NCBI GenBank assembly: GCA_029556545.1
Contig: JAKQEQ010000057.1
Coordinates: 1-50,184 of the forward strand
Reading direction: 5' to 3'
Length of the DNA stretch: 50,184 bases
Source of the DNA: Candidatus Hydrogenedentota bacterium
GTDB taxonomy: Bacteria > Hydrogenedentota > Hydrogenedentia > Hydrogenedentales > JAGMZX01
The position numbers and the translations under genes were made by a program. Shown piece after piece: positions 1-50,184 of the stretch. Position 1 is the first letter of the stretch; every line of letters begins with the position of its first letter. The notes beneath the pieces are model-generated. The model saw nothing but the letters and a program-made list of their open reading frames with translations, searched no databases and had not been told where the DNA came from.

Positions 1-331
<331 letters not shown>

Positions 332-446
332 AGTACCTAGGGTCGCGCCGCCTCGGCGGCGATCGGCCCAGGTCGGCCCACAAGGCGCGCGCGCGGGCAT
401 ACACCGTATTCAGCGTTCAAGGAGCGCCACGGTTTCGGCCGGAGCC

Positions 447-523
<77 letters not shown>

Positions 524-539
524 CTCTACCGCCGGCTAC

Positions 540-615
540 GGGGATGTAGCTCAGTTGGGAGAGCGCGGGCTTTGCAAGCCTGAGGTCGTCGGTTCGATCC
601 CGATCATCTCCACCA
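540..615 (+). tRNA. tRNA-Ala (anticodon TGC)
   Basis: The acceptor stem GGGGATG (540-546) pairs with CATCTCC (605-611), including one G-U pair. The anticodon stem CGGGC/GCCTG encloses loop TTTGCAA, with anticodon TGC at 573-575. A CCA end is encoded at 613-615. It lies 16 bp after tRNA-Ile in the 16S-23S spacer, the common bacterial Ile-Ala arrangement. Confidence 0.97.
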
Positions 616-702
616 TGGAGACCGCGGGGCGGACGCGACGCCGGCCAGAAAGCGCCCCTGGACGAACGCGCAAGGGTTTGACCGCCGGGAAACCCCGAAG
701 GT

Positions 703-724
703 CGAGAGTTCTTTGACAGTTGAA
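703..724 (+). promoter_or_regulatory. boxA-like antitermination site before 23S rRNA
   Basis: The spacer contains GAGTTCTTTGACAGTTGAAT, about 95 bp before the 23S start. It resembles the boxA element of rRNA spacers (core like TTCTTTGA), where NusB/NusE assemble the antitermination complex. The assignment rests on position and similarity of the core only. Confidence 0.5.
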
Positions 725-817
725 TGCAGGTGCAACACGGGCACGTTTGAAGAGTGCACTTGGATTGCTCGTGCATCGCGCCGGTCCCCTCGGGGAACGG
801 CGACGGTGACGATTTTT

Positions 818-3851
<3,034 letters not shown>

Positions 3852-4030
3852 ACTGTAATGATGTCTCTGTGATACATCCGGGCTGTCCATACCCGCACTC
3901 GACAAGCGTGCCCCTGTTGCCCCTGCATTCCCTGTCCCAAAGTTGAATACGCTTTCAGCGGCCAGCGCGCGGTCGCCGGTTCACCCGAATCCGGCCGCGC
4001 GACGCGGGCCGCTGACCGCCATACGGTTTT

Positions 4031-4146
<116 letters not shown>

Positions 4147-4156
4147 GCTAATCTTC

Positions 4157-4196
4157 GCCCCGCGGTCTCTTTCGAGGCCGCGGGGCTTGCTTGTTT
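4157..4196 (+). terminator. rho-independent terminator of the rRNA operon
   Basis: GCCCCGCGG (4157-4165) pairs with CCGCGGGGC (4178-4186). The stem extends inward by four more pairs (TCTC/GAGG) around a TTTC loop. A T-rich tail, TTGCTTGTTT, follows. It sits 10 bp after 5S rRNA. Confidence 0.93.
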
Positions 4197-4300
4197 AGGG
4201 CTCCCTACGGCCCTTGTGGCTGCAGTGTCGTCGTGGTAGATTGACCTCAGGAACAGGAACGCGCAACACTCGGCGCGGCTTCACGCGACCGGACACGACC

Positions 4301-5365
4301 ATGCCGCGATATCGGGAAAGAGACACAATACACGGCCGGGGGGCATCGTGGGATCCCGAGAACCGTTTCACGGGAATGCGGTACGAGGCGGACCCCGATG
4401 CGGAACCGGGTGACGAGGAAGGGCCTCGGCCGGGGACCGAATACTTCGAGGAAGACGCCGCGGGCATCCTCAGTCGGAATGACAGCCCGGACGTGCCCTA
4501 CACCTACAGCCTGAACCCCTATCGCGGGTGCGAGCACGGCTGCATCTACTGCTATGCCCGCCCCATTCACGAGTACGCGGGCTACTCCGCCGGCCTGGAC
4601 TTCGAGACGAAGATCTTCGTGAAGCGCAACGCGCCGGCGCTGCTGCGGGTGGCGCTGTCCTCGCGGAAATGGACGCCCCAAGTCGTGTCGATGTGCGGAT
4701 CGACGGACGCCTACCAGCCCGTCGAGCGCGCGCTCGGCATCACGCGCGGCTGCCTTGAAGTCTTCGCGGAGTTCCTGAACCCCGTCGCCGTGGTGACGAA
4801 GAACCGGCTGGTCCTCCGCGATTTGGACATCCTGGCCGCGTTGGCCGCGCACGAAGCCGCGTCGGTCTGCATTTCGGTGACGACACTCGACCTTGGATTG
4901 AATCGCGTGCTCGAGCCGCGCACCTCCTCGCCGAAGCAGCGCCTCGACACCATCCGCGCGCTCGCCGAGGCAGGCGTGCCCGTCGGGGTGCTGGTCGCGC
5001 CGGTTATCCCCGCGCTGACGGACCACGAACTACCCGCGATTCTCCGCGCGGCGGCGGACGCGGGCGCGCGATCTGCGGGCTACAGCCTCCTGCGCCTTCC
5101 CCATGCGGTCGCCCCGCTCTTCGAGCGTTGGCTCGAACAACACTGCCCCGACCGAAAGGAGAAAGTGCTAAACCGGCTCCGTGCCGCCCGGGACGGCAAA
5201 CTCTGCGACTCGTCGTTCGAGACGCGCATGTTCGGCTCCGGCTTGTTCGCGGAACACCTGGCGCGGCTGTTCGAGGTCGCGGCCCGCGGAGTAGGATTGG
5301 ACGGCGACTCGCCGCCGTTGTCCACGACCCACTTTCGGCGCCCCGGCCAGATGGATCTCTTCTGA
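4301..5365 (+). CDS. PA0069-family radical SAM protein
   Basis: A 354-residue radical SAM enzyme of the PA0069/Rv2578c family (COG1533, often called SPL- or DNA-repair-photolyase-like). The actual substrate of this family is not established. The iron-sulfur motif is seen in GCEHGCIYCYARP near residue 74 (C-x3-C-x2-C), followed by the family's HEYAGYSAGLDFETKIF. I chose the ATG at 4301 because MPRYRERDTIHGRGA is the start of the conserved N-terminus; an upstream in-frame ATG at 4214 would add 29 unconserved residues. It is the first gene after the rRNA operon and is convergent with the gene at 5396. Confidence 0.9.
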   Translation: MPRYRERDTIHGRGASWDPENRFTGMRYEADPDAEPGDEEGPRPGTEYFEEDAAGILSRNDSPDVPYTYSLNPYRGCEHGCIYCYARPIHEYAGYSAGLDFETKIFVKRNAPALLRVALSSRKWTPQVVSMCGSTDAYQPVERALGITRGCLEVFAEFLNPVAVVTKNRLVLRDLDILAALAAHEAASVCISVTTLDLGLNRVLEPRTSSPKQRLDTIRALAEAGVPVGVLVAPVIPALTDHELPAILRAAADAGARSAGYSLLRLPHAVAPLFERWLEQHCPDRKEKVLNRLRAARDGKLCDSSFETRMFGSGLFAEHLARLFEVAARGVGLDGDSPPLSTTHFRRPGQMDLF

Positions 5366-5395
5366 ATCACGGGACCGCGCGCAACGCCCCGTGGA

Positions 5396-6187
5396 TCAGC
5401 TCAGCATGCCCGCAATCTTGAGCATGAAATCGCCAATCTTCCCGCCGTATTCGGGGCTCCCGTCGTTTTCGACGAGGCCCATGCCGATGGCGCTGACCGT
5501 ATCGACGGAATTGGACAGCACGGCGAGCGCGGCGTCGATGTCCCTGAAGATCATGTGCACGAACGGCTTCCGCCGCGTGTATTCGCCGCGGCCCGCCTTG
5601 GTCTGGCCGGCCTTGATCTTGAGGTAGCAGGCGATGTCGGTGTCCTTGACGGACCACTGGTAAATGCGCTCTGGCTGTTTTTCGGTCCACTTGATCATGT
5701 CGGGGTCGCCGCCCTTGTTGAGTTGGCTGAGGGCGGTCGAGACCATGTAAAGCGTCATCTTGACCTTGAGGCGGGCCATTTCGGGCGTCTTCGGCTTCGC
5801 GGTGGGCATGAGCAGCTTCATGCCCAGCAGCACGCCGAACACGTTGATGAGCAGACCCGGCTTGGTCACGAGACCCTTGAGCAGCGGCCCGAGAGACGGC
5901 AGCACGGGCTTGCCCGCGAACATACCAATCATCTTCGCCACGTTCGCGAAGCGAAATACGAGGTCCGGGTCTTCCGCCAGACCCTGCACGACCTCGAACG
6001 CGCCGTCGGTGAACTGGAGATACGCGCCGACGGGTCCGGCAGGATCTTCGGCGACGAATTGGACCTTCGCCGTGACGCCTTGGAACTTGCGGCCCAGCTT
6101 CGGATTATCCTCGATCATGACCTTGATAACGGGCAGCACGGCGCGGCAGATGATTCTCGCGGCGAGTAGTTCCTGTTCCGTGGCCAT
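5396..6187 (-). CDS. SCP2-like lipid-binding domain protein
   Basis: A 263-residue protein without signal peptide or membrane segment. Its layout suggests a sterol-carrier-protein-2-like fold: an alternating strand region containing AYLQFTDGAFEVVQG, a helical middle, then a C-terminal block (FRDIDAALAVLSNSVDTV) that resembles FRDMDVAHALLNNQLDSF in the protein at 10400-11161. The two are distant paralogs. It starts 3 bp after the stop of the transketolase C-subunit gene, so it is very likely translated from the same mRNA. Fold assignment is by pattern only. Ligand unknown; a hydrophobic ligand is an inference from the fold. Confidence 0.7.
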   Translation of the reverse strand: MATEQELLAARIICRAVLPVIKVMIEDNPKLGRKFQGVTAKVQFVAEDPAGPVGAYLQFTDGAFEVVQGLAEDPDLVFRFANVAKMIGMFAGKPVLPSLGPLLKGLVTKPGLLINVFGVLLGMKLLMPTAKPKTPEMARLKVKMTLYMVSTALSQLNKGGDPDMIKWTEKQPERIYQWSVKDTDIACYLKIKAGQTKAGRGEYTRRKPFVHMIFRDIDAALAVLSNSVDTVSAIGMGLVENDGSPEYGGKIGDFMLKIAGMLS

Positions 6188-6190
6188 CGG

Positions 6191-7204
6191 TTACACCTCG
6201 TCTTCCCAGTCTTCATCCGTCTCGAATTCGCGGCCCATGACATCCCGCACCTTCGCCACGATGCCGTCAGTGTCGATCCCGTAGAGATTCATGAGGTCTT
6301 CGGGATAGCCGTGGGAGATGAAACAGTCCGGGATGCCGACCCGCTGGAACGCGCAGCCTTTGCCGCTTTCGGCGATGACTTCCGCTACCGCCGCGCCGAG
6401 GCCGCCGATGTAGTTGTGGTCCTCGACGGTGATGATGCGGCGGGTTTCGGTGAGCGCCTTCATGATCGCGTCGCGGTCGATGGGCTTGATCGTGTGCATG
6501 TTGATCACGCGCACGGACAGCTTGTCGTCCGCTTCGAGAATCTTGGCCGCCTGCACCGCATGGAACACGGTGACGCCCGTCGCGATGACCGTGATGTCGC
6601 GCCCGGGCTTCATCTCGACGGCCCGCCCGATCTCGAAGTCGTACTCGGTCTTTTCGTAGACGCGCGGCTCGAAGCCGCGTCCGATGCGCACGTAGACCGG
6701 GCCGGGCGTGCGCATGCACGCGATGACGGCGTGGGCCGTCTCGATGGCGTCGGCGGGCACGACCAGTTTCATGTTCGGGAACGCACGCACGATGCTGAGG
6801 TCCTCGGTGGCGTGATGGGTGGCGCCGCCCGAGCCGAACGAGGTGCCGCCGTGTGTGGCGATGATCTTGACGTTGAGGTTCTGATAGCAGACGTCGGTGC
6901 GGACAAACTCGCACGCGCGCATCGACGCGAAGGCGGAGAAGGTCGAGACGAAGGGCGTCAGACCCGCCTTGGCCAGGCCTGCGGCCACAGCGAACATGTT
7001 CTGCTCCGCGATACCGAAGTTGAAGAACCGGTCGGGGAACTTGTCGCCGAACGTGCCAATCTTCGTTGATTTCGCGAGGTCGGCGGAAAGGCCGACGATC
7101 TCGGGGTGCTTGTCGCCGAGGTCGGCGAGGACGGCCCCGTAGATTTCGCGCTGCGTCATCTTGTCCGCGTCATAGACGGTCCAGGTCAATCCGCTTTCCG
7201 GCAT
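6191..7204 (-). CDS. transketolase, C-terminal subunit
   Basis: A 337-residue transketolase-like C-terminal half, covering the pyrimidine-binding and C-terminal domains. The region FFNFGIAEQNMFAVAAGLA near residue 81 carries the conserved glutamate that activates thiamine diphosphate. THGGTSFGSGGATHHATED follows, as in split transketolases and DXS relatives. It lies 3 bp downstream of the N-terminal subunit gene. Together they make a two-gene transketolase, a layout common in many bacteria and archaea, that transfers two-carbon ketol units between sugar phosphates. An alternative start at M16 (MTQREIYGAVL) is possible because the family core begins there. Confidence 0.92.
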   Translation of the reverse strand: MPESGLTWTVYDADKMTQREIYGAVLADLGDKHPEIVGLSADLAKSTKIGTFGDKFPDRFFNFGIAEQNMFAVAAGLAKAGLTPFVSTFSAFASMRACEFVRTDVCYQNLNVKIIATHGGTSFGSGGATHHATEDLSIVRAFPNMKLVVPADAIETAHAVIACMRTPGPVYVRIGRGFEPRVYEKTEYDFEIGRAVEMKPGRDITVIATGVTVFHAVQAAKILEADDKLSVRVINMHTIKPIDRDAIMKALTETRRIITVEDHNYIGGLGAAVAEVIAESGKGCAFQRVGIPDCFISHGYPEDLMNLYGIDTDGIVAKVRDVMGREFETDEDWEDEV

Positions 7205-7207
7205 GGC

Positions 7208-8038
7208 TTACATCTCCGCAATCGAGGCTTTGGCCTTCTGCACCAGTTCCGAATTCAGGCCGCCATAGTGCCAGGCGGGGTCGTCCTCCATGAACTTGAC
7301 GCCCTTGCCCTTCACCGTGTTGCATACGATCATCGTCGGAGACCCGGTATGCGCCTGGGCCGCCTCGATGGCGTCCGCGAGCGCGTCGAGATCGTGCCCG
7401 TCCACGACGCGCGTGTTCCAGCCGAAAGCCTTCCACTTGTCCGCGACGGGTTCGAGGCTCATGACCTCCTCGGTCGGTCCGTCGATCATCATGCGGTTGC
7501 GATCAAGGAAGCCGATTAAGTGCGACAACTTGTAGTGGGCGGCGGCCATGGCCGCCTCCCAGATCGAGCCCTCGTTCGATTCACCGTCGCCGATGACGCA
7601 GTACACGCGCCAGTCCTTCTTCAGGACACGCGCGCCGAGCGCCAGCCCGACCGCCTCGCCGAGCCCGTGGCCCATCGAGCCGGTGGACACCTCGACGCCG
7701 GGCACTTTCTTGCTGTCGAGATGCATGCCGAGCATCGAGTCCGTGTGGTTGTATTCTTCGAGGTGCTTGAAGTCGAAGAAGCCGCGTTTGCACAGCACCA
7801 CCCCGTGGCCGACGCCGCCGTGCCCCTTGCTGAGCACGAAGCGGTCGCGATCCTCCCACTTTGGGTTCTTCGGGTCGATACGCAGGTACTTCCAATACAG
7901 GATCGTGACAATCTCCGTCATGCTGAGCGAGCCGCCGATGTGCGCGCCGCCCGACCAGCCCGTCACGTCCACGATGGTCTCGCGGATTTCCCGCCCGATG
8001 CGTTTGAGGTCCGTGCGTTCTTGCGATGTCAATGCCAT
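7208..8038 (-). CDS. transketolase, N-terminal subunit
   Basis: A 276-residue thiamine-diphosphate-binding half of transketolase. Visible motifs: SGGAHIGGSLSMTEI (N-terminal phosphate region), LSKGHGGVGHG, and the diphosphate/Mg2+ motif GDGESNEGSIWEAAMAAAHY. It partners with the C-subunit encoded 3 bp downstream. A good ribosome-binding site AAGGAG lies 6 nt before the ATG. Just beyond that RBS a heptamer repeat array begins (8067). The natural upstream region of the gene is therefore replaced or interrupted by the array, and any read-through from the aminotransferase gene must cross a 730-bp repeat cassette. Confidence 0.93.
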   Translation of the reverse strand: MALTSQERTDLKRIGREIRETIVDVTGWSGGAHIGGSLSMTEIVTILYWKYLRIDPKNPKWEDRDRFVLSKGHGGVGHGVVLCKRGFFDFKHLEEYNHTDSMLGMHLDSKKVPGVEVSTGSMGHGLGEAVGLALGARVLKKDWRVYCVIGDGESNEGSIWEAAMAAAHYKLSHLIGFLDRNRMMIDGPTEEVMSLEPVADKWKAFGWNTRVVDGHDLDALADAIEAAQAHTGSPTMIVCNTVKGKGVKFMEDDPAWHYGGLNSELVQKAKASIAEM

Positions 8039-8066
8039 GAGCTACTCCTTGAGGGGCTGGGAATTA

Positions 8067-8164
8067 GGGACTGGGGACTAGGGACTAGGGACCAGGGACC
8101 AGGGACCAGGGACCAGGGACCAGGGACCAGGGACCAGGGACCAGGGACCAGGGACCAGGGACCA
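8067..8164 (+). repeat. heptamer tandem array GGGACNA (left arm)
   Basis: Fourteen perfect-length 7-bp units: GGGACTG, 2 x GGGACTA, then 11 x GGGACCA. It is G-rich on the plus strand. It lies between the transketolase N gene and the four-helix-bundle gene, and is the inverted counterpart of the array at 8728-8795. Confidence 0.97.
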
Positions 8165-8243
8165 GGGGGGATGCGGCGACGAGAAGAATGTCCTTGTATC
8201 CGTGCCACGCGCTCCAGTGGCCGCCGTCGTTGCCCACAGTCGC

Positions 8244-8660
8244 CTATTCCTGATTCAGACCATAGAACCCGCTGTCGTTTTCCTCCCGAACCATACCCTC
8301 CTTGTTACGAAGACTGCGTTGTAGTGCTTGGAGCATCTTCCCAACTTCTTCGCATAACTTCAAGTTCGCCTGCGCTTCTGATTCGTCCAGATAGTCCAGG
8401 CGTTCACAGATTCGTATCTGCGTATCGAGTTCCGCCACGGAACCGTGCGCGAAAGACAGATGGTGGATATACCCTCTGGTCGATTCACGCCCGTTGCCTT
8501 CCGCGATGTTGGATGCTATAGAGACCGCCGCCCGTCGCATCTGCCCGGCGAGTCCGTATACCTCGCGTCGCGGCAGTCTCGCCGTAACCTTGTAAACCTG
8601 CACGACGAGGTCCATGGCCGATTGCCAAACCTTCAGGTCGCGATAGCACCTGATATCCAT
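8244..8660 (-). CDS. four-helix-bundle protein (S23 / 23S rRNA IVP family)
   Basis: A 138-residue member of the S23/TIGR02436 four-helix-bundle family, recognised by RDLKVWQSAMDL at the start and by GQMRRAAVSIASNIAEG and AELDTQIRICERLDYL later. Relatives occur in intervening sequences of 23S rRNA genes, as free-standing intergenic genes, and structurally as Avd of diversity-generating retroelements; the cellular role of the free-standing form is not known. A strong RBS (GGAGGGAGGA) precedes the ATG. The gene is bracketed by two G-rich heptamer arrays in inverted orientation, suggesting a discrete cassette. No reverse transcriptase is nearby. Confidence 0.93.
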   Translation of the reverse strand: MDIRCYRDLKVWQSAMDLVVQVYKVTARLPRREVYGLAGQMRRAAVSIASNIAEGNGRESTRGYIHHLSFAHGSVAELDTQIRICERLDYLDESEAQANLKLCEEVGKMLQALQRSLRNKEGMVREENDSGFYGLNQE

Positions 8661-8727
8661 ACGGTTCCTCCCTCCGGCTCAAGCTACTTGTAAACCCTGC
8701 CAGATTGCGCTTACTGTCTCCCTTTTC

Positions 8728-8795
8728 TCCCTAATCCCTAATCCCTAATCCCTAATCCCTAGTCCCTAGTCCCTAGTCCCTACTCCCTACTCCCT
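8728..8795 (-). repeat. heptamer tandem array GGGANTA (right arm)
   Basis: Nine full 7-bp units plus a partial one. Read on the minus strand they are GGGAGTA (x2), GGGACTA (x3) and GGGATTA (x4). It belongs to the same family as the array at 8067-8164 but is inverted relative to it. The stop codon of the aminotransferase gene (TAG, 8773-8775) lies inside this array. Confidence 0.96.
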
Positions 8796-10011
8796 CAAAC
8801 GCCGCATCCGCGATATCCCACGTGCGCTGGAAGTCCTCGTCCGTGTGCGCCGTCGAGAGGAACCAATTGTGGTGCGAGGTGAAGAACGCGCCGCGGCGCG
8901 TGCATTCGGCGCACCAGTCCTGATGAAGCATGAGAGAAGGGTCCTCGGTAATGCGGTAGTAGGCCATTCCGGGGTCGCCGGTCACTTTGAGGGTGTAGCC
9001 GTGGCTCTTTGCGATTCGGACGAGGCCATCGTTGAGTTTGCGGCCCTTTTCCCGAAGAAGGTTGGGCGCGTCGAGGCGTCGAAGTTCCTGCAGCGTGGCG
9101 AGCGCTGCGGCCATCGGCCCGGCGGAGAACCAGTAGCTGCCGGTGTGGAATACCTTCGCTGCCGCGCTCTTCAGCGCCTCGACGCCGACCAGCGCGGAGA
9201 TGGGGTAGCCGTTGGCAATGGCTTTGCAGAAGCAGATGAGGTCCGGCTTGAACCCGAAATGCTCGCACGAGCCGCCCATGTGCAAACGGAACCCGCAGCG
9301 CACGTCATCGATGATGAACACAATGCCATGTTTGCGCAACAACTTCTCGACGCTGGACCAGTAGCCGTCCGCGGGCAATTCGCTGTCCGCGAAGACAGGG
9401 TGGTGGTACGGCGTCGCGATAAACCCCGCGACGTCGTTCGCGTGGCGGTTGATGGCTTGTTCGAGCGTGCCGAGGTCGTTCCACGGGATGCGAATGACGT
9501 GCTGGTGGTCCGCCTCGATGAGGCCATGGTGGCCCGGTGCCTGCATCCACGGGGACGTGCCGTGATAGCCGCCCTGGATGCCGATAATCTTGCTGCGGCC
9601 CGTGGCCGCCCGCGCGATCATGACCGCGTAATTCGTCACGTCCGCGCCGTTCTTCGCGAAGAAGGCCCAATCGGCGATGGGCACGAGGTCCACCAGGTAC
9701 TCCGCCAGTTCCACCATGCGCGTCGACGCGATGCTGTTCGAGTCCGCCTCGCGCATCTGCGCTTGGTATGCCTCGTCGACGACCGGGTTGCCGTGCCCGA
9801 GGATCATGGGGCCGTAGGCGCACATGTAGTCGATGAACTCGTTACCGTCCACGTCCCAGAACCGCGCGCCCTTCGCGCGAGCCCCGAAAAAGGGATACGC
9901 ACTCACCGGCGGACACGGCGCGGGGCTGAAATGGCCGTAAATCCCGCACGGGATAACCTGGACCGCCCGCTGGAACCAGGCGGCGGATTGGGGATACTCG
10001 AAGGTCTTCAT
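8773..10011 (-). CDS. class III aminotransferase, glutamate-1-semialdehyde aminomutase-like
   Basis: A 412-residue PLP-dependent class III aminotransferase. Motifs seen: FWDVDGNEFIDYMCAYGPMILGH, typical of the GSA-aminomutase branch, near residue 51; AFFAKNGADVTNYAVMIAR at ~117; FIIDDVRCGFR with the PLP-ring Asp at ~236; and CFCKAIANGYP with the Schiff-base Lys at ~263. I start at ATG 10011 (MKTFEYPQSA), since the 18 residues upstream are not family-like. The usual family member is a similar length, but the last residues GVGSRD and the stop are encoded by heptamer repeat units, so the C-terminus has been rewritten. The substrate is unlikely to be heme GSA on context alone; a sugar or ketol product of the adjacent transketolase is an inference. 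Confidence 0.87.
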   Translation of the reverse strand: MKTFEYPQSAAWFQRAVQVIPCGIYGHFSPAPCPPVSAYPFFGARAKGARFWDVDGNEFIDYMCAYGPMILGHGNPVVDEAYQAQMREADSNSIASTRMVELAEYLVDLVPIADWAFFAKNGADVTNYAVMIARAATGRSKIIGIQGGYHGTSPWMQAPGHHGLIEADHQHVIRIPWNDLGTLEQAINRHANDVAGFIATPYHHPVFADSELPADGYWSSVEKLLRKHGIVFIIDDVRCGFRLHMGGSCEHFGFKPDLICFCKAIANGYPISALVGVEALKSAAAKVFHTGSYWFSAGPMAAALATLQELRRLDAPNLLREKGRKLNDGLVRIAKSHGYTLKVTGDPGMAYYRITEDPSLMLHQDWCAECTRRGAFFTSHHNWFLSTAHTDEDFQRTWDIADAAFEGVGSRD

Positions 10012-10103
10012 TTCACCGGACTCCGTAAGACGAAGTGAATCAAGGCTCGGACACATGACGCGCAATCACGACATCTATAACAGACTCAGCAATTCCTCCA
10101 CAC

Positions 10104-10304
10104 CTACACAAAACGGACTCCAGACCGATCCTCCCGAACGACACGTCCCTCGTCCTCCAGCACCTTGAGATACAGGGCCATTGCCTCGCGAATGTTTTCG
10201 AGCGCTTCGTCTCTAGTGGCCCCTTGCGAGATGCAACCGGGCAGGCTCGGGCATTCGGCAACCCAGTAGCCGTCCTCTCCTGGATACAAAATGACCTTGC
10301 GCAT
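10104..10304 (-). CDS. orphan HicB-like (UPF0150) protein
   Basis: A 66-residue HicB-fold protein: MRKVILYPGEDGYWVAEC, then PSLPGCISQGATRDEALENI, the standard partial-RNase-H HicB core. HicB proteins are usually antitoxins of HicA mRNA interferases. No HicA-type double-stranded-RNA-binding ORF is visible on either side. I use the ATG at 10304; an upstream in-frame start at 10343 would add 13 non-family residues. Compare the second orphan at 29727-29969. Confidence 0.85.
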   Translation of the reverse strand: MRKVILYPGEDGYWVAECPSLPGCISQGATRDEALENIREAMALYLKVLEDEGRVVREDRSGVRFV

Positions 10305-10399
10305 GATGAACCCCGTTATTTGCCGATGCCAAGCAACGTTCATGTTCGGTCTAATGCGTTGAATAGGCGTTCGGAACTCCGTCGAATAACAACTTCATC

Positions 10400-11161
10400 C
10401 TACGTCAGATACCCTGCCACACGGTCGAGGATAAGGCCCACATTATCTATGATCGGGAGCATGCCGCGCAGCATGACCTTGCCCTCGCCCACGGCGCGGA
10501 ACGAATCGAGTTGGTTGTTGAGCAACGCGTGGGCCACGTCCATGTCGCGGAACGTCATCATCGCGGTGGGCGCGGCGGCCTTGCCCTTCGCGACCGTCCA
10601 TGCCCCGGGCCCGATGGTCACCGACACGTCCGGTCCGTCCGGCAGCACGGAAATCTGCAACACGCCCGCGGGCGTATGCGTCGCGACCTTCTTGCATGCG
10701 GGGTCCAGCAGCGCGAGTTCCCGCACGGCGTGCACGGCGGTATAGAGCGTAAGCGTCGTGTTCACGCGCTTGAAATCCGGGTCTTGCGCCAGACCGTTCT
10801 TCGGCTTGAGGTAGTGTTCGAGGCGCTGCGTGGCCTTCGGGAAGTCGCGGGCGAGGAAGCCGAGTCTGCTGAAGCCCTTAAGCGGAATCGGGCTGCCCTT
10901 GCCGTCGAACATCCGGTTCAAGTGCGCGGGCGAAAGAAAGAACAGCTTCACGGTCGGGCGCGGATGCGCGCCGGTCCCGTGGCGGCACGCGCCGTGGTTG
11001 AATTCGAGCCACGCCGCCGGGCCGCCGCGCACGGAGAACTGGATGGTGATGTTCCAGTCTCTTGTGAGTGTCGCCGTTTCCGGATCGAGGGCGGCGAGGT
11101 CCTCCATGTTGCGCAACACCGCGAAGAGGTTCAGACGCGCCTTGACCAGTTCCATCGCCAT
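10400..11161 (-). CDS. SCP2-like lipid-binding domain protein
   Basis: A 253-residue soluble protein with an SCP2-like pattern, distantly paralogous to the 5396-6187 product. Both carry an F-R-D-x-D block followed by a helix with L(L/S)N(N/S) and end in a helical segment (ILDRVAGYLT versus MLKIAGMLS). It is the first gene of the minus-strand cluster that runs to 5396. The open frame continues to 11464, but those upstream residues are an arginine-rich shadow of the sulfatase gene, so I start at MAMELVKARL. The ligand is unknown. Confidence 0.7.
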   Translation of the reverse strand: MAMELVKARLNLFAVLRNMEDLAALDPETATLTRDWNITIQFSVRGGPAAWLEFNHGACRHGTGAHPRPTVKLFFLSPAHLNRMFDGKGSPIPLKGFSRLGFLARDFPKATQRLEHYLKPKNGLAQDPDFKRVNTTLTLYTAVHAVRELALLDPACKKVATHTPAGVLQISVLPDGPDVSVTIGPGAWTVAKGKAAAPTAMMTFRDMDVAHALLNNQLDSFRAVGEGKVMLRGMLPIIDNVGLILDRVAGYLT

Positions 11162-11243
11162 AGGCCTTGCCTCTCGTGCGCCCTCAGGCGCATGTTGCCC
11201 CCCGCTTGTTGATGTCGCCGACGCTACACGGCCTTGCTTCCGG

Positions 11244-14200
11244 TCAGTCCACGTACCCGAGCGCGCCCAGTTGGTCCAGCGCGTGCTGCGGTATCGCCGC
11301 CGGCGCGGGTTCCGGGGCCGCGGCGTCCTCCGGCGTCGCCGCCGGCGCTTCGCGGGCCACGTCGCGCGCGTGCGCGCCCAACTTTTCCTCGAAGGCCTGC
11401 CGCGCCGCCGCGTGCGTCGCATCGTCCGCGAGGTTCTTCTCCCAGCGCTCCTCGGGATTGGCACCGAGGTCGTAGAACTCGACCGGCGGCAGGCCGCGGT
11501 AGTATTTCTGACCTTCTTCCGTATGGATGAGTTTCATCTCCCGGGACCGCGCGGCGTGCGCGACGTTACCCTCGAAATCGTTATGCGCGAACGCCGTCTC
11601 GATGGAGGCGTTCGTGAAATTGCCCTGATCGTCGAACAGGGACTGACCGGGCATCGCCGGGGTCTTGGGCAAGCCGGCGAAATGGAGGATAGTCGGGGCC
11701 AAATCGATGTGCCGCGCCAGGTCCGCGTTGCGCACGCCACCGTGACGGTTGCCTGGCAGCTTGAGCAGCAGCGGCACGCGGATCAACTCGTCATAGAGCG
11801 TCTGGCCGTGCCACCAGCCCCCGTGATCATAGAACTCCTCCCCATGATCGCCGGTGACGATGATCAGCGTGTCGTCGTAGAGGCCCAAACGCTTGAGTCC
11901 GTCGAACAACTCGCCGAGATACCTGTCGAGGTGCTTGATTTCCAGAATATAGGCGTCTTCCATCGCCTTGTCGATCGCGGGATCCGGCTTGTCCATGCTC
12001 GCCCGGGCATAGCCGCCGCGCGGCGCGCTCGGGTCCATGAACGGGTCATGGGAGTCCATGTAGTGCAGGTACAAATAGAACGGCGCTCCCTGAGACCGGC
12101 CATGTTCGAGAAAGTCGATCGCGACTTCAGTCACGTCTTCCGCGGGATGATAGAACTGGCGCACGTTCATGGGGCGGCGCAGCAGCGCGTCGAGCCTGGG
12201 CTTGACCATGCGGTGCAACACGCCGTAGACGGCCAGATTCGCCGCCGACGCCGGCGCGCCGAAGATGCGGTCGGGTTCGAGAAATTCATAGCCGACGTGG
12301 CCCCGGTCGAAGTGGTACAGCGCGCTCAGCCACGGGTTGTTCGGGAACCCTTGCGTATAGTAGCCGGCATCGCGCAGCAGTTCCGCGATAGTGGGCGCGT
12401 CCGCCGGGAGCGGGTTGCCCTTGTTCGTGGCGCCGTGCTGCTCGGGATACAGCCCGGTGAACATGGTGGCGAAGGACGGTTTTGTCCAGGAAGCTTGGGC
12501 GAAGGCATGCTCGAACAGGACGCTGTCGCGGGCGAAGGCCTCGATCGCGGGCGTCTCCGCGGACGGTGCACGATAGGGATTCAGCGGTTGCGTCGTGACG
12601 GCCACAGGTTCACGGGAAGCGACCGACAGTTCCACCGTGTTTCCAGCGGAGAAGGGCGATTCCGTGGATGCCCTAGCACGGGCGTCCCGCCCATGTGACG
12701 TAGGCAATGTCTCAAGCAGCTCCGTGTTGTCCGCTCCCGGATGGTCTTCGTAGATGCGCAGATAATCGGCGCGCAGGGCATCGAGACCGATGAAGACGAC
12801 ATTGGGCCCCGAGACGCCGGGTGTCGGCGTGAACGCCGCCTTGACCGGTTGTGCCGGCCGCGTGATGATCGAGGCCCCGTATCCCGCGCCGACGAGGCCC
12901 GCGCAACCGATCAGACCCAGCGGCACAAGCAAGATCGCGCGATGCCTCACGAGCCGTCCGACGATGACCGCGCCGACGGCGGCGATCAGAAAGCCTTCGA
13001 GCATGACCCCGGCCGAGAACTGACCCGCGAACAGGAGTTGCAGCTTCGAGGGGAAGTGACCGGCCAGTACATCCCGCTGGAAACGCCACACGCCCAAACC
13101 GAGGCCGCCTATGCCCAGGGACGCGCCGAAAACCGCGCCAAAGGAAATAAACCACCGGGGAAAGGCATCCACCAACAGACACAGGAACAAGAACCCTGCT
13201 CCAATGCCCAGACCGACGCCCGCGAAGACAACGCCGTAAGCGATCACGCCCCACCAGAACATCCCCGTTTCCCCGAATTCGCCAAGCCGCAAGAAGAGCC
13301 ACGCCGACTCCGCCATGCCGAGGACCGCGCCCGCGTAAGCGCCCGCGAAGAGGCCGCACGTCAGCGTCCCGAAGACCTGCCGGCGGTAAAATGAGACTTC
13401 CTGCGGGGTCAGGTGGAGGTCCGCCAGCGGCGCTTCGCGCATACGCGCGCGCAATTCCTCGACGTCCGCCTCCAGTTGCTCGCGGCTCGGGCGGCCGCCC
13501 CAGAGCAATAGCGGCACGCTGAGCAGGTACGGCACCAGTTCGCCGCACCACAATCCCAGGTGCATCATGCCGATGCCCGTCGCCGCCCCTACCTTCACGC
13601 CCACAACCGCCTTGCCCACCAGTTCACGCACCCCGAGACCCGACACCGTCGGCGTGAGCACCGACAGCCCGATCGTGAGCGTGCTCGCGAACAGCACTTC
13701 CTGAATGGTGATTTCCGTCACCCCGACCGCCATGCGGCAGCCGAAGTACATGAAGATCGTGCCCGTGTGAACGAGCACGCCGAAGAGCACGGCCAACACT
13801 AGGACGAACTTATTGCCGCTATACGCCGTGGCCGCAACGCCGAACTTGTTGACCAGGTTCCGCACGAACCCCGGCGTCGGGATCGTCGCCATGCCCACCT
13901 GGATCACGCGCGGATTCAGCAGCAGCAACAGCCCCACCACGACCACGCCCAAGGGAACCACCAGAATGAACGGCAACTGCGTCGCGTTGACGCCGACGAG
14001 GTGCATCCCGAGGGGGAAAGTCACGACGAGGATGAAGCCGAGGGCCACGAAGCCGATAATCTTCTCGATGACAATCACGGTCGTGCATTTGATCCATTCG
14101 CCCGTATACCGAGACGACTCGACCATGCGGAAGCCGTCCAGACCCAGCGTGCCCGGCAGGAACAGCCCGATGGCCCGGCCCATGAACCACAGATACACCA

Positions 14201-14519
14201 TGTAGACCAGCGGCATCTTCAGGCCCTGGCCGCGCAGCAGCAGTTTCCAGCGGATGACCCCCGCCGTGATCCCGAGCAGTTTCGCCACGCACGCGAACCC
14301 GAGCCAGACCCCCACACGCTGCGGATGGTTCACAAAGGCGTCTTTGATGACATTCACCACGTCGATGGGGTCGACTTCGCCGAAAAGCCCCTTTTCGAAG
14401 CCCAGCCAATTCGGGCGAAAGATGAAAACGAAGATAAGCGCCACCAGGGCCATTCGGAAAAGGAAGAACAGCCGCAATGCCTGCGCGACCTGACGAACGG
14501 ACCGTAACATACCTCTCAT
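11244..14519 (-). CDS. flippase-like membrane domain fused to sulfatase-fold hydrolase
   Basis: A 1091-residue protein. Residues ~15-345 resemble the LPG-synthase/flippase-like (YbhN/AglD) multi-spanning domain (RWKLLLRGQG, FLPGTLGLDGFRMVE). Residues ~375-560 hold further membrane segments. From ~573 on is an alkaline-phosphatase/sulfatase fold: VVFIGLDALRADY, WTKPSFATMFTGLYPEQHG, TGDHGEEFYDHGGWWHG, ending in LDQLGALGYVD as in many planctomycete-like sulfatases. The nucleophile position is Thr (T679) in W-T-K-P-S, not the C/S-x-P-x-R needed for formylglycine, so it may be a phospho- or glycerophospho-transferase/hydrolase rather than a true sulfatase. Between IYEDHPG and TPAIEAF there are ~60 extra residues including a repeat-encoded SHGRDARARAS. 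ATG 14519 has an AGAAGG RBS. Confidence 0.85.
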   Translation of the reverse strand: MRGMLRSVRQVAQALRLFFLFRMALVALIFVFIFRPNWLGFEKGLFGEVDPIDVVNVIKDAFVNHPQRVGVWLGFACVAKLLGITAGVIRWKLLLRGQGLKMPLVYMVYLWFMGRAIGLFLPGTLGLDGFRMVESSRYTGEWIKCTTVIVIEKIIGFVALGFILVVTFPLGMHLVGVNATQLPFILVVPLGVVVVGLLLLLNPRVIQVGMATIPTPGFVRNLVNKFGVAATAYSGNKFVLVLAVLFGVLVHTGTIFMYFGCRMAVGVTEITIQEVLFASTLTIGLSVLTPTVSGLGVRELVGKAVVGVKVGAATGIGMMHLGLWCGELVPYLLSVPLLLWGGRPSREQLEADVEELRARMREAPLADLHLTPQEVSFYRRQVFGTLTCGLFAGAYAGAVLGMAESAWLFLRLGEFGETGMFWWGVIAYGVVFAGVGLGIGAGFLFLCLLVDAFPRWFISFGAVFGASLGIGGLGLGVWRFQRDVLAGHFPSKLQLLFAGQFSAGVMLEGFLIAAVGAVIVGRLVRHRAILLVPLGLIGCAGLVGAGYGASIITRPAQPVKAAFTPTPGVSGPNVVFIGLDALRADYLRIYEDHPGADNTELLETLPTSHGRDARARASTESPFSAGNTVELSVASREPVAVTTQPLNPYRAPSAETPAIEAFARDSVLFEHAFAQASWTKPSFATMFTGLYPEQHGATNKGNPLPADAPTIAELLRDAGYYTQGFPNNPWLSALYHFDRGHVGYEFLEPDRIFGAPASAANLAVYGVLHRMVKPRLDALLRRPMNVRQFYHPAEDVTEVAIDFLEHGRSQGAPFYLYLHYMDSHDPFMDPSAPRGGYARASMDKPDPAIDKAMEDAYILEIKHLDRYLGELFDGLKRLGLYDDTLIIVTGDHGEEFYDHGGWWHGQTLYDELIRVPLLLKLPGNRHGGVRNADLARHIDLAPTILHFAGLPKTPAMPGQSLFDDQGNFTNASIETAFAHNDFEGNVAHAARSREMKLIHTEEGQKYYRGLPPVEFYDLGANPEERWEKNLADDATHAAARQAFEEKLGAHARDVAREAPAATPEDAAAPEPAPAAIPQHALDQLGALGYVD
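12677..12695 (-). repeat. dispersed palindrome inside the sulfatase-fold gene
   Basis: Read on the minus strand: CATGGGCGGGACGCCCGTG, an imperfect hairpin with one G-T pair, matching copies at 24939-24957, 44875-44893 and 49863-49881. It is translated in frame as HGRDAR inside the fusion protein at 11244-14519. Confidence 0.8.
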
Positions 14520-14741
14520 GAAAGCGCCTTCTCTCTGTTGGGGCTCGGGAAACATAGACCGCGCGCGGGCGCCGCCGCAGAGGCGAAAGGATAGCATACG
14601 CAGGACGGAACGCACAAAAGCCGCCACGAGTCCGCGAGCCGTAGGAGAACTTAACGCCCCTTGCGGAGATTGCATTATCGCGGCGCATCGATTACCATGG
14701 GTTTCTCATTTGGGATTGTTGCCAACGCGAGGGAATACGCC

Positions 14742-15116
14742 ATGGGTACTGAAGGCGCCGATCGCCGCCGTTTTCCGCGGAGTCACAGCAGTGTGTCCGC
14801 GCGCGCGGAGGACGTGGGCCCCGATGTGTTCAACCACGTCGACAACATCAGCGCCAACGGCGTGTTGTGTCACACCCTGCGCGCGGTGCCGCTTATGACG
14901 CGCATGCGCGTCAATCTCGACCTGCCCAAGCCCTTCAATCGCCAGATCGACGCGGACGGCGTGGTGGTCCGTTGCGAGCCGCACGATGAGGAGGAAGGCC
15001 ATTATCAGGTGGCCATCCTGTTCACGCGGTTGTCTGACGAGGATCACGAGGCCATACGCAAGTTCGTCGATCACGACCTTGCGCATGCGCCACGGGGCAA
15101 GTCAGCGCTCTTGTGA
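14742..15116 (+). CDS. PilZ domain protein
   Basis: A 124-residue PilZ-like protein. The c-di-GMP-binding signature is visible as DRRRFPRS (RxxxR) near residue 6, followed by NHVDNISANGVLCHT (D/NxSxxG) near residue 31 and a β-barrel-like continuation. It would act as a c-di-GMP receptor. ATG 14742 is preceded by GAGGG, and the family core starts a few residues later. Its stop overlaps the GTG start of the ABC permease by 4 bp, so the two are translationally coupled. Expressed divergently from the 11244-14519 gene. Confidence 0.82.
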   Translation: MGTEGADRRRFPRSHSSVSARAEDVGPDVFNHVDNISANGVLCHTLRAVPLMTRMRVNLDLPKPFNRQIDADGVVVRCEPHDEEEGHYQVAILFTRLSDEDHEAIRKFVDHDLAHAPRGKSALL

Positions 15117-16732
15117 ACGCGCCCGTGAGAGGGGACGCCCGCCGGCTTGATCGCGCATTCCTCGCGTTCTGTCTCCTGCTGCTGGGGCTCACCATTCTCT
15201 ATCCCACCGCGCGCATGGTCGTCGCGGCCGTCGCCGCATGGCGGCCGGACGTGCTCGGCGACGCCGTAAGCCGCGCCGCGATTCGCAACACGTTCCTTCT
15301 CAGCCTCGGGTCCGTGGCGAGCGCGGGCGTGGTCGGGACGGCGCTTGCCTTCTTCTTCACGCGCGTCGCGTTTCGGGGGCGATCGGTGGCAGCCGGTCTG
15401 GCGTATCTGCCCTTCGCGCTGCCGCCGCTGGTCGGGGTGCTGTGTTTCTACTTCCTCATCGGTCCGGGTGGATTGGTCCCGCGACTCGCGGGACGCATTT
15501 TCGACTGCGACAATCCAGTCCTGCCCGGCGCGGTCGCCATCCTGTTCGTACACACGTACTCCTTCTTCGTTTTCTTCTACGCGATGGTGGCCGCTGCTCT
15601 CGAAACGATGGACCATGCGCAGGTCGAGGCGGCTCGGACGCTCGGCGCGCGCCGCCTGCGCGTATTCGCCCGCGTACTCCTCCCACAACTCGCGCCCGCG
15701 TTACTGGGCGCGTCGCTGCTGACGTTCATGTCCTCCGCGGCCTCGTTCAGCGCGCCGCTCTTCCTCGGGCGCGACCTGCCCATCCTCAGCGTCGAGATTT
15801 ACCACAAGCGGGTCGCGGGCAACGACGGCGCCGCGCTGACCCTGACGGTTTGCCTCGCGCTGGTATCACTGCTCGGCGTGCTGTTGTTCCGACGCGCGCA
15901 GCGTCCCGGCGGCACGGCGTCAAAGGGAACGCCGCGGCCGATGCGCGGGCGCGCCGGGCGCATCGCGGCGACCGTGCTGGCGTGGGGCATCGTCGCGCTA
16001 TTGCTCACACCGCATCTGGCGCTGATTTGGCTCTCCTTCATCGACTACCGGGCCTGGGACACCGAACTCGTGCCGACGGCGTTTACGCTGATGAATTACA
16101 CAACGCTGTTTCGGCTCCCGGACGCCTTCGCGCCCATTCGGAACAGTCTGTGGATGAGCGCCCTCGGAACGGCCGCCGCCTTTCTTGTCGGCCTGCCGGC
16201 CGCGTATCTCATTGCGCGCAAGCGCCCGGGGCGCGGCGTCGTCAACTTCCTCGTCATGATTCCCTGGGCGTTGCCGGGCACCGTGATCGCGATCAACCTC
16301 ATCGTGGCGTTCAACGACCCCTGGTTGCCCCTGGCGAACACGGTATGGATGCTGCCCGTGGCATACTACATTCGCAATGTCCCGCTTTTTACGCGCATGG
16401 CCGCCGCGGCCATCGAGCCCTTCGATGCGTCGCTCATCGAAGCGGGCCGGACCCTCGGCGCGTCCCGGGCCTATTGCTTTCGGCGCATCGTGGCGCCGCT
16501 GCTCGCGCCGGCGTTGATCGCCGCGGCGGCGCTTGTGTTCGCCACAAGCCTCGGCGAATTCGTCGCGTCGATCCTGCTATGCACGGCCTCGAACAAACCC
16601 ATCGCCGTCAAGATCGGCGAAATCCTCCACGACAGCCTCATCACGGGCGCGTCGGCCTACAGTGTGCTGCTTATGCTGCTCGTGACGGCCACTTTTGTGG
16701 CGGCCCGTCGCTTCACCTCGCGCATCCTGTAA
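15113..16732 (+). CDS. double-domain ABC transporter permease (Fe3+/thiamine type)
   Basis: A 539-residue inner-membrane permease with two fused MetI-type domains of about six membrane segments each, as in FbpB/ThiP/PotBC-like fused permeases. Two EAA loops that dock the ATPase are seen: EAARTLGARRLRVFARV at ~172 and EAGRTLGASRAYCFRRIV at ~443. Neither the ATPase nor the substrate-binding protein is in the window, so the substrate cannot be named. Fused iron(III) or thiamine permeases are the closest architectures. It starts with GTG at 15113, coupled to the PilZ gene. Confidence 0.9.
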   Translation: MNAPVRGDARRLDRAFLAFCLLLLGLTILYPTARMVVAAVAAWRPDVLGDAVSRAAIRNTFLLSLGSVASAGVVGTALAFFFTRVAFRGRSVAAGLAYLPFALPPLVGVLCFYFLIGPGGLVPRLAGRIFDCDNPVLPGAVAILFVHTYSFFVFFYAMVAAALETMDHAQVEAARTLGARRLRVFARVLLPQLAPALLGASLLTFMSSAASFSAPLFLGRDLPILSVEIYHKRVAGNDGAALTLTVCLALVSLLGVLLFRRAQRPGGTASKGTPRPMRGRAGRIAATVLAWGIVALLLTPHLALIWLSFIDYRAWDTELVPTAFTLMNYTTLFRLPDAFAPIRNSLWMSALGTAAAFLVGLPAAYLIARKRPGRGVVNFLVMIPWALPGTVIAINLIVAFNDPWLPLANTVWMLPVAYYIRNVPLFTRMAAAAIEPFDASLIEAGRTLGASRAYCFRRIVAPLLAPALIAAAALVFATSLGEFVASILLCTASNKPIAVKIGEILHDSLITGASAYSVLLMLLVTATFVAARRFTSRIL

Positions 16733-16847
16733 ACCCGTGCTATAATACGCCCCGTCTATGGTGTTGAAGGCAGTGAGTCCTTCAGCTTGTTCCGGCGGTC
16801 CGATGTCACCAAGCCGCGGTTTCACAACGACTCGATAACACACGCAT

Positions 16848-17606
16848 ATGCCCGAAACCCAGATACAAACCTATCGTGTCGCCCTCTTCGGGGCACAAGC
16901 GCCCGAACTTGAGGCGGAAGTCGCGCGCCATCCCAACCTCACCCTCGTCGACGAGGACCCCGACGTCGTCATCTCCTACGGCGGCGACGGCACGCTGCTG
17001 GCGGCGGAATTGGCGTGGCCGGGCGTGCCCAAGGCGCCCATCCTGAACAGCCGGCGGGGCAAACGGTGCATCCGGCACCCGGCGGCGGAAGTGGTCGATC
17101 ATCTGGCCGAGGGAACCCTGGTTCGCAATCGGTACACGAAGGTCGAGTGCGCCATTCAAAGACGCGGCGACGCGGAGCCGGACTGCTACGTGACCGCATT
17201 GAACGAGATCAACGTGCATAAGGGCCGGATCAACAGCGCGGTGCGGTTCCGCCTGTGGCTGAACGACTATCCTTATGAAGAAGGAACCGAGATTCTCGGC
17301 GACGGGCTTATCTTGTGCACGCCCTTTGGCAGCACCGCGTACTTCAACAAGATCACCCGCTGCGCGTTCACCCAAGGCATCGGGATTGCCTTCAAGGCGA
17401 CAAGCGAGCAGACGAATCACGTGGTGGTTCCCGACATCGTAACGGTGCGCGTCCTCATTACCCGCGGCCCGGCGGTGCTGGCGTTTGACTCCTCAACGCA
17501 GTTCTTCGACTTGCAGGCGGGAGACCAATTGATCACGCGTAAGCATGCGCGCGGCGCCACTATCTTGACCTGCGGCCCCGTGCACCGCCTCGCCGAACCC
17601 TTCTGA
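16848..17606 (+). CDS. nadK: NAD(+) kinase
   Basis: A 252-residue ATP-NAD kinase that makes NADP+. The catalytic ISYGGDGTLL motif is at residues ~42-51 with the key Asp at 47. LNEINVHKG corresponds to the NE motif that binds NAD, and GDGLILCTPFGSTAY to the glycine-rich conserved block 2. The length is typical of short bacterial forms. A TATAAT hexamer occurs upstream at 16741-16746, but I see no matching -35 at standard spacing. Confidence 0.92.
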   Translation: MPETQIQTYRVALFGAQAPELEAEVARHPNLTLVDEDPDVVISYGGDGTLLAAELAWPGVPKAPILNSRRGKRCIRHPAAEVVDHLAEGTLVRNRYTKVECAIQRRGDAEPDCYVTALNEINVHKGRINSAVRFRLWLNDYPYEEGTEILGDGLILCTPFGSTAYFNKITRCAFTQGIGIAFKATSEQTNHVVVPDIVTVRVLITRGPAVLAFDSSTQFFDLQAGDQLITRKHARGATILTCGPVHRLAEPF

Positions 17607-17630
17607 CCCCGGCCCCCGATCCGCCCCGCG

Positions 17631-18911
17631 TCAAAAAGCGATGCTGTACCCGAACGCGACGGCCTCCAGACGCGAAGTTACCGCACTGCCACCGGCCTGG
17701 ACGGAGAAGAAGTCGCCCGTGCCCGAGTCGCGCACCGTGTGGGGGAACGCGTACAACGCGGTAACGTGCAGGCTTTGTCCGTCGGCAACGTTCCACGAGA
17801 CGCCGAAGGCGATCTGGTCCTCGAAGGTTGCCGGGGTCAAGGCCGAAACGAAGGCGTGATCACGGTCAATCGGTGTGTTGCCGTGCGACCAGCCCGCCCG
17901 GAACGCGACGCGTTCCAAGGCGCGCCATTCGAGTCCCAGCTTGACGATGTGCTGGTCGGCCCAGTCGAGGCTGTTGCGATGCACCGACGTGCCGAAGATG
18001 CGCGTATCGGTCCAGTCAATCCATTTGTAATCGGCGGTGACCTCGAATCGCGGCGTGACTCGCCACGCGACACCCGCCTGAACGGTTTGGGGCAGCTCCA
18101 CGTTATACGGCACGAGGTCCTCGTACGTGTCGAGGTCGCCGACCCAGTGACGAGAGACGTAGCCGACCCCGAAAGCGAACCGGTCCCATTCCTTCAGCAC
18201 GCCAAGGCCGAACCCGAAGCCCGGCGTCTCGTCCCAGGCGTTGTCGCCCGCGGTGGGCGTCAGGTTCAACGTCAGGTGATCCGTCCGCAGTCGGGAGACG
18301 GACCCGTGCAGGCCGAGGCCGACGGACCAGCCGTTGTCGAAGGCGCGCGCATACGCGCCGACAAGGCGCAGGTGTTGGTACGTAAGGCGGCGATCCCGGT
18401 TGCCGAAGAAGAGCTCCGAAAACAGGTTGCGCGAGTCCGGGTAGTCGGTGGCGCTCGCGGCGGGCACATAGAAACCGAGCGCCCAAGCGTTCCGGTCGTC
18501 ACGCCAGACCACGCCGCCCGACGGGACAAACGCGAGGACGTCGCTCTCAAGATGCCCCGCGACCCAGTTCGAGGAGACGCCCCGCATCGTGACGTTCGTG
18601 CGCCCGCGAACGGTCAGGAGGCTCATGTCCGCGCCGCTCTCGAGCGTGGTCAGCCCCGCAGGATTCACCACCATCCAGGCAGCGCTTCGAGGACTGGCCG
18701 CGCCGCCCCCCGCCCGTTGCAGGTGCAATGCGTCGAGGCCGGTCAGGTACGCCCCCTCCGTGGCGTAGCCGGGGGCGACGGCGATGCCCATGGCGAAGAC
18801 CGCGACGGCGGCCGCGAGGATCGGCCTGCTTGTGTGACGCCGTGGACCGCGTGAGCGGACGAGATACACCTCGGACCTTGTCTCCGTGATCGTCGCGCCG
18901 TTCCGCTTCAT
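17631..18911 (-). CDS. FadL/OmpP1-type outer-membrane protein
   Basis: A 426-residue β-barrel of the OMPP1/FadL/TodX family, which passes hydrophobic compounds through the outer membrane. An N-terminal hydrophobic signal region ends near APGYA (residues ~30-51), followed by GAYLTGLDALHLQRAGGGA and VNPAGLTTLESGAD, the NPA-containing plug region typical of FadL. The chain ends in FGYSIAF with the terminal Phe of the barrel-assembly signal. The N-terminus is rather long before the signal, so a later start is possible. Convergent with nadK. Confidence 0.85.
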   Translation of the reverse strand: MKRNGATITETRSEVYLVRSRGPRRHTSRPILAAAVAVFAMGIAVAPGYATEGAYLTGLDALHLQRAGGGAASPRSAAWMVVNPAGLTTLESGADMSLLTVRGRTNVTMRGVSSNWVAGHLESDVLAFVPSGGVVWRDDRNAWALGFYVPAASATDYPDSRNLFSELFFGNRDRRLTYQHLRLVGAYARAFDNGWSVGLGLHGSVSRLRTDHLTLNLTPTAGDNAWDETPGFGFGLGVLKEWDRFAFGVGYVSRHWVGDLDTYEDLVPYNVELPQTVQAGVAWRVTPRFEVTADYKWIDWTDTRIFGTSVHRNSLDWADQHIVKLGLEWRALERVAFRAGWSHGNTPIDRDHAFVSALTPATFEDQIAFGVSWNVADGQSLHVTALYAFPHTVRDSGTGDFFSVQAGGSAVTSRLEAVAFGYSIAF

Positions 18912-19233
18912 ACGCAGCCTCCGACGGCATTGTAACCCGTCGCGCCGTCCGTTGGATAGCCGAATATTGGGACGGAGCCGGGGACTGACGACCTGTAGGC
19001 GTCAAGGGGCACGCGGCCTATGAATGGACCGGTTTCATGGAGATCGATCCGCTTGGTGGGCATTTGTGGCGGGATTTTCTGGTTTGTCTATAAGGAAGCA
19101 CAGAGCTTTTTGATTCTAGATCATTGAAAATAAATCACTTACGAAATAATACCTATCGGTAGGTCTTTCCCCCGATCTTGTGATAAAATAGAAGGGATAA
19201 TCCAGAAAAACGGGAACGAGAGGAGTGCTGGCC
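18912..19233. other. intergenic region between FadL and pseudopilin genes
   Basis: 322 bp with an AT-rich core (about 19080-19200) that contrasts with the GC-rich surroundings. It contains the palindrome ACCTATCGGTAGGT (19151-19164), a possible operator, and a -10-like TGTGATAAAAT (19179-19189) about 45 bp before the pseudopilin start. No ORF is supported here. Confidence 0.5.
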
Positions 19234-20238
<1,005 letters not shown>

Positions 20239-20406
20239 GTCGTTGACTTTGCAACGGATTTGCTCTAAGGTGGTACATAGACCGTGTGCATGGTAAGGCT
20301 CAGGCGCCAATAAGCAGTGTGGCGGGTTCTCTCCGTAGGAAGGAAGCGACCTGCCGGGCGACTGCTGTCAAGCTTCTCGAAACCATAATGGTGGCAAGGT
20401 AACGTC

Positions 20407-21834
20407 GTGAGTTTCTGGAAGGGTCGCACCCTCGCCTATGCGCTCTTTTTGCTCGCGGCGGATGGCGTCGCGGCGTCGCTCGCCGCGTACGTGACCGCCG
20501 CGGCGACCTTTACGCCCGAGATGGGGCAGCCGTTCACGGATCATCTGGCGAACATGCTGCTCTATACGGCCACCTTCATGTTCGCCTGGTTCTGGGCGGC
20601 GTGGTCGTTGCGCATGTTCCGCGCCGCACACAAGGACGATCTTGCATTCCAGGTGTTCAACACGGTCCGGGCGGCGGCGGTCGCGTTGTGCTTCAGCGCG
20701 CTGGCCATGCTGTATCTCCGCCCCGCCGCGCCGGAAGCCAAAGAGGTCACCGTCTTTGGATTGACGGTCTTCGTTCTCATTGCCGGGTATCGGGCGCTCA
20801 TCTGCGTCGGCCTCTGGCTTACCCGGCAGTACGGTTACAACTTCAGCCACGTGCTGCTGGTCGGCGCGAACGACCGCACCTACCACCTGGTCGATACCGT
20901 GCTCCGGCACGCTCGGTTCGGGTATCGCATTGCGGGCATTCTCGAGGACGACGTCCAGCGCCTGGATCGGTTTCGCCCGTTCGGCCTGCCGCGCCTCGGC
21001 GGGTTCCAGGACCTGGAACGTATTGTGACGCAACACATCGTGGATGAAGTGCATATTTGCCTGCCGGTGCGGTCGTTCTACGAGACCATTCAGAGCATGG
21101 CGCACCTGTGCGTCGGAGTGGGCGTGTCGGTGCGTCTCGTGGCCGACCTGTTCCCGCTGCGGATCGCGACGAGTCGCTTGCACCAGATCGAGGACATCCC
21201 GATGCTCTCGCTCTCGACCGTGCCCGAGAGCAACTTCCAACTGGCCGTCAAACGGGCCATGGACATTGGGGGCGCGCTGTTCCTGATCATGCTGCTTTCG
21301 CCGCTCTTTCTGCTCGTGGCGGTGCTCATCAAACTGGATTCAGAAGGCCCGGTCTTTTTCCGGCAGGAGCGCGTCGGACGCAATCAGCGGCGAATCAAGA
21401 TGATCAAGTTCCGCTCGATGGTCGTGAACGCGGAACAGCGGAGGGAGGAACTGCTCGCGCTGAACGAGGCCGACGGACCGGTATTCAAGATTCGCGATGA
21501 CCCGCGTATCACGCGCGCGGGCAAGTGGCTTCGCAAGTACAGCATCGACGAATTGCCGCAACTGTTTAATGTGCTGCGCGGCGAGATGAGCCTCGTCGGG
21601 CCGCGCCCGCTGCCGCCCGCCGAGGTCGAACACCAATCCTGGAACCAGCGCCGCAGGCTGAGCGTGAAGCCGGGGATGACCGGCCTATGGCAAGTGAGCG
21701 GCCGCAGCGACCTGCCGTTCACGGAGTGGGTGAATCTCGACCTCAAATACATCGACCGTTGGTCGATATTCCTCGACCTCTGGATTCTCATGAAGACCTG
21801 CTACGTCGTGATCCGCGGCCACGGGGCGGCGTAA
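20407..21834 (+). CDS. polyprenyl glycosylphosphotransferase (exopolysaccharide initiating sugar transferase)
   Basis: A 475-residue WbaP/CpsE-type enzyme that moves a sugar-1-phosphate onto undecaprenyl phosphate to start exopolysaccharide or O-antigen units. About four N-terminal membrane segments (residues 10-140) are followed by a nucleotide-binding-like domain (VLLVGANDRTYHLVDTVL). Another membrane segment (FLIMLLSPLFLLVAVLIKL) leads to the catalytic bacterial sugar-transferase domain: VFFRQERVGRNQRRIKMIKF, DELPQLFNVLRGEMSLVGPR, KPGMTGLWQVSGRSD. The start is GTG at 20407. No glycosyltransferase or Wzx/Wzy gene is adjacent, so it is a stand-alone priming enzyme here. Confidence 0.93.
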   Translation: MSFWKGRTLAYALFLLAADGVAASLAAYVTAAATFTPEMGQPFTDHLANMLLYTATFMFAWFWAAWSLRMFRAAHKDDLAFQVFNTVRAAAVALCFSALAMLYLRPAAPEAKEVTVFGLTVFVLIAGYRALICVGLWLTRQYGYNFSHVLLVGANDRTYHLVDTVLRHARFGYRIAGILEDDVQRLDRFRPFGLPRLGGFQDLERIVTQHIVDEVHICLPVRSFYETIQSMAHLCVGVGVSVRLVADLFPLRIATSRLHQIEDIPMLSLSTVPESNFQLAVKRAMDIGGALFLIMLLSPLFLLVAVLIKLDSEGPVFFRQERVGRNQRRIKMIKFRSMVVNAEQRREELLALNEADGPVFKIRDDPRITRAGKWLRKYSIDELPQLFNVLRGEMSLVGPRPLPPAEVEHQSWNQRRRLSVKPGMTGLWQVSGRSDLPFTEWVNLDLKYIDRWSIFLDLWILMKTCYVVIRGHGAA

Positions 21835-21950
21835 CCCGCCCACGTCCGCGCCGGCCCGCCGGCTTCTGTCCTTTTCTCGATTGATTTGGTACACTCCCTC
21901 CATCGTTCCCTTTCTTGTTTCTGCCATTCCAGAAGGATACGTGTATTAAC

Positions 21951-23675
21951 ATGCCTAACGGCAACGAGAAGCCGGTGATCGTGCAGTCGGACCGGTCCGT
22001 CCTCCTCGAAACGGACGGCCCGATGTTCGAGGACGCCCGCGATTCCCTCGCCGCCTTTGCGGAACTCGTCAAGTCGCCCGAGCACATCCACACCTACCGC
22101 ATCACGCCGCTCTCGCTGTGGAACGCCGCCGCCGCCGGCTTCACCGCGGCGGAAATCCTGGACGGCCTCGCGCGCTACAGCAAGTACGACATCCCCCAGA
22201 ACATCATCGCCGAGATCGAGGACAACATCGGCCGATACGGGCGACTGAAGCTCTACAAGTCGTCCGACGGTCCGCTCGTCCTCGAATCGGAAGACCCGCT
22301 GCTCATCATGGAGCTCCTGAATCATAAGGCGGTCCGGCCCTACGTCACCGGCTCGCCCGACGGCAAGCGCATCCTCGTCAAGCCCGAGGAGCGGGGCAAC
22401 CTCAAGTGCGCCCTCGTCAAGATCGGGTTTCCGGTCGAGGACCTCGCGGGCTACGTGGCGGGCGCGCCGCTCGCGCTCGCCTTCCGCAACAGAACCGTCG
22501 GCGGGCGGGATTTCGCGCTGCGGCAATACCAGCGCGAGTCGGTGGACGCTTTCTACGCCGGCGGGTCGAACCGGGGCGGCAGCGGCGTCATCGTGCTGCC
22601 CTGCGGCGCGGGCAAGACGATTGTTGCCATCGGCGTCATCAACGCGACGCAAACCCAGACGCTCGTGCTGACCACGAACACCGTGGCGTTGCGCCAGTGG
22701 AAGAGCGAACTGCTCGATAAGACCAACGTGCCGGAGGACCAGATCGGCGAGTACAGCGGCGACCTCAAGGAAATCCGGCCCATCACCATCGCGACGTATC
22801 AGGTGCTCACCTATCGCAAGGCGAAGGACGGGCCGTTCATCCACTTCGGGCTCTTCGAACAGGGCAACTGGGGCCTCATCATCTACGACGAGGTGCACCT
22901 GCTGCCCGCCCCCGTGTTCCGCGCCACCGCGTCCCTCCAGGCGCGGCGCAGGCTCGGCCTCACCGCCACCCTCGTGCGCGAGGACGGTCGCGAGGAGGAC
23001 GTGTTCAGCCTCATCGGCCCCAAGAAGTACGACGTGCCCTGGAAGGTCCTCGAAAAGCAGGGCTGGATCGCCCAGGCGCTGTGCACGGAAATCCGTACCC
23101 GCATGCCCGACGACGAGCGCTATCGTTATGCCATCGCGGACAAGCGGACCAAGTTCCGCATCGCCTCGACGAACCCCGTCAAACGTCACATCTGCGAGTT
23201 CCTGGTCGGCAAACACACGGACGACAACGTCCTCATCATCGGCCAGTTCCTCGATCAACTCAAAATGCTCGCCAAGCATTTCAAGGCGCCGCTGATCACG
23301 GGTCGCACGCCGACCCGCGAACGCGAGCGCCTCTACCACGAGTTCCGCGCCGGCAAGATCAAACTGCTCATCGTCTCCAAGGTCGCCAACTTCGCCATCG
23401 ATCTGCCCGATGCAAACGTCGCCGTCCAGGTCTCCGGCACCTTCGGGTCGCGCCAGGAAGAGGCGCAGCGGCTCGGACGCATCCTGCGCCCGAAGAGCGA
23501 CGCACGCCTTGCCCGCTTCTACTCGGTTGTCACCCGCGACACCTGCGACCAGGACTACAGCGTCAAGCGCCAACTCTTCCTCACCGAACAAGGCTACCGC
23601 TACGAAATCATCACGGAAGACCGGCTGTACGAGGATCAGGACGCGATCGCGTCCGGCGGAGAGCAACGCGCATGA
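21951..23675 (+). CDS. XPB-type DNA repair helicase
   Basis: A 574-residue superfamily 2 helicase of the bacterial XPB group. Helicase motifs: LPCGAGKTIVAI (Walker A, ~216-227), YDEVHLLPAPVFR (DEVH box, ~312), LTATLVREDGREED (motif III followed by the XPB-type RED element, ~337-350), and QRLGRILRP (motif VI). An N-terminal region of ~190 residues precedes the core. Bacterial XPB unwinds damaged DNA with 3'-5' polarity, but its physiological role in bacteria is poorly defined. I chose ATG 21951; an upstream in-frame start at 21915 adds a non-conserved stretch. Its stop overlaps the next start by 4 bp (ATGA). Confidence 0.92.
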   Translation: MPNGNEKPVIVQSDRSVLLETDGPMFEDARDSLAAFAELVKSPEHIHTYRITPLSLWNAAAAGFTAAEILDGLARYSKYDIPQNIIAEIEDNIGRYGRLKLYKSSDGPLVLESEDPLLIMELLNHKAVRPYVTGSPDGKRILVKPEERGNLKCALVKIGFPVEDLAGYVAGAPLALAFRNRTVGGRDFALRQYQRESVDAFYAGGSNRGGSGVIVLPCGAGKTIVAIGVINATQTQTLVLTTNTVALRQWKSELLDKTNVPEDQIGEYSGDLKEIRPITIATYQVLTYRKAKDGPFIHFGLFEQGNWGLIIYDEVHLLPAPVFRATASLQARRRLGLTATLVREDGREEDVFSLIGPKKYDVPWKVLEKQGWIAQALCTEIRTRMPDDERYRYAIADKRTKFRIASTNPVKRHICEFLVGKHTDDNVLIIGQFLDQLKMLAKHFKAPLITGRTPTRERERLYHEFRAGKIKLLIVSKVANFAIDLPDANVAVQVSGTFGSRQEEAQRLGRILRPKSDARLARFYSVVTRDTCDQDYSVKRQLFLTEQGYRYEIITEDRLYEDQDAIASGGEQRA

Positions 23676-24757
23676 AGACGTTCTCGGTGCCCGTGACCCC
23701 GGATTGGGAGGGGCTGCGCCGCTGCGTCCTGCGGCAGGGCGCGCCCGATCGCGTGCATCACATCGAGCTGTTTCTCGACGTCGAGATGCAGGACGCGGTG
23801 TGCGCGCGATTCGGCGTGCTCGATGGTCTCGACCCGGGGGATCGCTATTTCCCGCACCGGAAACAGATACTTCTGCAATCGTTCCTGGGCTATGACTTCG
23901 TGCGGTGGAGTCTCGAACGGCAGGAATGGCCGCTGCACTATGACAAGGCGCAGGACACCGCCGCCATGGCGCGTCAGGACGGCCGCAACTTCGTCAACAT
24001 GCACCGGGGCCCCATCGCCAATTGGGAGGAATTCGAGCGGTACCCGTGGCCGGACCCGGCGCAAGCCTCGACCGAGGGCCTCGATTGGTTCGAGGCGCAC
24101 ATGCCGGAGAACCTGTGCGTCATGGGCAGCGGCGGCTTCGCGCACTTCGCCGAGCACCTCACCTGGCTCATGGGCTACGAGACGTGTTGCGTGGCGCTGT
24201 GCGAGCAGCGGGACCTTGTCGAGGCGATAGCGCGCCGCCTCCTCGAATACTACCGCGTGTTCCTCGAACGGCTCCTGCGATTCGACCGCGTGAAGATTGT
24301 CTGGGGCAGCGACGACATGGGCTTTCGCGGCGGGCCCCTCCTGCCGCCGGACGACCTGCGCGAATTCGTGCTCTCGGGACACAAGATCATGGCCCAAATG
24401 GCCCACGACGCGGGCCGCCCCTACCTCCTCCACGCCTGCGGCAACCTCGACCTCATCATGGAAGACCTGATCGAGGACGTCAAAATCGACGCGAAGCACT
24501 CCTTCGAGGACGCCATCGAACCGGTGACCGAGGCGAAGCGCAAATATGGCCGCCGCATCGCGCTGCTCGGCGGGATCGATGTGGATTTCCTCTGCCGCGC
24601 CGACGAGCCCGCCGTGCGCCGCCGCGTGCGCGACACGCTCGAAGTGTGCATGGAGGGCGGCGGCTACTGCCTCGGCACCGGCAACAGCGTCGCGAACTAC
24701 ATCCCCCTCGACAACTACCTCGCGATGACGGACGAAGGCCGCCGCTTCCTCGCCTGA
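23672..24757 (+). CDS. uroporphyrinogen decarboxylase-family protein (corrinoid methyltransferase-like)
   Basis: A 361-residue URO-D superfamily protein. It has HACGNLD with H254 and C256, and GYCLGTGNS with C333: the H-x-C...C zinc triad of MtaA/MtbA/CmuA-type methyltransferases rather than of the true heme enzyme. Such proteins move methyl groups to or from corrinoid proteins or thiols. The substrate here is unknown. ATG 23672 overlaps the XPB stop by 4 bp, which suggests co-translation of two functionally unrelated proteins. A degraded copy of its 3' end is found at 28544-28601. Confidence 0.9.
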   Translation: MKTFSVPVTPDWEGLRRCVLRQGAPDRVHHIELFLDVEMQDAVCARFGVLDGLDPGDRYFPHRKQILLQSFLGYDFVRWSLERQEWPLHYDKAQDTAAMARQDGRNFVNMHRGPIANWEEFERYPWPDPAQASTEGLDWFEAHMPENLCVMGSGGFAHFAEHLTWLMGYETCCVALCEQRDLVEAIARRLLEYYRVFLERLLRFDRVKIVWGSDDMGFRGGPLLPPDDLREFVLSGHKIMAQMAHDAGRPYLLHACGNLDLIMEDLIEDVKIDAKHSFEDAIEPVTEAKRKYGRRIALLGGIDVDFLCRADEPAVRRRVRDTLEVCMEGGGYCLGTGNSVANYIPLDNYLAMTDEGRRFLA

Positions 24758-25402
24758 CCCTTGTTGTGGCCGGTCCTTGTTGTGGCCGGTCTCCTGCTTG
24801 CCCGCCGAAGCGTTTCGCGAAGGCTGGGACCGCGCCACCGCCCCGACTGGTCTCCAAGTGAGCTTGTTCGGAGTGCGCCCTTCAGGGCGCCCCTACTCCC
24901 TCTCCCCGAGGGAGAGGGTTGGGGTGAGGGTTCCAGATCACGGCCGGGACGCCCGTACCACGACGGGGACTGGCACAAGCGACCGCGCGCCTCGTCCCGC
25001 GCTTCGCGGGATGCCTGTCCCCAATCCCCCGAAATAACCTCTTGACTTTTCGACCAAACTGCGCTTCAATATGGATGTACGGGATCTTCGCGGGGACTCG
25101 CGAGAGCGGTCCTGTGGTCGCTTGTGACCGACATAGGGGAATCGCCATGGACGATCCTTCGTCACGCCCGGACCCCGTTCGCGCGGCGGTGACGCCGTCA
25201 TGTCCGCGCGCACGCATGCACGGAGCGCGTGCGCAGCCGGAAGAACGCAAACATGAGCCCTGACCGAACACAAGGGTGGCTGGCTGGCAGTGATATGCCC
25301 GGCCATGGTCCTGTGGGGACCGCTCGCGCGTCGGACGCGCACGGTCAACCAAGAAATGGCGCAATGTTGGTTTGTGTGCGTTTACGTGTGTATTTGGTTG
25401 TT
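24758..25402. repeat. intergenic patchwork of short repeats and palindromes
   Basis: About 645 bp without a convincing gene. In order: two tandem copies of CCTTGTTGTGGCCGGT (24759-24790); the palindrome GCGCCC-TTCA-GGGCGC (24875-24890); the palindrome CCCTCTCCC-CGA-GGGAGAGGG (24898-24918) followed by TTGGGGTGAGGG, a widespread intergenic repeat type; a copy of the CACGGGCGGGACGCCCGTG family (24939-24957); and CCCGCG-CTT-CGCGGG (24996-25010). The remainder shows nothing I can name. Short open frames here lack RBS and family features. Confidence 0.8.
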
Positions 25403-26950
25403 ATGCGAACGTTTTGGGCGGTTTGTGGCGTTTTTGCGATGCTCGCCGTGGTCATCCTCCCGCCCTCGGCGCCCGCGCAGCAATACTTCCCCTTCGGCCA
25501 CCACGCCGCCGACACCGACCAAGACTGGCGCATTTCCCTCTCGGAACTGCTCCGGGTGATCCAGTTCTACAACTCGGGCGGCTATCACGGCTGCTTGGAA
25601 GAGACGGAGGACGGATTCGTTCCAGGTGTCGGAACGCGGAATTGCTGCCCGCACCACGCGGATTATCTCCCCGACTACTGGAGACTATCGCCGACCGAGC
25701 TTTTGAGAATAATCCAGTTCTATCACAGCGACGGCCTGCACTGGTTGGCGAACAGCGAAGACGGTTTCGCGCCCGGCCCGGGACCGGACGACAGCGCGGC
25801 GTTCGCGTGGCATGAACTGGAGCCGGCGCCGGGGCAACTCCGGCAACTCGAGTTGTGCGATCTCAACGGCGACGGACGGACGGATGTTTACGTGAACAGC
25901 GAGACGGATGGACTCGCGTGGTGGGAAGCCGACGGAGAAGGCGGCTTCACGCGCCACGCTATTCATGGGCCTGTCTGGGGTACCCTGCTCATCGACTTCG
26001 ACGGCGACGGCGCCACGGACATCCTCGGACCGTGGGTTTACGAAGTCGGCGCGCCGTGGTGGCGAAACGAGGGAGCGGGGACGTTTGTCGAGGCGGATCC
26101 GCTCACCGGCGCCGCGGCAAGGGCGTGCGCGGACGCGCTTCGCACAAATACCGCCTACGTGGTCGATCTCAACGACGACGGCCGGGATGACTTCGTTGCC
26201 GGCGGAGCCTGGTGGCGTAATGAAGGCGGACTGGAATTTACGTCTTTCCCGCTGCCGGATGAAATCGTCGAGTATCAGGGGGCCGGCGGAGTTCGCGCTT
26301 TGCACGCCGCCGACTTGGATGGCGACGGCGATATGGACCTGCTGGGCGTGGGCGTGGACTGGGATTCCTACCATCACATCTTCCTGCTCGAAAGACTTGA
26401 TGAGACGCAATTCGCTTACCGCCGGCTCCTTCCGTTGACGCTGGAAAGTATCGATGGGACTTATGAGATTAACGTTTCACAGCCGGGAGACTTGGACCGT
26501 GACGATCTCGTTGACTTTCTTGCTCGTGTTGTTCCTCGTTACGATCGGGATAGTCCCGGCGACTGCCGCGATCCGGAAAAGTTTGTCCTCTTTCGTAATG
26601 AAGGTGATGCCCAATTCGCCGAACATGATTTTGGGATTCCCTTATACTCCTACTCTCAAGTCACATTCAGTTACGTGGCGCTCATTCCTCACCTCATAGC
26701 CGATATGGATGGCGATGGCAACGAGGACATCCTCTTTGGCGTGTATGCTCCCGTGTCGCGTCTCTTCCATCTTGGCTGGTGGCAAGAGACCGAGGAGGGG
26801 CGCTACCGCGCGGGCTTCATCTTGTCGGGCGCTAACCTGCGGTTCCACGACTTCAACGGCGACGGTTTACCGGACATAGCAGGCGTCAACGCGGCGGGCG
26901 CGCTCGGCTGGTGGGAAAACCGCCTCGGCCAGGAGGGACTTCAGCCATGA
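25403..26950 (+). CDS. secreted FG-GAP/VCBS repeat protein with EF-hand-like module
   Basis: A 515-residue exported protein. A hydrophobic signal ends near APAQ (~residue 27). Next come two EF-hand/dockerin-like modules: DTDQDWRISLSE has the D-x-D-x-D...E spacing of a calcium loop and leads into LLRVIQFYNSGGYH; the second copy (WRLSPTELLRIIQFYHSDG) has lost the aspartates. Each ends in EDGF(V/A)PG. The rest is FG-GAP/VCBS propeller-like repeats with D-x-N-G-D-G or D-x-D-G-D-G calcium motifs and WW(E/R)N blocks. I chose ATG 25403 because it begins the signal peptide; M46 of the longer frame (25364) is also possible. It overlaps the next gene by 4 bp. Confidence 0.85.
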   Translation: MRTFWAVCGVFAMLAVVILPPSAPAQQYFPFGHHAADTDQDWRISLSELLRVIQFYNSGGYHGCLEETEDGFVPGVGTRNCCPHHADYLPDYWRLSPTELLRIIQFYHSDGLHWLANSEDGFAPGPGPDDSAAFAWHELEPAPGQLRQLELCDLNGDGRTDVYVNSETDGLAWWEADGEGGFTRHAIHGPVWGTLLIDFDGDGATDILGPWVYEVGAPWWRNEGAGTFVEADPLTGAAARACADALRTNTAYVVDLNDDGRDDFVAGGAWWRNEGGLEFTSFPLPDEIVEYQGAGGVRALHAADLDGDGDMDLLGVGVDWDSYHHIFLLERLDETQFAYRRLLPLTLESIDGTYEINVSQPGDLDRDDLVDFLARVVPRYDRDSPGDCRDPEKFVLFRNEGDAQFAEHDFGIPLYSYSQVTFSYVALIPHLIADMDGDGNEDILFGVYAPVSRLFHLGWWQETEEGRYRAGFILSGANLRFHDFNGDGLPDIAGVNAAGALGWWENRLGQEGLQP

Positions 26951-28521
26951 CACAATCGTTAAGGATGCTCCGCGCGTACTTCATGATCGTGACCCTATTG
27001 GCCATTTCCACTTCGGCTGCGGTACAGCCGTACTTCCCGCTCGGATATCATGACTTGGACACGACGCCTGACTGGCGCATCTCCCTCCCGGAGCTGCTTC
27101 GAGCAATCCAGTTCTACAACTCGGGCGGCTACTACTGCGCTTGGGGCACAAGTACGGAAGACGGATTTGTCCCCGGCTGTTTGGAGTCGGAAGGAGAGGA
27201 AGACGAAGGACAAGACCCTTGGCTGGAGAATTTCCTCTTCTGTTGTCCGCACTCGCTTGATTACGTCGATCCGACATGGCAAATCACGATGCCGGAACTC
27301 TTGCGGGCTATACAATTTTACAATATCGGCGGATATCACATCGTTATTGGCTCCGAGGACGGTTTCGCTCCGGGACTGGAACCGGATGACAGTGGTGCTT
27401 TTCCCTGGCGTGAATTGGACGCCTCGCCGGGGCACCTGCGGCAGATGGAAATCTGCGACCTGAACGGTGACGGGATGCCGGATGTGTATATTAACAGCGA
27501 TACGCAGGGCTTGTCTTGGTGGGAGAACAAAGGCAATGGCGGCTTCGCACGTCACGTGATTCATGAGCCGATCGCGGACACGGCGCTCATCGACATGGAC
27601 GAGGACGGGGACTTGGATATACTGGGAAGCCATGACCCGGAGTTGGGCACGGTGTGGTGGGAAAACGACGGTTCGGGCGGGTATGCGCAGCGTCTTCTAG
27701 CCGGTACGGACGTGCGACCCGGCCTCGTGGCCGATTTCAATGGCGACGGCAGACCGGACGTCGTTATTCCATATGGAAGCGCACATCTGGACCGCGGCAC
27801 ATGGTGGCGCAAGGACGGGCCACTTACCTTCACCCGCGTTGATTTCCGCTTGGCATGGTCGAGCGACGAGGTCGAGAGTTGGAGGTTTACGGCGGCATCG
27901 GACTTCAATGCTGATGGTTGCGCGGAACTATTGGGCGTCTGCGCGGTTGGCGAGAGCTTTGACATGCTCTTTTCATGCGAGTTCGCGAACGAAACCGAAC
28001 TCCTCTGTCGTGAATGGCTGCCGTTGTCGACGAATTCGATCATTCATGCGCCGCCGGCGGATTTTGATGCCGATGGCGACCTTGATGTTGTCGTCACGCT
28101 TGAGCATTTTGATGATCAGTACTGGCAATTGTGCCCCTGGGAGCTTTGTGCCAATTGTGCCTGGGATGAGATGCTGCTCTACGAGAACGACGGCAGCGGC
28201 AGTTTCACGGTGAGTCGGCTACTGGTCCGGCGCGTCCGCACGCCCGATGCTTTCCACCCTGTTCAGATGGCGGATCTGAACGCCGACGGCAACCTGGACA
28301 TTCTGATATGTGCGCATAGACTATGGGAGCCGACCGGCCGCTCCCTTGGTTGGTGGGAACGCTGCCCGAGCGGCGCGTGGGTCATGCGCTACATCGGAAG
28401 CGTGTGGAATGGCGTCCCGAGTCCCGTCGTGGCGGACTTCAACGGCGACGGTTTACCGGACGTAGTAGGCGTCAACGCGTCGGGCGCGCTCGGCTGGTGG
28501 GAAAACCGCCTCGGGCAATGA
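26947..28521 (+). CDS. secreted FG-GAP/VCBS repeat protein with EF-hand-like module (tandem paralog)
   Basis: A 524-residue paralog of the preceding gene with the same order: signal peptide (ending near STSAA), two EF-hand-like modules (DTTPDWRISLPELLRAIQFY and the degenerate ITMPELLRAIQFYNIGG), then FG-GAP repeats with D-x-N-G-D-G motifs. The last ~27 codons are nearly identical at the DNA level to the end of the upstream gene (about 4 differences in 82 bp), while the rest has diverged. This points to tandem duplication plus gene conversion. Its start overlaps the upstream stop (ATGA). Confidence 0.86.
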   Translation: MTQSLRMLRAYFMIVTLLAISTSAAVQPYFPLGYHDLDTTPDWRISLPELLRAIQFYNSGGYYCAWGTSTEDGFVPGCLESEGEEDEGQDPWLENFLFCCPHSLDYVDPTWQITMPELLRAIQFYNIGGYHIVIGSEDGFAPGLEPDDSGAFPWRELDASPGHLRQMEICDLNGDGMPDVYINSDTQGLSWWENKGNGGFARHVIHEPIADTALIDMDEDGDLDILGSHDPELGTVWWENDGSGGYAQRLLAGTDVRPGLVADFNGDGRPDVVIPYGSAHLDRGTWWRKDGPLTFTRVDFRLAWSSDEVESWRFTAASDFNADGCAELLGVCAVGESFDMLFSCEFANETELLCREWLPLSTNSIIHAPPADFDADGDLDVVVTLEHFDDQYWQLCPWELCANCAWDEMLLYENDGSGSFTVSRLLVRRVRTPDAFHPVQMADLNADGNLDILICAHRLWEPTGRSLGWWERCPSGAWVMRYIGSVWNGVPSPVVADFNGDGLPDVVGVNASGALGWWENRLGQ

Positions 28522-28543
28522 GAAGCGAACCGCTTCTTGCGGC

Positions 28544-28601
28544 GCCGCGTGCGCGACACGCTCTCCTCATGGACGGCGGCGGCTACTGCCTCGCCTGACC
28601 C
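28544..28601 (+). pseudogene. scar copy of the URO-D gene 3' end
   Basis: GCCGCGTGCGCGACACGCTC (28544-28563) is identical to 24621-24640 inside the URO-D family gene. CATGGA-GGCGGCGGCTACTGCCTCG-type sequence (28569-28593) then matches 24649-24674 with one change, and CGCCTGACCC matches the gene's stop region. Short deletions separate the blocks. It is a non-functional remnant left of a duplication or insertion event that placed the twin FG-GAP genes here. Confidence 0.8.
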
Positions 28602-28607
28602 CGCCCC

Positions 28608-29357
28608 TCAGGGCATGCCGTCGCGCAGGCGGAACGTCTCGCCGTCCCAGACGGCGAACGCGCGATGTTCGAGCCAGTCGCCGGGGTTGACGTAGAGCCC
28701 CGTGCCGACCAGCGTCGGGAATTCCTCGATCGTGGCCGCGTGGGCATGGCCGCACAGCACGATGTCGGCATCGCCGCGCTTGAGCACCGCGCGCGCGAAA
28801 TCGCGCAGCGATTGCGCCTCGGGGCCGCCCGCCGGGTCCTCGACCTTGTACAAGGTGCGGCTGCCGTGGCTGACCAGCCGCGCCAAGGCCATTGCCCAGT
28901 CGGGGTGGAGTTGTCGAAACGCCCAGATGACGAAGGGATTGCGCGCGATCCGCTTGTAGAGGCGGTACTTCCAATCGTCGGGATTGAGGCCGTCGCCGTG
29001 GACGAGCAGCGCCCGCCGCTCGCCGAACCACAACTCGCCTGCGAGATGTATGCGAAACCCGAGCGTCTCGCGCAGGAAGCGGCCCGCCCAGAAATCGTGG
29101 TTGCCGCACACGAGGTGCAGTTCAATCCCGGCGTCGCGCAGTTCGGCGAACGCGCGCAACACCTCGAAGTAGTCCGAGAAGACCACGTGCCGGTACTCGA
29201 ACCAGAAGTCGAACAGGTCGCCCAGGCACACCACGCGGTCGAAGCGCGCCGGGTCGATCGCGCGCAAGAACGCGGCGAACTCGCGGGTCCGTTCGGGCTC
29301 CGTTACCCGCAGATGCACATCCGAGAATATGAGCGTCTCGCGCGGTGTCGCGGTCAC
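28608..29357 (-). CDS. LpxH-like UDP-2,3-diacylglucosamine diphosphatase / metallophosphoesterase
   Basis: A 249-residue calcineurin-type phosphoesterase with all metal motifs in order: FSDVHL (residue ~11), LGDLFDFWFEY (~45), CGNHDFW (~84), VHGDG (~118), GHAHAAT (~203). The family's LpxH members cleave UDP-diacylglucosamine to lipid X in lipid A synthesis, and LGDLFDFWFEY is shared with that group. No other lpx gene is in the window, so assignment to LpxH rather than a general phosphoesterase is by similarity of motifs. Confidence 0.85.
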   Translation of the reverse strand: MTATPRETLIFSDVHLRVTEPERTREFAAFLRAIDPARFDRVVCLGDLFDFWFEYRHVVFSDYFEVLRAFAELRDAGIELHLVCGNHDFWAGRFLRETLGFRIHLAGELWFGERRALLVHGDGLNPDDWKYRLYKRIARNPFVIWAFRQLHPDWAMALARLVSHGSRTLYKVEDPAGGPEAQSLRDFARAVLKRGDADIVLCGHAHAATIEEFPTLVGTGLYVNPGDWLEHRAFAVWDGETFRLRDGMP

Positions 29358-29398
29358 AGGCGTTTACCTCCCATGCACCCGCGCATGATACCCGCCGC

Positions 29399-29591
29399 GG
29401 CGCGGCCGCACCAACACGGGGAGCTTCGGATCATTCCTGAGTCTTGCATGGCGAGTTCTGGATTCCCGCTTGCGCGGGAATGACGCAAGGAGCGCGGCCG
29501 CGCCAACATCGAGGCGCTTCGGATCATTCCCGAGTCTTGCATGGCGAGTTCTGGATTCCCGCTTGCGCGGGAATGACGCAAGGAGCGCGGC
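29399..29591 (+). repeat. 93-bp direct repeat pair with hairpin core
   Basis: Two copies with a 93-bp period (29399-29491 and 29492-29584, plus the start of a third). Each holds GGATTCCCGC-TTGC-GCGGGAAT, a perfect hairpin, with GGATCATTCC upstream and GACGCAAGGAGCGCGGC downstream. This is the class of bacterial intergenic repeat often mistranslated as 'RHSRASGNPE'. It fills the space between the LpxH-like gene and the HicB cassette. Confidence 0.92.
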
Positions 29592-29619
29592 GACGCTGAC
29601 ACTCGGGGGCGCTTTGTTC

Positions 29620-29637
29620 GTAGTACAGGCTTCAGCC
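29620..29637 (+). repeat. 18-bp inverted repeat, left arm of orphan-HicB cassette
   Basis: GTAGTACAGGCTTCAGCC at this site is the exact reverse complement of 30050-30067. The pair encloses only the HicB-like gene at 29727-29969. GGCTTCAGCC is itself near-palindromic. Confidence 0.88.
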
Positions 29638-29726
29638 TGCGTGGAAGTCACTCGTCGACGTGGAGCCCCGCGATATGCGTTATGCCCTTAGGACTTGTTC
29701 CAATGGCGCGTCTGAGGGAAAGACGG

Positions 29727-29969
29727 TCATTTCACCTGGACAGCCGCCTCCGCCACGAGGGCTTCCAGCACCGGGGATTCGGGGTCCGGATCGAGCGCCT
29801 CCTCGCCGAAACTTTCGACGTGAAAGCGGATTGCGGATTCGACGTCGCGCAACGCTTCGGCGTAGGTGTCTCCTTGGCCGACAACGACGCCTTTCAGTCC
29901 CAGAGGATAGGCGACATACCCGTCCGCGTGGTGTTCCACCACGACCTTGACTGCGCGATACGCGGACAT
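29727..29969 (-). CDS. orphan HicB-like (UPF0150) protein
   Basis: An 80-residue HicB-fold protein: VKVVVEHHADGYVAYPLG, then GVVVGQGDTYAEALRDVESA, matching the UPF0150 core. ATG 29969 is preceded by GAAGGGAG at good spacing, so the longer upstream frame is not used. No HicA toxin is adjacent. The gene is enclosed by a perfect 18-bp inverted repeat (29620-29637 and 30050-30067), suggesting transfer as a small cassette. It is only distantly related to the orphan at 10104-10304. Confidence 0.85.
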   Translation of the reverse strand: MSAYRAVKVVVEHHADGYVAYPLGLKGVVVGQGDTYAEALRDVESAIRFHVESFGEEALDPDPESPVLEALVAEAAVQVK

Positions 29970-30049
29970 TGTGCTCCCTTCTGCTTTCTCACGGTGACTA
30001 CGCCATCCGGATTCGCGCCCTGTCAATGCGCGCGCCGCGTCGGAAAGCT

Positions 30050-30067
30050 GGCTGAAGCCTGTACTAC
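30050..30067 (-). repeat. 18-bp inverted repeat, right arm of orphan-HicB cassette
   Basis: GGCTGAAGCCTGTACTAC, the exact reverse complement of 29620-29637. Confidence 0.88.
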
Positions 30068-30150
30068 CAACGCGCGGGAGGTCTTGCGGTGCGTTCGATT
30101 TCAATTGGGCCCCGCCGAGCGGGTACGCTTACGGGCGGAGGACATGCGCC

Positions 30151-30918
30151 ATGGCGGGCGAAATCATCTGGGGCGTGAAAGCGGTGCGCGAGGCGCTCGA
30201 GACGGCCGCGCGCATCAACCGCATCTACTTTGCGAAGGAGTCGCGTGCGGACGCCTGCGACAGTCTGGTCGACGCGGCCCGGGCGGCGGGCGCGCCGTTC
30301 GATTTTGTGCCGCAGGCGAAATTGAACGCGATGACGGGCGTGCGCGACCATCAGGGCGTGGCGGCGGCGCTGAGCCCGGCGCCCTATCTCACGGTCCGGT
30401 CGTTCCTGGAGACGTGCCCCGCCACGGCGACTGTGCTGGTGGTCGATCAGGTCCAGCACCCGAAGAACCTCGGGCTGCTGTTGCGGACCGCCGCCGGCGC
30501 GGGCGCGGCGGGGGTGATGCTTGCGGCGCGGGGCGGCGCGCTCGTGGACGGCGCGGTGGTCCACGCGAGCGCGGGCGCGGCGTTGCGCGTGCCGCTGGTG
30601 AACTGCAAGAACCTCGCGCAGGGCATCCGCGCATTGCGCGACGCCGGGTTCTGGACATATGCGCTCGATGCCGGGGCGGCGGAGACGGTGTTTGACGTGG
30701 CATGGCCGCGCCGCTGCGCGCTCGTGGTGGGCAACGAGACCGCGGGCGTCCGGCCGGTCGTGCGCAAGGCGTGCGACGGGGCCGTGGCCATCCCGCTCGC
30801 GGGCGGCCTCGACAGCCTCAATGCCGCCGTGGCGGCGGGCGTCGCGCTGTTCCAGGTCGTGGCCTGGCGGCGACGCGCCGATCAGTCGATCCAGCGCGCA
30901 TCGGGCGGCGTCGCGTAG
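30151..30918 (+). CDS. TrmH/RlmB-family RNA 2'-O-methyltransferase
   Basis: A 255-residue SPOUT-class SAM-dependent methyltransferase. The N-terminal substrate-binding domain begins IIWGVKAVREALE. The knot motifs are DQVQHPKNLGLLLRTAAGAG (motif 1, ~108), LVVGNETAGVRPVVRK (motif 2, ~191) and IPLAGGLDSLNAAVAAGVAL (motif 3, ~214). It resembles RlmB, which methylates 23S G2251, but the exact target cannot be read from sequence. Its 3' end overlaps the convergent PmoA-like gene by 37 bp. Confidence 0.9.
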   Translation: MAGEIIWGVKAVREALETAARINRIYFAKESRADACDSLVDAARAAGAPFDFVPQAKLNAMTGVRDHQGVAAALSPAPYLTVRSFLETCPATATVLVVDQVQHPKNLGLLLRTAAGAGAAGVMLAARGGALVDGAVVHASAGAALRVPLVNCKNLAQGIRALRDAGFWTYALDAGAAETVFDVAWPRRCALVVGNETAGVRPVVRKACDGAVAIPLAGGLDSLNAAVAAGVALFQVVAWRRRADQSIQRASGGVA

Positions 30919-32132
30919 TCCGCGTAGCGGTCCGCGACACGCGCGCCCTTGACGTCGCCGTTGTGCACGTAAACCCGGTAGCGCAAGGTCACGCCTTCGC
31001 CCTGCTTCAACTCGAAGTCGCCGTTTTCCGGGATCAGGCCCTTGTTATAGGGCTTCTCATTGAAGTACGAATAGCCGAAGCAGTTCGCGCCCATGAGCCC
31101 GTACTGGCGCACGTGCCACGACGTCGGATGCCGCATGTTGCCCGGGTGATCGAACACCGTCAGGCCGAGCCAGCCGCGATCGGGCATTTCCCCAGAGAAG
31201 TCGCACCACGGCGAAGGCTTGCCCCAGCACCGCGCCTCGCCCTGGTCGCCGTGCGCGTTCGTGATGACCGCGTTGCGATACGACAGTTCGGGCCGCATCC
31301 GCGCGGATACGATGCCGCCCTCCTTCGTGTCTTTGAACAGCACGTCGCCGTATTCGGCGGTAAACGTCACCGCGACGTCGAAAAGGCGCGCGCGCGCCGG
31401 CGTGGCGTAGAAGCGGTACTCGCGCTGCTCGCGCACGACAGGCTTGTGGTCCTTGTCCTCCCAGACATTATCGGCGCGAATCCACCCGTAGGCGTCGCCC
31501 GATCCCCACGTCACCTCGCCGCTGCGCTGAAAGCCTGAGTTCCCGCCCTCGGCCCAGCAATCGACGCCCTCGCCACCGGCCAGGCGCAAGTCGCCGTAGG
31601 CGCTCCAGACCGACTTGTGGTGCGGATGGTCCTCGGCCATCTTGATCGCGATCGGGGCCATGGGGTAGTCGCGGGTGACCGATACGCCGCCTTCGGCGTT
31701 CACTGGCCAGAGAAACGGCTTCTTGTTGTCGTTCGAAAAATGGTACGCCGTGAACAGCACGTCCTCGATGTACACCTCGACGACCGGTTCGTCCGCCTTC
31801 TGCTTGATGAGCACCTTATCCACGTGCTCGCCCTTCGCGTCCGGCTCGATTTCGACGGTGTACTCGTGGGCGGTCTTCGGCATGGCGCCCTCGGAGACGA
31901 ACACGAGTTCGCCGTCGCGCAACGTCACGGGGAACAGCTTGCCCGTGGTCCCTTCGCGCACCACGAGGACGCCGTCCAGATCGGCGGCGCCCTCCCACGG
32001 CAGCGCGAGCGGCACATGCGCGCTGCGCTGTTCGCCCGCCTGGAGCGCGATCTTCTTGCCCGATAAGCCCTGGCCGGCGGCGAGGCCGGTCACAACTACC
32101 GCGATCAGCGCTACAAAGTAACCCGTGCGCAT
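30882..32132 (-). CDS. PmoA-like (DUF6807) secreted protein
   Basis: A 416-residue exported protein of the 'methane oxygenase PmoA' annotation family (DUF6807), which is not methane monooxygenase. Such proteins are common in planctomycete-like polysaccharide degraders. It has a signal peptide (first ~20 residues) and conserved blocks RDYPMAPIAIKMAEDHPHHK, WGSGDAYGWI and HPGNMRHPTSWHVRQYGLMG. I start at ATG 32132, which has GGAGGG upstream. The frame remains open to 33290, but that part is a shadow of the glycosidase gene. The true function is unknown, though the histidine-rich DHPHHK suggests metal or sugar binding. Confidence 0.87.
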   Translation of the reverse strand: MRTGYFVALIAVVVTGLAAGQGLSGKKIALQAGEQRSAHVPLALPWEGAADLDGVLVVREGTTGKLFPVTLRDGELVFVSEGAMPKTAHEYTVEIEPDAKGEHVDKVLIKQKADEPVVEVYIEDVLFTAYHFSNDNKKPFLWPVNAEGGVSVTRDYPMAPIAIKMAEDHPHHKSVWSAYGDLRLAGGEGVDCWAEGGNSGFQRSGEVTWGSGDAYGWIRADNVWEDKDHKPVVREQREYRFYATPARARLFDVAVTFTAEYGDVLFKDTKEGGIVSARMRPELSYRNAVITNAHGDQGEARCWGKPSPWCDFSGEMPDRGWLGLTVFDHPGNMRHPTSWHVRQYGLMGANCFGYSYFNEKPYNKGLIPENGDFELKQGEGVTLRYRVYVHNGDVKGARVADRYADYATPPDARWID

Positions 32133-32315
32133 GAGACTACCCTCCGATATCCGTTGAAAAGCCGTGTTTTTCGGGTCGAAAACGTACTGTAGCACACGGT
32201 CTTCCGCGCCGCAAGGACACGGACAGGACACGGACAGGACACCGAGCCGCGCGCCGCGTGGTACGATGCCGTTCCTGTATCTTGTAGACTGAGCATCACG
32301 CGGAGGAACCTGGTC

Positions 32316-34394
32316 ATGCACCTGCATCTCATCCTTTGCCTGTTCTGCCTGCTTGTGACAATTGTGGAACCCGTTGCGGATTCGGAATTGCTTGATTTTG
32401 GCGTCGAGACGTTGCCCGAATGGGTGATTCCGCACGATGCGGACTTGCGGCGCGTGCCGCACGAGGGCGGCCACGCGCGAGAAGCGCGGTTTCACGTGGT
32501 GGACTGGCCGAACGTCTTCTTCCAGGCGCCGCCCGAGGGTTGGGACTGGAGCGCGTTCTCGGGCGTGGCGGTCGCGCTCTACAATCCGACCGATACGGCG
32601 GTCAGCGTGTCGATGCGGGTGGACAACGCGGGCGCGGACGGCGTGAATCACTGCAACAATGCCTGGGGCGAAGCGCCGGCGCGCGACCGCTTCGTCCTGC
32701 GGTGCTACTTCAACACGGGCGACGCGGAGGTATTCTGGGGCATGCGCGGCGTGCCGGAGCGCGGGCCGTTGGGCTCGGGGCCGAAGCTTGACACGACGAA
32801 GATCACGGCGTTTCAGGTCTTTCTGCCTCGCCCTCAGCAGGAGCACACGCTGGTCTTCGAGCGCGCGTGGCTCTTCGGGCCGGGCGGCGATCGCGATGCG
32901 CGGGTTCCCATGCCGTTCATCGACCGATTCGGGCAATACGCCCACGCCGATTGGCCCGGCAAGCTGCATGAGGAAAGCGATTTCATCGAGCGCCGCGCCG
33001 CTGAGGAGACTGCCCTTGCCGCCGCGCCGCGTCTCCCGGGGCGGGACCGCCTCGGCGGTTGGGCGGACGGGCCGCGCCGCGAGGCGACGGGCTGGTTCCG
33101 CACCGAGAAGGTGGACGGGAAGTGGTGGCTCGTGACGCCGGAAGGCGCGTTGTTCTTCTCCCTGGGCATGGACTGCGTCGGCACGGGTGAGCAGACGTTT
33201 GTCGAGGGGCGCGACGGCTGGTTCGCGTGGCTGCCTGGCGAAGACGAGCCCGATTTCCGGGCGTTCCTCGGGCAGGTCGAGGGCGCGCACAGCGGCGCGG
33301 ACCGCATCGGCGGAAAAGGGCGCGCCTTCAGCTTCTACCGCGCAAACCTGCTGCGCAAGTACGGCGAAAACTGGCCCGAGGCTTGGCGCGAGACGACGTA
33401 CCGACGCCTGGAATCATGGGGATTCAACACCGTCGGGAACTGGTCCCAACACGATACGCTCGATAACAGCCCGATGCCGTTTGTAGCAGCCACGGGCATC
33501 GGTGGGGTGCGGCCTATCGAGGGCGCGCGCGGCTATTGGGCGAAGATGAAGGACGTGTACGCCCCCGAGTTCGAGGAACAGGCCGACCGCGCCTTCGCTT
33601 GGGTTGGGAAGAAGTATGCCTCGAATCCCCTCTGCATCGGGTACTTCTGCGACAACGAACTGGCATGGGAAGGTTTCGCGCGCGGGACCCTCGACAGTCC
33701 CCTCGATCAACCCGCGCGAGTGGCGTTCGTTGCCCAGTTGCGGGAACGATACCCCGAGATCGATGAACTGAACGCGGCGTGGGGCACGGATGCGACGGAC
33801 TGGGACGCCCTGCGCACGCCGACGCGACCCAACGCCGCCGCCAAGGCGGACTTGGACGAATACCTGTACCGGTTCGCCCTGCGGTACTTCGACATAGTCC
33901 GCGCGGCGTGCCGGCGGCATGCGCCGCATCAGTTGTATCTCGGCTGTCGCTTCGCCGGGCTGACGCCGCCCCCCGTCGCGCGGGCCTGCGCCGAAGTCGC
34001 CGACGTGATGAGTTACAACCTGTACTATCAGGAAATCCCGCGGGAAAAGTTTCTCGAATATGACAAGCCCATCCTCATCGGCGAGTTTCACTTCGGCGCG
34101 TTGGACCGGGGCATGTTTCACGCGGGTCTGGTGGCGAAGGAGGATCAGGCGGCCCGCGCCGCCGCCTACGCGCGCTACGTGCGCAGCGTCGCCGCGCATC
34201 CGAACTTCGTCGGGTGCCACTGGTTCCAATACGTGGACGAGCCCACGACGGGCCGCTGGTTCGACGGCGAGAACTACAACATCGGCTTTGTCACCGTGGC
34301 CGACGCGCCTTATCCGGAATTAGTGGAGGCGGCGCGGCGAGCGCATGACGGACTCTTCGGGCACGTGCGCGGTTCCATGGAGTCTGAACATTGA
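32316..34394 (+). CDS. secreted β-agarase/β-galactosidase-like glycoside hydrolase (GH50-like)
   Basis: A 692-residue exported enzyme. A signal peptide (~1-22) is followed by a β-sandwich domain (~25-190), then a (β/α)8 clan-A barrel. Candidate acid/base Glu448 is in YFCDNELAWEG and candidate nucleophile Glu590 in LIGEFHFGALDRG; GCHWFQYVDEPTTGRWFDGE closes the barrel as in GH50 agarases. It probably cleaves β-galactosidic bonds in a marine or algal polysaccharide; GH42-like specificity is the alternative. A GGAGG site precedes ATG 32316. Divergent from the PmoA-like gene, with a short tandem ACACGGACAGG repeat (about 32213-32243) in between. Confidence 0.83.
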   Translation: MHLHLILCLFCLLVTIVEPVADSELLDFGVETLPEWVIPHDADLRRVPHEGGHAREARFHVVDWPNVFFQAPPEGWDWSAFSGVAVALYNPTDTAVSVSMRVDNAGADGVNHCNNAWGEAPARDRFVLRCYFNTGDAEVFWGMRGVPERGPLGSGPKLDTTKITAFQVFLPRPQQEHTLVFERAWLFGPGGDRDARVPMPFIDRFGQYAHADWPGKLHEESDFIERRAAEETALAAAPRLPGRDRLGGWADGPRREATGWFRTEKVDGKWWLVTPEGALFFSLGMDCVGTGEQTFVEGRDGWFAWLPGEDEPDFRAFLGQVEGAHSGADRIGGKGRAFSFYRANLLRKYGENWPEAWRETTYRRLESWGFNTVGNWSQHDTLDNSPMPFVAATGIGGVRPIEGARGYWAKMKDVYAPEFEEQADRAFAWVGKKYASNPLCIGYFCDNELAWEGFARGTLDSPLDQPARVAFVAQLRERYPEIDELNAAWGTDATDWDALRTPTRPNAAAKADLDEYLYRFALRYFDIVRAACRRHAPHQLYLGCRFAGLTPPPVARACAEVADVMSYNLYYQEIPREKFLEYDKPILIGEFHFGALDRGMFHAGLVAKEDQAARAAAYARYVRSVAAHPNFVGCHWFQYVDEPTTGRWFDGENYNIGFVTVADAPYPELVEAARRAHDGLFGHVRGSMESEH

Positions 34395-34479
34395 ATGTTC
34401 AAATTGCATGGACTGCCGTGCGCCGATTTCCTCTGCGCGGGGCGCTTGTGTTATAAGCTCCGCGTTCGGGAGGGAGATG

Positions 34480-35343
34480 ATGCGATCACGTAGTTGGGTG
34501 GTCTATTTCTTTGTGCCGCTGGGAGTGAGCCTGGTCCTGCTGGCGATGTACTTCCTTGACGGCATGGTGTTGCAGCGCCTGGTCAGTCCGAAGCTGCCGC
34601 CCCTTTCGCCGGACACCTGGCGGGAGTTTGGCCTGCTCGAAAACCTGCAGAACGCGCTGCTGCTGGGCATGGCGGTGACGGCGTTCGTGGGCGCCTTGCG
34701 CTTTACGCATCCGCTCGAGCGGCTGTTTTTCTGGACGGTCTTCGCGGGGGCCGTTTTCGTCTTTCTCGAAGAAGTGGATTATGGAATGCACCTCATCGCC
34801 TACTGGCGACACCGGGACCGTATCGTCTGGTTCAAACCGATGGACGAGCACATACGGGAGACCGTCGGCTCTTTTCGGAGGATGAAGTGGTACACGTTCT
34901 GGGCGCACCTGCCGCGCCTGCTCGCCGAAGAGTTTCACCTCGCGGATGAGCCGTTCAACCTGCACAACATCGGCAATGCGACCCGGCGGATCAAGGCGGC
35001 TGCGGACCTGCTGATCGCGCTCCTGTTCGTGGTGGTTCCTTTGGCGGCCCCGAAGCTGAAGAATCCGTGGATTGCGCGTTTCGCGCCGAGTCGCTACGCC
35101 ATTCTCACCGTGCTGGCCATCGTTCTGCTGCGGTATGCGACCCATGGCCTCGGCGCGCTTGAGAAACTCGCCTATGTCAAGGCGTTGGAGGCCGGCCAAG
35201 TCCCGCGCGAGTTCGGCTCGATCTCGAACAATCTGTCCGAATTCCGGGAACTCAACGTCTACTACCTTTTCGCGGTGTACCTCCTCGACATCGTTCGCCG
35301 TCATTCCCGCGTCGCGTCGTCCGCCGAGGCTGCTCCCGCCTGA
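34480..35343 (+). CDS. multi-pass membrane protein of unknown function
   Basis: A 287-residue protein with about six or seven membrane segments. The first is VVYFFVPLGVSLVLLAMYFL, and others include LLLGMAVTAFVGAL, FFWTVFAGAVFVFL and LLIALLFVVVPLA. An acidic membrane-border motif FLEEVDYGMHL and a loop FNLHNIGNATRR are the only distinctive features. I do not recognise the family. GGGAGGGAG lies just upstream of two adjacent ATGs (34477 and 34480); I take the second for better spacing. A TATAAG box is at about 34452. Confidence 0.75.
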   Translation: MRSRSWVVYFFVPLGVSLVLLAMYFLDGMVLQRLVSPKLPPLSPDTWREFGLLENLQNALLLGMAVTAFVGALRFTHPLERLFFWTVFAGAVFVFLEEVDYGMHLIAYWRHRDRIVWFKPMDEHIRETVGSFRRMKWYTFWAHLPRLLAEEFHLADEPFNLHNIGNATRRIKAAADLLIALLFVVVPLAAPKLKNPWIARFAPSRYAILTVLAIVLLRYATHGLGALEKLAYVKALEAGQVPREFGSISNNLSEFRELNVYYLFAVYLLDIVRRHSRVASSAEAAPA

Positions 35344-35448
35344 TGTTTGCATTCCCCCCGCGCGCGCGCTAGGCTATGCAGCGTTATTTCGACGGGTGTC
35401 GGGACCGTCATTGAATTCCTGGGACAATAAGCTTGGAGTGGTACCGCC

Positions 35449-35880
35449 ATGGGTCCGGGTCCGAAAATCGCCATCGGCTTGGGGGTTGCGTTTATTGTGG
35501 TCGCGGTCGTGCCGTTGGTCGCGACGATCATCAGGGGCGGAGGCGTGGGCGGGCCGCCGAAGGAACAGCCCATGACGGCGGCGGAACTGGCCAATACGTC
35601 GTGGGAAGTGACGGTCATGGGTCACACGACGTCGATTGACCTGAATTCCGGCGGGCAGGCCATAGCGAACGTGCCGCCGCAGGTGGCCGCCATGGCGAAG
35701 CAGTTGATGAACCTGGATATTCCGCCGCAGATACCCGGTACATGGTCTGTATCGGGCGACCAACTGAAGCTGGGCGTCGAGTTCATGGGCAAGAAAGAGC
35801 AGGTGACGTGCGAGATTCGCGGCAAGCGAGTCTTCTTCAAGGAGAAAGACCAGGAGAGAGAAGCGCGGCGGCTGCGATGA
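35449..35880 (+). CDS. membrane-anchored small β-domain protein (unknown)
   Basis: A 143-residue protein: one N-terminal membrane anchor (IAIGLGVAFIVVAVVPLVA), a glycine/proline linker, then a small domain with W-E-V...S-G-G-Q-A-I-A...I-P-G-T-W-S-V-S-G-D-Q-L. The layout (T-W-x-V, GGQA, G-T-W-S) looks like a small lipocalin/META-like β-domain facing the periplasm, which is an inference. The next gene encodes a paralog with the same pattern. Confidence 0.72.
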   Translation: MGPGPKIAIGLGVAFIVVAVVPLVATIIRGGGVGGPPKEQPMTAAELANTSWEVTVMGHTTSIDLNSGGQAIANVPPQVAAMAKQLMNLDIPPQIPGTWSVSGDQLKLGVEFMGKKEQVTCEIRGKRVFFKEKDQEREARRLR

Positions 35881-35916
35881 GCAGCGTGTGCCGCGCGACG
35901 GGAACGATCTGATCCG

Positions 35917-36447
35917 ATGAATCCGGGAATGCGCATAGCCCTTACGATGATCGCGGCGGTTGTCCTCCTCGCGGGTATTCTGACGCTTGTGGCCTTGCTT
36001 GCGAATCGCGGGGCCGCCGGAGGCAGGACGTCCGGCGCGACGCCAAGCACCGCGGAGTCGGCCCCGAAACAGGCCGCGCCGCAACCGGGCGGTGCGACTG
36101 CCCTCCAGCCCGGATCGATGCCCTATGCTCCCGTGCAAGCGGCCCCGCAACCCATGCCCCAGCCGCCGCTGCCCCGGCCCGTTGCCCAACAACAACCGCA
36201 GGGGTGGAACGCGCAAAATCTTCCGGGGACGGCTTGGGCCGTGGGCACCCGGTACGGCAACTTCATTGTTCACTTGCAGCCTGGCGGTCAGGCCATGGCC
36301 TCGACGCCGATGGGCAACGTCATAGGCACGTGGAGCGCGGCGGGCAATAACCTTACGGTGTCCGCGATGGGGCAATCGTACACCTGCCGTATCCAGGGGT
36401 GGCAGATCATCGCGGGGGACGGCTTCCCCATCAAGAAGGTGAATTGA
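35917..36447 (+). CDS. membrane-anchored small β-domain protein (paralog, proline-rich linker)
   Basis: A 176-residue protein with one N-terminal membrane segment (~7-29), a ~70-residue Pro/Ala/Gln-rich linker, and a C-terminal domain sharing G-T-A-W-A-V, P-G-G-Q-A-M-A and G-T-W-S-A-A-G-N-N-L with the upstream protein. The two are tandem paralogs that differ mainly in linker length. The linker may span a periplasmic or cell-wall gap. Family not recognised. Confidence 0.72.
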   Translation: MNPGMRIALTMIAAVVLLAGILTLVALLANRGAAGGRTSGATPSTAESAPKQAAPQPGGATALQPGSMPYAPVQAAPQPMPQPPLPRPVAQQQPQGWNAQNLPGTAWAVGTRYGNFIVHLQPGGQAMASTPMGNVIGTWSAAGNNLTVSAMGQSYTCRIQGWQIIAGDGFPIKKVN

Positions 36448-36658
36448 GACGGCGCGCGTGCGCGGTCCCGAGATTCCAAAAGACCTATCCGATCTGTGTG
36501 GAATCTGACTCCCTCTATGCCCTATGCGAAGCGTCCGCGGACGCGATGTCATAGGTCCTGAATGTCGCTCCATCCGGAATTCGGCGTCCCCGAGTGTGGA
36601 TGGCCCGACCGAATACGAATTTGATAAAATTGCGCCTACCGACCGGAAAACACAACCC

Positions 36659-36964
36659 ATGCACGCTTTGACCAGTTCCCAACGCAAGTACCTGCGCGCG
36701 GCGGCGCACCACCTCGCCCCACTGATCATTGTGGGCAAGCACGGCCTCACGGACGCACTGGTGCGCGCCGCCGGCGAGGCGCTCGAAGACCACGAGTTGA
36801 TCAAGGTCCGCTTTAACGACTTCAAGGACCGGAAACGCGAACTGTCCGAGGAGATCGCGCGGCGTACCGGCGCGCATATCGTCGGCGCGCTCGGCCACGT
36901 CTTCATCCTTTACCGACAACACCCCGAAGCCGACAAACGCACTGTCGCGCTGCCGGACGCCTGA
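36659..36964 (+). CDS. yhbY: YhbY/CRM-domain RNA-binding protein
   Basis: A 101-residue CRS1/YhbY-type protein: LTSSQRKYLRAAAHHLAPLI, VGKHGLTD (the GxxG-type RNA-binding loop), LEDHELIKVRFND, and GHVFILYR at the end. YhbY associates with pre-50S ribosomal particles. A -10-like TTGATAAAAT lies about 25 bp upstream. The longer open frame from 36524 has no family similarity in its first 45 residues. Confidence 0.92.
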   Translation: MHALTSSQRKYLRAAAHHLAPLIIVGKHGLTDALVRAAGEALEDHELIKVRFNDFKDRKRELSEEIARRTGAHIVGALGHVFILYRQHPEADKRTVALPDA

Positions 36965-37031
36965 GGAATAGACCGGCGGCGGCGCGTGTCCGTAATATGG
37001 GGGTTCAAACAAGAAGACAGGGTCCCTCAGC

Positions 37032-39938
37032 ATGAAGCAATCAAGATGTATCTTGTGGTTCGGCGTTCTCGCCGTCCTGGTCGCTGTGGCGGCGCGGGCC
37101 GATTACACGCGCGTCAATGCGCCGAATCCGAACGACCCGATGGACGCGGTCATCTACCGGCTGGACAACGGGCTGACGGTATACCTCACGGAGAACCACG
37201 AATCGCCCCGGTTTTACGCCGAGATCGCGGTGCGCGCGGGGAGCAAGCAGGACCCCGCCGAATCCACGGGCCTGGCGCATTATCTCGAACACCTGCTTTT
37301 CAAGGGGTCGGATCGGCTGGGCACGCTGGATTACGCGCGGGAGCGCGTCTATCTGGACTATATCGCGGAGTTGTATGAGTTGCTTTTCCGCGAGCATCAC
37401 CCTCAGCGGCGCGCGGCGCTGTACGCCCAGATCAACGAGGCGTCGCGTCACGCCGCGGCCTATGCCGTACCCAATGAACTGGACCGGCTCTACAGCGGCA
37501 TGGGCGCCTCGGGCCTGAACGCGCACACCTCGCACGAAGAAACGGTGTACAAGGTGGAGTTGCCCGCGAACCGGTTGCGGCATTGGGCCGCCCTCGAGTC
37601 GGACCGTTTCGCCGGCCCGGTCTTCCGCCTGTTCCAGACCGAACTCGAAACGGTCTTCGAGGAGGTGAACCGCGCGTTCGACAACAAGCGGTTCATCATC
37701 TACCGGGCGGTCCAGCGGCAGTTATTCAAGAACCACCCGTATGGGCAACAACCGACGATCGGCCTGCCCGAGCACATCAAGAACCCGTCGCTCAGGAATA
37801 TCGGCAAGTACTACGCCGCGCACTATGTTCCCAACAACATGGCCATATTCATATCGGGGGATATCGACGCCGAAGAGACGATCGAGATTATCGACCAACA
37901 CTTCTCGGCGTGGCGGCCCGGCGATCTCCCCGAACCCCAAACCTGGGAAGAGCCGCCGCTCGCGGGCCGCGAGTACGTCGAATGCTCCTATGAGGGCGAA
38001 GAATACGCCTTGCTCGCCTTCCGCACCGTGCCCCGCAGTCACCCGGACGCGGAGGCGCTGCTCGTCTTCGACATGGTGCTCGACAACGCGATGGCCGGGC
38101 TGATCAACCTCAACCTGAATCAGCGGCAGCGGGTGCGCCAGGCGGGCGCGTTCCCCGGCCAGATGAACGATTACGGCGCGCAGTACTTCTGGGGCGTGCC
38201 GAAGGACGGGCAGCCCCTCGAGGAGGTCGAGGCGCTGCTGCTCGAACAGATCGAACTGGTGAAGCGCGGCGAATTCGAGGATTGGATACTCGCCGCGATT
38301 CTCAATGACTTCAAGAAGCGGGTCAAGGGCGGCCTCGAGGACAACGCCGCGCGCGCGGGCATGATACGCGAGTCGTTTATCGCGTTCGAGGAGTGGGACC
38401 ACACGGTTGCCCAACTGGACCGAATCGAAAAGGTGACCCGGGAAGACGTAATGCGCGTGGCCGCCGCTTATTTCTCGGGCGGCTATGTGGCGGGCTTTCG
38501 CAAGGACGCGCCGCATCAGCCGCCGTACTACGACAAGCCCGACTTGGCCGCCATCGATATCGATCCGAACCGGGAATCGGAGTTCGGGAAACGCATCGCC
38601 GCGCTGCCCTCGGCGGCCGTCGAGCCCGTGTTTGTGGACCCGGTTCGCGACTACACGAAGACCGCCGATGAAAGCGGCGTTACGCTGTACCACGTGCCGA
38701 ACCGGATCAATGACCTCTTTTCGTTCTCGATCTCCGTCGATATCGGGCGACGCCAGGACGACCGTATCGGCGTCGCGACCGCGCTCCTCGAAAAGGCCGG
38801 CACGGATCGGCTCGACCCCGAGGCGCTGCGCAAGGAGTGGTACAGACTCGGCACGGACTTCGCCGTCGTCGCGGGGGACGACGAGACCACGGTGTCGATT
38901 GCGGGCCTCGATGAGCAATTCGATGCTTCGTTGGCGCTCCTCGTCGAGTGCCTGACCGCGCCGATCTCCGACGACGCCACGCTCGAAACGCTCAAGCGCA
39001 ACCTGCTCAAGTCGCGCGAAGACGCCCAGAAACAGCCCGATACGCTCATGCGCGCGTTGTTTCTCCACCATCGCTACGGCGAAGAGTCGCCGTATTTGCG
39101 GCGGCTGCCGGGACCGGCGGTCGAGGCATTGGCGCTCGATGAATTGCTCGGCCTCATTCGGGGCCTGGCGCGCTACCGGCGCACCGTTTTCTACACAGGA
39201 TCGCTGCCGCTCGAAGCGGTCCAGGCCGCGCTCGCGCGGCACTGCCCGGTCAAAGGGCCGCTCGACGCGCCGCCCCCGTACACCTTCCTGCGCGCGAAAG
39301 CGCCGGAGCGGAGCGAGATTGCTTTTGTCCACAGGGAAATGGGGCAGGCGCATATCCGTATCGAGTTCGGCGATGTCGAGTTCGACGAGACCCTTACGCC
39401 CGCGTCCCAACTGTTCAACGAGTACTTTGGCGGCGGCATGGCCGGCGTCGTCTTCCAGGAACTGCGCGAGGCCCGCGCCCTGGCCTATTCGGCGGGCGCG
39501 CGCTATATCCCGGGGAACCGCCTCGGCGATCAGAATCTCATGATCGGCGGCATCGAGACCCAGGCCGACAAGACCGTCGAAGCCGTATCCACCTTTATCG
39601 ACCTCTTCGACGCGCTGCCGCCGTCGCCCGAGCGCTTCGCCCTTGCGAAGGAATCGCTAATTAACCTGTACCGGACCGGAAAGGTCGGCTTTCGCCAGGT
39701 CGCGGGCGTGGTGCGCTCGTGGGAGCGGCTCGGCCTCGCGCCGGACCCGCGCGCACAGCGCTACCCCGTCATCCTCGCGAGCAGTCTCGACGACTTGCTG
39801 CGGTTTCATCAGCAGCATATCGGGGACAAGCCGAAACTCATCTCGATCGTGGGCGACAGGGCGAAGATCGATATGGACCGCCTCGGCGCTCTCGCACCCG
39901 TGACGGAACTCACCGCCGACCAACTCTTCACGCCTTGA
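37032..39938 (+). CDS. M16-family (insulinase/pitrilysin-like) zinc peptidase
   Basis: A 968-residue exported peptidase with signal peptide (residues 1-23) and two consecutive M16 halves. The inverted zinc motif HYLEH is at residues 83-87 and the third ligand Glu is near 210-211 in ETVFEEVNR. The second half (from ~540) lacks the zinc motif, as expected for the inactive half that closes the chamber. The length matches pitrilysin/PqqL-type periplasmic members that degrade peptides. It probably works in the periplasm. Confidence 0.92.
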   Translation: MKQSRCILWFGVLAVLVAVAARADYTRVNAPNPNDPMDAVIYRLDNGLTVYLTENHESPRFYAEIAVRAGSKQDPAESTGLAHYLEHLLFKGSDRLGTLDYARERVYLDYIAELYELLFREHHPQRRAALYAQINEASRHAAAYAVPNELDRLYSGMGASGLNAHTSHEETVYKVELPANRLRHWAALESDRFAGPVFRLFQTELETVFEEVNRAFDNKRFIIYRAVQRQLFKNHPYGQQPTIGLPEHIKNPSLRNIGKYYAAHYVPNNMAIFISGDIDAEETIEIIDQHFSAWRPGDLPEPQTWEEPPLAGREYVECSYEGEEYALLAFRTVPRSHPDAEALLVFDMVLDNAMAGLINLNLNQRQRVRQAGAFPGQMNDYGAQYFWGVPKDGQPLEEVEALLLEQIELVKRGEFEDWILAAILNDFKKRVKGGLEDNAARAGMIRESFIAFEEWDHTVAQLDRIEKVTREDVMRVAAAYFSGGYVAGFRKDAPHQPPYYDKPDLAAIDIDPNRESEFGKRIAALPSAAVEPVFVDPVRDYTKTADESGVTLYHVPNRINDLFSFSISVDIGRRQDDRIGVATALLEKAGTDRLDPEALRKEWYRLGTDFAVVAGDDETTVSIAGLDEQFDASLALLVECLTAPISDDATLETLKRNLLKSREDAQKQPDTLMRALFLHHRYGEESPYLRRLPGPAVEALALDELLGLIRGLARYRRTVFYTGSLPLEAVQAALARHCPVKGPLDAPPPYTFLRAKAPERSEIAFVHREMGQAHIRIEFGDVEFDETLTPASQLFNEYFGGGMAGVVFQELREARALAYSAGARYIPGNRLGDQNLMIGGIETQADKTVEAVSTFIDLFDALPPSPERFALAKESLINLYRTGKVGFRQVAGVVRSWERLGLAPDPRAQRYPVILASSLDDLLRFHQQHIGDKPKLISIVGDRAKIDMDRLGALAPVTELTADQLFTP

Positions 39939-40030
39939 CGGACCGCCGGGTTTTCGAGAACGGGCCCATGTGGTACTATGCCCGGAAATCGCGCCGCGGC
40001 GGCGCGGCAAGCAGAAGGAGCGGGCGGACC

Positions 40031-40732
40031 ATGAACAGACTGGCGTGGATAGGCATTGTGGCGTGCGCATTGGTGCAGGGCGCGTTTGCGGCGGACGCGG
40101 AACCGGCGGCGGCCGAACCGCTCACCCATCCCGACACCGCGGGCTGGGACGACCTGTTCGCGGCGGACTTGTCAAACGCCATCGCGCCCGAGGGCGTGTG
40201 GACTCTCGAAAACGGGGAACTCACGGCGAGCGAGGACCAGAACATCTGGACGCGGGAGGATTACGAGAACTTCCTCCTCGATCTCGAATTCAAGAACGCG
40301 CCCGAAACGAATAGCGGCGTCATCGTCTATTGCAGCAACGTGAAGAATTGGATTCCGAACGCCGTCGAAATCCAGATCGCCGACGATCACGCCCCGAAAT
40401 GGGCGGATTCGCATCCGACCTGGCGTTGCGGCGCGGTGTTCGGCCATCTGGCGGCCTCGAAGAGCGTCGTGAAGGATCCCGGCGAGTGGAACCGATTCAC
40501 CATCCGTTGCGTCGGTCCCCATATTGACGTGGTCCTGAACGGCGAGCACATCGTCGCGATGGACATGCGCGAGTGGACCTCCGCCAAGACCAACCCGGAC
40601 GGCTCCGATATCCCGCCCTGGCTGAGCAAGCCGCTCAGCGAGATCCCGACCAAGGGCAAGATTGGGCTCCAGGGCAAGCATGGGAACGCGCCCATCTGGT
40701 TCCGCAACCTGAAGGTCAAACGGCTGGACTGA
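40031..40732 (+). CDS. DUF1080 (3-keto-disaccharide hydrolase-like) secreted protein
   Basis: A 233-residue secreted lectin-like β-sandwich of the DUF1080 family. A signal peptide ends near AFA (residue ~20). Family blocks: DLFAADLSNAIAPEGVWTLE, DYENFLLDLEFKNAPETNSG, WNRFTIRCVGPHIDVVLNGE, and KGKIGLQGKHGNAPIWFRNL at the C-terminus. Members of this family bind or hydrolyse modified disaccharides. AAGGAG precedes ATG 40031. Confidence 0.92.
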   Translation: MNRLAWIGIVACALVQGAFAADAEPAAAEPLTHPDTAGWDDLFAADLSNAIAPEGVWTLENGELTASEDQNIWTREDYENFLLDLEFKNAPETNSGVIVYCSNVKNWIPNAVEIQIADDHAPKWADSHPTWRCGAVFGHLAASKSVVKDPGEWNRFTIRCVGPHIDVVLNGEHIVAMDMREWTSAKTNPDGSDIPPWLSKPLSEIPTKGKIGLQGKHGNAPIWFRNLKVKRLD

Positions 40733-40818
40733 TCCTGCCGCGCCACGGCGCGAAGGCGTAATCGCCCGCCCTCGCGGCGACGCATGACAGTGAGCGATGG
40801 GAACGCCGGGAGACGACC

Positions 40819-43281
40819 ATGAATCGCGGAACAGCGGACGCCGCTTCGAAAAACGACGTGTTGCGGCTGGGCCTCACCATTTTTGTCGTGAGCGCGGGGC
40901 TGGTTCTTTACGAAATCAACTTGGTGCGTCTGTTCTCGATAGTCATACGCAACGTCAGCTTCTTTGTGCTCGGCGTGGCCCTTTTCGGCTACGGACTCGG
41001 CGGGCTGTACGCGCAAATGTTGAGTCGCGACGGCGCCGCGCAGTCGCCGGCGTCACTGAAGCGAACGGTCTTCTGGTTGGCATTGCTGACCGCGGCGGCC
41101 ATGGTCCTGGGCGTCGTCATTCTCGCCGTGGTTCCCGTGGGGCGTCCCGGGCGCCCCGCACCCATACCGCTTTGGCTCTCTATCGGACTGTTGTTCACCG
41201 GCGCCAGCCTGCCCTTCATGTGCGGCAGCATGCTGATGGCAAAGCTCTTCGCGAGCCGGCCCGAAGAAGCGCCCAGGCTCTACTTCGGCGATCTTATGGG
41301 CGCGGCCTTGGCGTGCCTTTGCGCGGTGGCGGTTTTCAGCGTGCTGGGCGGGTTTGCGATGCCGTTCGCGACCGCGGGCGTGCTGCTGGTGCTCGCCGCA
41401 ACTTACGGCTGGGAAAGACAACGATTCTGGCTTGCCGTCGCGGGCCTGGTCGCGGCGGCCTGGCTCGGCTTTGTGAATCTGCAGTCCGGCCTGATCCGCG
41501 TCACCCCGGAGGGCGACCTGCACAAGCGAGAATTCCTGTTCAGCGGCTGGAACTTCTACTCCTGGATTACGGTCGAGGAGGACGTGCGCTGGCGCGGCTG
41601 GCGGCTCAGTTCCGCATACGAGGGACCGGACCCGGAGTACCTCGTCATCCGGCAGGACGGGCACGCGCCCGCCTGGATTACCCGGTTCGACGGCGACTAC
41701 GACAAGGTCGCCCACCTGCGCTATGACGTTACCGCGCTCCCCTATCGCGTATTCGACCCGCAACACGCCCTGGTGATCGGCGCGGGCGGCGGACGCGACA
41801 TTCTCACCGCGAAGGCCTATGACACGCCGCGCGTCACGGCCGTCGAACTCAATGCGATTACCGCGAACGCGGTCATGCGTGGCGTTTTTCGAGATTACTC
41901 GGGCAACGTGTACGGCCTGGACAACGTCGAGATTGCGATCGAGAACGGCCGCACTTACATGGAACGCACGCGAGAGACCTACGACCTGGTTTACACGTCC
42001 CTCGCGGATACGTTGCTCGGCAATTCGGAAGGCGTGTTTGTGCTCTCCGAGAACCACCTGTACACCGTCGAGGCCTTCAGCGCCTATCTCGACCGACTCA
42101 ACCCCGGCGGATTCGCCTGCATCATTTACTCCGCCCTGACCGAAGGCCACCTGCTCCCCCGATTCCTGAACACCTGTATCGAGGCGCTGCGCCGCCACGG
42201 CGTCACCGAGCCGGAAAAGCATATCCTGGCCATGATGACCCCCGATCCTCCCGGTGAAGTGGACGAGGGCGTCTGCATCATGTTCGGGAAGTCGCCCGTA
42301 ACGGAGGCCATGACCGCCCGCGCCCTCGAGGCCTGCGCCGACCTACGATACTTCCTCGCATGGCCGCCCGCGGGCCCGCCCAACGAATGGACGGACCAAG
42401 TGGCGCGGATGCTTGACCCGAAACGGCGCGCGAAGTTCGAGGCCGAGTCGTATTTCGACGTCTCTCCCCTCCACGACGACCGCCCGTATCTCTTCTATGT
42501 GACGAAGCCCGGCGACTTCATCAACATGCTTTTGCATCCCTGGGAGACAGCGGCGAAAATTCCGGTGGGGCTGAGCCGCATGCCCTTCCTGATTGACCTC
42601 TTCTTCGTCGTGCTTGCGCTGGTGTTTCTGCTTATGGTCTCGCCATTGCTGTTGTTTCGCCGCGCGGACCTGGCCGGAGGCCGACCCGAGCAGCTTGTCT
42701 TTCTCGCGTTGTTCCTCCTTCTCGGCATGGCGTACATGCTTATCGAGGTGGGATTCCTCCAACGGCTTTTTCTCTTCCTCGGCAACCCGACGCTGACCTT
42801 CGCCGTTACGCTTGGCGTTATGCTGTTTTTTACCGGCTGCGGCAGCTATCTGTCGCGAAACATTCCCGACACGCGCCTGTGGCGCTGGCTTGCCCTCTGC
42901 GCCGCCGCCGCGGTCGTGGTGCAGATCGCGGTGCACAGTGTCGCCACGCCGGTCCTGTGCGCCGCCATGGGCTTCCCGCTCCCTGTCCGTATCCTCATCA
43001 GTTTCGCTTTTCTGGCGGCGCTCGCCACGCCGATGGGCATGCTCTTCCCCACGTGCATGCGCCTGCTTGCACGGCTCAAGCTCAACATGGTCTGCTGGGC
43101 ATGGGGCATGAACGGCGTGGGTTCCGTCGTGGGCACGGTCGGCGCGAGTCTAGTGGCGATCAATCTGGGAATGCGCGCCGTATTTCTTGCCGGCATCGCC
43201 TGCTACGCGGTATTCGTGCTGGTAAGCCTGATCGGAATCGCCTTCACCGCGCGTTGGGAAACCCGCGCCGGGTTGCGCTAG
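40819..43281 (+). CDS. membrane-embedded spermidine-synthase-like protein
   Basis: An 820-residue protein with about six N-terminal membrane segments, a central aminopropyltransferase-like Rossmann domain, and about seven C-terminal membrane segments. The Rossmann core shows ALVIGAGGGRDILTAKAY, VTAVELNAITANAVM and YDLVYTSLADTLLG; the gatekeeper Asp-Ala of true spermidine synthases is replaced by SLADT, so polyamine synthesis is doubtful. Proteins of this architecture are widespread in PVC-type bacteria with unknown function. Its last codons overlap the end of the convergent PurF-like gene by 4 bp. Confidence 0.85.
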   Translation: MNRGTADAASKNDVLRLGLTIFVVSAGLVLYEINLVRLFSIVIRNVSFFVLGVALFGYGLGGLYAQMLSRDGAAQSPASLKRTVFWLALLTAAAMVLGVVILAVVPVGRPGRPAPIPLWLSIGLLFTGASLPFMCGSMLMAKLFASRPEEAPRLYFGDLMGAALACLCAVAVFSVLGGFAMPFATAGVLLVLAATYGWERQRFWLAVAGLVAAAWLGFVNLQSGLIRVTPEGDLHKREFLFSGWNFYSWITVEEDVRWRGWRLSSAYEGPDPEYLVIRQDGHAPAWITRFDGDYDKVAHLRYDVTALPYRVFDPQHALVIGAGGGRDILTAKAYDTPRVTAVELNAITANAVMRGVFRDYSGNVYGLDNVEIAIENGRTYMERTRETYDLVYTSLADTLLGNSEGVFVLSENHLYTVEAFSAYLDRLNPGGFACIIYSALTEGHLLPRFLNTCIEALRRHGVTEPEKHILAMMTPDPPGEVDEGVCIMFGKSPVTEAMTARALEACADLRYFLAWPPAGPPNEWTDQVARMLDPKRRAKFEAESYFDVSPLHDDRPYLFYVTKPGDFINMLLHPWETAAKIPVGLSRMPFLIDLFFVVLALVFLLMVSPLLLFRRADLAGGRPEQLVFLALFLLLGMAYMLIEVGFLQRLFLFLGNPTLTFAVTLGVMLFFTGCGSYLSRNIPDTRLWRWLALCAAAAVVVQIAVHSVATPVLCAAMGFPLPVRILISFAFLAALATPMGMLFPTCMRLLARLKLNMVCWAWGMNGVGSVVGTVGASLVAINLGMRAVFLAGIACYAVFVLVSLIGIAFTARWETRAGLR

Positions 43282-44792
43282 CGGCGCGGTTTTCGAGCCG
43301 CCCGCTTGCGCGGCGGGGCGCTCGGGGCCGTTTCCTCGGGTGCGACGGCCGCGCCGTCGAGCAGGGACATCTGCCGCCCCTCGCAACTGTCGCAGCCATC
43401 CCAGCAATAGGTGCAAAGCTTGTGCTTCGGCAGGCCGATGGCGTCGACCAGGTCCCCGAGTTCCTGATACTGGAGCGTGGTCAACGAAATCCGCTGGCGC
43501 ACGCGCTCGACCATCGCGGCATGCCGCTCGGAACGCGGGTCCGCGTATTCATCATAGTGGGACTCGTCGTCGCCCTCGAGTTCCTTGATCGCGCGCCGCC
43601 CGGCGAGATCGAGGTCCGATCGCGATCGCGAGAAATCGAGGAACTTGCAGCCGAAGATGAGCGGCGGGCACGCGGGGCGCATGTGTACCTCGAGCGCGCC
43701 GTAGTCGTACAGGCGTTGGATCGTGTCGCGCAGTTGCGTGCCGCGCACAATCGAGTCCTCGCAGAAGAGCAGCCGCCTGCCTTGGATAATCTCGCGGATG
43801 GGGACCAGCTTCATCCGCGCCACAAGCTCGCGCATTTCCTGTACCTGCGGCATGAAGCTGCGCGGCCACGTCGGCGTGTATTTCGTGAAGGGGCGCGCAT
43901 AGGGAATCTTTGCCTCGTTGGCGTAGCCGATGGCGTGCCCCGTGCCCGAATCCGGGATGCCCGCCACGAGATCGATCGGCGTGTCGTCCTTGCGCGCGAG
44001 GGCAGCGCCGCAGCGGTAACGGACCATTTCCGCGTTCACGCCCTCGTAGCTCGACGCGGGGAACCCGTAGTACACCCACAGGAACGCGCAGATCTGCATG
44101 CGCTCGCCCGGAGGCGCCTTCTGCTCGACGCCGTCCGGCGTCAGCAACACAATCTCGCCGGGTCCGAGATAGCGCTCGACTTCATACTGGAGATTCGGAA
44201 ACGCCGTGGTCTCGAGCGTCGCGGCGTAGCCTTCGCCGTCGGTTCGCTTCCCGATCACGATCGGGGTGCGCCCGAGCTTGTCTCGCGCGGCGTAAATGCC
44301 GTGCGTCGTCAGCAACAGGAGCGAGCACGACCCCTCGATCTGCTCCTGGGCCCGTTGGATGCCCGCCTGGAACGTGCCTTCCTCGTTGATGAGCGTGGCC
44401 ACGAGTTCCGTCGTATTGATCCCGTCCCCGCTCATCTCGGAAAAGTGCGTCGTGCGCTTGCGGTAGGCCTCGCGCGTCAGTTGCTCGACATTCTTCACCG
44501 CGCCGACCGTCACAATGGCGTAAGGCCCGAGATGCGACCCGATGATCAGCGGCTGCGATTCCGTGTCGCTGATAACACCGATGCCGAGGCCGCCATGCAT
44601 CGTCTTGATGTCGTCCTCGAATTTCGACCGGAACTGCGCGTTCGAAATGTCGTGGATATATCGCGTGAACCCCTCCGCGTTCAGCACCACCAGCCCGCCG
44701 CGATACGTGCCCAGGTGCGAGTGGTAGTCCGTCCCGTAAAAGAGATCATGCGAACAGTCCTTGCGTGATGCAACACCAAACAAGCCGCCCAT
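43278..44792 (-). CDS. purF: amidophosphoribosyltransferase-like protein lacking the N-terminal cysteine
   Basis: A 504-residue PurF homolog. The phosphoribosyltransferase motif [15 protein letters not shown] (~342-356) is intact. Cysteines fit the 4Fe-4S cluster of the Bacillus-type enzyme: C235, C382 (FGCKF) and a C-terminal C-x-x-C (CTYCWDGC). However, the protein begins M-G-G-L-F-G instead of M-C-G: the Cys that is exposed as residue 1 and hydrolyses glutamine is absent. It may use free ammonia, or belong to a paralogous MGG-type group with another job. No second purF is in the window. The open frame to 44912 adds 40 unconserved residues, so I start at 44792. Confidence 0.87.
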
Positions 44793-44874
44793 AACGTCCT
44801 CCCGCGTGCCCTTCCGACATCGTTGCCTCGCGCTCATGCTATTGCATGCCGGCTCAAAATGCAATCCCCCGTGG

Positions 44875-44893
44875 CATGGGCGTCCCGCCCGTG
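44875..44893 (+). repeat. dispersed palindrome between PurF-like and TrxB genes
   Basis: CATGGGCGTCCCGCCCGTG, the same family as 12677-12695, 24939-24957 and 49863-49881. It lies in the divergent purF-trxB spacer, 36 bp before the trxB -35. Confidence 0.82.
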
Positions 44894-44927
44894 AAAGCGC
44901 CTGTCCCGCCACTTTCCATCACCGTCT

Positions 44928-44957
44928 TTGTAATGGGCGCGTCTGGTTCCCTATAAT
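44928..44957 (+). promoter_or_regulatory. probable σ70-type promoter of trxB
   Basis: TTGTAA (44928-44933), 18 bp spacer, TATAAT (44952-44957), 37 bp before the trxB ATG. The -10 is a perfect consensus. Confidence 0.7.
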
Positions 44958-44994
44958 CCGCCGCTGCAACGCAGGTTCACGGGAGTATCTTTGC

Positions 44995-45942
44995 ATGGAA
45001 AACGTCCTGATTATTGGTTCCGGCCCGGCGGGGTACACGGCGGCGCTGTATACGGCCCGTGCGAACCTCGCCCCGTTATGCCTCGAAGGCGAACTCAGCC
45101 AGGATATCCTGCCCGGCGGGCAACTCATGACCACGACGGAGGTCGAGAACTACCCGGGCTACCCGGAAGGAGTGACCGGGCCGAAAATGATGGAGGATTT
45201 CAAGAAGCAGGCGGCGCGATTCGGCGCGCGCTTCGAGTACAAGACGGCCGCCAAGGTGGATTTCTCGGGCCGGCCGCTCAAGGTCTGGGCTGGCGAGGCC
45301 GAGTATGCGGCGAAAACGGTGATTATCGCGACGGGCGCCAGCGCGAAGTATCTGGGCATCGAGTCGGAGAAGCGGTTCATGAACCGCGGCGTCTCGGCCT
45401 GCGCCACCTGCGACGGGGCGCTGCCCCGTTTCCGCAACAAGCCGGTCGTGGTCGTGGGCGGCGGCGATACGGCAATGGAGGAGACCCTGTTTCTGGCGAA
45501 TTTTGCGAGCGAGGTGCATCTGGTCCACCGGCGCGACAAGTTTCGGGCAAGCAAGATCATGGGTGACCGCGTCGTGCGGCATTCCAAAGTCGTCGTGGAG
45601 TGGAATTCGGTAGTCGAGGAGATTCTCGGCGATGACACGAACGGCGTGACCGGCGTGCGCCTGAAGGACGTGCGGACGGGTGCGACGCGCGAGATCGCCT
45701 GCACCGGCTTCTTCGCCGCCATCGGCCACAAGCCGAACACCGACATCTTCCAGGGCGTCCTGGATATGGCGGACACCGGCTACCTGAAGACCAAGCCCGA
45801 TTCGACGTACACGAACGTGGACGGCGTGTTTGCGTGCGGCGACGTCAAAGACCCGACCTATCGGCAGGCAGTCACCGCCGCAGGCAGCGGGTGCATGGCC
45901 GCCCTTGACGCCACCCGCTGGCTTGAGGCCCAGGAGACCTGA
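44995..45942 (+). CDS. trxB: thioredoxin reductase
   Basis: A 315-residue flavoprotein that reduces thioredoxin with NADPH. The FAD site [18 protein letters not shown] is at residues 6-23, the redox pair C136-A-T-C139 lies in ACATCDG, the NADPH site [11 protein letters not shown] is at ~153, and the second FAD motif is near [19 protein letters not shown]. Full length for the family. GGGAG lies 13 bp before ATG 44995 and a strong promoter is upstream. Divergent from the PurF-like gene. Confidence 0.97.
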
Positions 45943-45951
45943 TAAGGCTGG

Positions 45952-46107
45952 TCAGGCGCCGCCGCCGAAGTTGAGATTGATGCCGAAGATGTCGGCGATG
46001 CGCGCGATGATGTTCAGCACCTGCAAGACCACGTCGAGAAGTATCTCGAGGTCGTAGAAGCTGAACGCCGCCGCCGGCGCCGCCTTCAACACGCGGATGT
46101 TTCGCAT
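45952..46107 (-). CDS. hypothetical 51-residue small protein
   Basis: A small ORF with a good ribosome-binding site (GAGGAG, 9 bp before ATG at 46107). It starts MRNIRVLKAAPAAA, continues with an amphipathic or hydrophobic helix (LEILLDVVLQVLNIIARIAD), and ends in a glycine-rich tail (FGGGA). It could be a membrane-associated peptide or a bacteriocin-like small protein. It lies alone on the minus strand between trxB and the YkgJ-type gene. I do not recognise a family. Confidence 0.6.
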   Translation of the reverse strand: MRNIRVLKAAPAAAFSFYDLEILLDVVLQVLNIIARIADIFGINLNFGGGA

Positions 46108-46288
46108 CGTTCCGGGCTCCTCATTCACTTGCCTGCAGCTTTAACCGGCCGCGGACTGGACATAGCCGCCCCCGGCGGCCGCTCCGCGGCACGCACATAG
46201 TATACAAGAGTCGGCGCGGGAATGGTACGCGCCCGCCGCGCCGCTTCGCGCGGTAATTATACCCGCTGTCACGGGTTGGAGGTCCAGT

Positions 46289-46888
46289 ATGGGCAAAGAG
46301 TTCGTCCGCTTCCAGTGCCACCACTGCAACCACTGCTGCACGGAGGTGGTCTGTCTGCCCACCCCATGGGACGTTCTCCGCATCGTGCGGGGAACCGGCG
46401 CGGACCCATTCCGGTTCCTCGAGTTCCTTCGGCCTGATGAAATATGCGAGGTGGAAGCGGACGACCCCACCTGGCTCGACGTGAACGGCGCCAAGTACAT
46501 CATGGCCCTGCGGCGCACCGCGGACGGCTGCTTCTTTCTCGATAAGGCCACGCGCTTCTGCGCCGTCTACAAGCACCGTCCCATCTTGTGCCGACTCTAC
46601 CCCTTCGTCATCGAGGAGAATGCCCGCGGCGAATTCCTGGGATTTTCACTCCACAAGGACGTCGGCTGTCCCCGGCATCGGGATGGCCGCGTGCCCGTCG
46701 CGCCCTTGCACGCCCTCTACCTCGACGACCAAGGCCATCAAGCGGAATATCAGGCGCTGGTCCGCGCCTTTAACGAAGTCCGTCAGCCCGGAAAACGGCC
46801 CGAGGACTTCATTGAAACGTTCCTGGAAACGGATGCGGTCGCCCGGGCGTGTCTGCAGCGGGCGGGAAGGAACGCCCGACCGGCGTGA
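46289..46888 (+). CDS. YkgJ-family cysteine-cluster protein
   Basis: A 199-residue protein of the YkgJ (zinc or iron-sulfur cysteine cluster, UPF0153) family. The cluster is FQCHHCNHCCTEVVC at residues 8-22 plus the later FCAVYKHRPILCRLYPF, the classic C-x2-C-x2-CC ... C-x(n)-C pattern. Function not established for the family. GGAGG lies ~10 bp before ATG 46289. Confidence 0.93.
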   Translation: MGKEFVRFQCHHCNHCCTEVVCLPTPWDVLRIVRGTGADPFRFLEFLRPDEICEVEADDPTWLDVNGAKYIMALRRTADGCFFLDKATRFCAVYKHRPILCRLYPFVIEENARGEFLGFSLHKDVGCPRHRDGRVPVAPLHALYLDDQGHQAEYQALVRAFNEVRQPGKRPEDFIETFLETDAVARACLQRAGRNARPA

Positions 46889-46938
46889 GTGCGTCGAGTA
46901 GGGGCAGAAACATGGGGGCGGGCGCGGGGCACCGCCGG

Positions 46939-46994
46939 GCCGCAAAAAAAGAGCTGCGGCACGGGAGTCCGGCTTGTGTGAGTATCGCTCACAC
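46939..46994 (-). terminator. hairpins downstream of the surface-protein gene
   Basis: Two stems follow the stop of the minus-strand gene at 47035. GTGTGAG-(CGATA)-CTCACAC is at 46976-46994. GCCGC at 46956-46960 pairs with GCGGC at 46939-46943 and encloses a run of seven T on the minus strand. The first looks like a transcript end stabiliser, and the T-run may end transcription, though it sits in the loop rather than after the stem. Confidence 0.45.
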
Positions 46995-47034
46995 GCGCCA
47001 GAATCCCGCGCCGCAGGGCAGGCGCTAATTCAGA

Positions 47035-48843
47035 TTACGCTTGCATGCGCGCGACGTGCCGCCGCCGCCACAGGGCAAGCCCCGTGATGGCCGCAAGGAC
47101 CACCAGCAGGTCGCCCCACGCGCCGGCGCCGCCCGTGCCGCCCGCGCCGCAACCCAACACCTGTTGCGGCTTGCCAATCGGCGTTTCCTTGATTACATCC
47201 GCCTTCCGAGCGCCTTCGACCACGAAGTCGATCAGTTGCAGCGAGCCGTACTGGTCGCCGGGCCGCAGCGGCTGCGAACACGAGGTGTGGAACTGCACGA
47301 ACTGCAGCAGGTTCCCGTCGAGGTCATAGATGAACACCCGCGTGTCGCCGCGCAGGCGCGTCAGGTCCGTGTTGTCCGCGTCAATGTCGAACGACTGGCC
47401 AAGCGCCACCTCGCCGTCAAAGAAGATACGCGCCTTTTGATGGTTCGGATCATCCTTGTCCGTGGCGATGATGCGCACGACGCCCATGTAGGCGGGATCG
47501 CCTTCGCACACCACCTTGCTCGGGTCCTGAGCGTGGTTCGACGCGGCGCAACTGTCGCCCGTGTACACCATCGTGAGCTTCTGCGGCTTGCCGCTGTCGC
47601 ACCACCCCTCGGAGGTCGGCGGATCATCCGGCGGCTCATCGGCCGGGCAGAGCAGACCGCCACCACGGCTGTAGCCTTCGATGACGAGGAAGTCGCCCCG
47701 CACCAGGCCCGGCCCGATGGGCTGCGAACAACTCGTGTGGATTGTCGTGTTGAGCACGCCATTGACATATATCTCGATTTCCGGGCCAAGCGTGCCTTGG
47801 TTGTCGAGGCCAACGAACGTGAACAGGCCGCCCGGCTGCACCACGCCGGAGAACGCCGCAGCTTCCTTGTCTCTCCCCTGCACCCTCTGCTTCACCACGA
47901 TCAGGGCGTTCGGCGTGCTACCCGTATAGCGAAGCGTAAGCTGGGTTACTTTGCCTTCACAGGGGTAGCACTCTTCCTCTTCCTCAGGCGGTTGGATAGC
48001 CACGCCCGCGACGCACCAGGCCATCGATGCCGGGTTATTGTCCGTGCCGTCGCCCTCGGAAAGCAGTTGGAGGCTTACGAAGTCCGCTCCCGCCGGGACC
48101 GTAACGGACAGCACCTGCGAGTCCCACTCCGGCCCGTCGAGACTGGTGAACATATTGATGAAGCGCTGCGTCAGACCGCCGCTGATCACTTCGGTGACGT
48201 TCGGACGCAGGTCGCCGACACTGCCCACCAGTACCGGAACTTCGGCGACGCGGTCATACGTCGCCGGCTCGAAGAAGAACATTACCGGCGTGGTCGTATC
48301 GAGCGGCGGGGCCAGACGCCAATAGGCGAGGTCCTGGCCGTCCAGCAGGTCGATTTCAGCCCCGGAGCCGTCATCGTAGACGACCAGCACGCCCGCGCCC
48401 GTTGTCCGGAAGCTGCTGTTCAGCCCCGAGATTTCGAGCACGTTGCCGCCGGGACCCACAAGGCCGAGGTCCGTGATGTCCGCGCGCAACGTCGAGAAAT
48501 ACACCACCGAGAAGAAGTTGACCGGGCCGCCGATCACGTCGCCCGTTACCTCCACGCCGTTGACCACCGCCGTCACATCGGGGCCCGACTGCGGGTAAAA
48601 CTCCGATATCCAATACAGAAGCACCTGTTGCACGACAGCATCCGCCGGCACCGATACAAACAGACTTGCCGGCTGCGGCACGTCGATCAACCCCACGCCG
48701 CCGACCGCCATCCCGGAACCGGCGGCCAACGGAATCGAGGGCGGCCCCAGCCATTCCGTGCCATCGGCCGCCACTTGGGTCTGGCCCGCGAGGAACGCGA
48801 GACCAAACATCCCTAACATGAACAATACCCTACGCGATCTCAT
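47035..48843 (-). CDS. secreted surface protein with C-terminal sorting-like tail
   Basis: A 602-residue exported protein. A signal peptide (residues 1-27, ends VAA) is followed by a β-rich domain with IDVPQPASLFVSVPADAVV and repeats resembling the DUF7467 pattern: KPQKLTMVYTGDSC ... RVFIYDLDGN ... FHTSCSQPL, present twice (from ~300 and ~410). The tail LGCGAGGTGGAGAWGD is followed by a membrane segment (LLVVLAAITGLAL) and RRR, which resembles the MYXO-/GlyGly-CTERM type of sorting signal. It is probably anchored or processed at the outer surface. I start at ATG 48843 (MRSRRVLFML), preceded by AGGAG; the 16 upstream residues are not signal-like. Confidence 0.8.
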   Translation of the reverse strand: MRSRRVLFMLGMFGLAFLAGQTQVAADGTEWLGPPSIPLAAGSGMAVGGVGLIDVPQPASLFVSVPADAVVQQVLLYWISEFYPQSGPDVTAVVNGVEVTGDVIGGPVNFFSVVYFSTLRADITDLGLVGPGGNVLEISGLNSSFRTTGAGVLVVYDDGSGAEIDLLDGQDLAYWRLAPPLDTTTPVMFFFEPATYDRVAEVPVLVGSVGDLRPNVTEVISGGLTQRFINMFTSLDGPEWDSQVLSVTVPAGADFVSLQLLSEGDGTDNNPASMAWCVAGVAIQPPEEEEECYPCEGKVTQLTLRYTGSTPNALIVVKQRVQGRDKEAAAFSGVVQPGGLFTFVGLDNQGTLGPEIEIYVNGVLNTTIHTSCSQPIGPGLVRGDFLVIEGYSRGGGLLCPADEPPDDPPTSEGWCDSGKPQKLTMVYTGDSCAASNHAQDPSKVVCEGDPAYMGVVRIIATDKDDPNHQKARIFFDGEVALGQSFDIDADNTDLTRLRGDTRVFIYDLDGNLLQFVQFHTSCSQPLRPGDQYGSLQLIDFVVEGARKADVIKETPIGKPQQVLGCGAGGTGGAGAWGDLLVVLAAITGLALWRRRHVARMQA

Positions 48844-49504
48844 CTCCTGTTCTCTCCCATGGTTACAGCCTGCGCGAAATGCGCCTGCCAAACTTAAACA
48901 CGTTACCGTTCAGCCGACATGCCCTGAATACTTCTGCCGCCGACTGACAGATTTTTGACGCAAGCGTTGTGCCAAGTCACGGTCGCTTGTCCGCTTGAAC
49001 ATCATAAGTAACTATCAAACAATAAGTTACATTGTATGGCCGCGTGAGAATAGCGATGCCGAAGCCATCCAGGCAGGAGGCACAAATGGGGAATTTCGCA
49101 CGAAAGTTTGGGCGAAATTACGCATTTCACCGCCTCTTTATGATCGCAATGCCTCACCACAAGTGCCTCACAACGTGAAACGACCGCCATCTGGAGTTCG
49201 TGCGGCGTCCGAACGAAACGCGCTCCTTTACGGCGGAGAGATTCTCCGAACGAATCGGAGACAATCTCGCCTCATCCCAAAGCCCCTCCATATACGCCCA
49301 TGAGCTTTCCCTGAATTCCGCAGCCGAAAACGGGAACCCGCGTCTTTAATGGGGGGCTACAGCGCCACGGCAATTATCATACCCGCAACAGCGCAACCCG
49401 GTCGAGGGGTTTGCCCTTGTCCATTGGAACGCCGCGCCGTGCCCTGGTTGTTCCAGGCCCTCTCCTTCCGGGAAGACAAAGCTTGAAAAGTAGCGTGCGG
49501 AATT
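48844..49504. other. gene-free region upstream of the structured RNA
   Basis: About 660 bp in which I find no supported ORF. It contains an inverted repeat GTAACT...AGTTAC (about 49008-49030), a hairpin around GATTCTCCGAACGAATC (about 49231-49247), and lower GC than neighbours near 49000-49040. Short frames on either strand have no RBS or family features. Confidence 0.55.
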
Positions 49505-49537
49505 TTGCTTGCTAACGGGCCGGTTATATGGTATGGA
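49505..49537 (+). promoter_or_regulatory. possible promoter of the structured RNA
   Basis: TTGCTT (49505-49510) or TTGCTA (49509-49514) as -35, with TATGGT (49527-49532) or TATGGA (49532-49537) as -10 at 16-17 bp. This predicts a transcript start near 49544, just ahead of the structured region. Confidence 0.4.
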
Positions 49538-49543
49538 TAGGCT

Positions 49544-49850
49544 GAGGTAAGTCCAGGCTGGTGGCGAAGCGGCTCGTGGGGAGCTCGCGGGATACATCGG
49601 TCGCGGCTGAAAGGAGGTGATCCGTCGATGGTAAGTCCGGGTAAACCCGGCGCTAGTGGCCGGCGTCCGGCCTGCGCCGCAACCAGGAACCGGAAGACGG
49701 GTCTGTCTCATGTGGATGGGATGGACCCGACGAGGAGGTACGAGTTGTAGCCAGGCGGCGCGCACGGCTACTAGCATAGAGACAAGCGGGCCATCGAGCC
49801 CGCGCCAGATTGAAGGGACGCCCGGCGGCACGACCGTCGGGCGTTCCGCT
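49544..49850 (+). ncRNA. candidate structured RNA with 15-nt complement to 16S rRNA 3' end
   Basis: Six consecutive hairpins within 211 bp: CCGGG-TAAA-CCCGG (49637-49650); GGCCGG-CGT-CCGGCC (49658-49672), with an outer GGCGC/GCGCC pairing that competes with the first; a 14-pair stem 49698-49711/49716-49729 with loop GTGG; GTAGCC/GGCTAC (49747-49771); GCGGGC/GCCCGC (49786-49803); and a 14-pair stem 49815-49828/49834-49847. Three G-U pairs in the third and two in the last stem hold only for plus-strand RNA. GAAAGGAGGTGATCC (49609-49623) is a perfect complement of 16S bases 312-326. GGTAAGTCC occurs at 49546 and 49630. It does not match RNase P RNA, tmRNA, SRP RNA or the cobalamin riboswitch as I know them. 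Confidence 0.65.
49628..49750 (+). CDS. possible 40-residue peptide behind an extended Shine-Dalgarno
   Basis: ATG at 49628 follows AGGAGG (49612-49617) with 10 nt spacing, inside the 15-nt 16S complement. The frame runs 40 codons to TAG at 49748-49750. The product starts MVSPGKPGASGRRPACAATR, is basic in its first half, and ends DPTRRYEL; one Cys, no signal or membrane segment. Three of the hairpins lie inside the coding span, which would be unusual for an efficiently translated gene. It may be a real peptide, a leader peptide, or chance within a structured RNA. I know no family. Confidence 0.4.
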   Translation: MVSPGKPGASGRRPACAATRNRKTGLSHVDGMDPTRRYEL

Positions 49851-49853
49851 TTC
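49815..49853 (+). terminator. strong terminator-like hairpin ending the structured RNA
   Basis: GGGACGCCCGGCGG (49815-49828) pairs fully with CCGTCGGGCGTTCC (49834-49847), including two G-U pairs, around loop CACGA. A short TTT follows after GC. The T-tract is weak for a canonical terminator. Confidence 0.6.
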
Positions 49854-49862
49854 GATGTGTGG

Positions 49863-49909
49863 CACGGGCATCTTGCCCGTGATTCGAGGACATGGGCAGG
49901 ATACCCATG
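49863..49909 (+). repeat. two palindromes after the structured RNA
   Basis: CACGGGCATCTTGCCCGTG (49863-49881) belongs to the dispersed family also seen at 12677, 24939 and 44875. Next to it, CATGGG-CAGGATA-CCCATG (49891-49909) is a second stem of similar size. Confidence 0.75.
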
Positions 49910-50063
49910 CCGCATTCGGGGGCTGGATACTTGCCGCGGATCTTCTAGATGCCCCCGCTTGTCATGCGCGTGCTATCCGGTTTCGGGCCGATTCCAGACG
50001 GCAGATGGTCCGTGACGTCCATAACGTCTATACCGTCCACACTCGATTACGAGTTGTCATGAA

Positions 50064-50165
50064 ATCCTCCTGCGGCGGATTTCTCCCGCAGAGGATGAAA
50101 ATGCGCGACGCATGTGGACTGCGCAAGCTTGCTTGCGCTCTTGTCCGGCAAGCTAGCTTGCTGGA
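50064..50165 (+). repeat. cluster of palindromes at the window end
   Basis: ATCCTC-CTGCGG pairs with CCGCAG-AGGAT (50064-50096, one bulged C). Then come GCGCAAGC-TT-GCTTGCGC (50121-50138) and TCCGGCAAGC-TA-GCTTGCTGGA (50144-50165, one G-T pair). The last two share a GCAAGC/GCTTGC core, which recurs once more as GCAAGC at the very end of the window. They look like REP-type or MITE-type sequence continuing beyond the window. Confidence 0.75.
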
Positions 50166-50184
50166 CGGGAAAGCTGGAGCAAGC

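Follow-up and report, generated by a model that had tools for sequence, protein, structure and literature searches.

The window (the whole stretch of Candidatus Hydrogenedentota bacterium DNA analysed here, 50,184 nt) carries a class-III aminotransferase gene (8773-10065, minus strand) and, downstream of it in an operon that has been interrupted, the gene for a transketolase N-terminal subunit (7208-8038, minus strand). The two lie on the same strand and, as a sequence-only reading had supposed, look like one operon, which is conserved in relatives. Between them sits an S23/IVP four-helix-bundle gene (8244-8660, minus strand, 138 aa), the only open reading frame enclosed by two arrays of 7-bp repeats. 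Array 1 (about 8067-8167, or 8066-8167 by TRF and sequence; plus strand) consists of 14 units of GGGACTG, GGGACTA or GGGACCA and forms the 3' arm relative to the S23 gene; array 2 (8728-8795, minus strand) has about 10 units of GGGAGTA, GGGACTA or GGGATTA and forms the 5' arm. The G-rich strands of both point inward, confirming the earlier description of inward arrays of 14 and 9+ units around one S23/IVP gene.

The inserted element as a whole extends from about 8045 to 8797 (minus strand), its limits being approximate as the arrays merge into the flanks; the corresponding junctions of 13 relatives are empty. The 3' end of the aminotransferase gene has been replaced by array sequence, so that its reading frame terminates within the array and its last six residues, GVGSRD, are array-encoded. 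Under one uniform scoring, the window has no period-7 arrays besides these two, and a scan for all other periods from 4 to 13 returned a single short array, of period 11. Unlike a classical insertion sequence or transposon, the window element has no transposase between its arms, where S23 is the sole gene, and unlike an rRNA intervening sequence it lies outside rRNA, between the aminotransferase and transketolase genes.

The S23 protein

The window S23 protein matched PF05635 (23S_rRNA_IVP) with an E-value of 2.8e-38 and 130.8 bits against a cut-off of 33.8, and TIGR02436 with 123.6 against a cut-off of 24. The only Pfam matches were 23S_rRNA_IVP and bAvd, the latter weak, with the Avd profile falling under its cut-off. 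The predicted fold (pLDDT 92.9) is the four-helix bundle of 2gsc and 2rld, and the model aligned best with 2gsc_B (XCC0516, Z 21.5), followed by 2rld_E (Z 18.4) and the Avd protein of diversity-generating retroelements (DGR; Z about 15). Among 40 diverse members of the family, Q40, R43, A44, I52, E54 and E77 were invariant. Profile searches recognised no nuclease, transposase or catalytic motif in S23, and from its Pfam matches it is not a Y1/HUH tyrosine transposase of the kind found in REPIN-RAYT systems. The protein is presumably a homopentamer, judging from the five chains per crystal entry and from a description cited in PMC4990558. The solved structure 2gsc is that of the Xanthomonas protein XCC0516, which is probably the product of the S23 gene found between accB and accC in this group (see below). 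A second S23 subgroup, with a RAGTSIGANVEEA motif (L075, L087, L088), has heptamer arrays too, with T-rich or A-rich units.

Inverted heptamer arms at S23 loci of many phyla

Of 30 S23 loci, the majority belonging to the same order, 15 had period-7 arrays near the gene on the left and 18 on the right, and no array of another period between 4 and 13 turned up at them. When a further 79 loci from many phyla were scanned, long arrays numbered 17 and 23 on the two sides near the gene, as against 27 in 553 kb farther off. Matched inverted arms, defined by an ungapped arm score of 13 or more, were present in 91 of 111 S23 loci and in 20 of 400 mismatched flank pairs. Similarly, a flank-to-flank repeat of at least 11 bp was inverted in 71% of 112 loci and direct in 12.5%, roughly a six-fold excess of the inverted form; mismatched flanks gave 2.5%. 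The best period was 7 in 74 of 82 arms, next to no arrays of other periods being seen, and the G-rich strand was directed inward on both sides of the S23 loci.

The heptamer itself varies among elements and is common to both arms of each, with GGGTATA, CGGGGTC, AGTTGAT, GGCAGTC and AGTGGTT among the units encountered. After phasing, the units share the motif YAGKNNN, with an information content of 3.42 bits, where 20 shuffles of the units gave 2.56 ± 0.11. The GGGAYNA motif proposed earlier describes this element alone; what S23 loci have in common is the 7-bp period and a unit resembling YAGKNNN, the letters of which vary among elements. The reading of the locus as a mobile cassette was itself supported and proved to be general, S23 genes of many phyla being flanked by inverted heptamer arrays.

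The S23 gene has the sense of its neighbours in 57 of the 75 loci with agreeing neighbours, and a quarter are antisense. This preference for the operon sense suggests either that transcription may matter or that antisense insertions are selected against. On cyanobacterial plasmids the arms of S23 genes are four heptamers long. Of these, the one in Anabaena sp. 90 (L347, 2001-2369) separates cas6 from cas4 in a type I-D CRISPR operon, and the one in Nostoc edaphicum (L348, 2001-2369) is antisense and separates nrdB from nrdA.

Gene and arrays are absent together from empty sites

At the aminotransferase-transketolase junction, 13 relatives have 22-198 bp between the two genes, with neither S23 nor heptamers. 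The one congener (G001) has at the same junction a decayed S23 gene (33% identity, one stop) and degenerate arrays, which argues that the insertion predates the split of the two and that gene and arrays decayed together. At nuoC-nuoD of Bosea the element is present in 3 of 41 species, and in 12 species a clean junction of 14 bp, free of heptamers, joins the two genes. In Xanthomonadaceae, an element occupies accB-accC at 30 distinct loci, and in 19 species the junction measures 8-108 bp and S23 is absent. Since orthologous sites free of S23 are also free of the repeats, the arrays belong to the insertion, and this comparison of filled and empty sites shows a gene and arrays that appear to insert together as a unit. 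Two patterns would have spoken for the contrary, namely orthologous S23 loci always free of arrays and arrays placed at random relative to S23; neither was observed.

No target-site duplication was evident on comparing the empty and filled nuoC-nuoD junctions of Bosea, the flanks of which have diverged, and no genome was found to carry near-identical S23 copies at separate sites. A candidate recent transposition on two Calothrix plasmids was rejected, as the S23 copies there have identical neighbours and belong to a larger segmental duplication. About 20 of the 41 Bosea species carry an unrelated small gene at nuoC-nuoD, by eye GFA-like and cysteine-rich (L216-L219, L222-L224, L226-L236, L238, L239), and two more (L220, L237) have other unrelated open reading frames there; this junction, in a respiratory operon, is an insertion hot spot.

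The accB-accC arms of Xanthomonadaceae

Exactly four units were counted in 26 of 30 5' arms and in 22 of 30 3' arms at accB-accC. Depending on the species, the unit is GGGATTC, GGGAATC, GTGATTC/G, GTGAATC or GGGAATG, with GGGAATC arms flanking S23 in L257, L261 and L274. The class of heptamer differs between species, and the two arms of one locus usually have the same class, which suggests copying from one arm to the other or joint replacement of both. The arms represent a conserved site, more than slippage alone. The arms of the window element have probably been expanded by slippage from about 4 units to 14 and 10. In some Xanthomonadaceae (L256, L267-L270, L273) the S23 frame continues across the 3' arm as far as the beginning of accC, and no stop interrupts it in the 5' arm; the ends of the protein may therefore be encoded by heptamers. 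Heptamer loci reportedly occur in Xanthomonas strain-typing schemes.

Dispersed arrays accompany S23

All 14 tested genomes with an accB-S23-accC arrangement contained between 19 and 209 matches to two heptamer patterns. By comparison, 11 S23-less Xanthomonadaceae genomes contained none, apart from one with three matches at two sites; a twelfth genome (G130), with S23 at another site, also had none. A scan for period-7 arrays of any unit, over 400 kb per group, found 9 real arrays with S23 and none without, the 9 including 3 convergent and 0 divergent pairs. A weakly resolved AccC tree calls for at least 8-9 switches between presence and absence of S23 at accB-accC, so the contrast in arrays is not one of a single clade against another.

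The unit of the dispersed arrays also follows, imperfectly, that of the resident element. Across 15 genomes whose elements have differing units, AGTGGYT arrays occurred mainly where the S23 element has an AGTGGYT unit, and GGCAGTM arrays occurred in Bosea and Rhizobium only. In G188, G118, G157 and G109 the accB-accC arms were one base off the commonest dispersed unit found. Xanthomonadaceae genomes also contain gene-less pairs with arms as in S23 elements, in which an inner AGC motif stands at one position in 24 of 47 arms; their spacers, of 19-203 nt, are mutually unrelated save for the arm edges. An array had an inward-facing inverted partner in 10 of 32 cases and an outward-facing one in 1 of 32. 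In Xanthomonadaceae the dispersed sequences are thus REPIN-like, being inverted pairs with diverse spacers that are tied to S23, and this comparison of genomes shows arrays that apparently depend on the presence of S23. One genome of this family, G109, carries a GGGAATC run that reaches at least about 60 units (C1:326880-327319 and beyond).

A candidate mobile element acting in trans

We propose, with a probability of about 0.72, that S23 and its inverted heptamer arms constitute a mobile element whose S23 protein acts in trans in the manner of REPIN/RAYT systems, a reading built on sequence comparison. The element, of about 450-750 bp, would insert whole into short intergenic junctions, usually in the operon sense. 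Its arms would serve as terminal inverted repeats whose G-rich strands face inward, each built canonically of four copies of a G/T-rich unit with a conserved AG. Acting on the same arms elsewhere in the genome, the S23 protein of the resident element would then disperse single arrays as well as convergent arm pairs that lack the gene and enclose arbitrary spacers, much as RAYT maintains REPINs. The S23 ring may read the heptads on single-stranded DNA or RNA, one per subunit, and a hairpin of single-stranded DNA may be the substrate. As mentioned above, S23 has no known catalytic motif, which weighs against this reading, and we therefore propose that the ring binds the heptad arms and that strand transfer is carried out by host enzymes or by an activity of S23 that has escaped recognition. 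Cutting and copying could fall to host replication or repair enzymes. The window element looks like one member, with unusually long arms, of an apparently undescribed class.

A bolder form of this proposal, which we offer tentatively and at somewhat short of even odds, is that S23 is the trans-acting pentameric ring of a bacteria-wide class of heptamer-ended mobile DNA, reading heptad-spaced AG and having no transposase or reverse transcriptase domain. In that form the ring would drive both insertion and homogenisation of the arms, and the class would cover rRNA intervening sequences, the GGGAATC repeats of Xanthomonas and the cyanobacterial heptamers.

A different reading, which we regard as unlikely, places the function of the arms at the RNA level. 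Within the transcript they would pair into a long stem, as in rRNA intervening sequences cut by RNase III, or serve as binding sites for S23, as spaced triplets do for TRAP; S23 would then be either a regulator that binds RNA or a splicing-like parasite, with the dispersed arrays as its target sites. The agreement of S23 sense with both neighbours at most loci is in keeping with this, as are the strong pairing of the window arms in RNA, the fold that S23 shares with Avd, itself part of a DGR ribonucleoprotein, and the rRNA insert of Coxiella, which has three heptamers before the S23 ORF and is excised by RNase III (PMC4990558). However, selection on an RNA stem was unsupported by a direct count of arm differences, of which 97 would be G:U on the sense strand and 100 on the antisense strand, and this lack of a sense-strand wobble bias speaks against it; an RNA duplex comparison over the whole 250-nt flanks was too noisy to use. 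Moreover, a quarter of the elements are antisense, the gene-less pairs resemble inserted DNA with unrelated spacers, and the complete absence of arrays at empty sites suits insertion and not regulatory sites arising in place.

Rather improbable, in our estimate, is that S23 is a passenger or accessory and that an unrecognised enzyme of the host or of the element, such as a Y1 transposase encoded elsewhere, moves both the elements and the gene-less pairs. The lack of a recognised nuclease or transposase motif in S23 would fit, and REPINs are indeed moved by a protein encoded elsewhere (PMC8049555). Against this, the dispersed arrays track S23 presence over about nine changes, the window element has no other gene between its arms, and S23 lies between such arms across many phyla.

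It is very improbable that the arms arise by a retroelement- or telomerase-like addition, in which both broken ends are extended by reverse transcription of a heptamer template. S23 is structurally related to Avd, the partner of the DGR reverse transcriptase, and in both host flanks it is the 3' side that the G-rich strand prolongs, as it does at telomeres. Yet at E ≤ 0.001 RVT_1 went undetected in 9 of 19 host genomes, namely the window's genome (estimated to be 96% complete) and eight other hosts that include two Bosea with the element. A requirement for reverse transcriptase was rejected on this ground, and the result speaks against a DGR-like or telomerase-like route. Like the lack of a sense-strand G:U bias in the arms, it gives no support to the RNA- or repeat-dependent mechanism that had been suggested for the arrays from the sequence alone. 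Least tenable of all are passive simple-sequence repeats, that is, slippage-born heptamers with S23 there by chance or inserted into them: array lengths do vary in the window and elsewhere as if slippage-expanded, and heptamer repeats are enriched in bacteria (PMC4692102), but this reading is already contradicted by the absence of heptamers at empty sites, by arms that are inverted and matched and not direct, by the four units kept over a bacterial family and by the lack of arrays in S23-less genomes.

Relation to known systems

The trans-acting mobile element proposed here resembles the rRNA intervening sequences of Leptospira and Coxiella, in which an S23 ORF lies in an insert bounded by inverted repeats and for which mobility has been hypothesised; in Coxiella the number of heptamers before the S23 ORF varies between strains (PMC4990558). 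It differs in that the present elements lie between protein genes, both arms are heptamer arrays, the unit varies by element and gene-less copies are dispersed. With REPIN-RAYT it shares a vertically kept single gene and many dispersed, gene-dependent inverted pairs with short and diverse spacers, as described for REPINs (PMC8049555). In contrast, the S23 arms are tandem heptamers and not REP palindromes, and the protein is a four-helix bundle and not a tyrosine transposase. Avd of the DGRs has the same fold (see above), but the window's genome yielded no reverse transcriptase.

Rehm et al. (2015; PMC4692102) described the GGGAATC heptamers of Xanthomonas as abundant, four-unit, often convergent and unexplained, and reported G-rich heptamers in Nostoc also (GGGGAYT); they found no general association with mobile elements and S23 was not mentioned. 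The same unit, four-unit preference and convergent pairs recur in the accB-S23-accC arms and the dispersed pairs analysed here, whereas the window unit, GGGACYA, is another heptamer of the same pattern. The TAACTGA repeats described in Beggiatoaceae are likewise dispersed heptamer arrays; a repeat-binding protein has been suggested there as the mobile element, again with no mention of S23 (PMC4679880). Open-access literature searches found nothing that links heptamer repeats to free S23 genes, and the only paper found with both S23 and heptamers was that on the Coxiella intervening sequence (PMC4990558). If the proposal is true, the mobility of S23 rRNA inserts, the function of an orphan family (2gsc, 2rld) and the origin of the Xanthomonas and Nostoc heptamers would have a common cause, and bacteria would gain a replicating-sequence system independent of every known transposase and reverse transcriptase fold.

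Other features of the arms and of the window's genome

Passenger genes were sought between S23 and distant arms (L134, L099, L090), where convincing cargo was absent; the far array of L134 adjoins an apt-like gene on the opposite strand. A role of the heptamers as stop codons was likewise rejected, stops of any kind on the G-rich strand numbering 41 against 32.8 ± 3.9 in shuffles, an excess of about 2 s.d. TAG occurs in 34 of 83 units, and stops on the C-rich strand lie farther above the shuffles (30 against 14.0 ± 2.9).

Elsewhere in its genome, the window element is accompanied by about nine more arrays of the GGGACYA type, all of them single, and at one locus (L042) TCTGAAA and GGGACCA arrays adjoin one another (1678-1720 and 1774-1834). 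That genome carries another S23 gene (L079, 1400-2150; C192:25342-25695), which has TTTAGGG arrays that are direct, not inverted, and is followed by an apparent degenerate second S23 copy. Within the window itself, a 93-bp unit occurs twice in tandem at 29400-29591, with the palindrome GGATTCCCGCTTGCGCGGGAATGAC inside, and is an unrelated intergenic repeat.

Follow-up and report, generated by a model that had tools for sequence, protein, structure and literature searches.

The 50,184-nucleotide stretch of DNA analysed in this work (hereafter the window), which derives from a Candidatus Hydrogenedentota bacterium, contains at ~49544-49850 what sequence comparisons identify as a free-standing gene for a previously undescribed structured RNA of ~300 nt. 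The explanation of this RNA that we favour, with moderate confidence, is that it represents a self-regulating structured small mRNA, in which a maximal Shine-Dalgarno (SD) sequence would be masked co-transcriptionally and freed upon completion of the transcript. The features on which this account is based are as follows.

49509-49537, + strand: predicted promoter, consisting of TTGCTA (49509-49514), a 17 nt spacer and TATGGA (49532-49537); a weak match in the window.
49544-49850, + strand: the whole predicted transcript, about 300 nt, supported by promoter position, terminator, fold (z = -4.7) and homologs.
49556-49602, + strand: 5' domain, in which helix P1 (49556-49563 paired with 49595-49602) surrounds helix P2 (49569-49575 paired with 49581-49588), supported by compensatory changes.
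49609-49623, + strand: GAAAGGAGGTGATCC, complementary to the single-stranded 16S 3' tail over its whole length and a maximal SD sequence.
312-326, + strand: the 16S rRNA 3' tail GGATCACCTCCTTTC, its pairing partner, in the same window.
49619-49626, + strand: 5' strand of helix P6, comprising the 3' half of the SD and the spacer, sequestered in the predicted OFF state.
49628-49750, + strand: predicted small open reading frame (ORF) of 40 codons, MVSPGKPGASGRRPACAATRNRKTGLSHVDGMDPTRRYEL, supported by ATG spacing, open frame and gap pattern.
49637-49650, + strand: hairpin P3, CCGGG-TAAA-CCCGG, in codons 4-8.
49652-49775, + strand: long-range helix P4 (49652-49662 paired with 49765-49775, 11 bp), which brackets the ORF body and stop.
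49696-49703, + strand: 3' strand of P6, an anti-SD segment inside the ORF that is shared with P5.
49698-49729, + strand: P5, a 14-bp hairpin in the ORF that competes with P6, supported by covariation.
49815-49850, + strand: intrinsic terminator, with a 14-bp stem (49815-49828 paired with 49834-49847) and a short T-rich tail.

A preliminary description of this locus had reported a 15-nt complement to the 16S rRNA, and 49609-49623 indeed matches 16S bases 312-326 exactly. The conservation of this complement, on which a link of the RNA to rRNA depends, is complete, as all 15/15 pairs with the 16S tail are retained in 31/31 homologs, among which the sole substitutions in the complement (viz. A2G, A12G, and C15T) are each G-U-compatible. 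The pairing, which begins about 65 nt from the predicted RNA start, is also longer than that of a normal SD, as had been noted: its 15 pairs span the entire free 16S tail and the predicted duplex (-26.8 kcal/mol) is about four times stronger than that of a normal 6-nt SD (-6.6 kcal/mol). Within the 6.1 Mb genome to which the window belongs, the 15-mer is confined to this locus, the antisense strand of the 16S gene and one flagellin leader. The pattern GAAAGGAGGTGRTCC occurs at 35 places in 68 genomes (21 members of the family, 12 antisense 16S, 1 flagellin leader, and 1 unresolved), compared with two places for its reversed control, and the 12 phylum 16S genes that it matches in antisense carry identical 15 tail bases. 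Because the places matched are mostly family members or antisense 16S, the complement represents a hallmark of the RNA gene and is not a general SD of the phylum. Another GAAAGGAGGTGGTCC is present outside the family at G050:C411:3665-3679 (L185 1001-1015), behind a strong stem-loop at a contig end. The Rfam 16S family gave no match in the window's whole genome, though the window contains a 16S fragment, and we think that the assembly of only a 3' fragment is the cause.

With a covariance model built on the initial 106 positions, homologs were detected in 31/68 Hydrogenedentota genomes, with one copy per carrying genome except for one genome with two, and the RNA was not found in the families f10 (0/17), f6 (0/4), and f2 (0/1). 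Near-identical copies of the RNA are located on different contigs of one genome (G046:C318 and G046:C581), reflecting either duplication or strain mixture. Blast searches recovered relatives in 18/60 related genomes, the window's own included, and when 84,980 species genomes were scanned with an exact pattern, 20 loci were identified, all of them within the Hydrogenedentota: 17/20 are annotated as Hydrogenedentes/Hydrogenedentota and the other three (G009:C9, G023:C263, and G054:C23) belong to the window's order. No plasmid relatives of the RNA were found. These searches indicate that the RNA gene is specific for the phylum Hydrogenedentota. A weaker further member, in G064 (L187), carries a more degenerate copy of the complement, GGAAGGGGGTGATTCC. 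Viral contigs that carry a comparable SD and ATG, whose best score was 22.3 bits, were rejected as members of the family.

The gene neighbourhoods vary among the homologs, and since the neighbouring genes differ between loci, the RNA is regarded as the product of a free-standing gene. Its transcription from 49544 to 49850 is predicted from genomes, most of which are metagenome assemblies. Of the promoter-like and terminator-like flanks described earlier, the terminator stands, and homologs likewise have a G+C-rich, terminator-like hairpin with a T-rich tail 3' of the ORF; the promoter is weak in the window, where promoter prediction did not pick out the 49509-49537 element, but its position is conserved in most homologs, in which the best promoter is TTGCGN-16/18-TATAGT-like with its -10 element 73-83 nt before the 16S complement. 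No downstream gene is conserved across loci, and because the terminator follows directly, the RNA is interpreted as its own mRNA and not as a leader. Hence, of the three functional options put forward earlier, a leader for extreme translation is the best fitting with regard to its link to translation and fails with regard to being a leader, whereas a role in 16S 3'-end maturation finds no support, given the varied neighbourhoods and a complement which ends at the mature 16S tail. A cis-acting attenuator, in which a leader peptide and a terminator control a downstream gene, is suggested by the resemblance of the short ORF, alternative hairpins and terminator to amino-acid attenuators, but the genes downstream vary by locus and are often on the opposite strand, which makes this reading barely credible. 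The contig tail (49854-50184) is rich in inverted repeats (GGCACGGGCATCTTGCCCGTG and similar), and a 27-base piece just 3' of the terminator (query bases 375-401) is found again at G000:C63:88355-88381.

Several lines of evidence point to a coding function for the region that follows the complement. In 31/31 homologs the first A of the complement is followed by an ATG at a distance of 18 nt, or of 19 nt in two of them, and the frame that this ATG opens is free of stops for 27-43 codons in 30/30 testable homologs, one locus ending at a contig edge. With a threshold of 27 codons, the ORF frame runs without an earlier stop in 30/30 homologs and the other two frames do so in 6/30 and 1/30; open-frame probabilities in which the length is defined by the frame itself were set aside as evidence. 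In a MAFFT alignment made without codon information, the gaps within the ORF are of 3, 6 or 9 positions only, and they become irregular beyond the stop. The peptide sequence itself is, on these comparisons, poorly conserved and apparently weakly constrained, while the reading frame is retained: five close pairs of homologs differ by 18 synonymous and 30 nonsynonymous changes (pN/pS about 0.5, p = 0.018), the ratio over all pairs, distant saturated ones included, is 0.74, and part of the conservation of the peptide can stem from RNA structure. The peptides are hydrophilic (mean GRAVY -0.58, range -1.33 to 0.29) and a Pfam search of them gave no match. The 49628-49750 frame, which the preliminary description had overlooked together with its ATG, is thus a candidate for translation, and the view of the molecule as purely non-coding finds no support, given the ATG at 18-19 nt, the frame open in 30/30 homologs and the gaps in threes.

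The same observations weigh upon the reading of this locus as an ordinary non-coding structured RNA, in which the frame would be due to chance and the 16S complement would serve as a STAB-SD-like protection from 5' exonuclease. The known STAB-SD of Bacillus thuringiensis cry3A binds the 3' end of the 16S rRNA but does not initiate translation (PMC4113751), and GAAAGGAGG also occurs far upstream in flagellin leaders of Hydrogenedentota. However, the fixed start spacing, in-frame stop and gap pattern, seen over 30 homologs, are hard to obtain by chance, and we regard this reading as improbable. The flagellin leaders are of interest in their own right: in several Hydrogenedentota genomes (loci L196 [G000:C43, - strand, about 10348-10362], L197, L199, L200, and L201) GAAAGGAGG or a near copy lies some 105-140 nt upstream of the start codon, where it follows a stem-loop and is distinct from the SD of the gene itself, and the window's genome has the full 15-nt 16S complement in such a leader. 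By analogy, this element looks like an mRNA stabiliser of the STAB-SD type.

The predicted fold of the plus strand (-161.5 kcal/mol, z = -4.7, with 0/100 shuffles as good) is much better than that of the minus strand (-127.5 kcal/mol), and the two mismatch-free 14-bp stems (49698-49711 paired with 49716-49729, and 49815-49828 paired with 49834-49847) contain 3 and 2 G-U pairs, in agreement with the earlier assignment of the folded molecule to the plus strand. These two stems formed part of a proposed array of six adjacent stems, of which they are upheld, but the simple adjacency is not, since the long-range helix P4 encloses the 49698-49729 hairpin; the two-helix 5' domain upstream of the complement was missing from that array. 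Compensatory changes, whose absence would have spoken against a structured RNA, are present in P1, P2, P5, and P6. In 19 sequences they affect 5/6 pairs of P1 and 4/7 pairs of P2, and 0/500 shuffles reach the observed score; this and the other shuffle counts are not probabilities, because the homologs are related by descent. P3 is missing or replaced in a divergent subgroup of homologs, which also has a different long helix at the place of P4. The pairs of P4 change among homologs, e.g., from GCTAGTAG/CTACTAGC to GCCGGTAG/CTACTGGC, and it is on these visible changes that this helix rests, as swapping its strands between homologs gave a weak signal (native -17.1 vs. -15.9 kcal/mol).

The helices P5 and P6 suggest how access to the SD could be controlled. 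In 15 sequences 99.2% of the P6 cells are paired, compared with 28-48% in slid versions of the helix, and its compensatory changes include A-U to G-C and C-G to U-A. For P5, 6/9 tested pairs show compensatory changes and 0/500 shuffles reach the covariation score. The 5' arm of P5 has bases in common with the anti-SD segment of P6, and the two helices are therefore mutually exclusive. When truncated RNAs were folded, by an equilibrium and not a kinetic procedure, P6 appeared once its partner had been transcribed and was lost in most full-length RNAs; a combination of at least 8 nascent SD-ORF pairs with at most 3 once the RNA is complete was seen for 48% of homologs vs. 3% of shuffles. Two homologs (L028 and L047) lack strong nascent sequestration, and in five (L033, L036, L037, L039, and L050) the SD is still sequestered at full length. 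In the divergent subgroup the anti-SD partner is nearer to the start, at +48 to +56 in most members, and inspection indicates that it is later absorbed by the long-range helix. The occurrence of the same order of events with two different competing helices argues, within these folding models, that the order of masking followed by release has been selected.

Taken together, these results are best explained by the small self-regulating mRNA proposed above. A landing site complementary to the whole free 16S tail would drive translation from the AUG 18 nt downstream. During transcription, the in-frame segment would pair with the 3' half of the SD and the spacer (P6), masking the site, and once the remainder has been transcribed the frame would refold into the competing P5 hairpin, freeing it; in the divergent subgroup the long-range helix would take up the anti-SD segment instead of P5. 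Pairing over 15 bp with the 16S tail would allow the 30S subunit to win against residual structure, and the output may be either the peptide or translation as such. This co-transcriptional operation is what the models predict. SD duplexes of great length can impede initiation, which counts against this explanation.

A less probable explanation, related to the earlier suggestion that the RNA captures 30S subunits, is that of a decoy or sensor that binds free 30S via the full-tail duplex, with translation serving as release or arising as a by-product. It retains some weight because the landing site far exceeds the weakly constrained peptide in both length and conservation, and the duplex energy of -26.8 kcal/mol, set against the -6.6 kcal/mol of a 6-nt SD, is in keeping with docking, but a pure decoy has no need of a start codon, an open frame with gaps in threes or a switch that masks the site. 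On a rather speculative extension, to which we give similarly limited credence, the RNA could be a phylum-specific device for ribosome availability, which once finished captures free 30S by a duplex with the complete 16S tail and whose fold is reset by translation of the sequence-variable frame, the function being to translate the message and not to make the peptide.

The masking of the SD also invites comparison with type I toxin mRNAs, in which metastable sequestration of the SD keeps the nascent mRNA from being translated and a distinct antisense RNA acts as silencer of the message. An SD-sequestering segment within the ORF fits this aapA3/hok-type logic, and in the aapA3-type toxin mRNA such a hairpin inside the ORF has been demonstrated genetically (PMC6733600). 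In the present RNA, intramolecular hiding of the SD in the nascent mRNA is indicated by prediction and covariation, but the small hydrophobic membrane-active peptide characteristic of these toxins is lacking, as the peptides are hydrophilic and without Pfam match; the gene is single copy in nearly all carriers, unlike a patchy plasmid or phage gene; and no minus-strand promoter-like site in the window is placed for an antisense RNA, the sole one (49376-49405) being upstream of the gene and reading away from it. As the peptide feature failed and no antitoxin is visible, we do not class the RNA as a type I toxin mRNA, an assignment that we consider very unlikely.

The self-regulating small mRNA that we favour would belong to a family of RNA genes not described before, in a poorly known phylum seen almost exclusively in metagenomes. 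The family is a natural system in which to ask whether mRNA structure yields to very strong SD pairing, whether genes other than those for toxins mask their SD co-transcriptionally, and whether there are genes for which translation may itself be the product.

The absence of a named RNA family with this layout, as noted at the outset, is borne out by an Rfam search of the locus, which gave no match at gathering score. A 5' GAGGTAAGTCCAGGCT recalls RNase P, but this candidate was dismissed as the RNase P of the genome sits elsewhere (its own tmRNA, RF00023, and RNase P, RF00010, are at G000:C78 and G000:C63, respectively). The Caulobacter sRNA CC2171 (RF01867) shares the GAAAGGAGGUGAUCCAG stretch and a terminator hairpin at its end; however, its inner helices do not align, it has no 5' domain, and membership was rejected at 19.5 bits in the window and 27.7 at best in 60 genomes (gathering 75), with only the 15-mer and the terminator aligning. 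Consensus positions 9-26 of RF01867 hold the same 16S complement followed by a GUG at SD spacing, and judging from this sequence CC2171 could be a small mRNA instead of being non-coding. The STAB-SD resembles the present RNA in having a 16S 3'-end complement near the RNA 5' end, whereas here an AUG at 18 nt appears to open a conserved frame. In Staphylococcus aureus an extended SD, with two pairs beyond the canonical helix, is used for initiation (PMC13009471); it is likewise longer than canonical, but the pairing described here comprises 15 pairs in one specialised RNA and is not genome-wide. With hok and aapA1/aapA3 the RNA has in common a short ORF in a compact structured mRNA, whose SD is predicted to be masked during transcription by a partner in the ORF; it differs from them in having no hydrophobic peptide and no antisense promoter seen in the window, in an SD that spans the entire 16S tail, and in being a conserved single-copy gene of one phylum. 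Among the families compared, the combination of a duplex along the complete 16S tail, a short conserved frame whose peptide is little constrained, and a covarying, predicted two-state SD switch is new.
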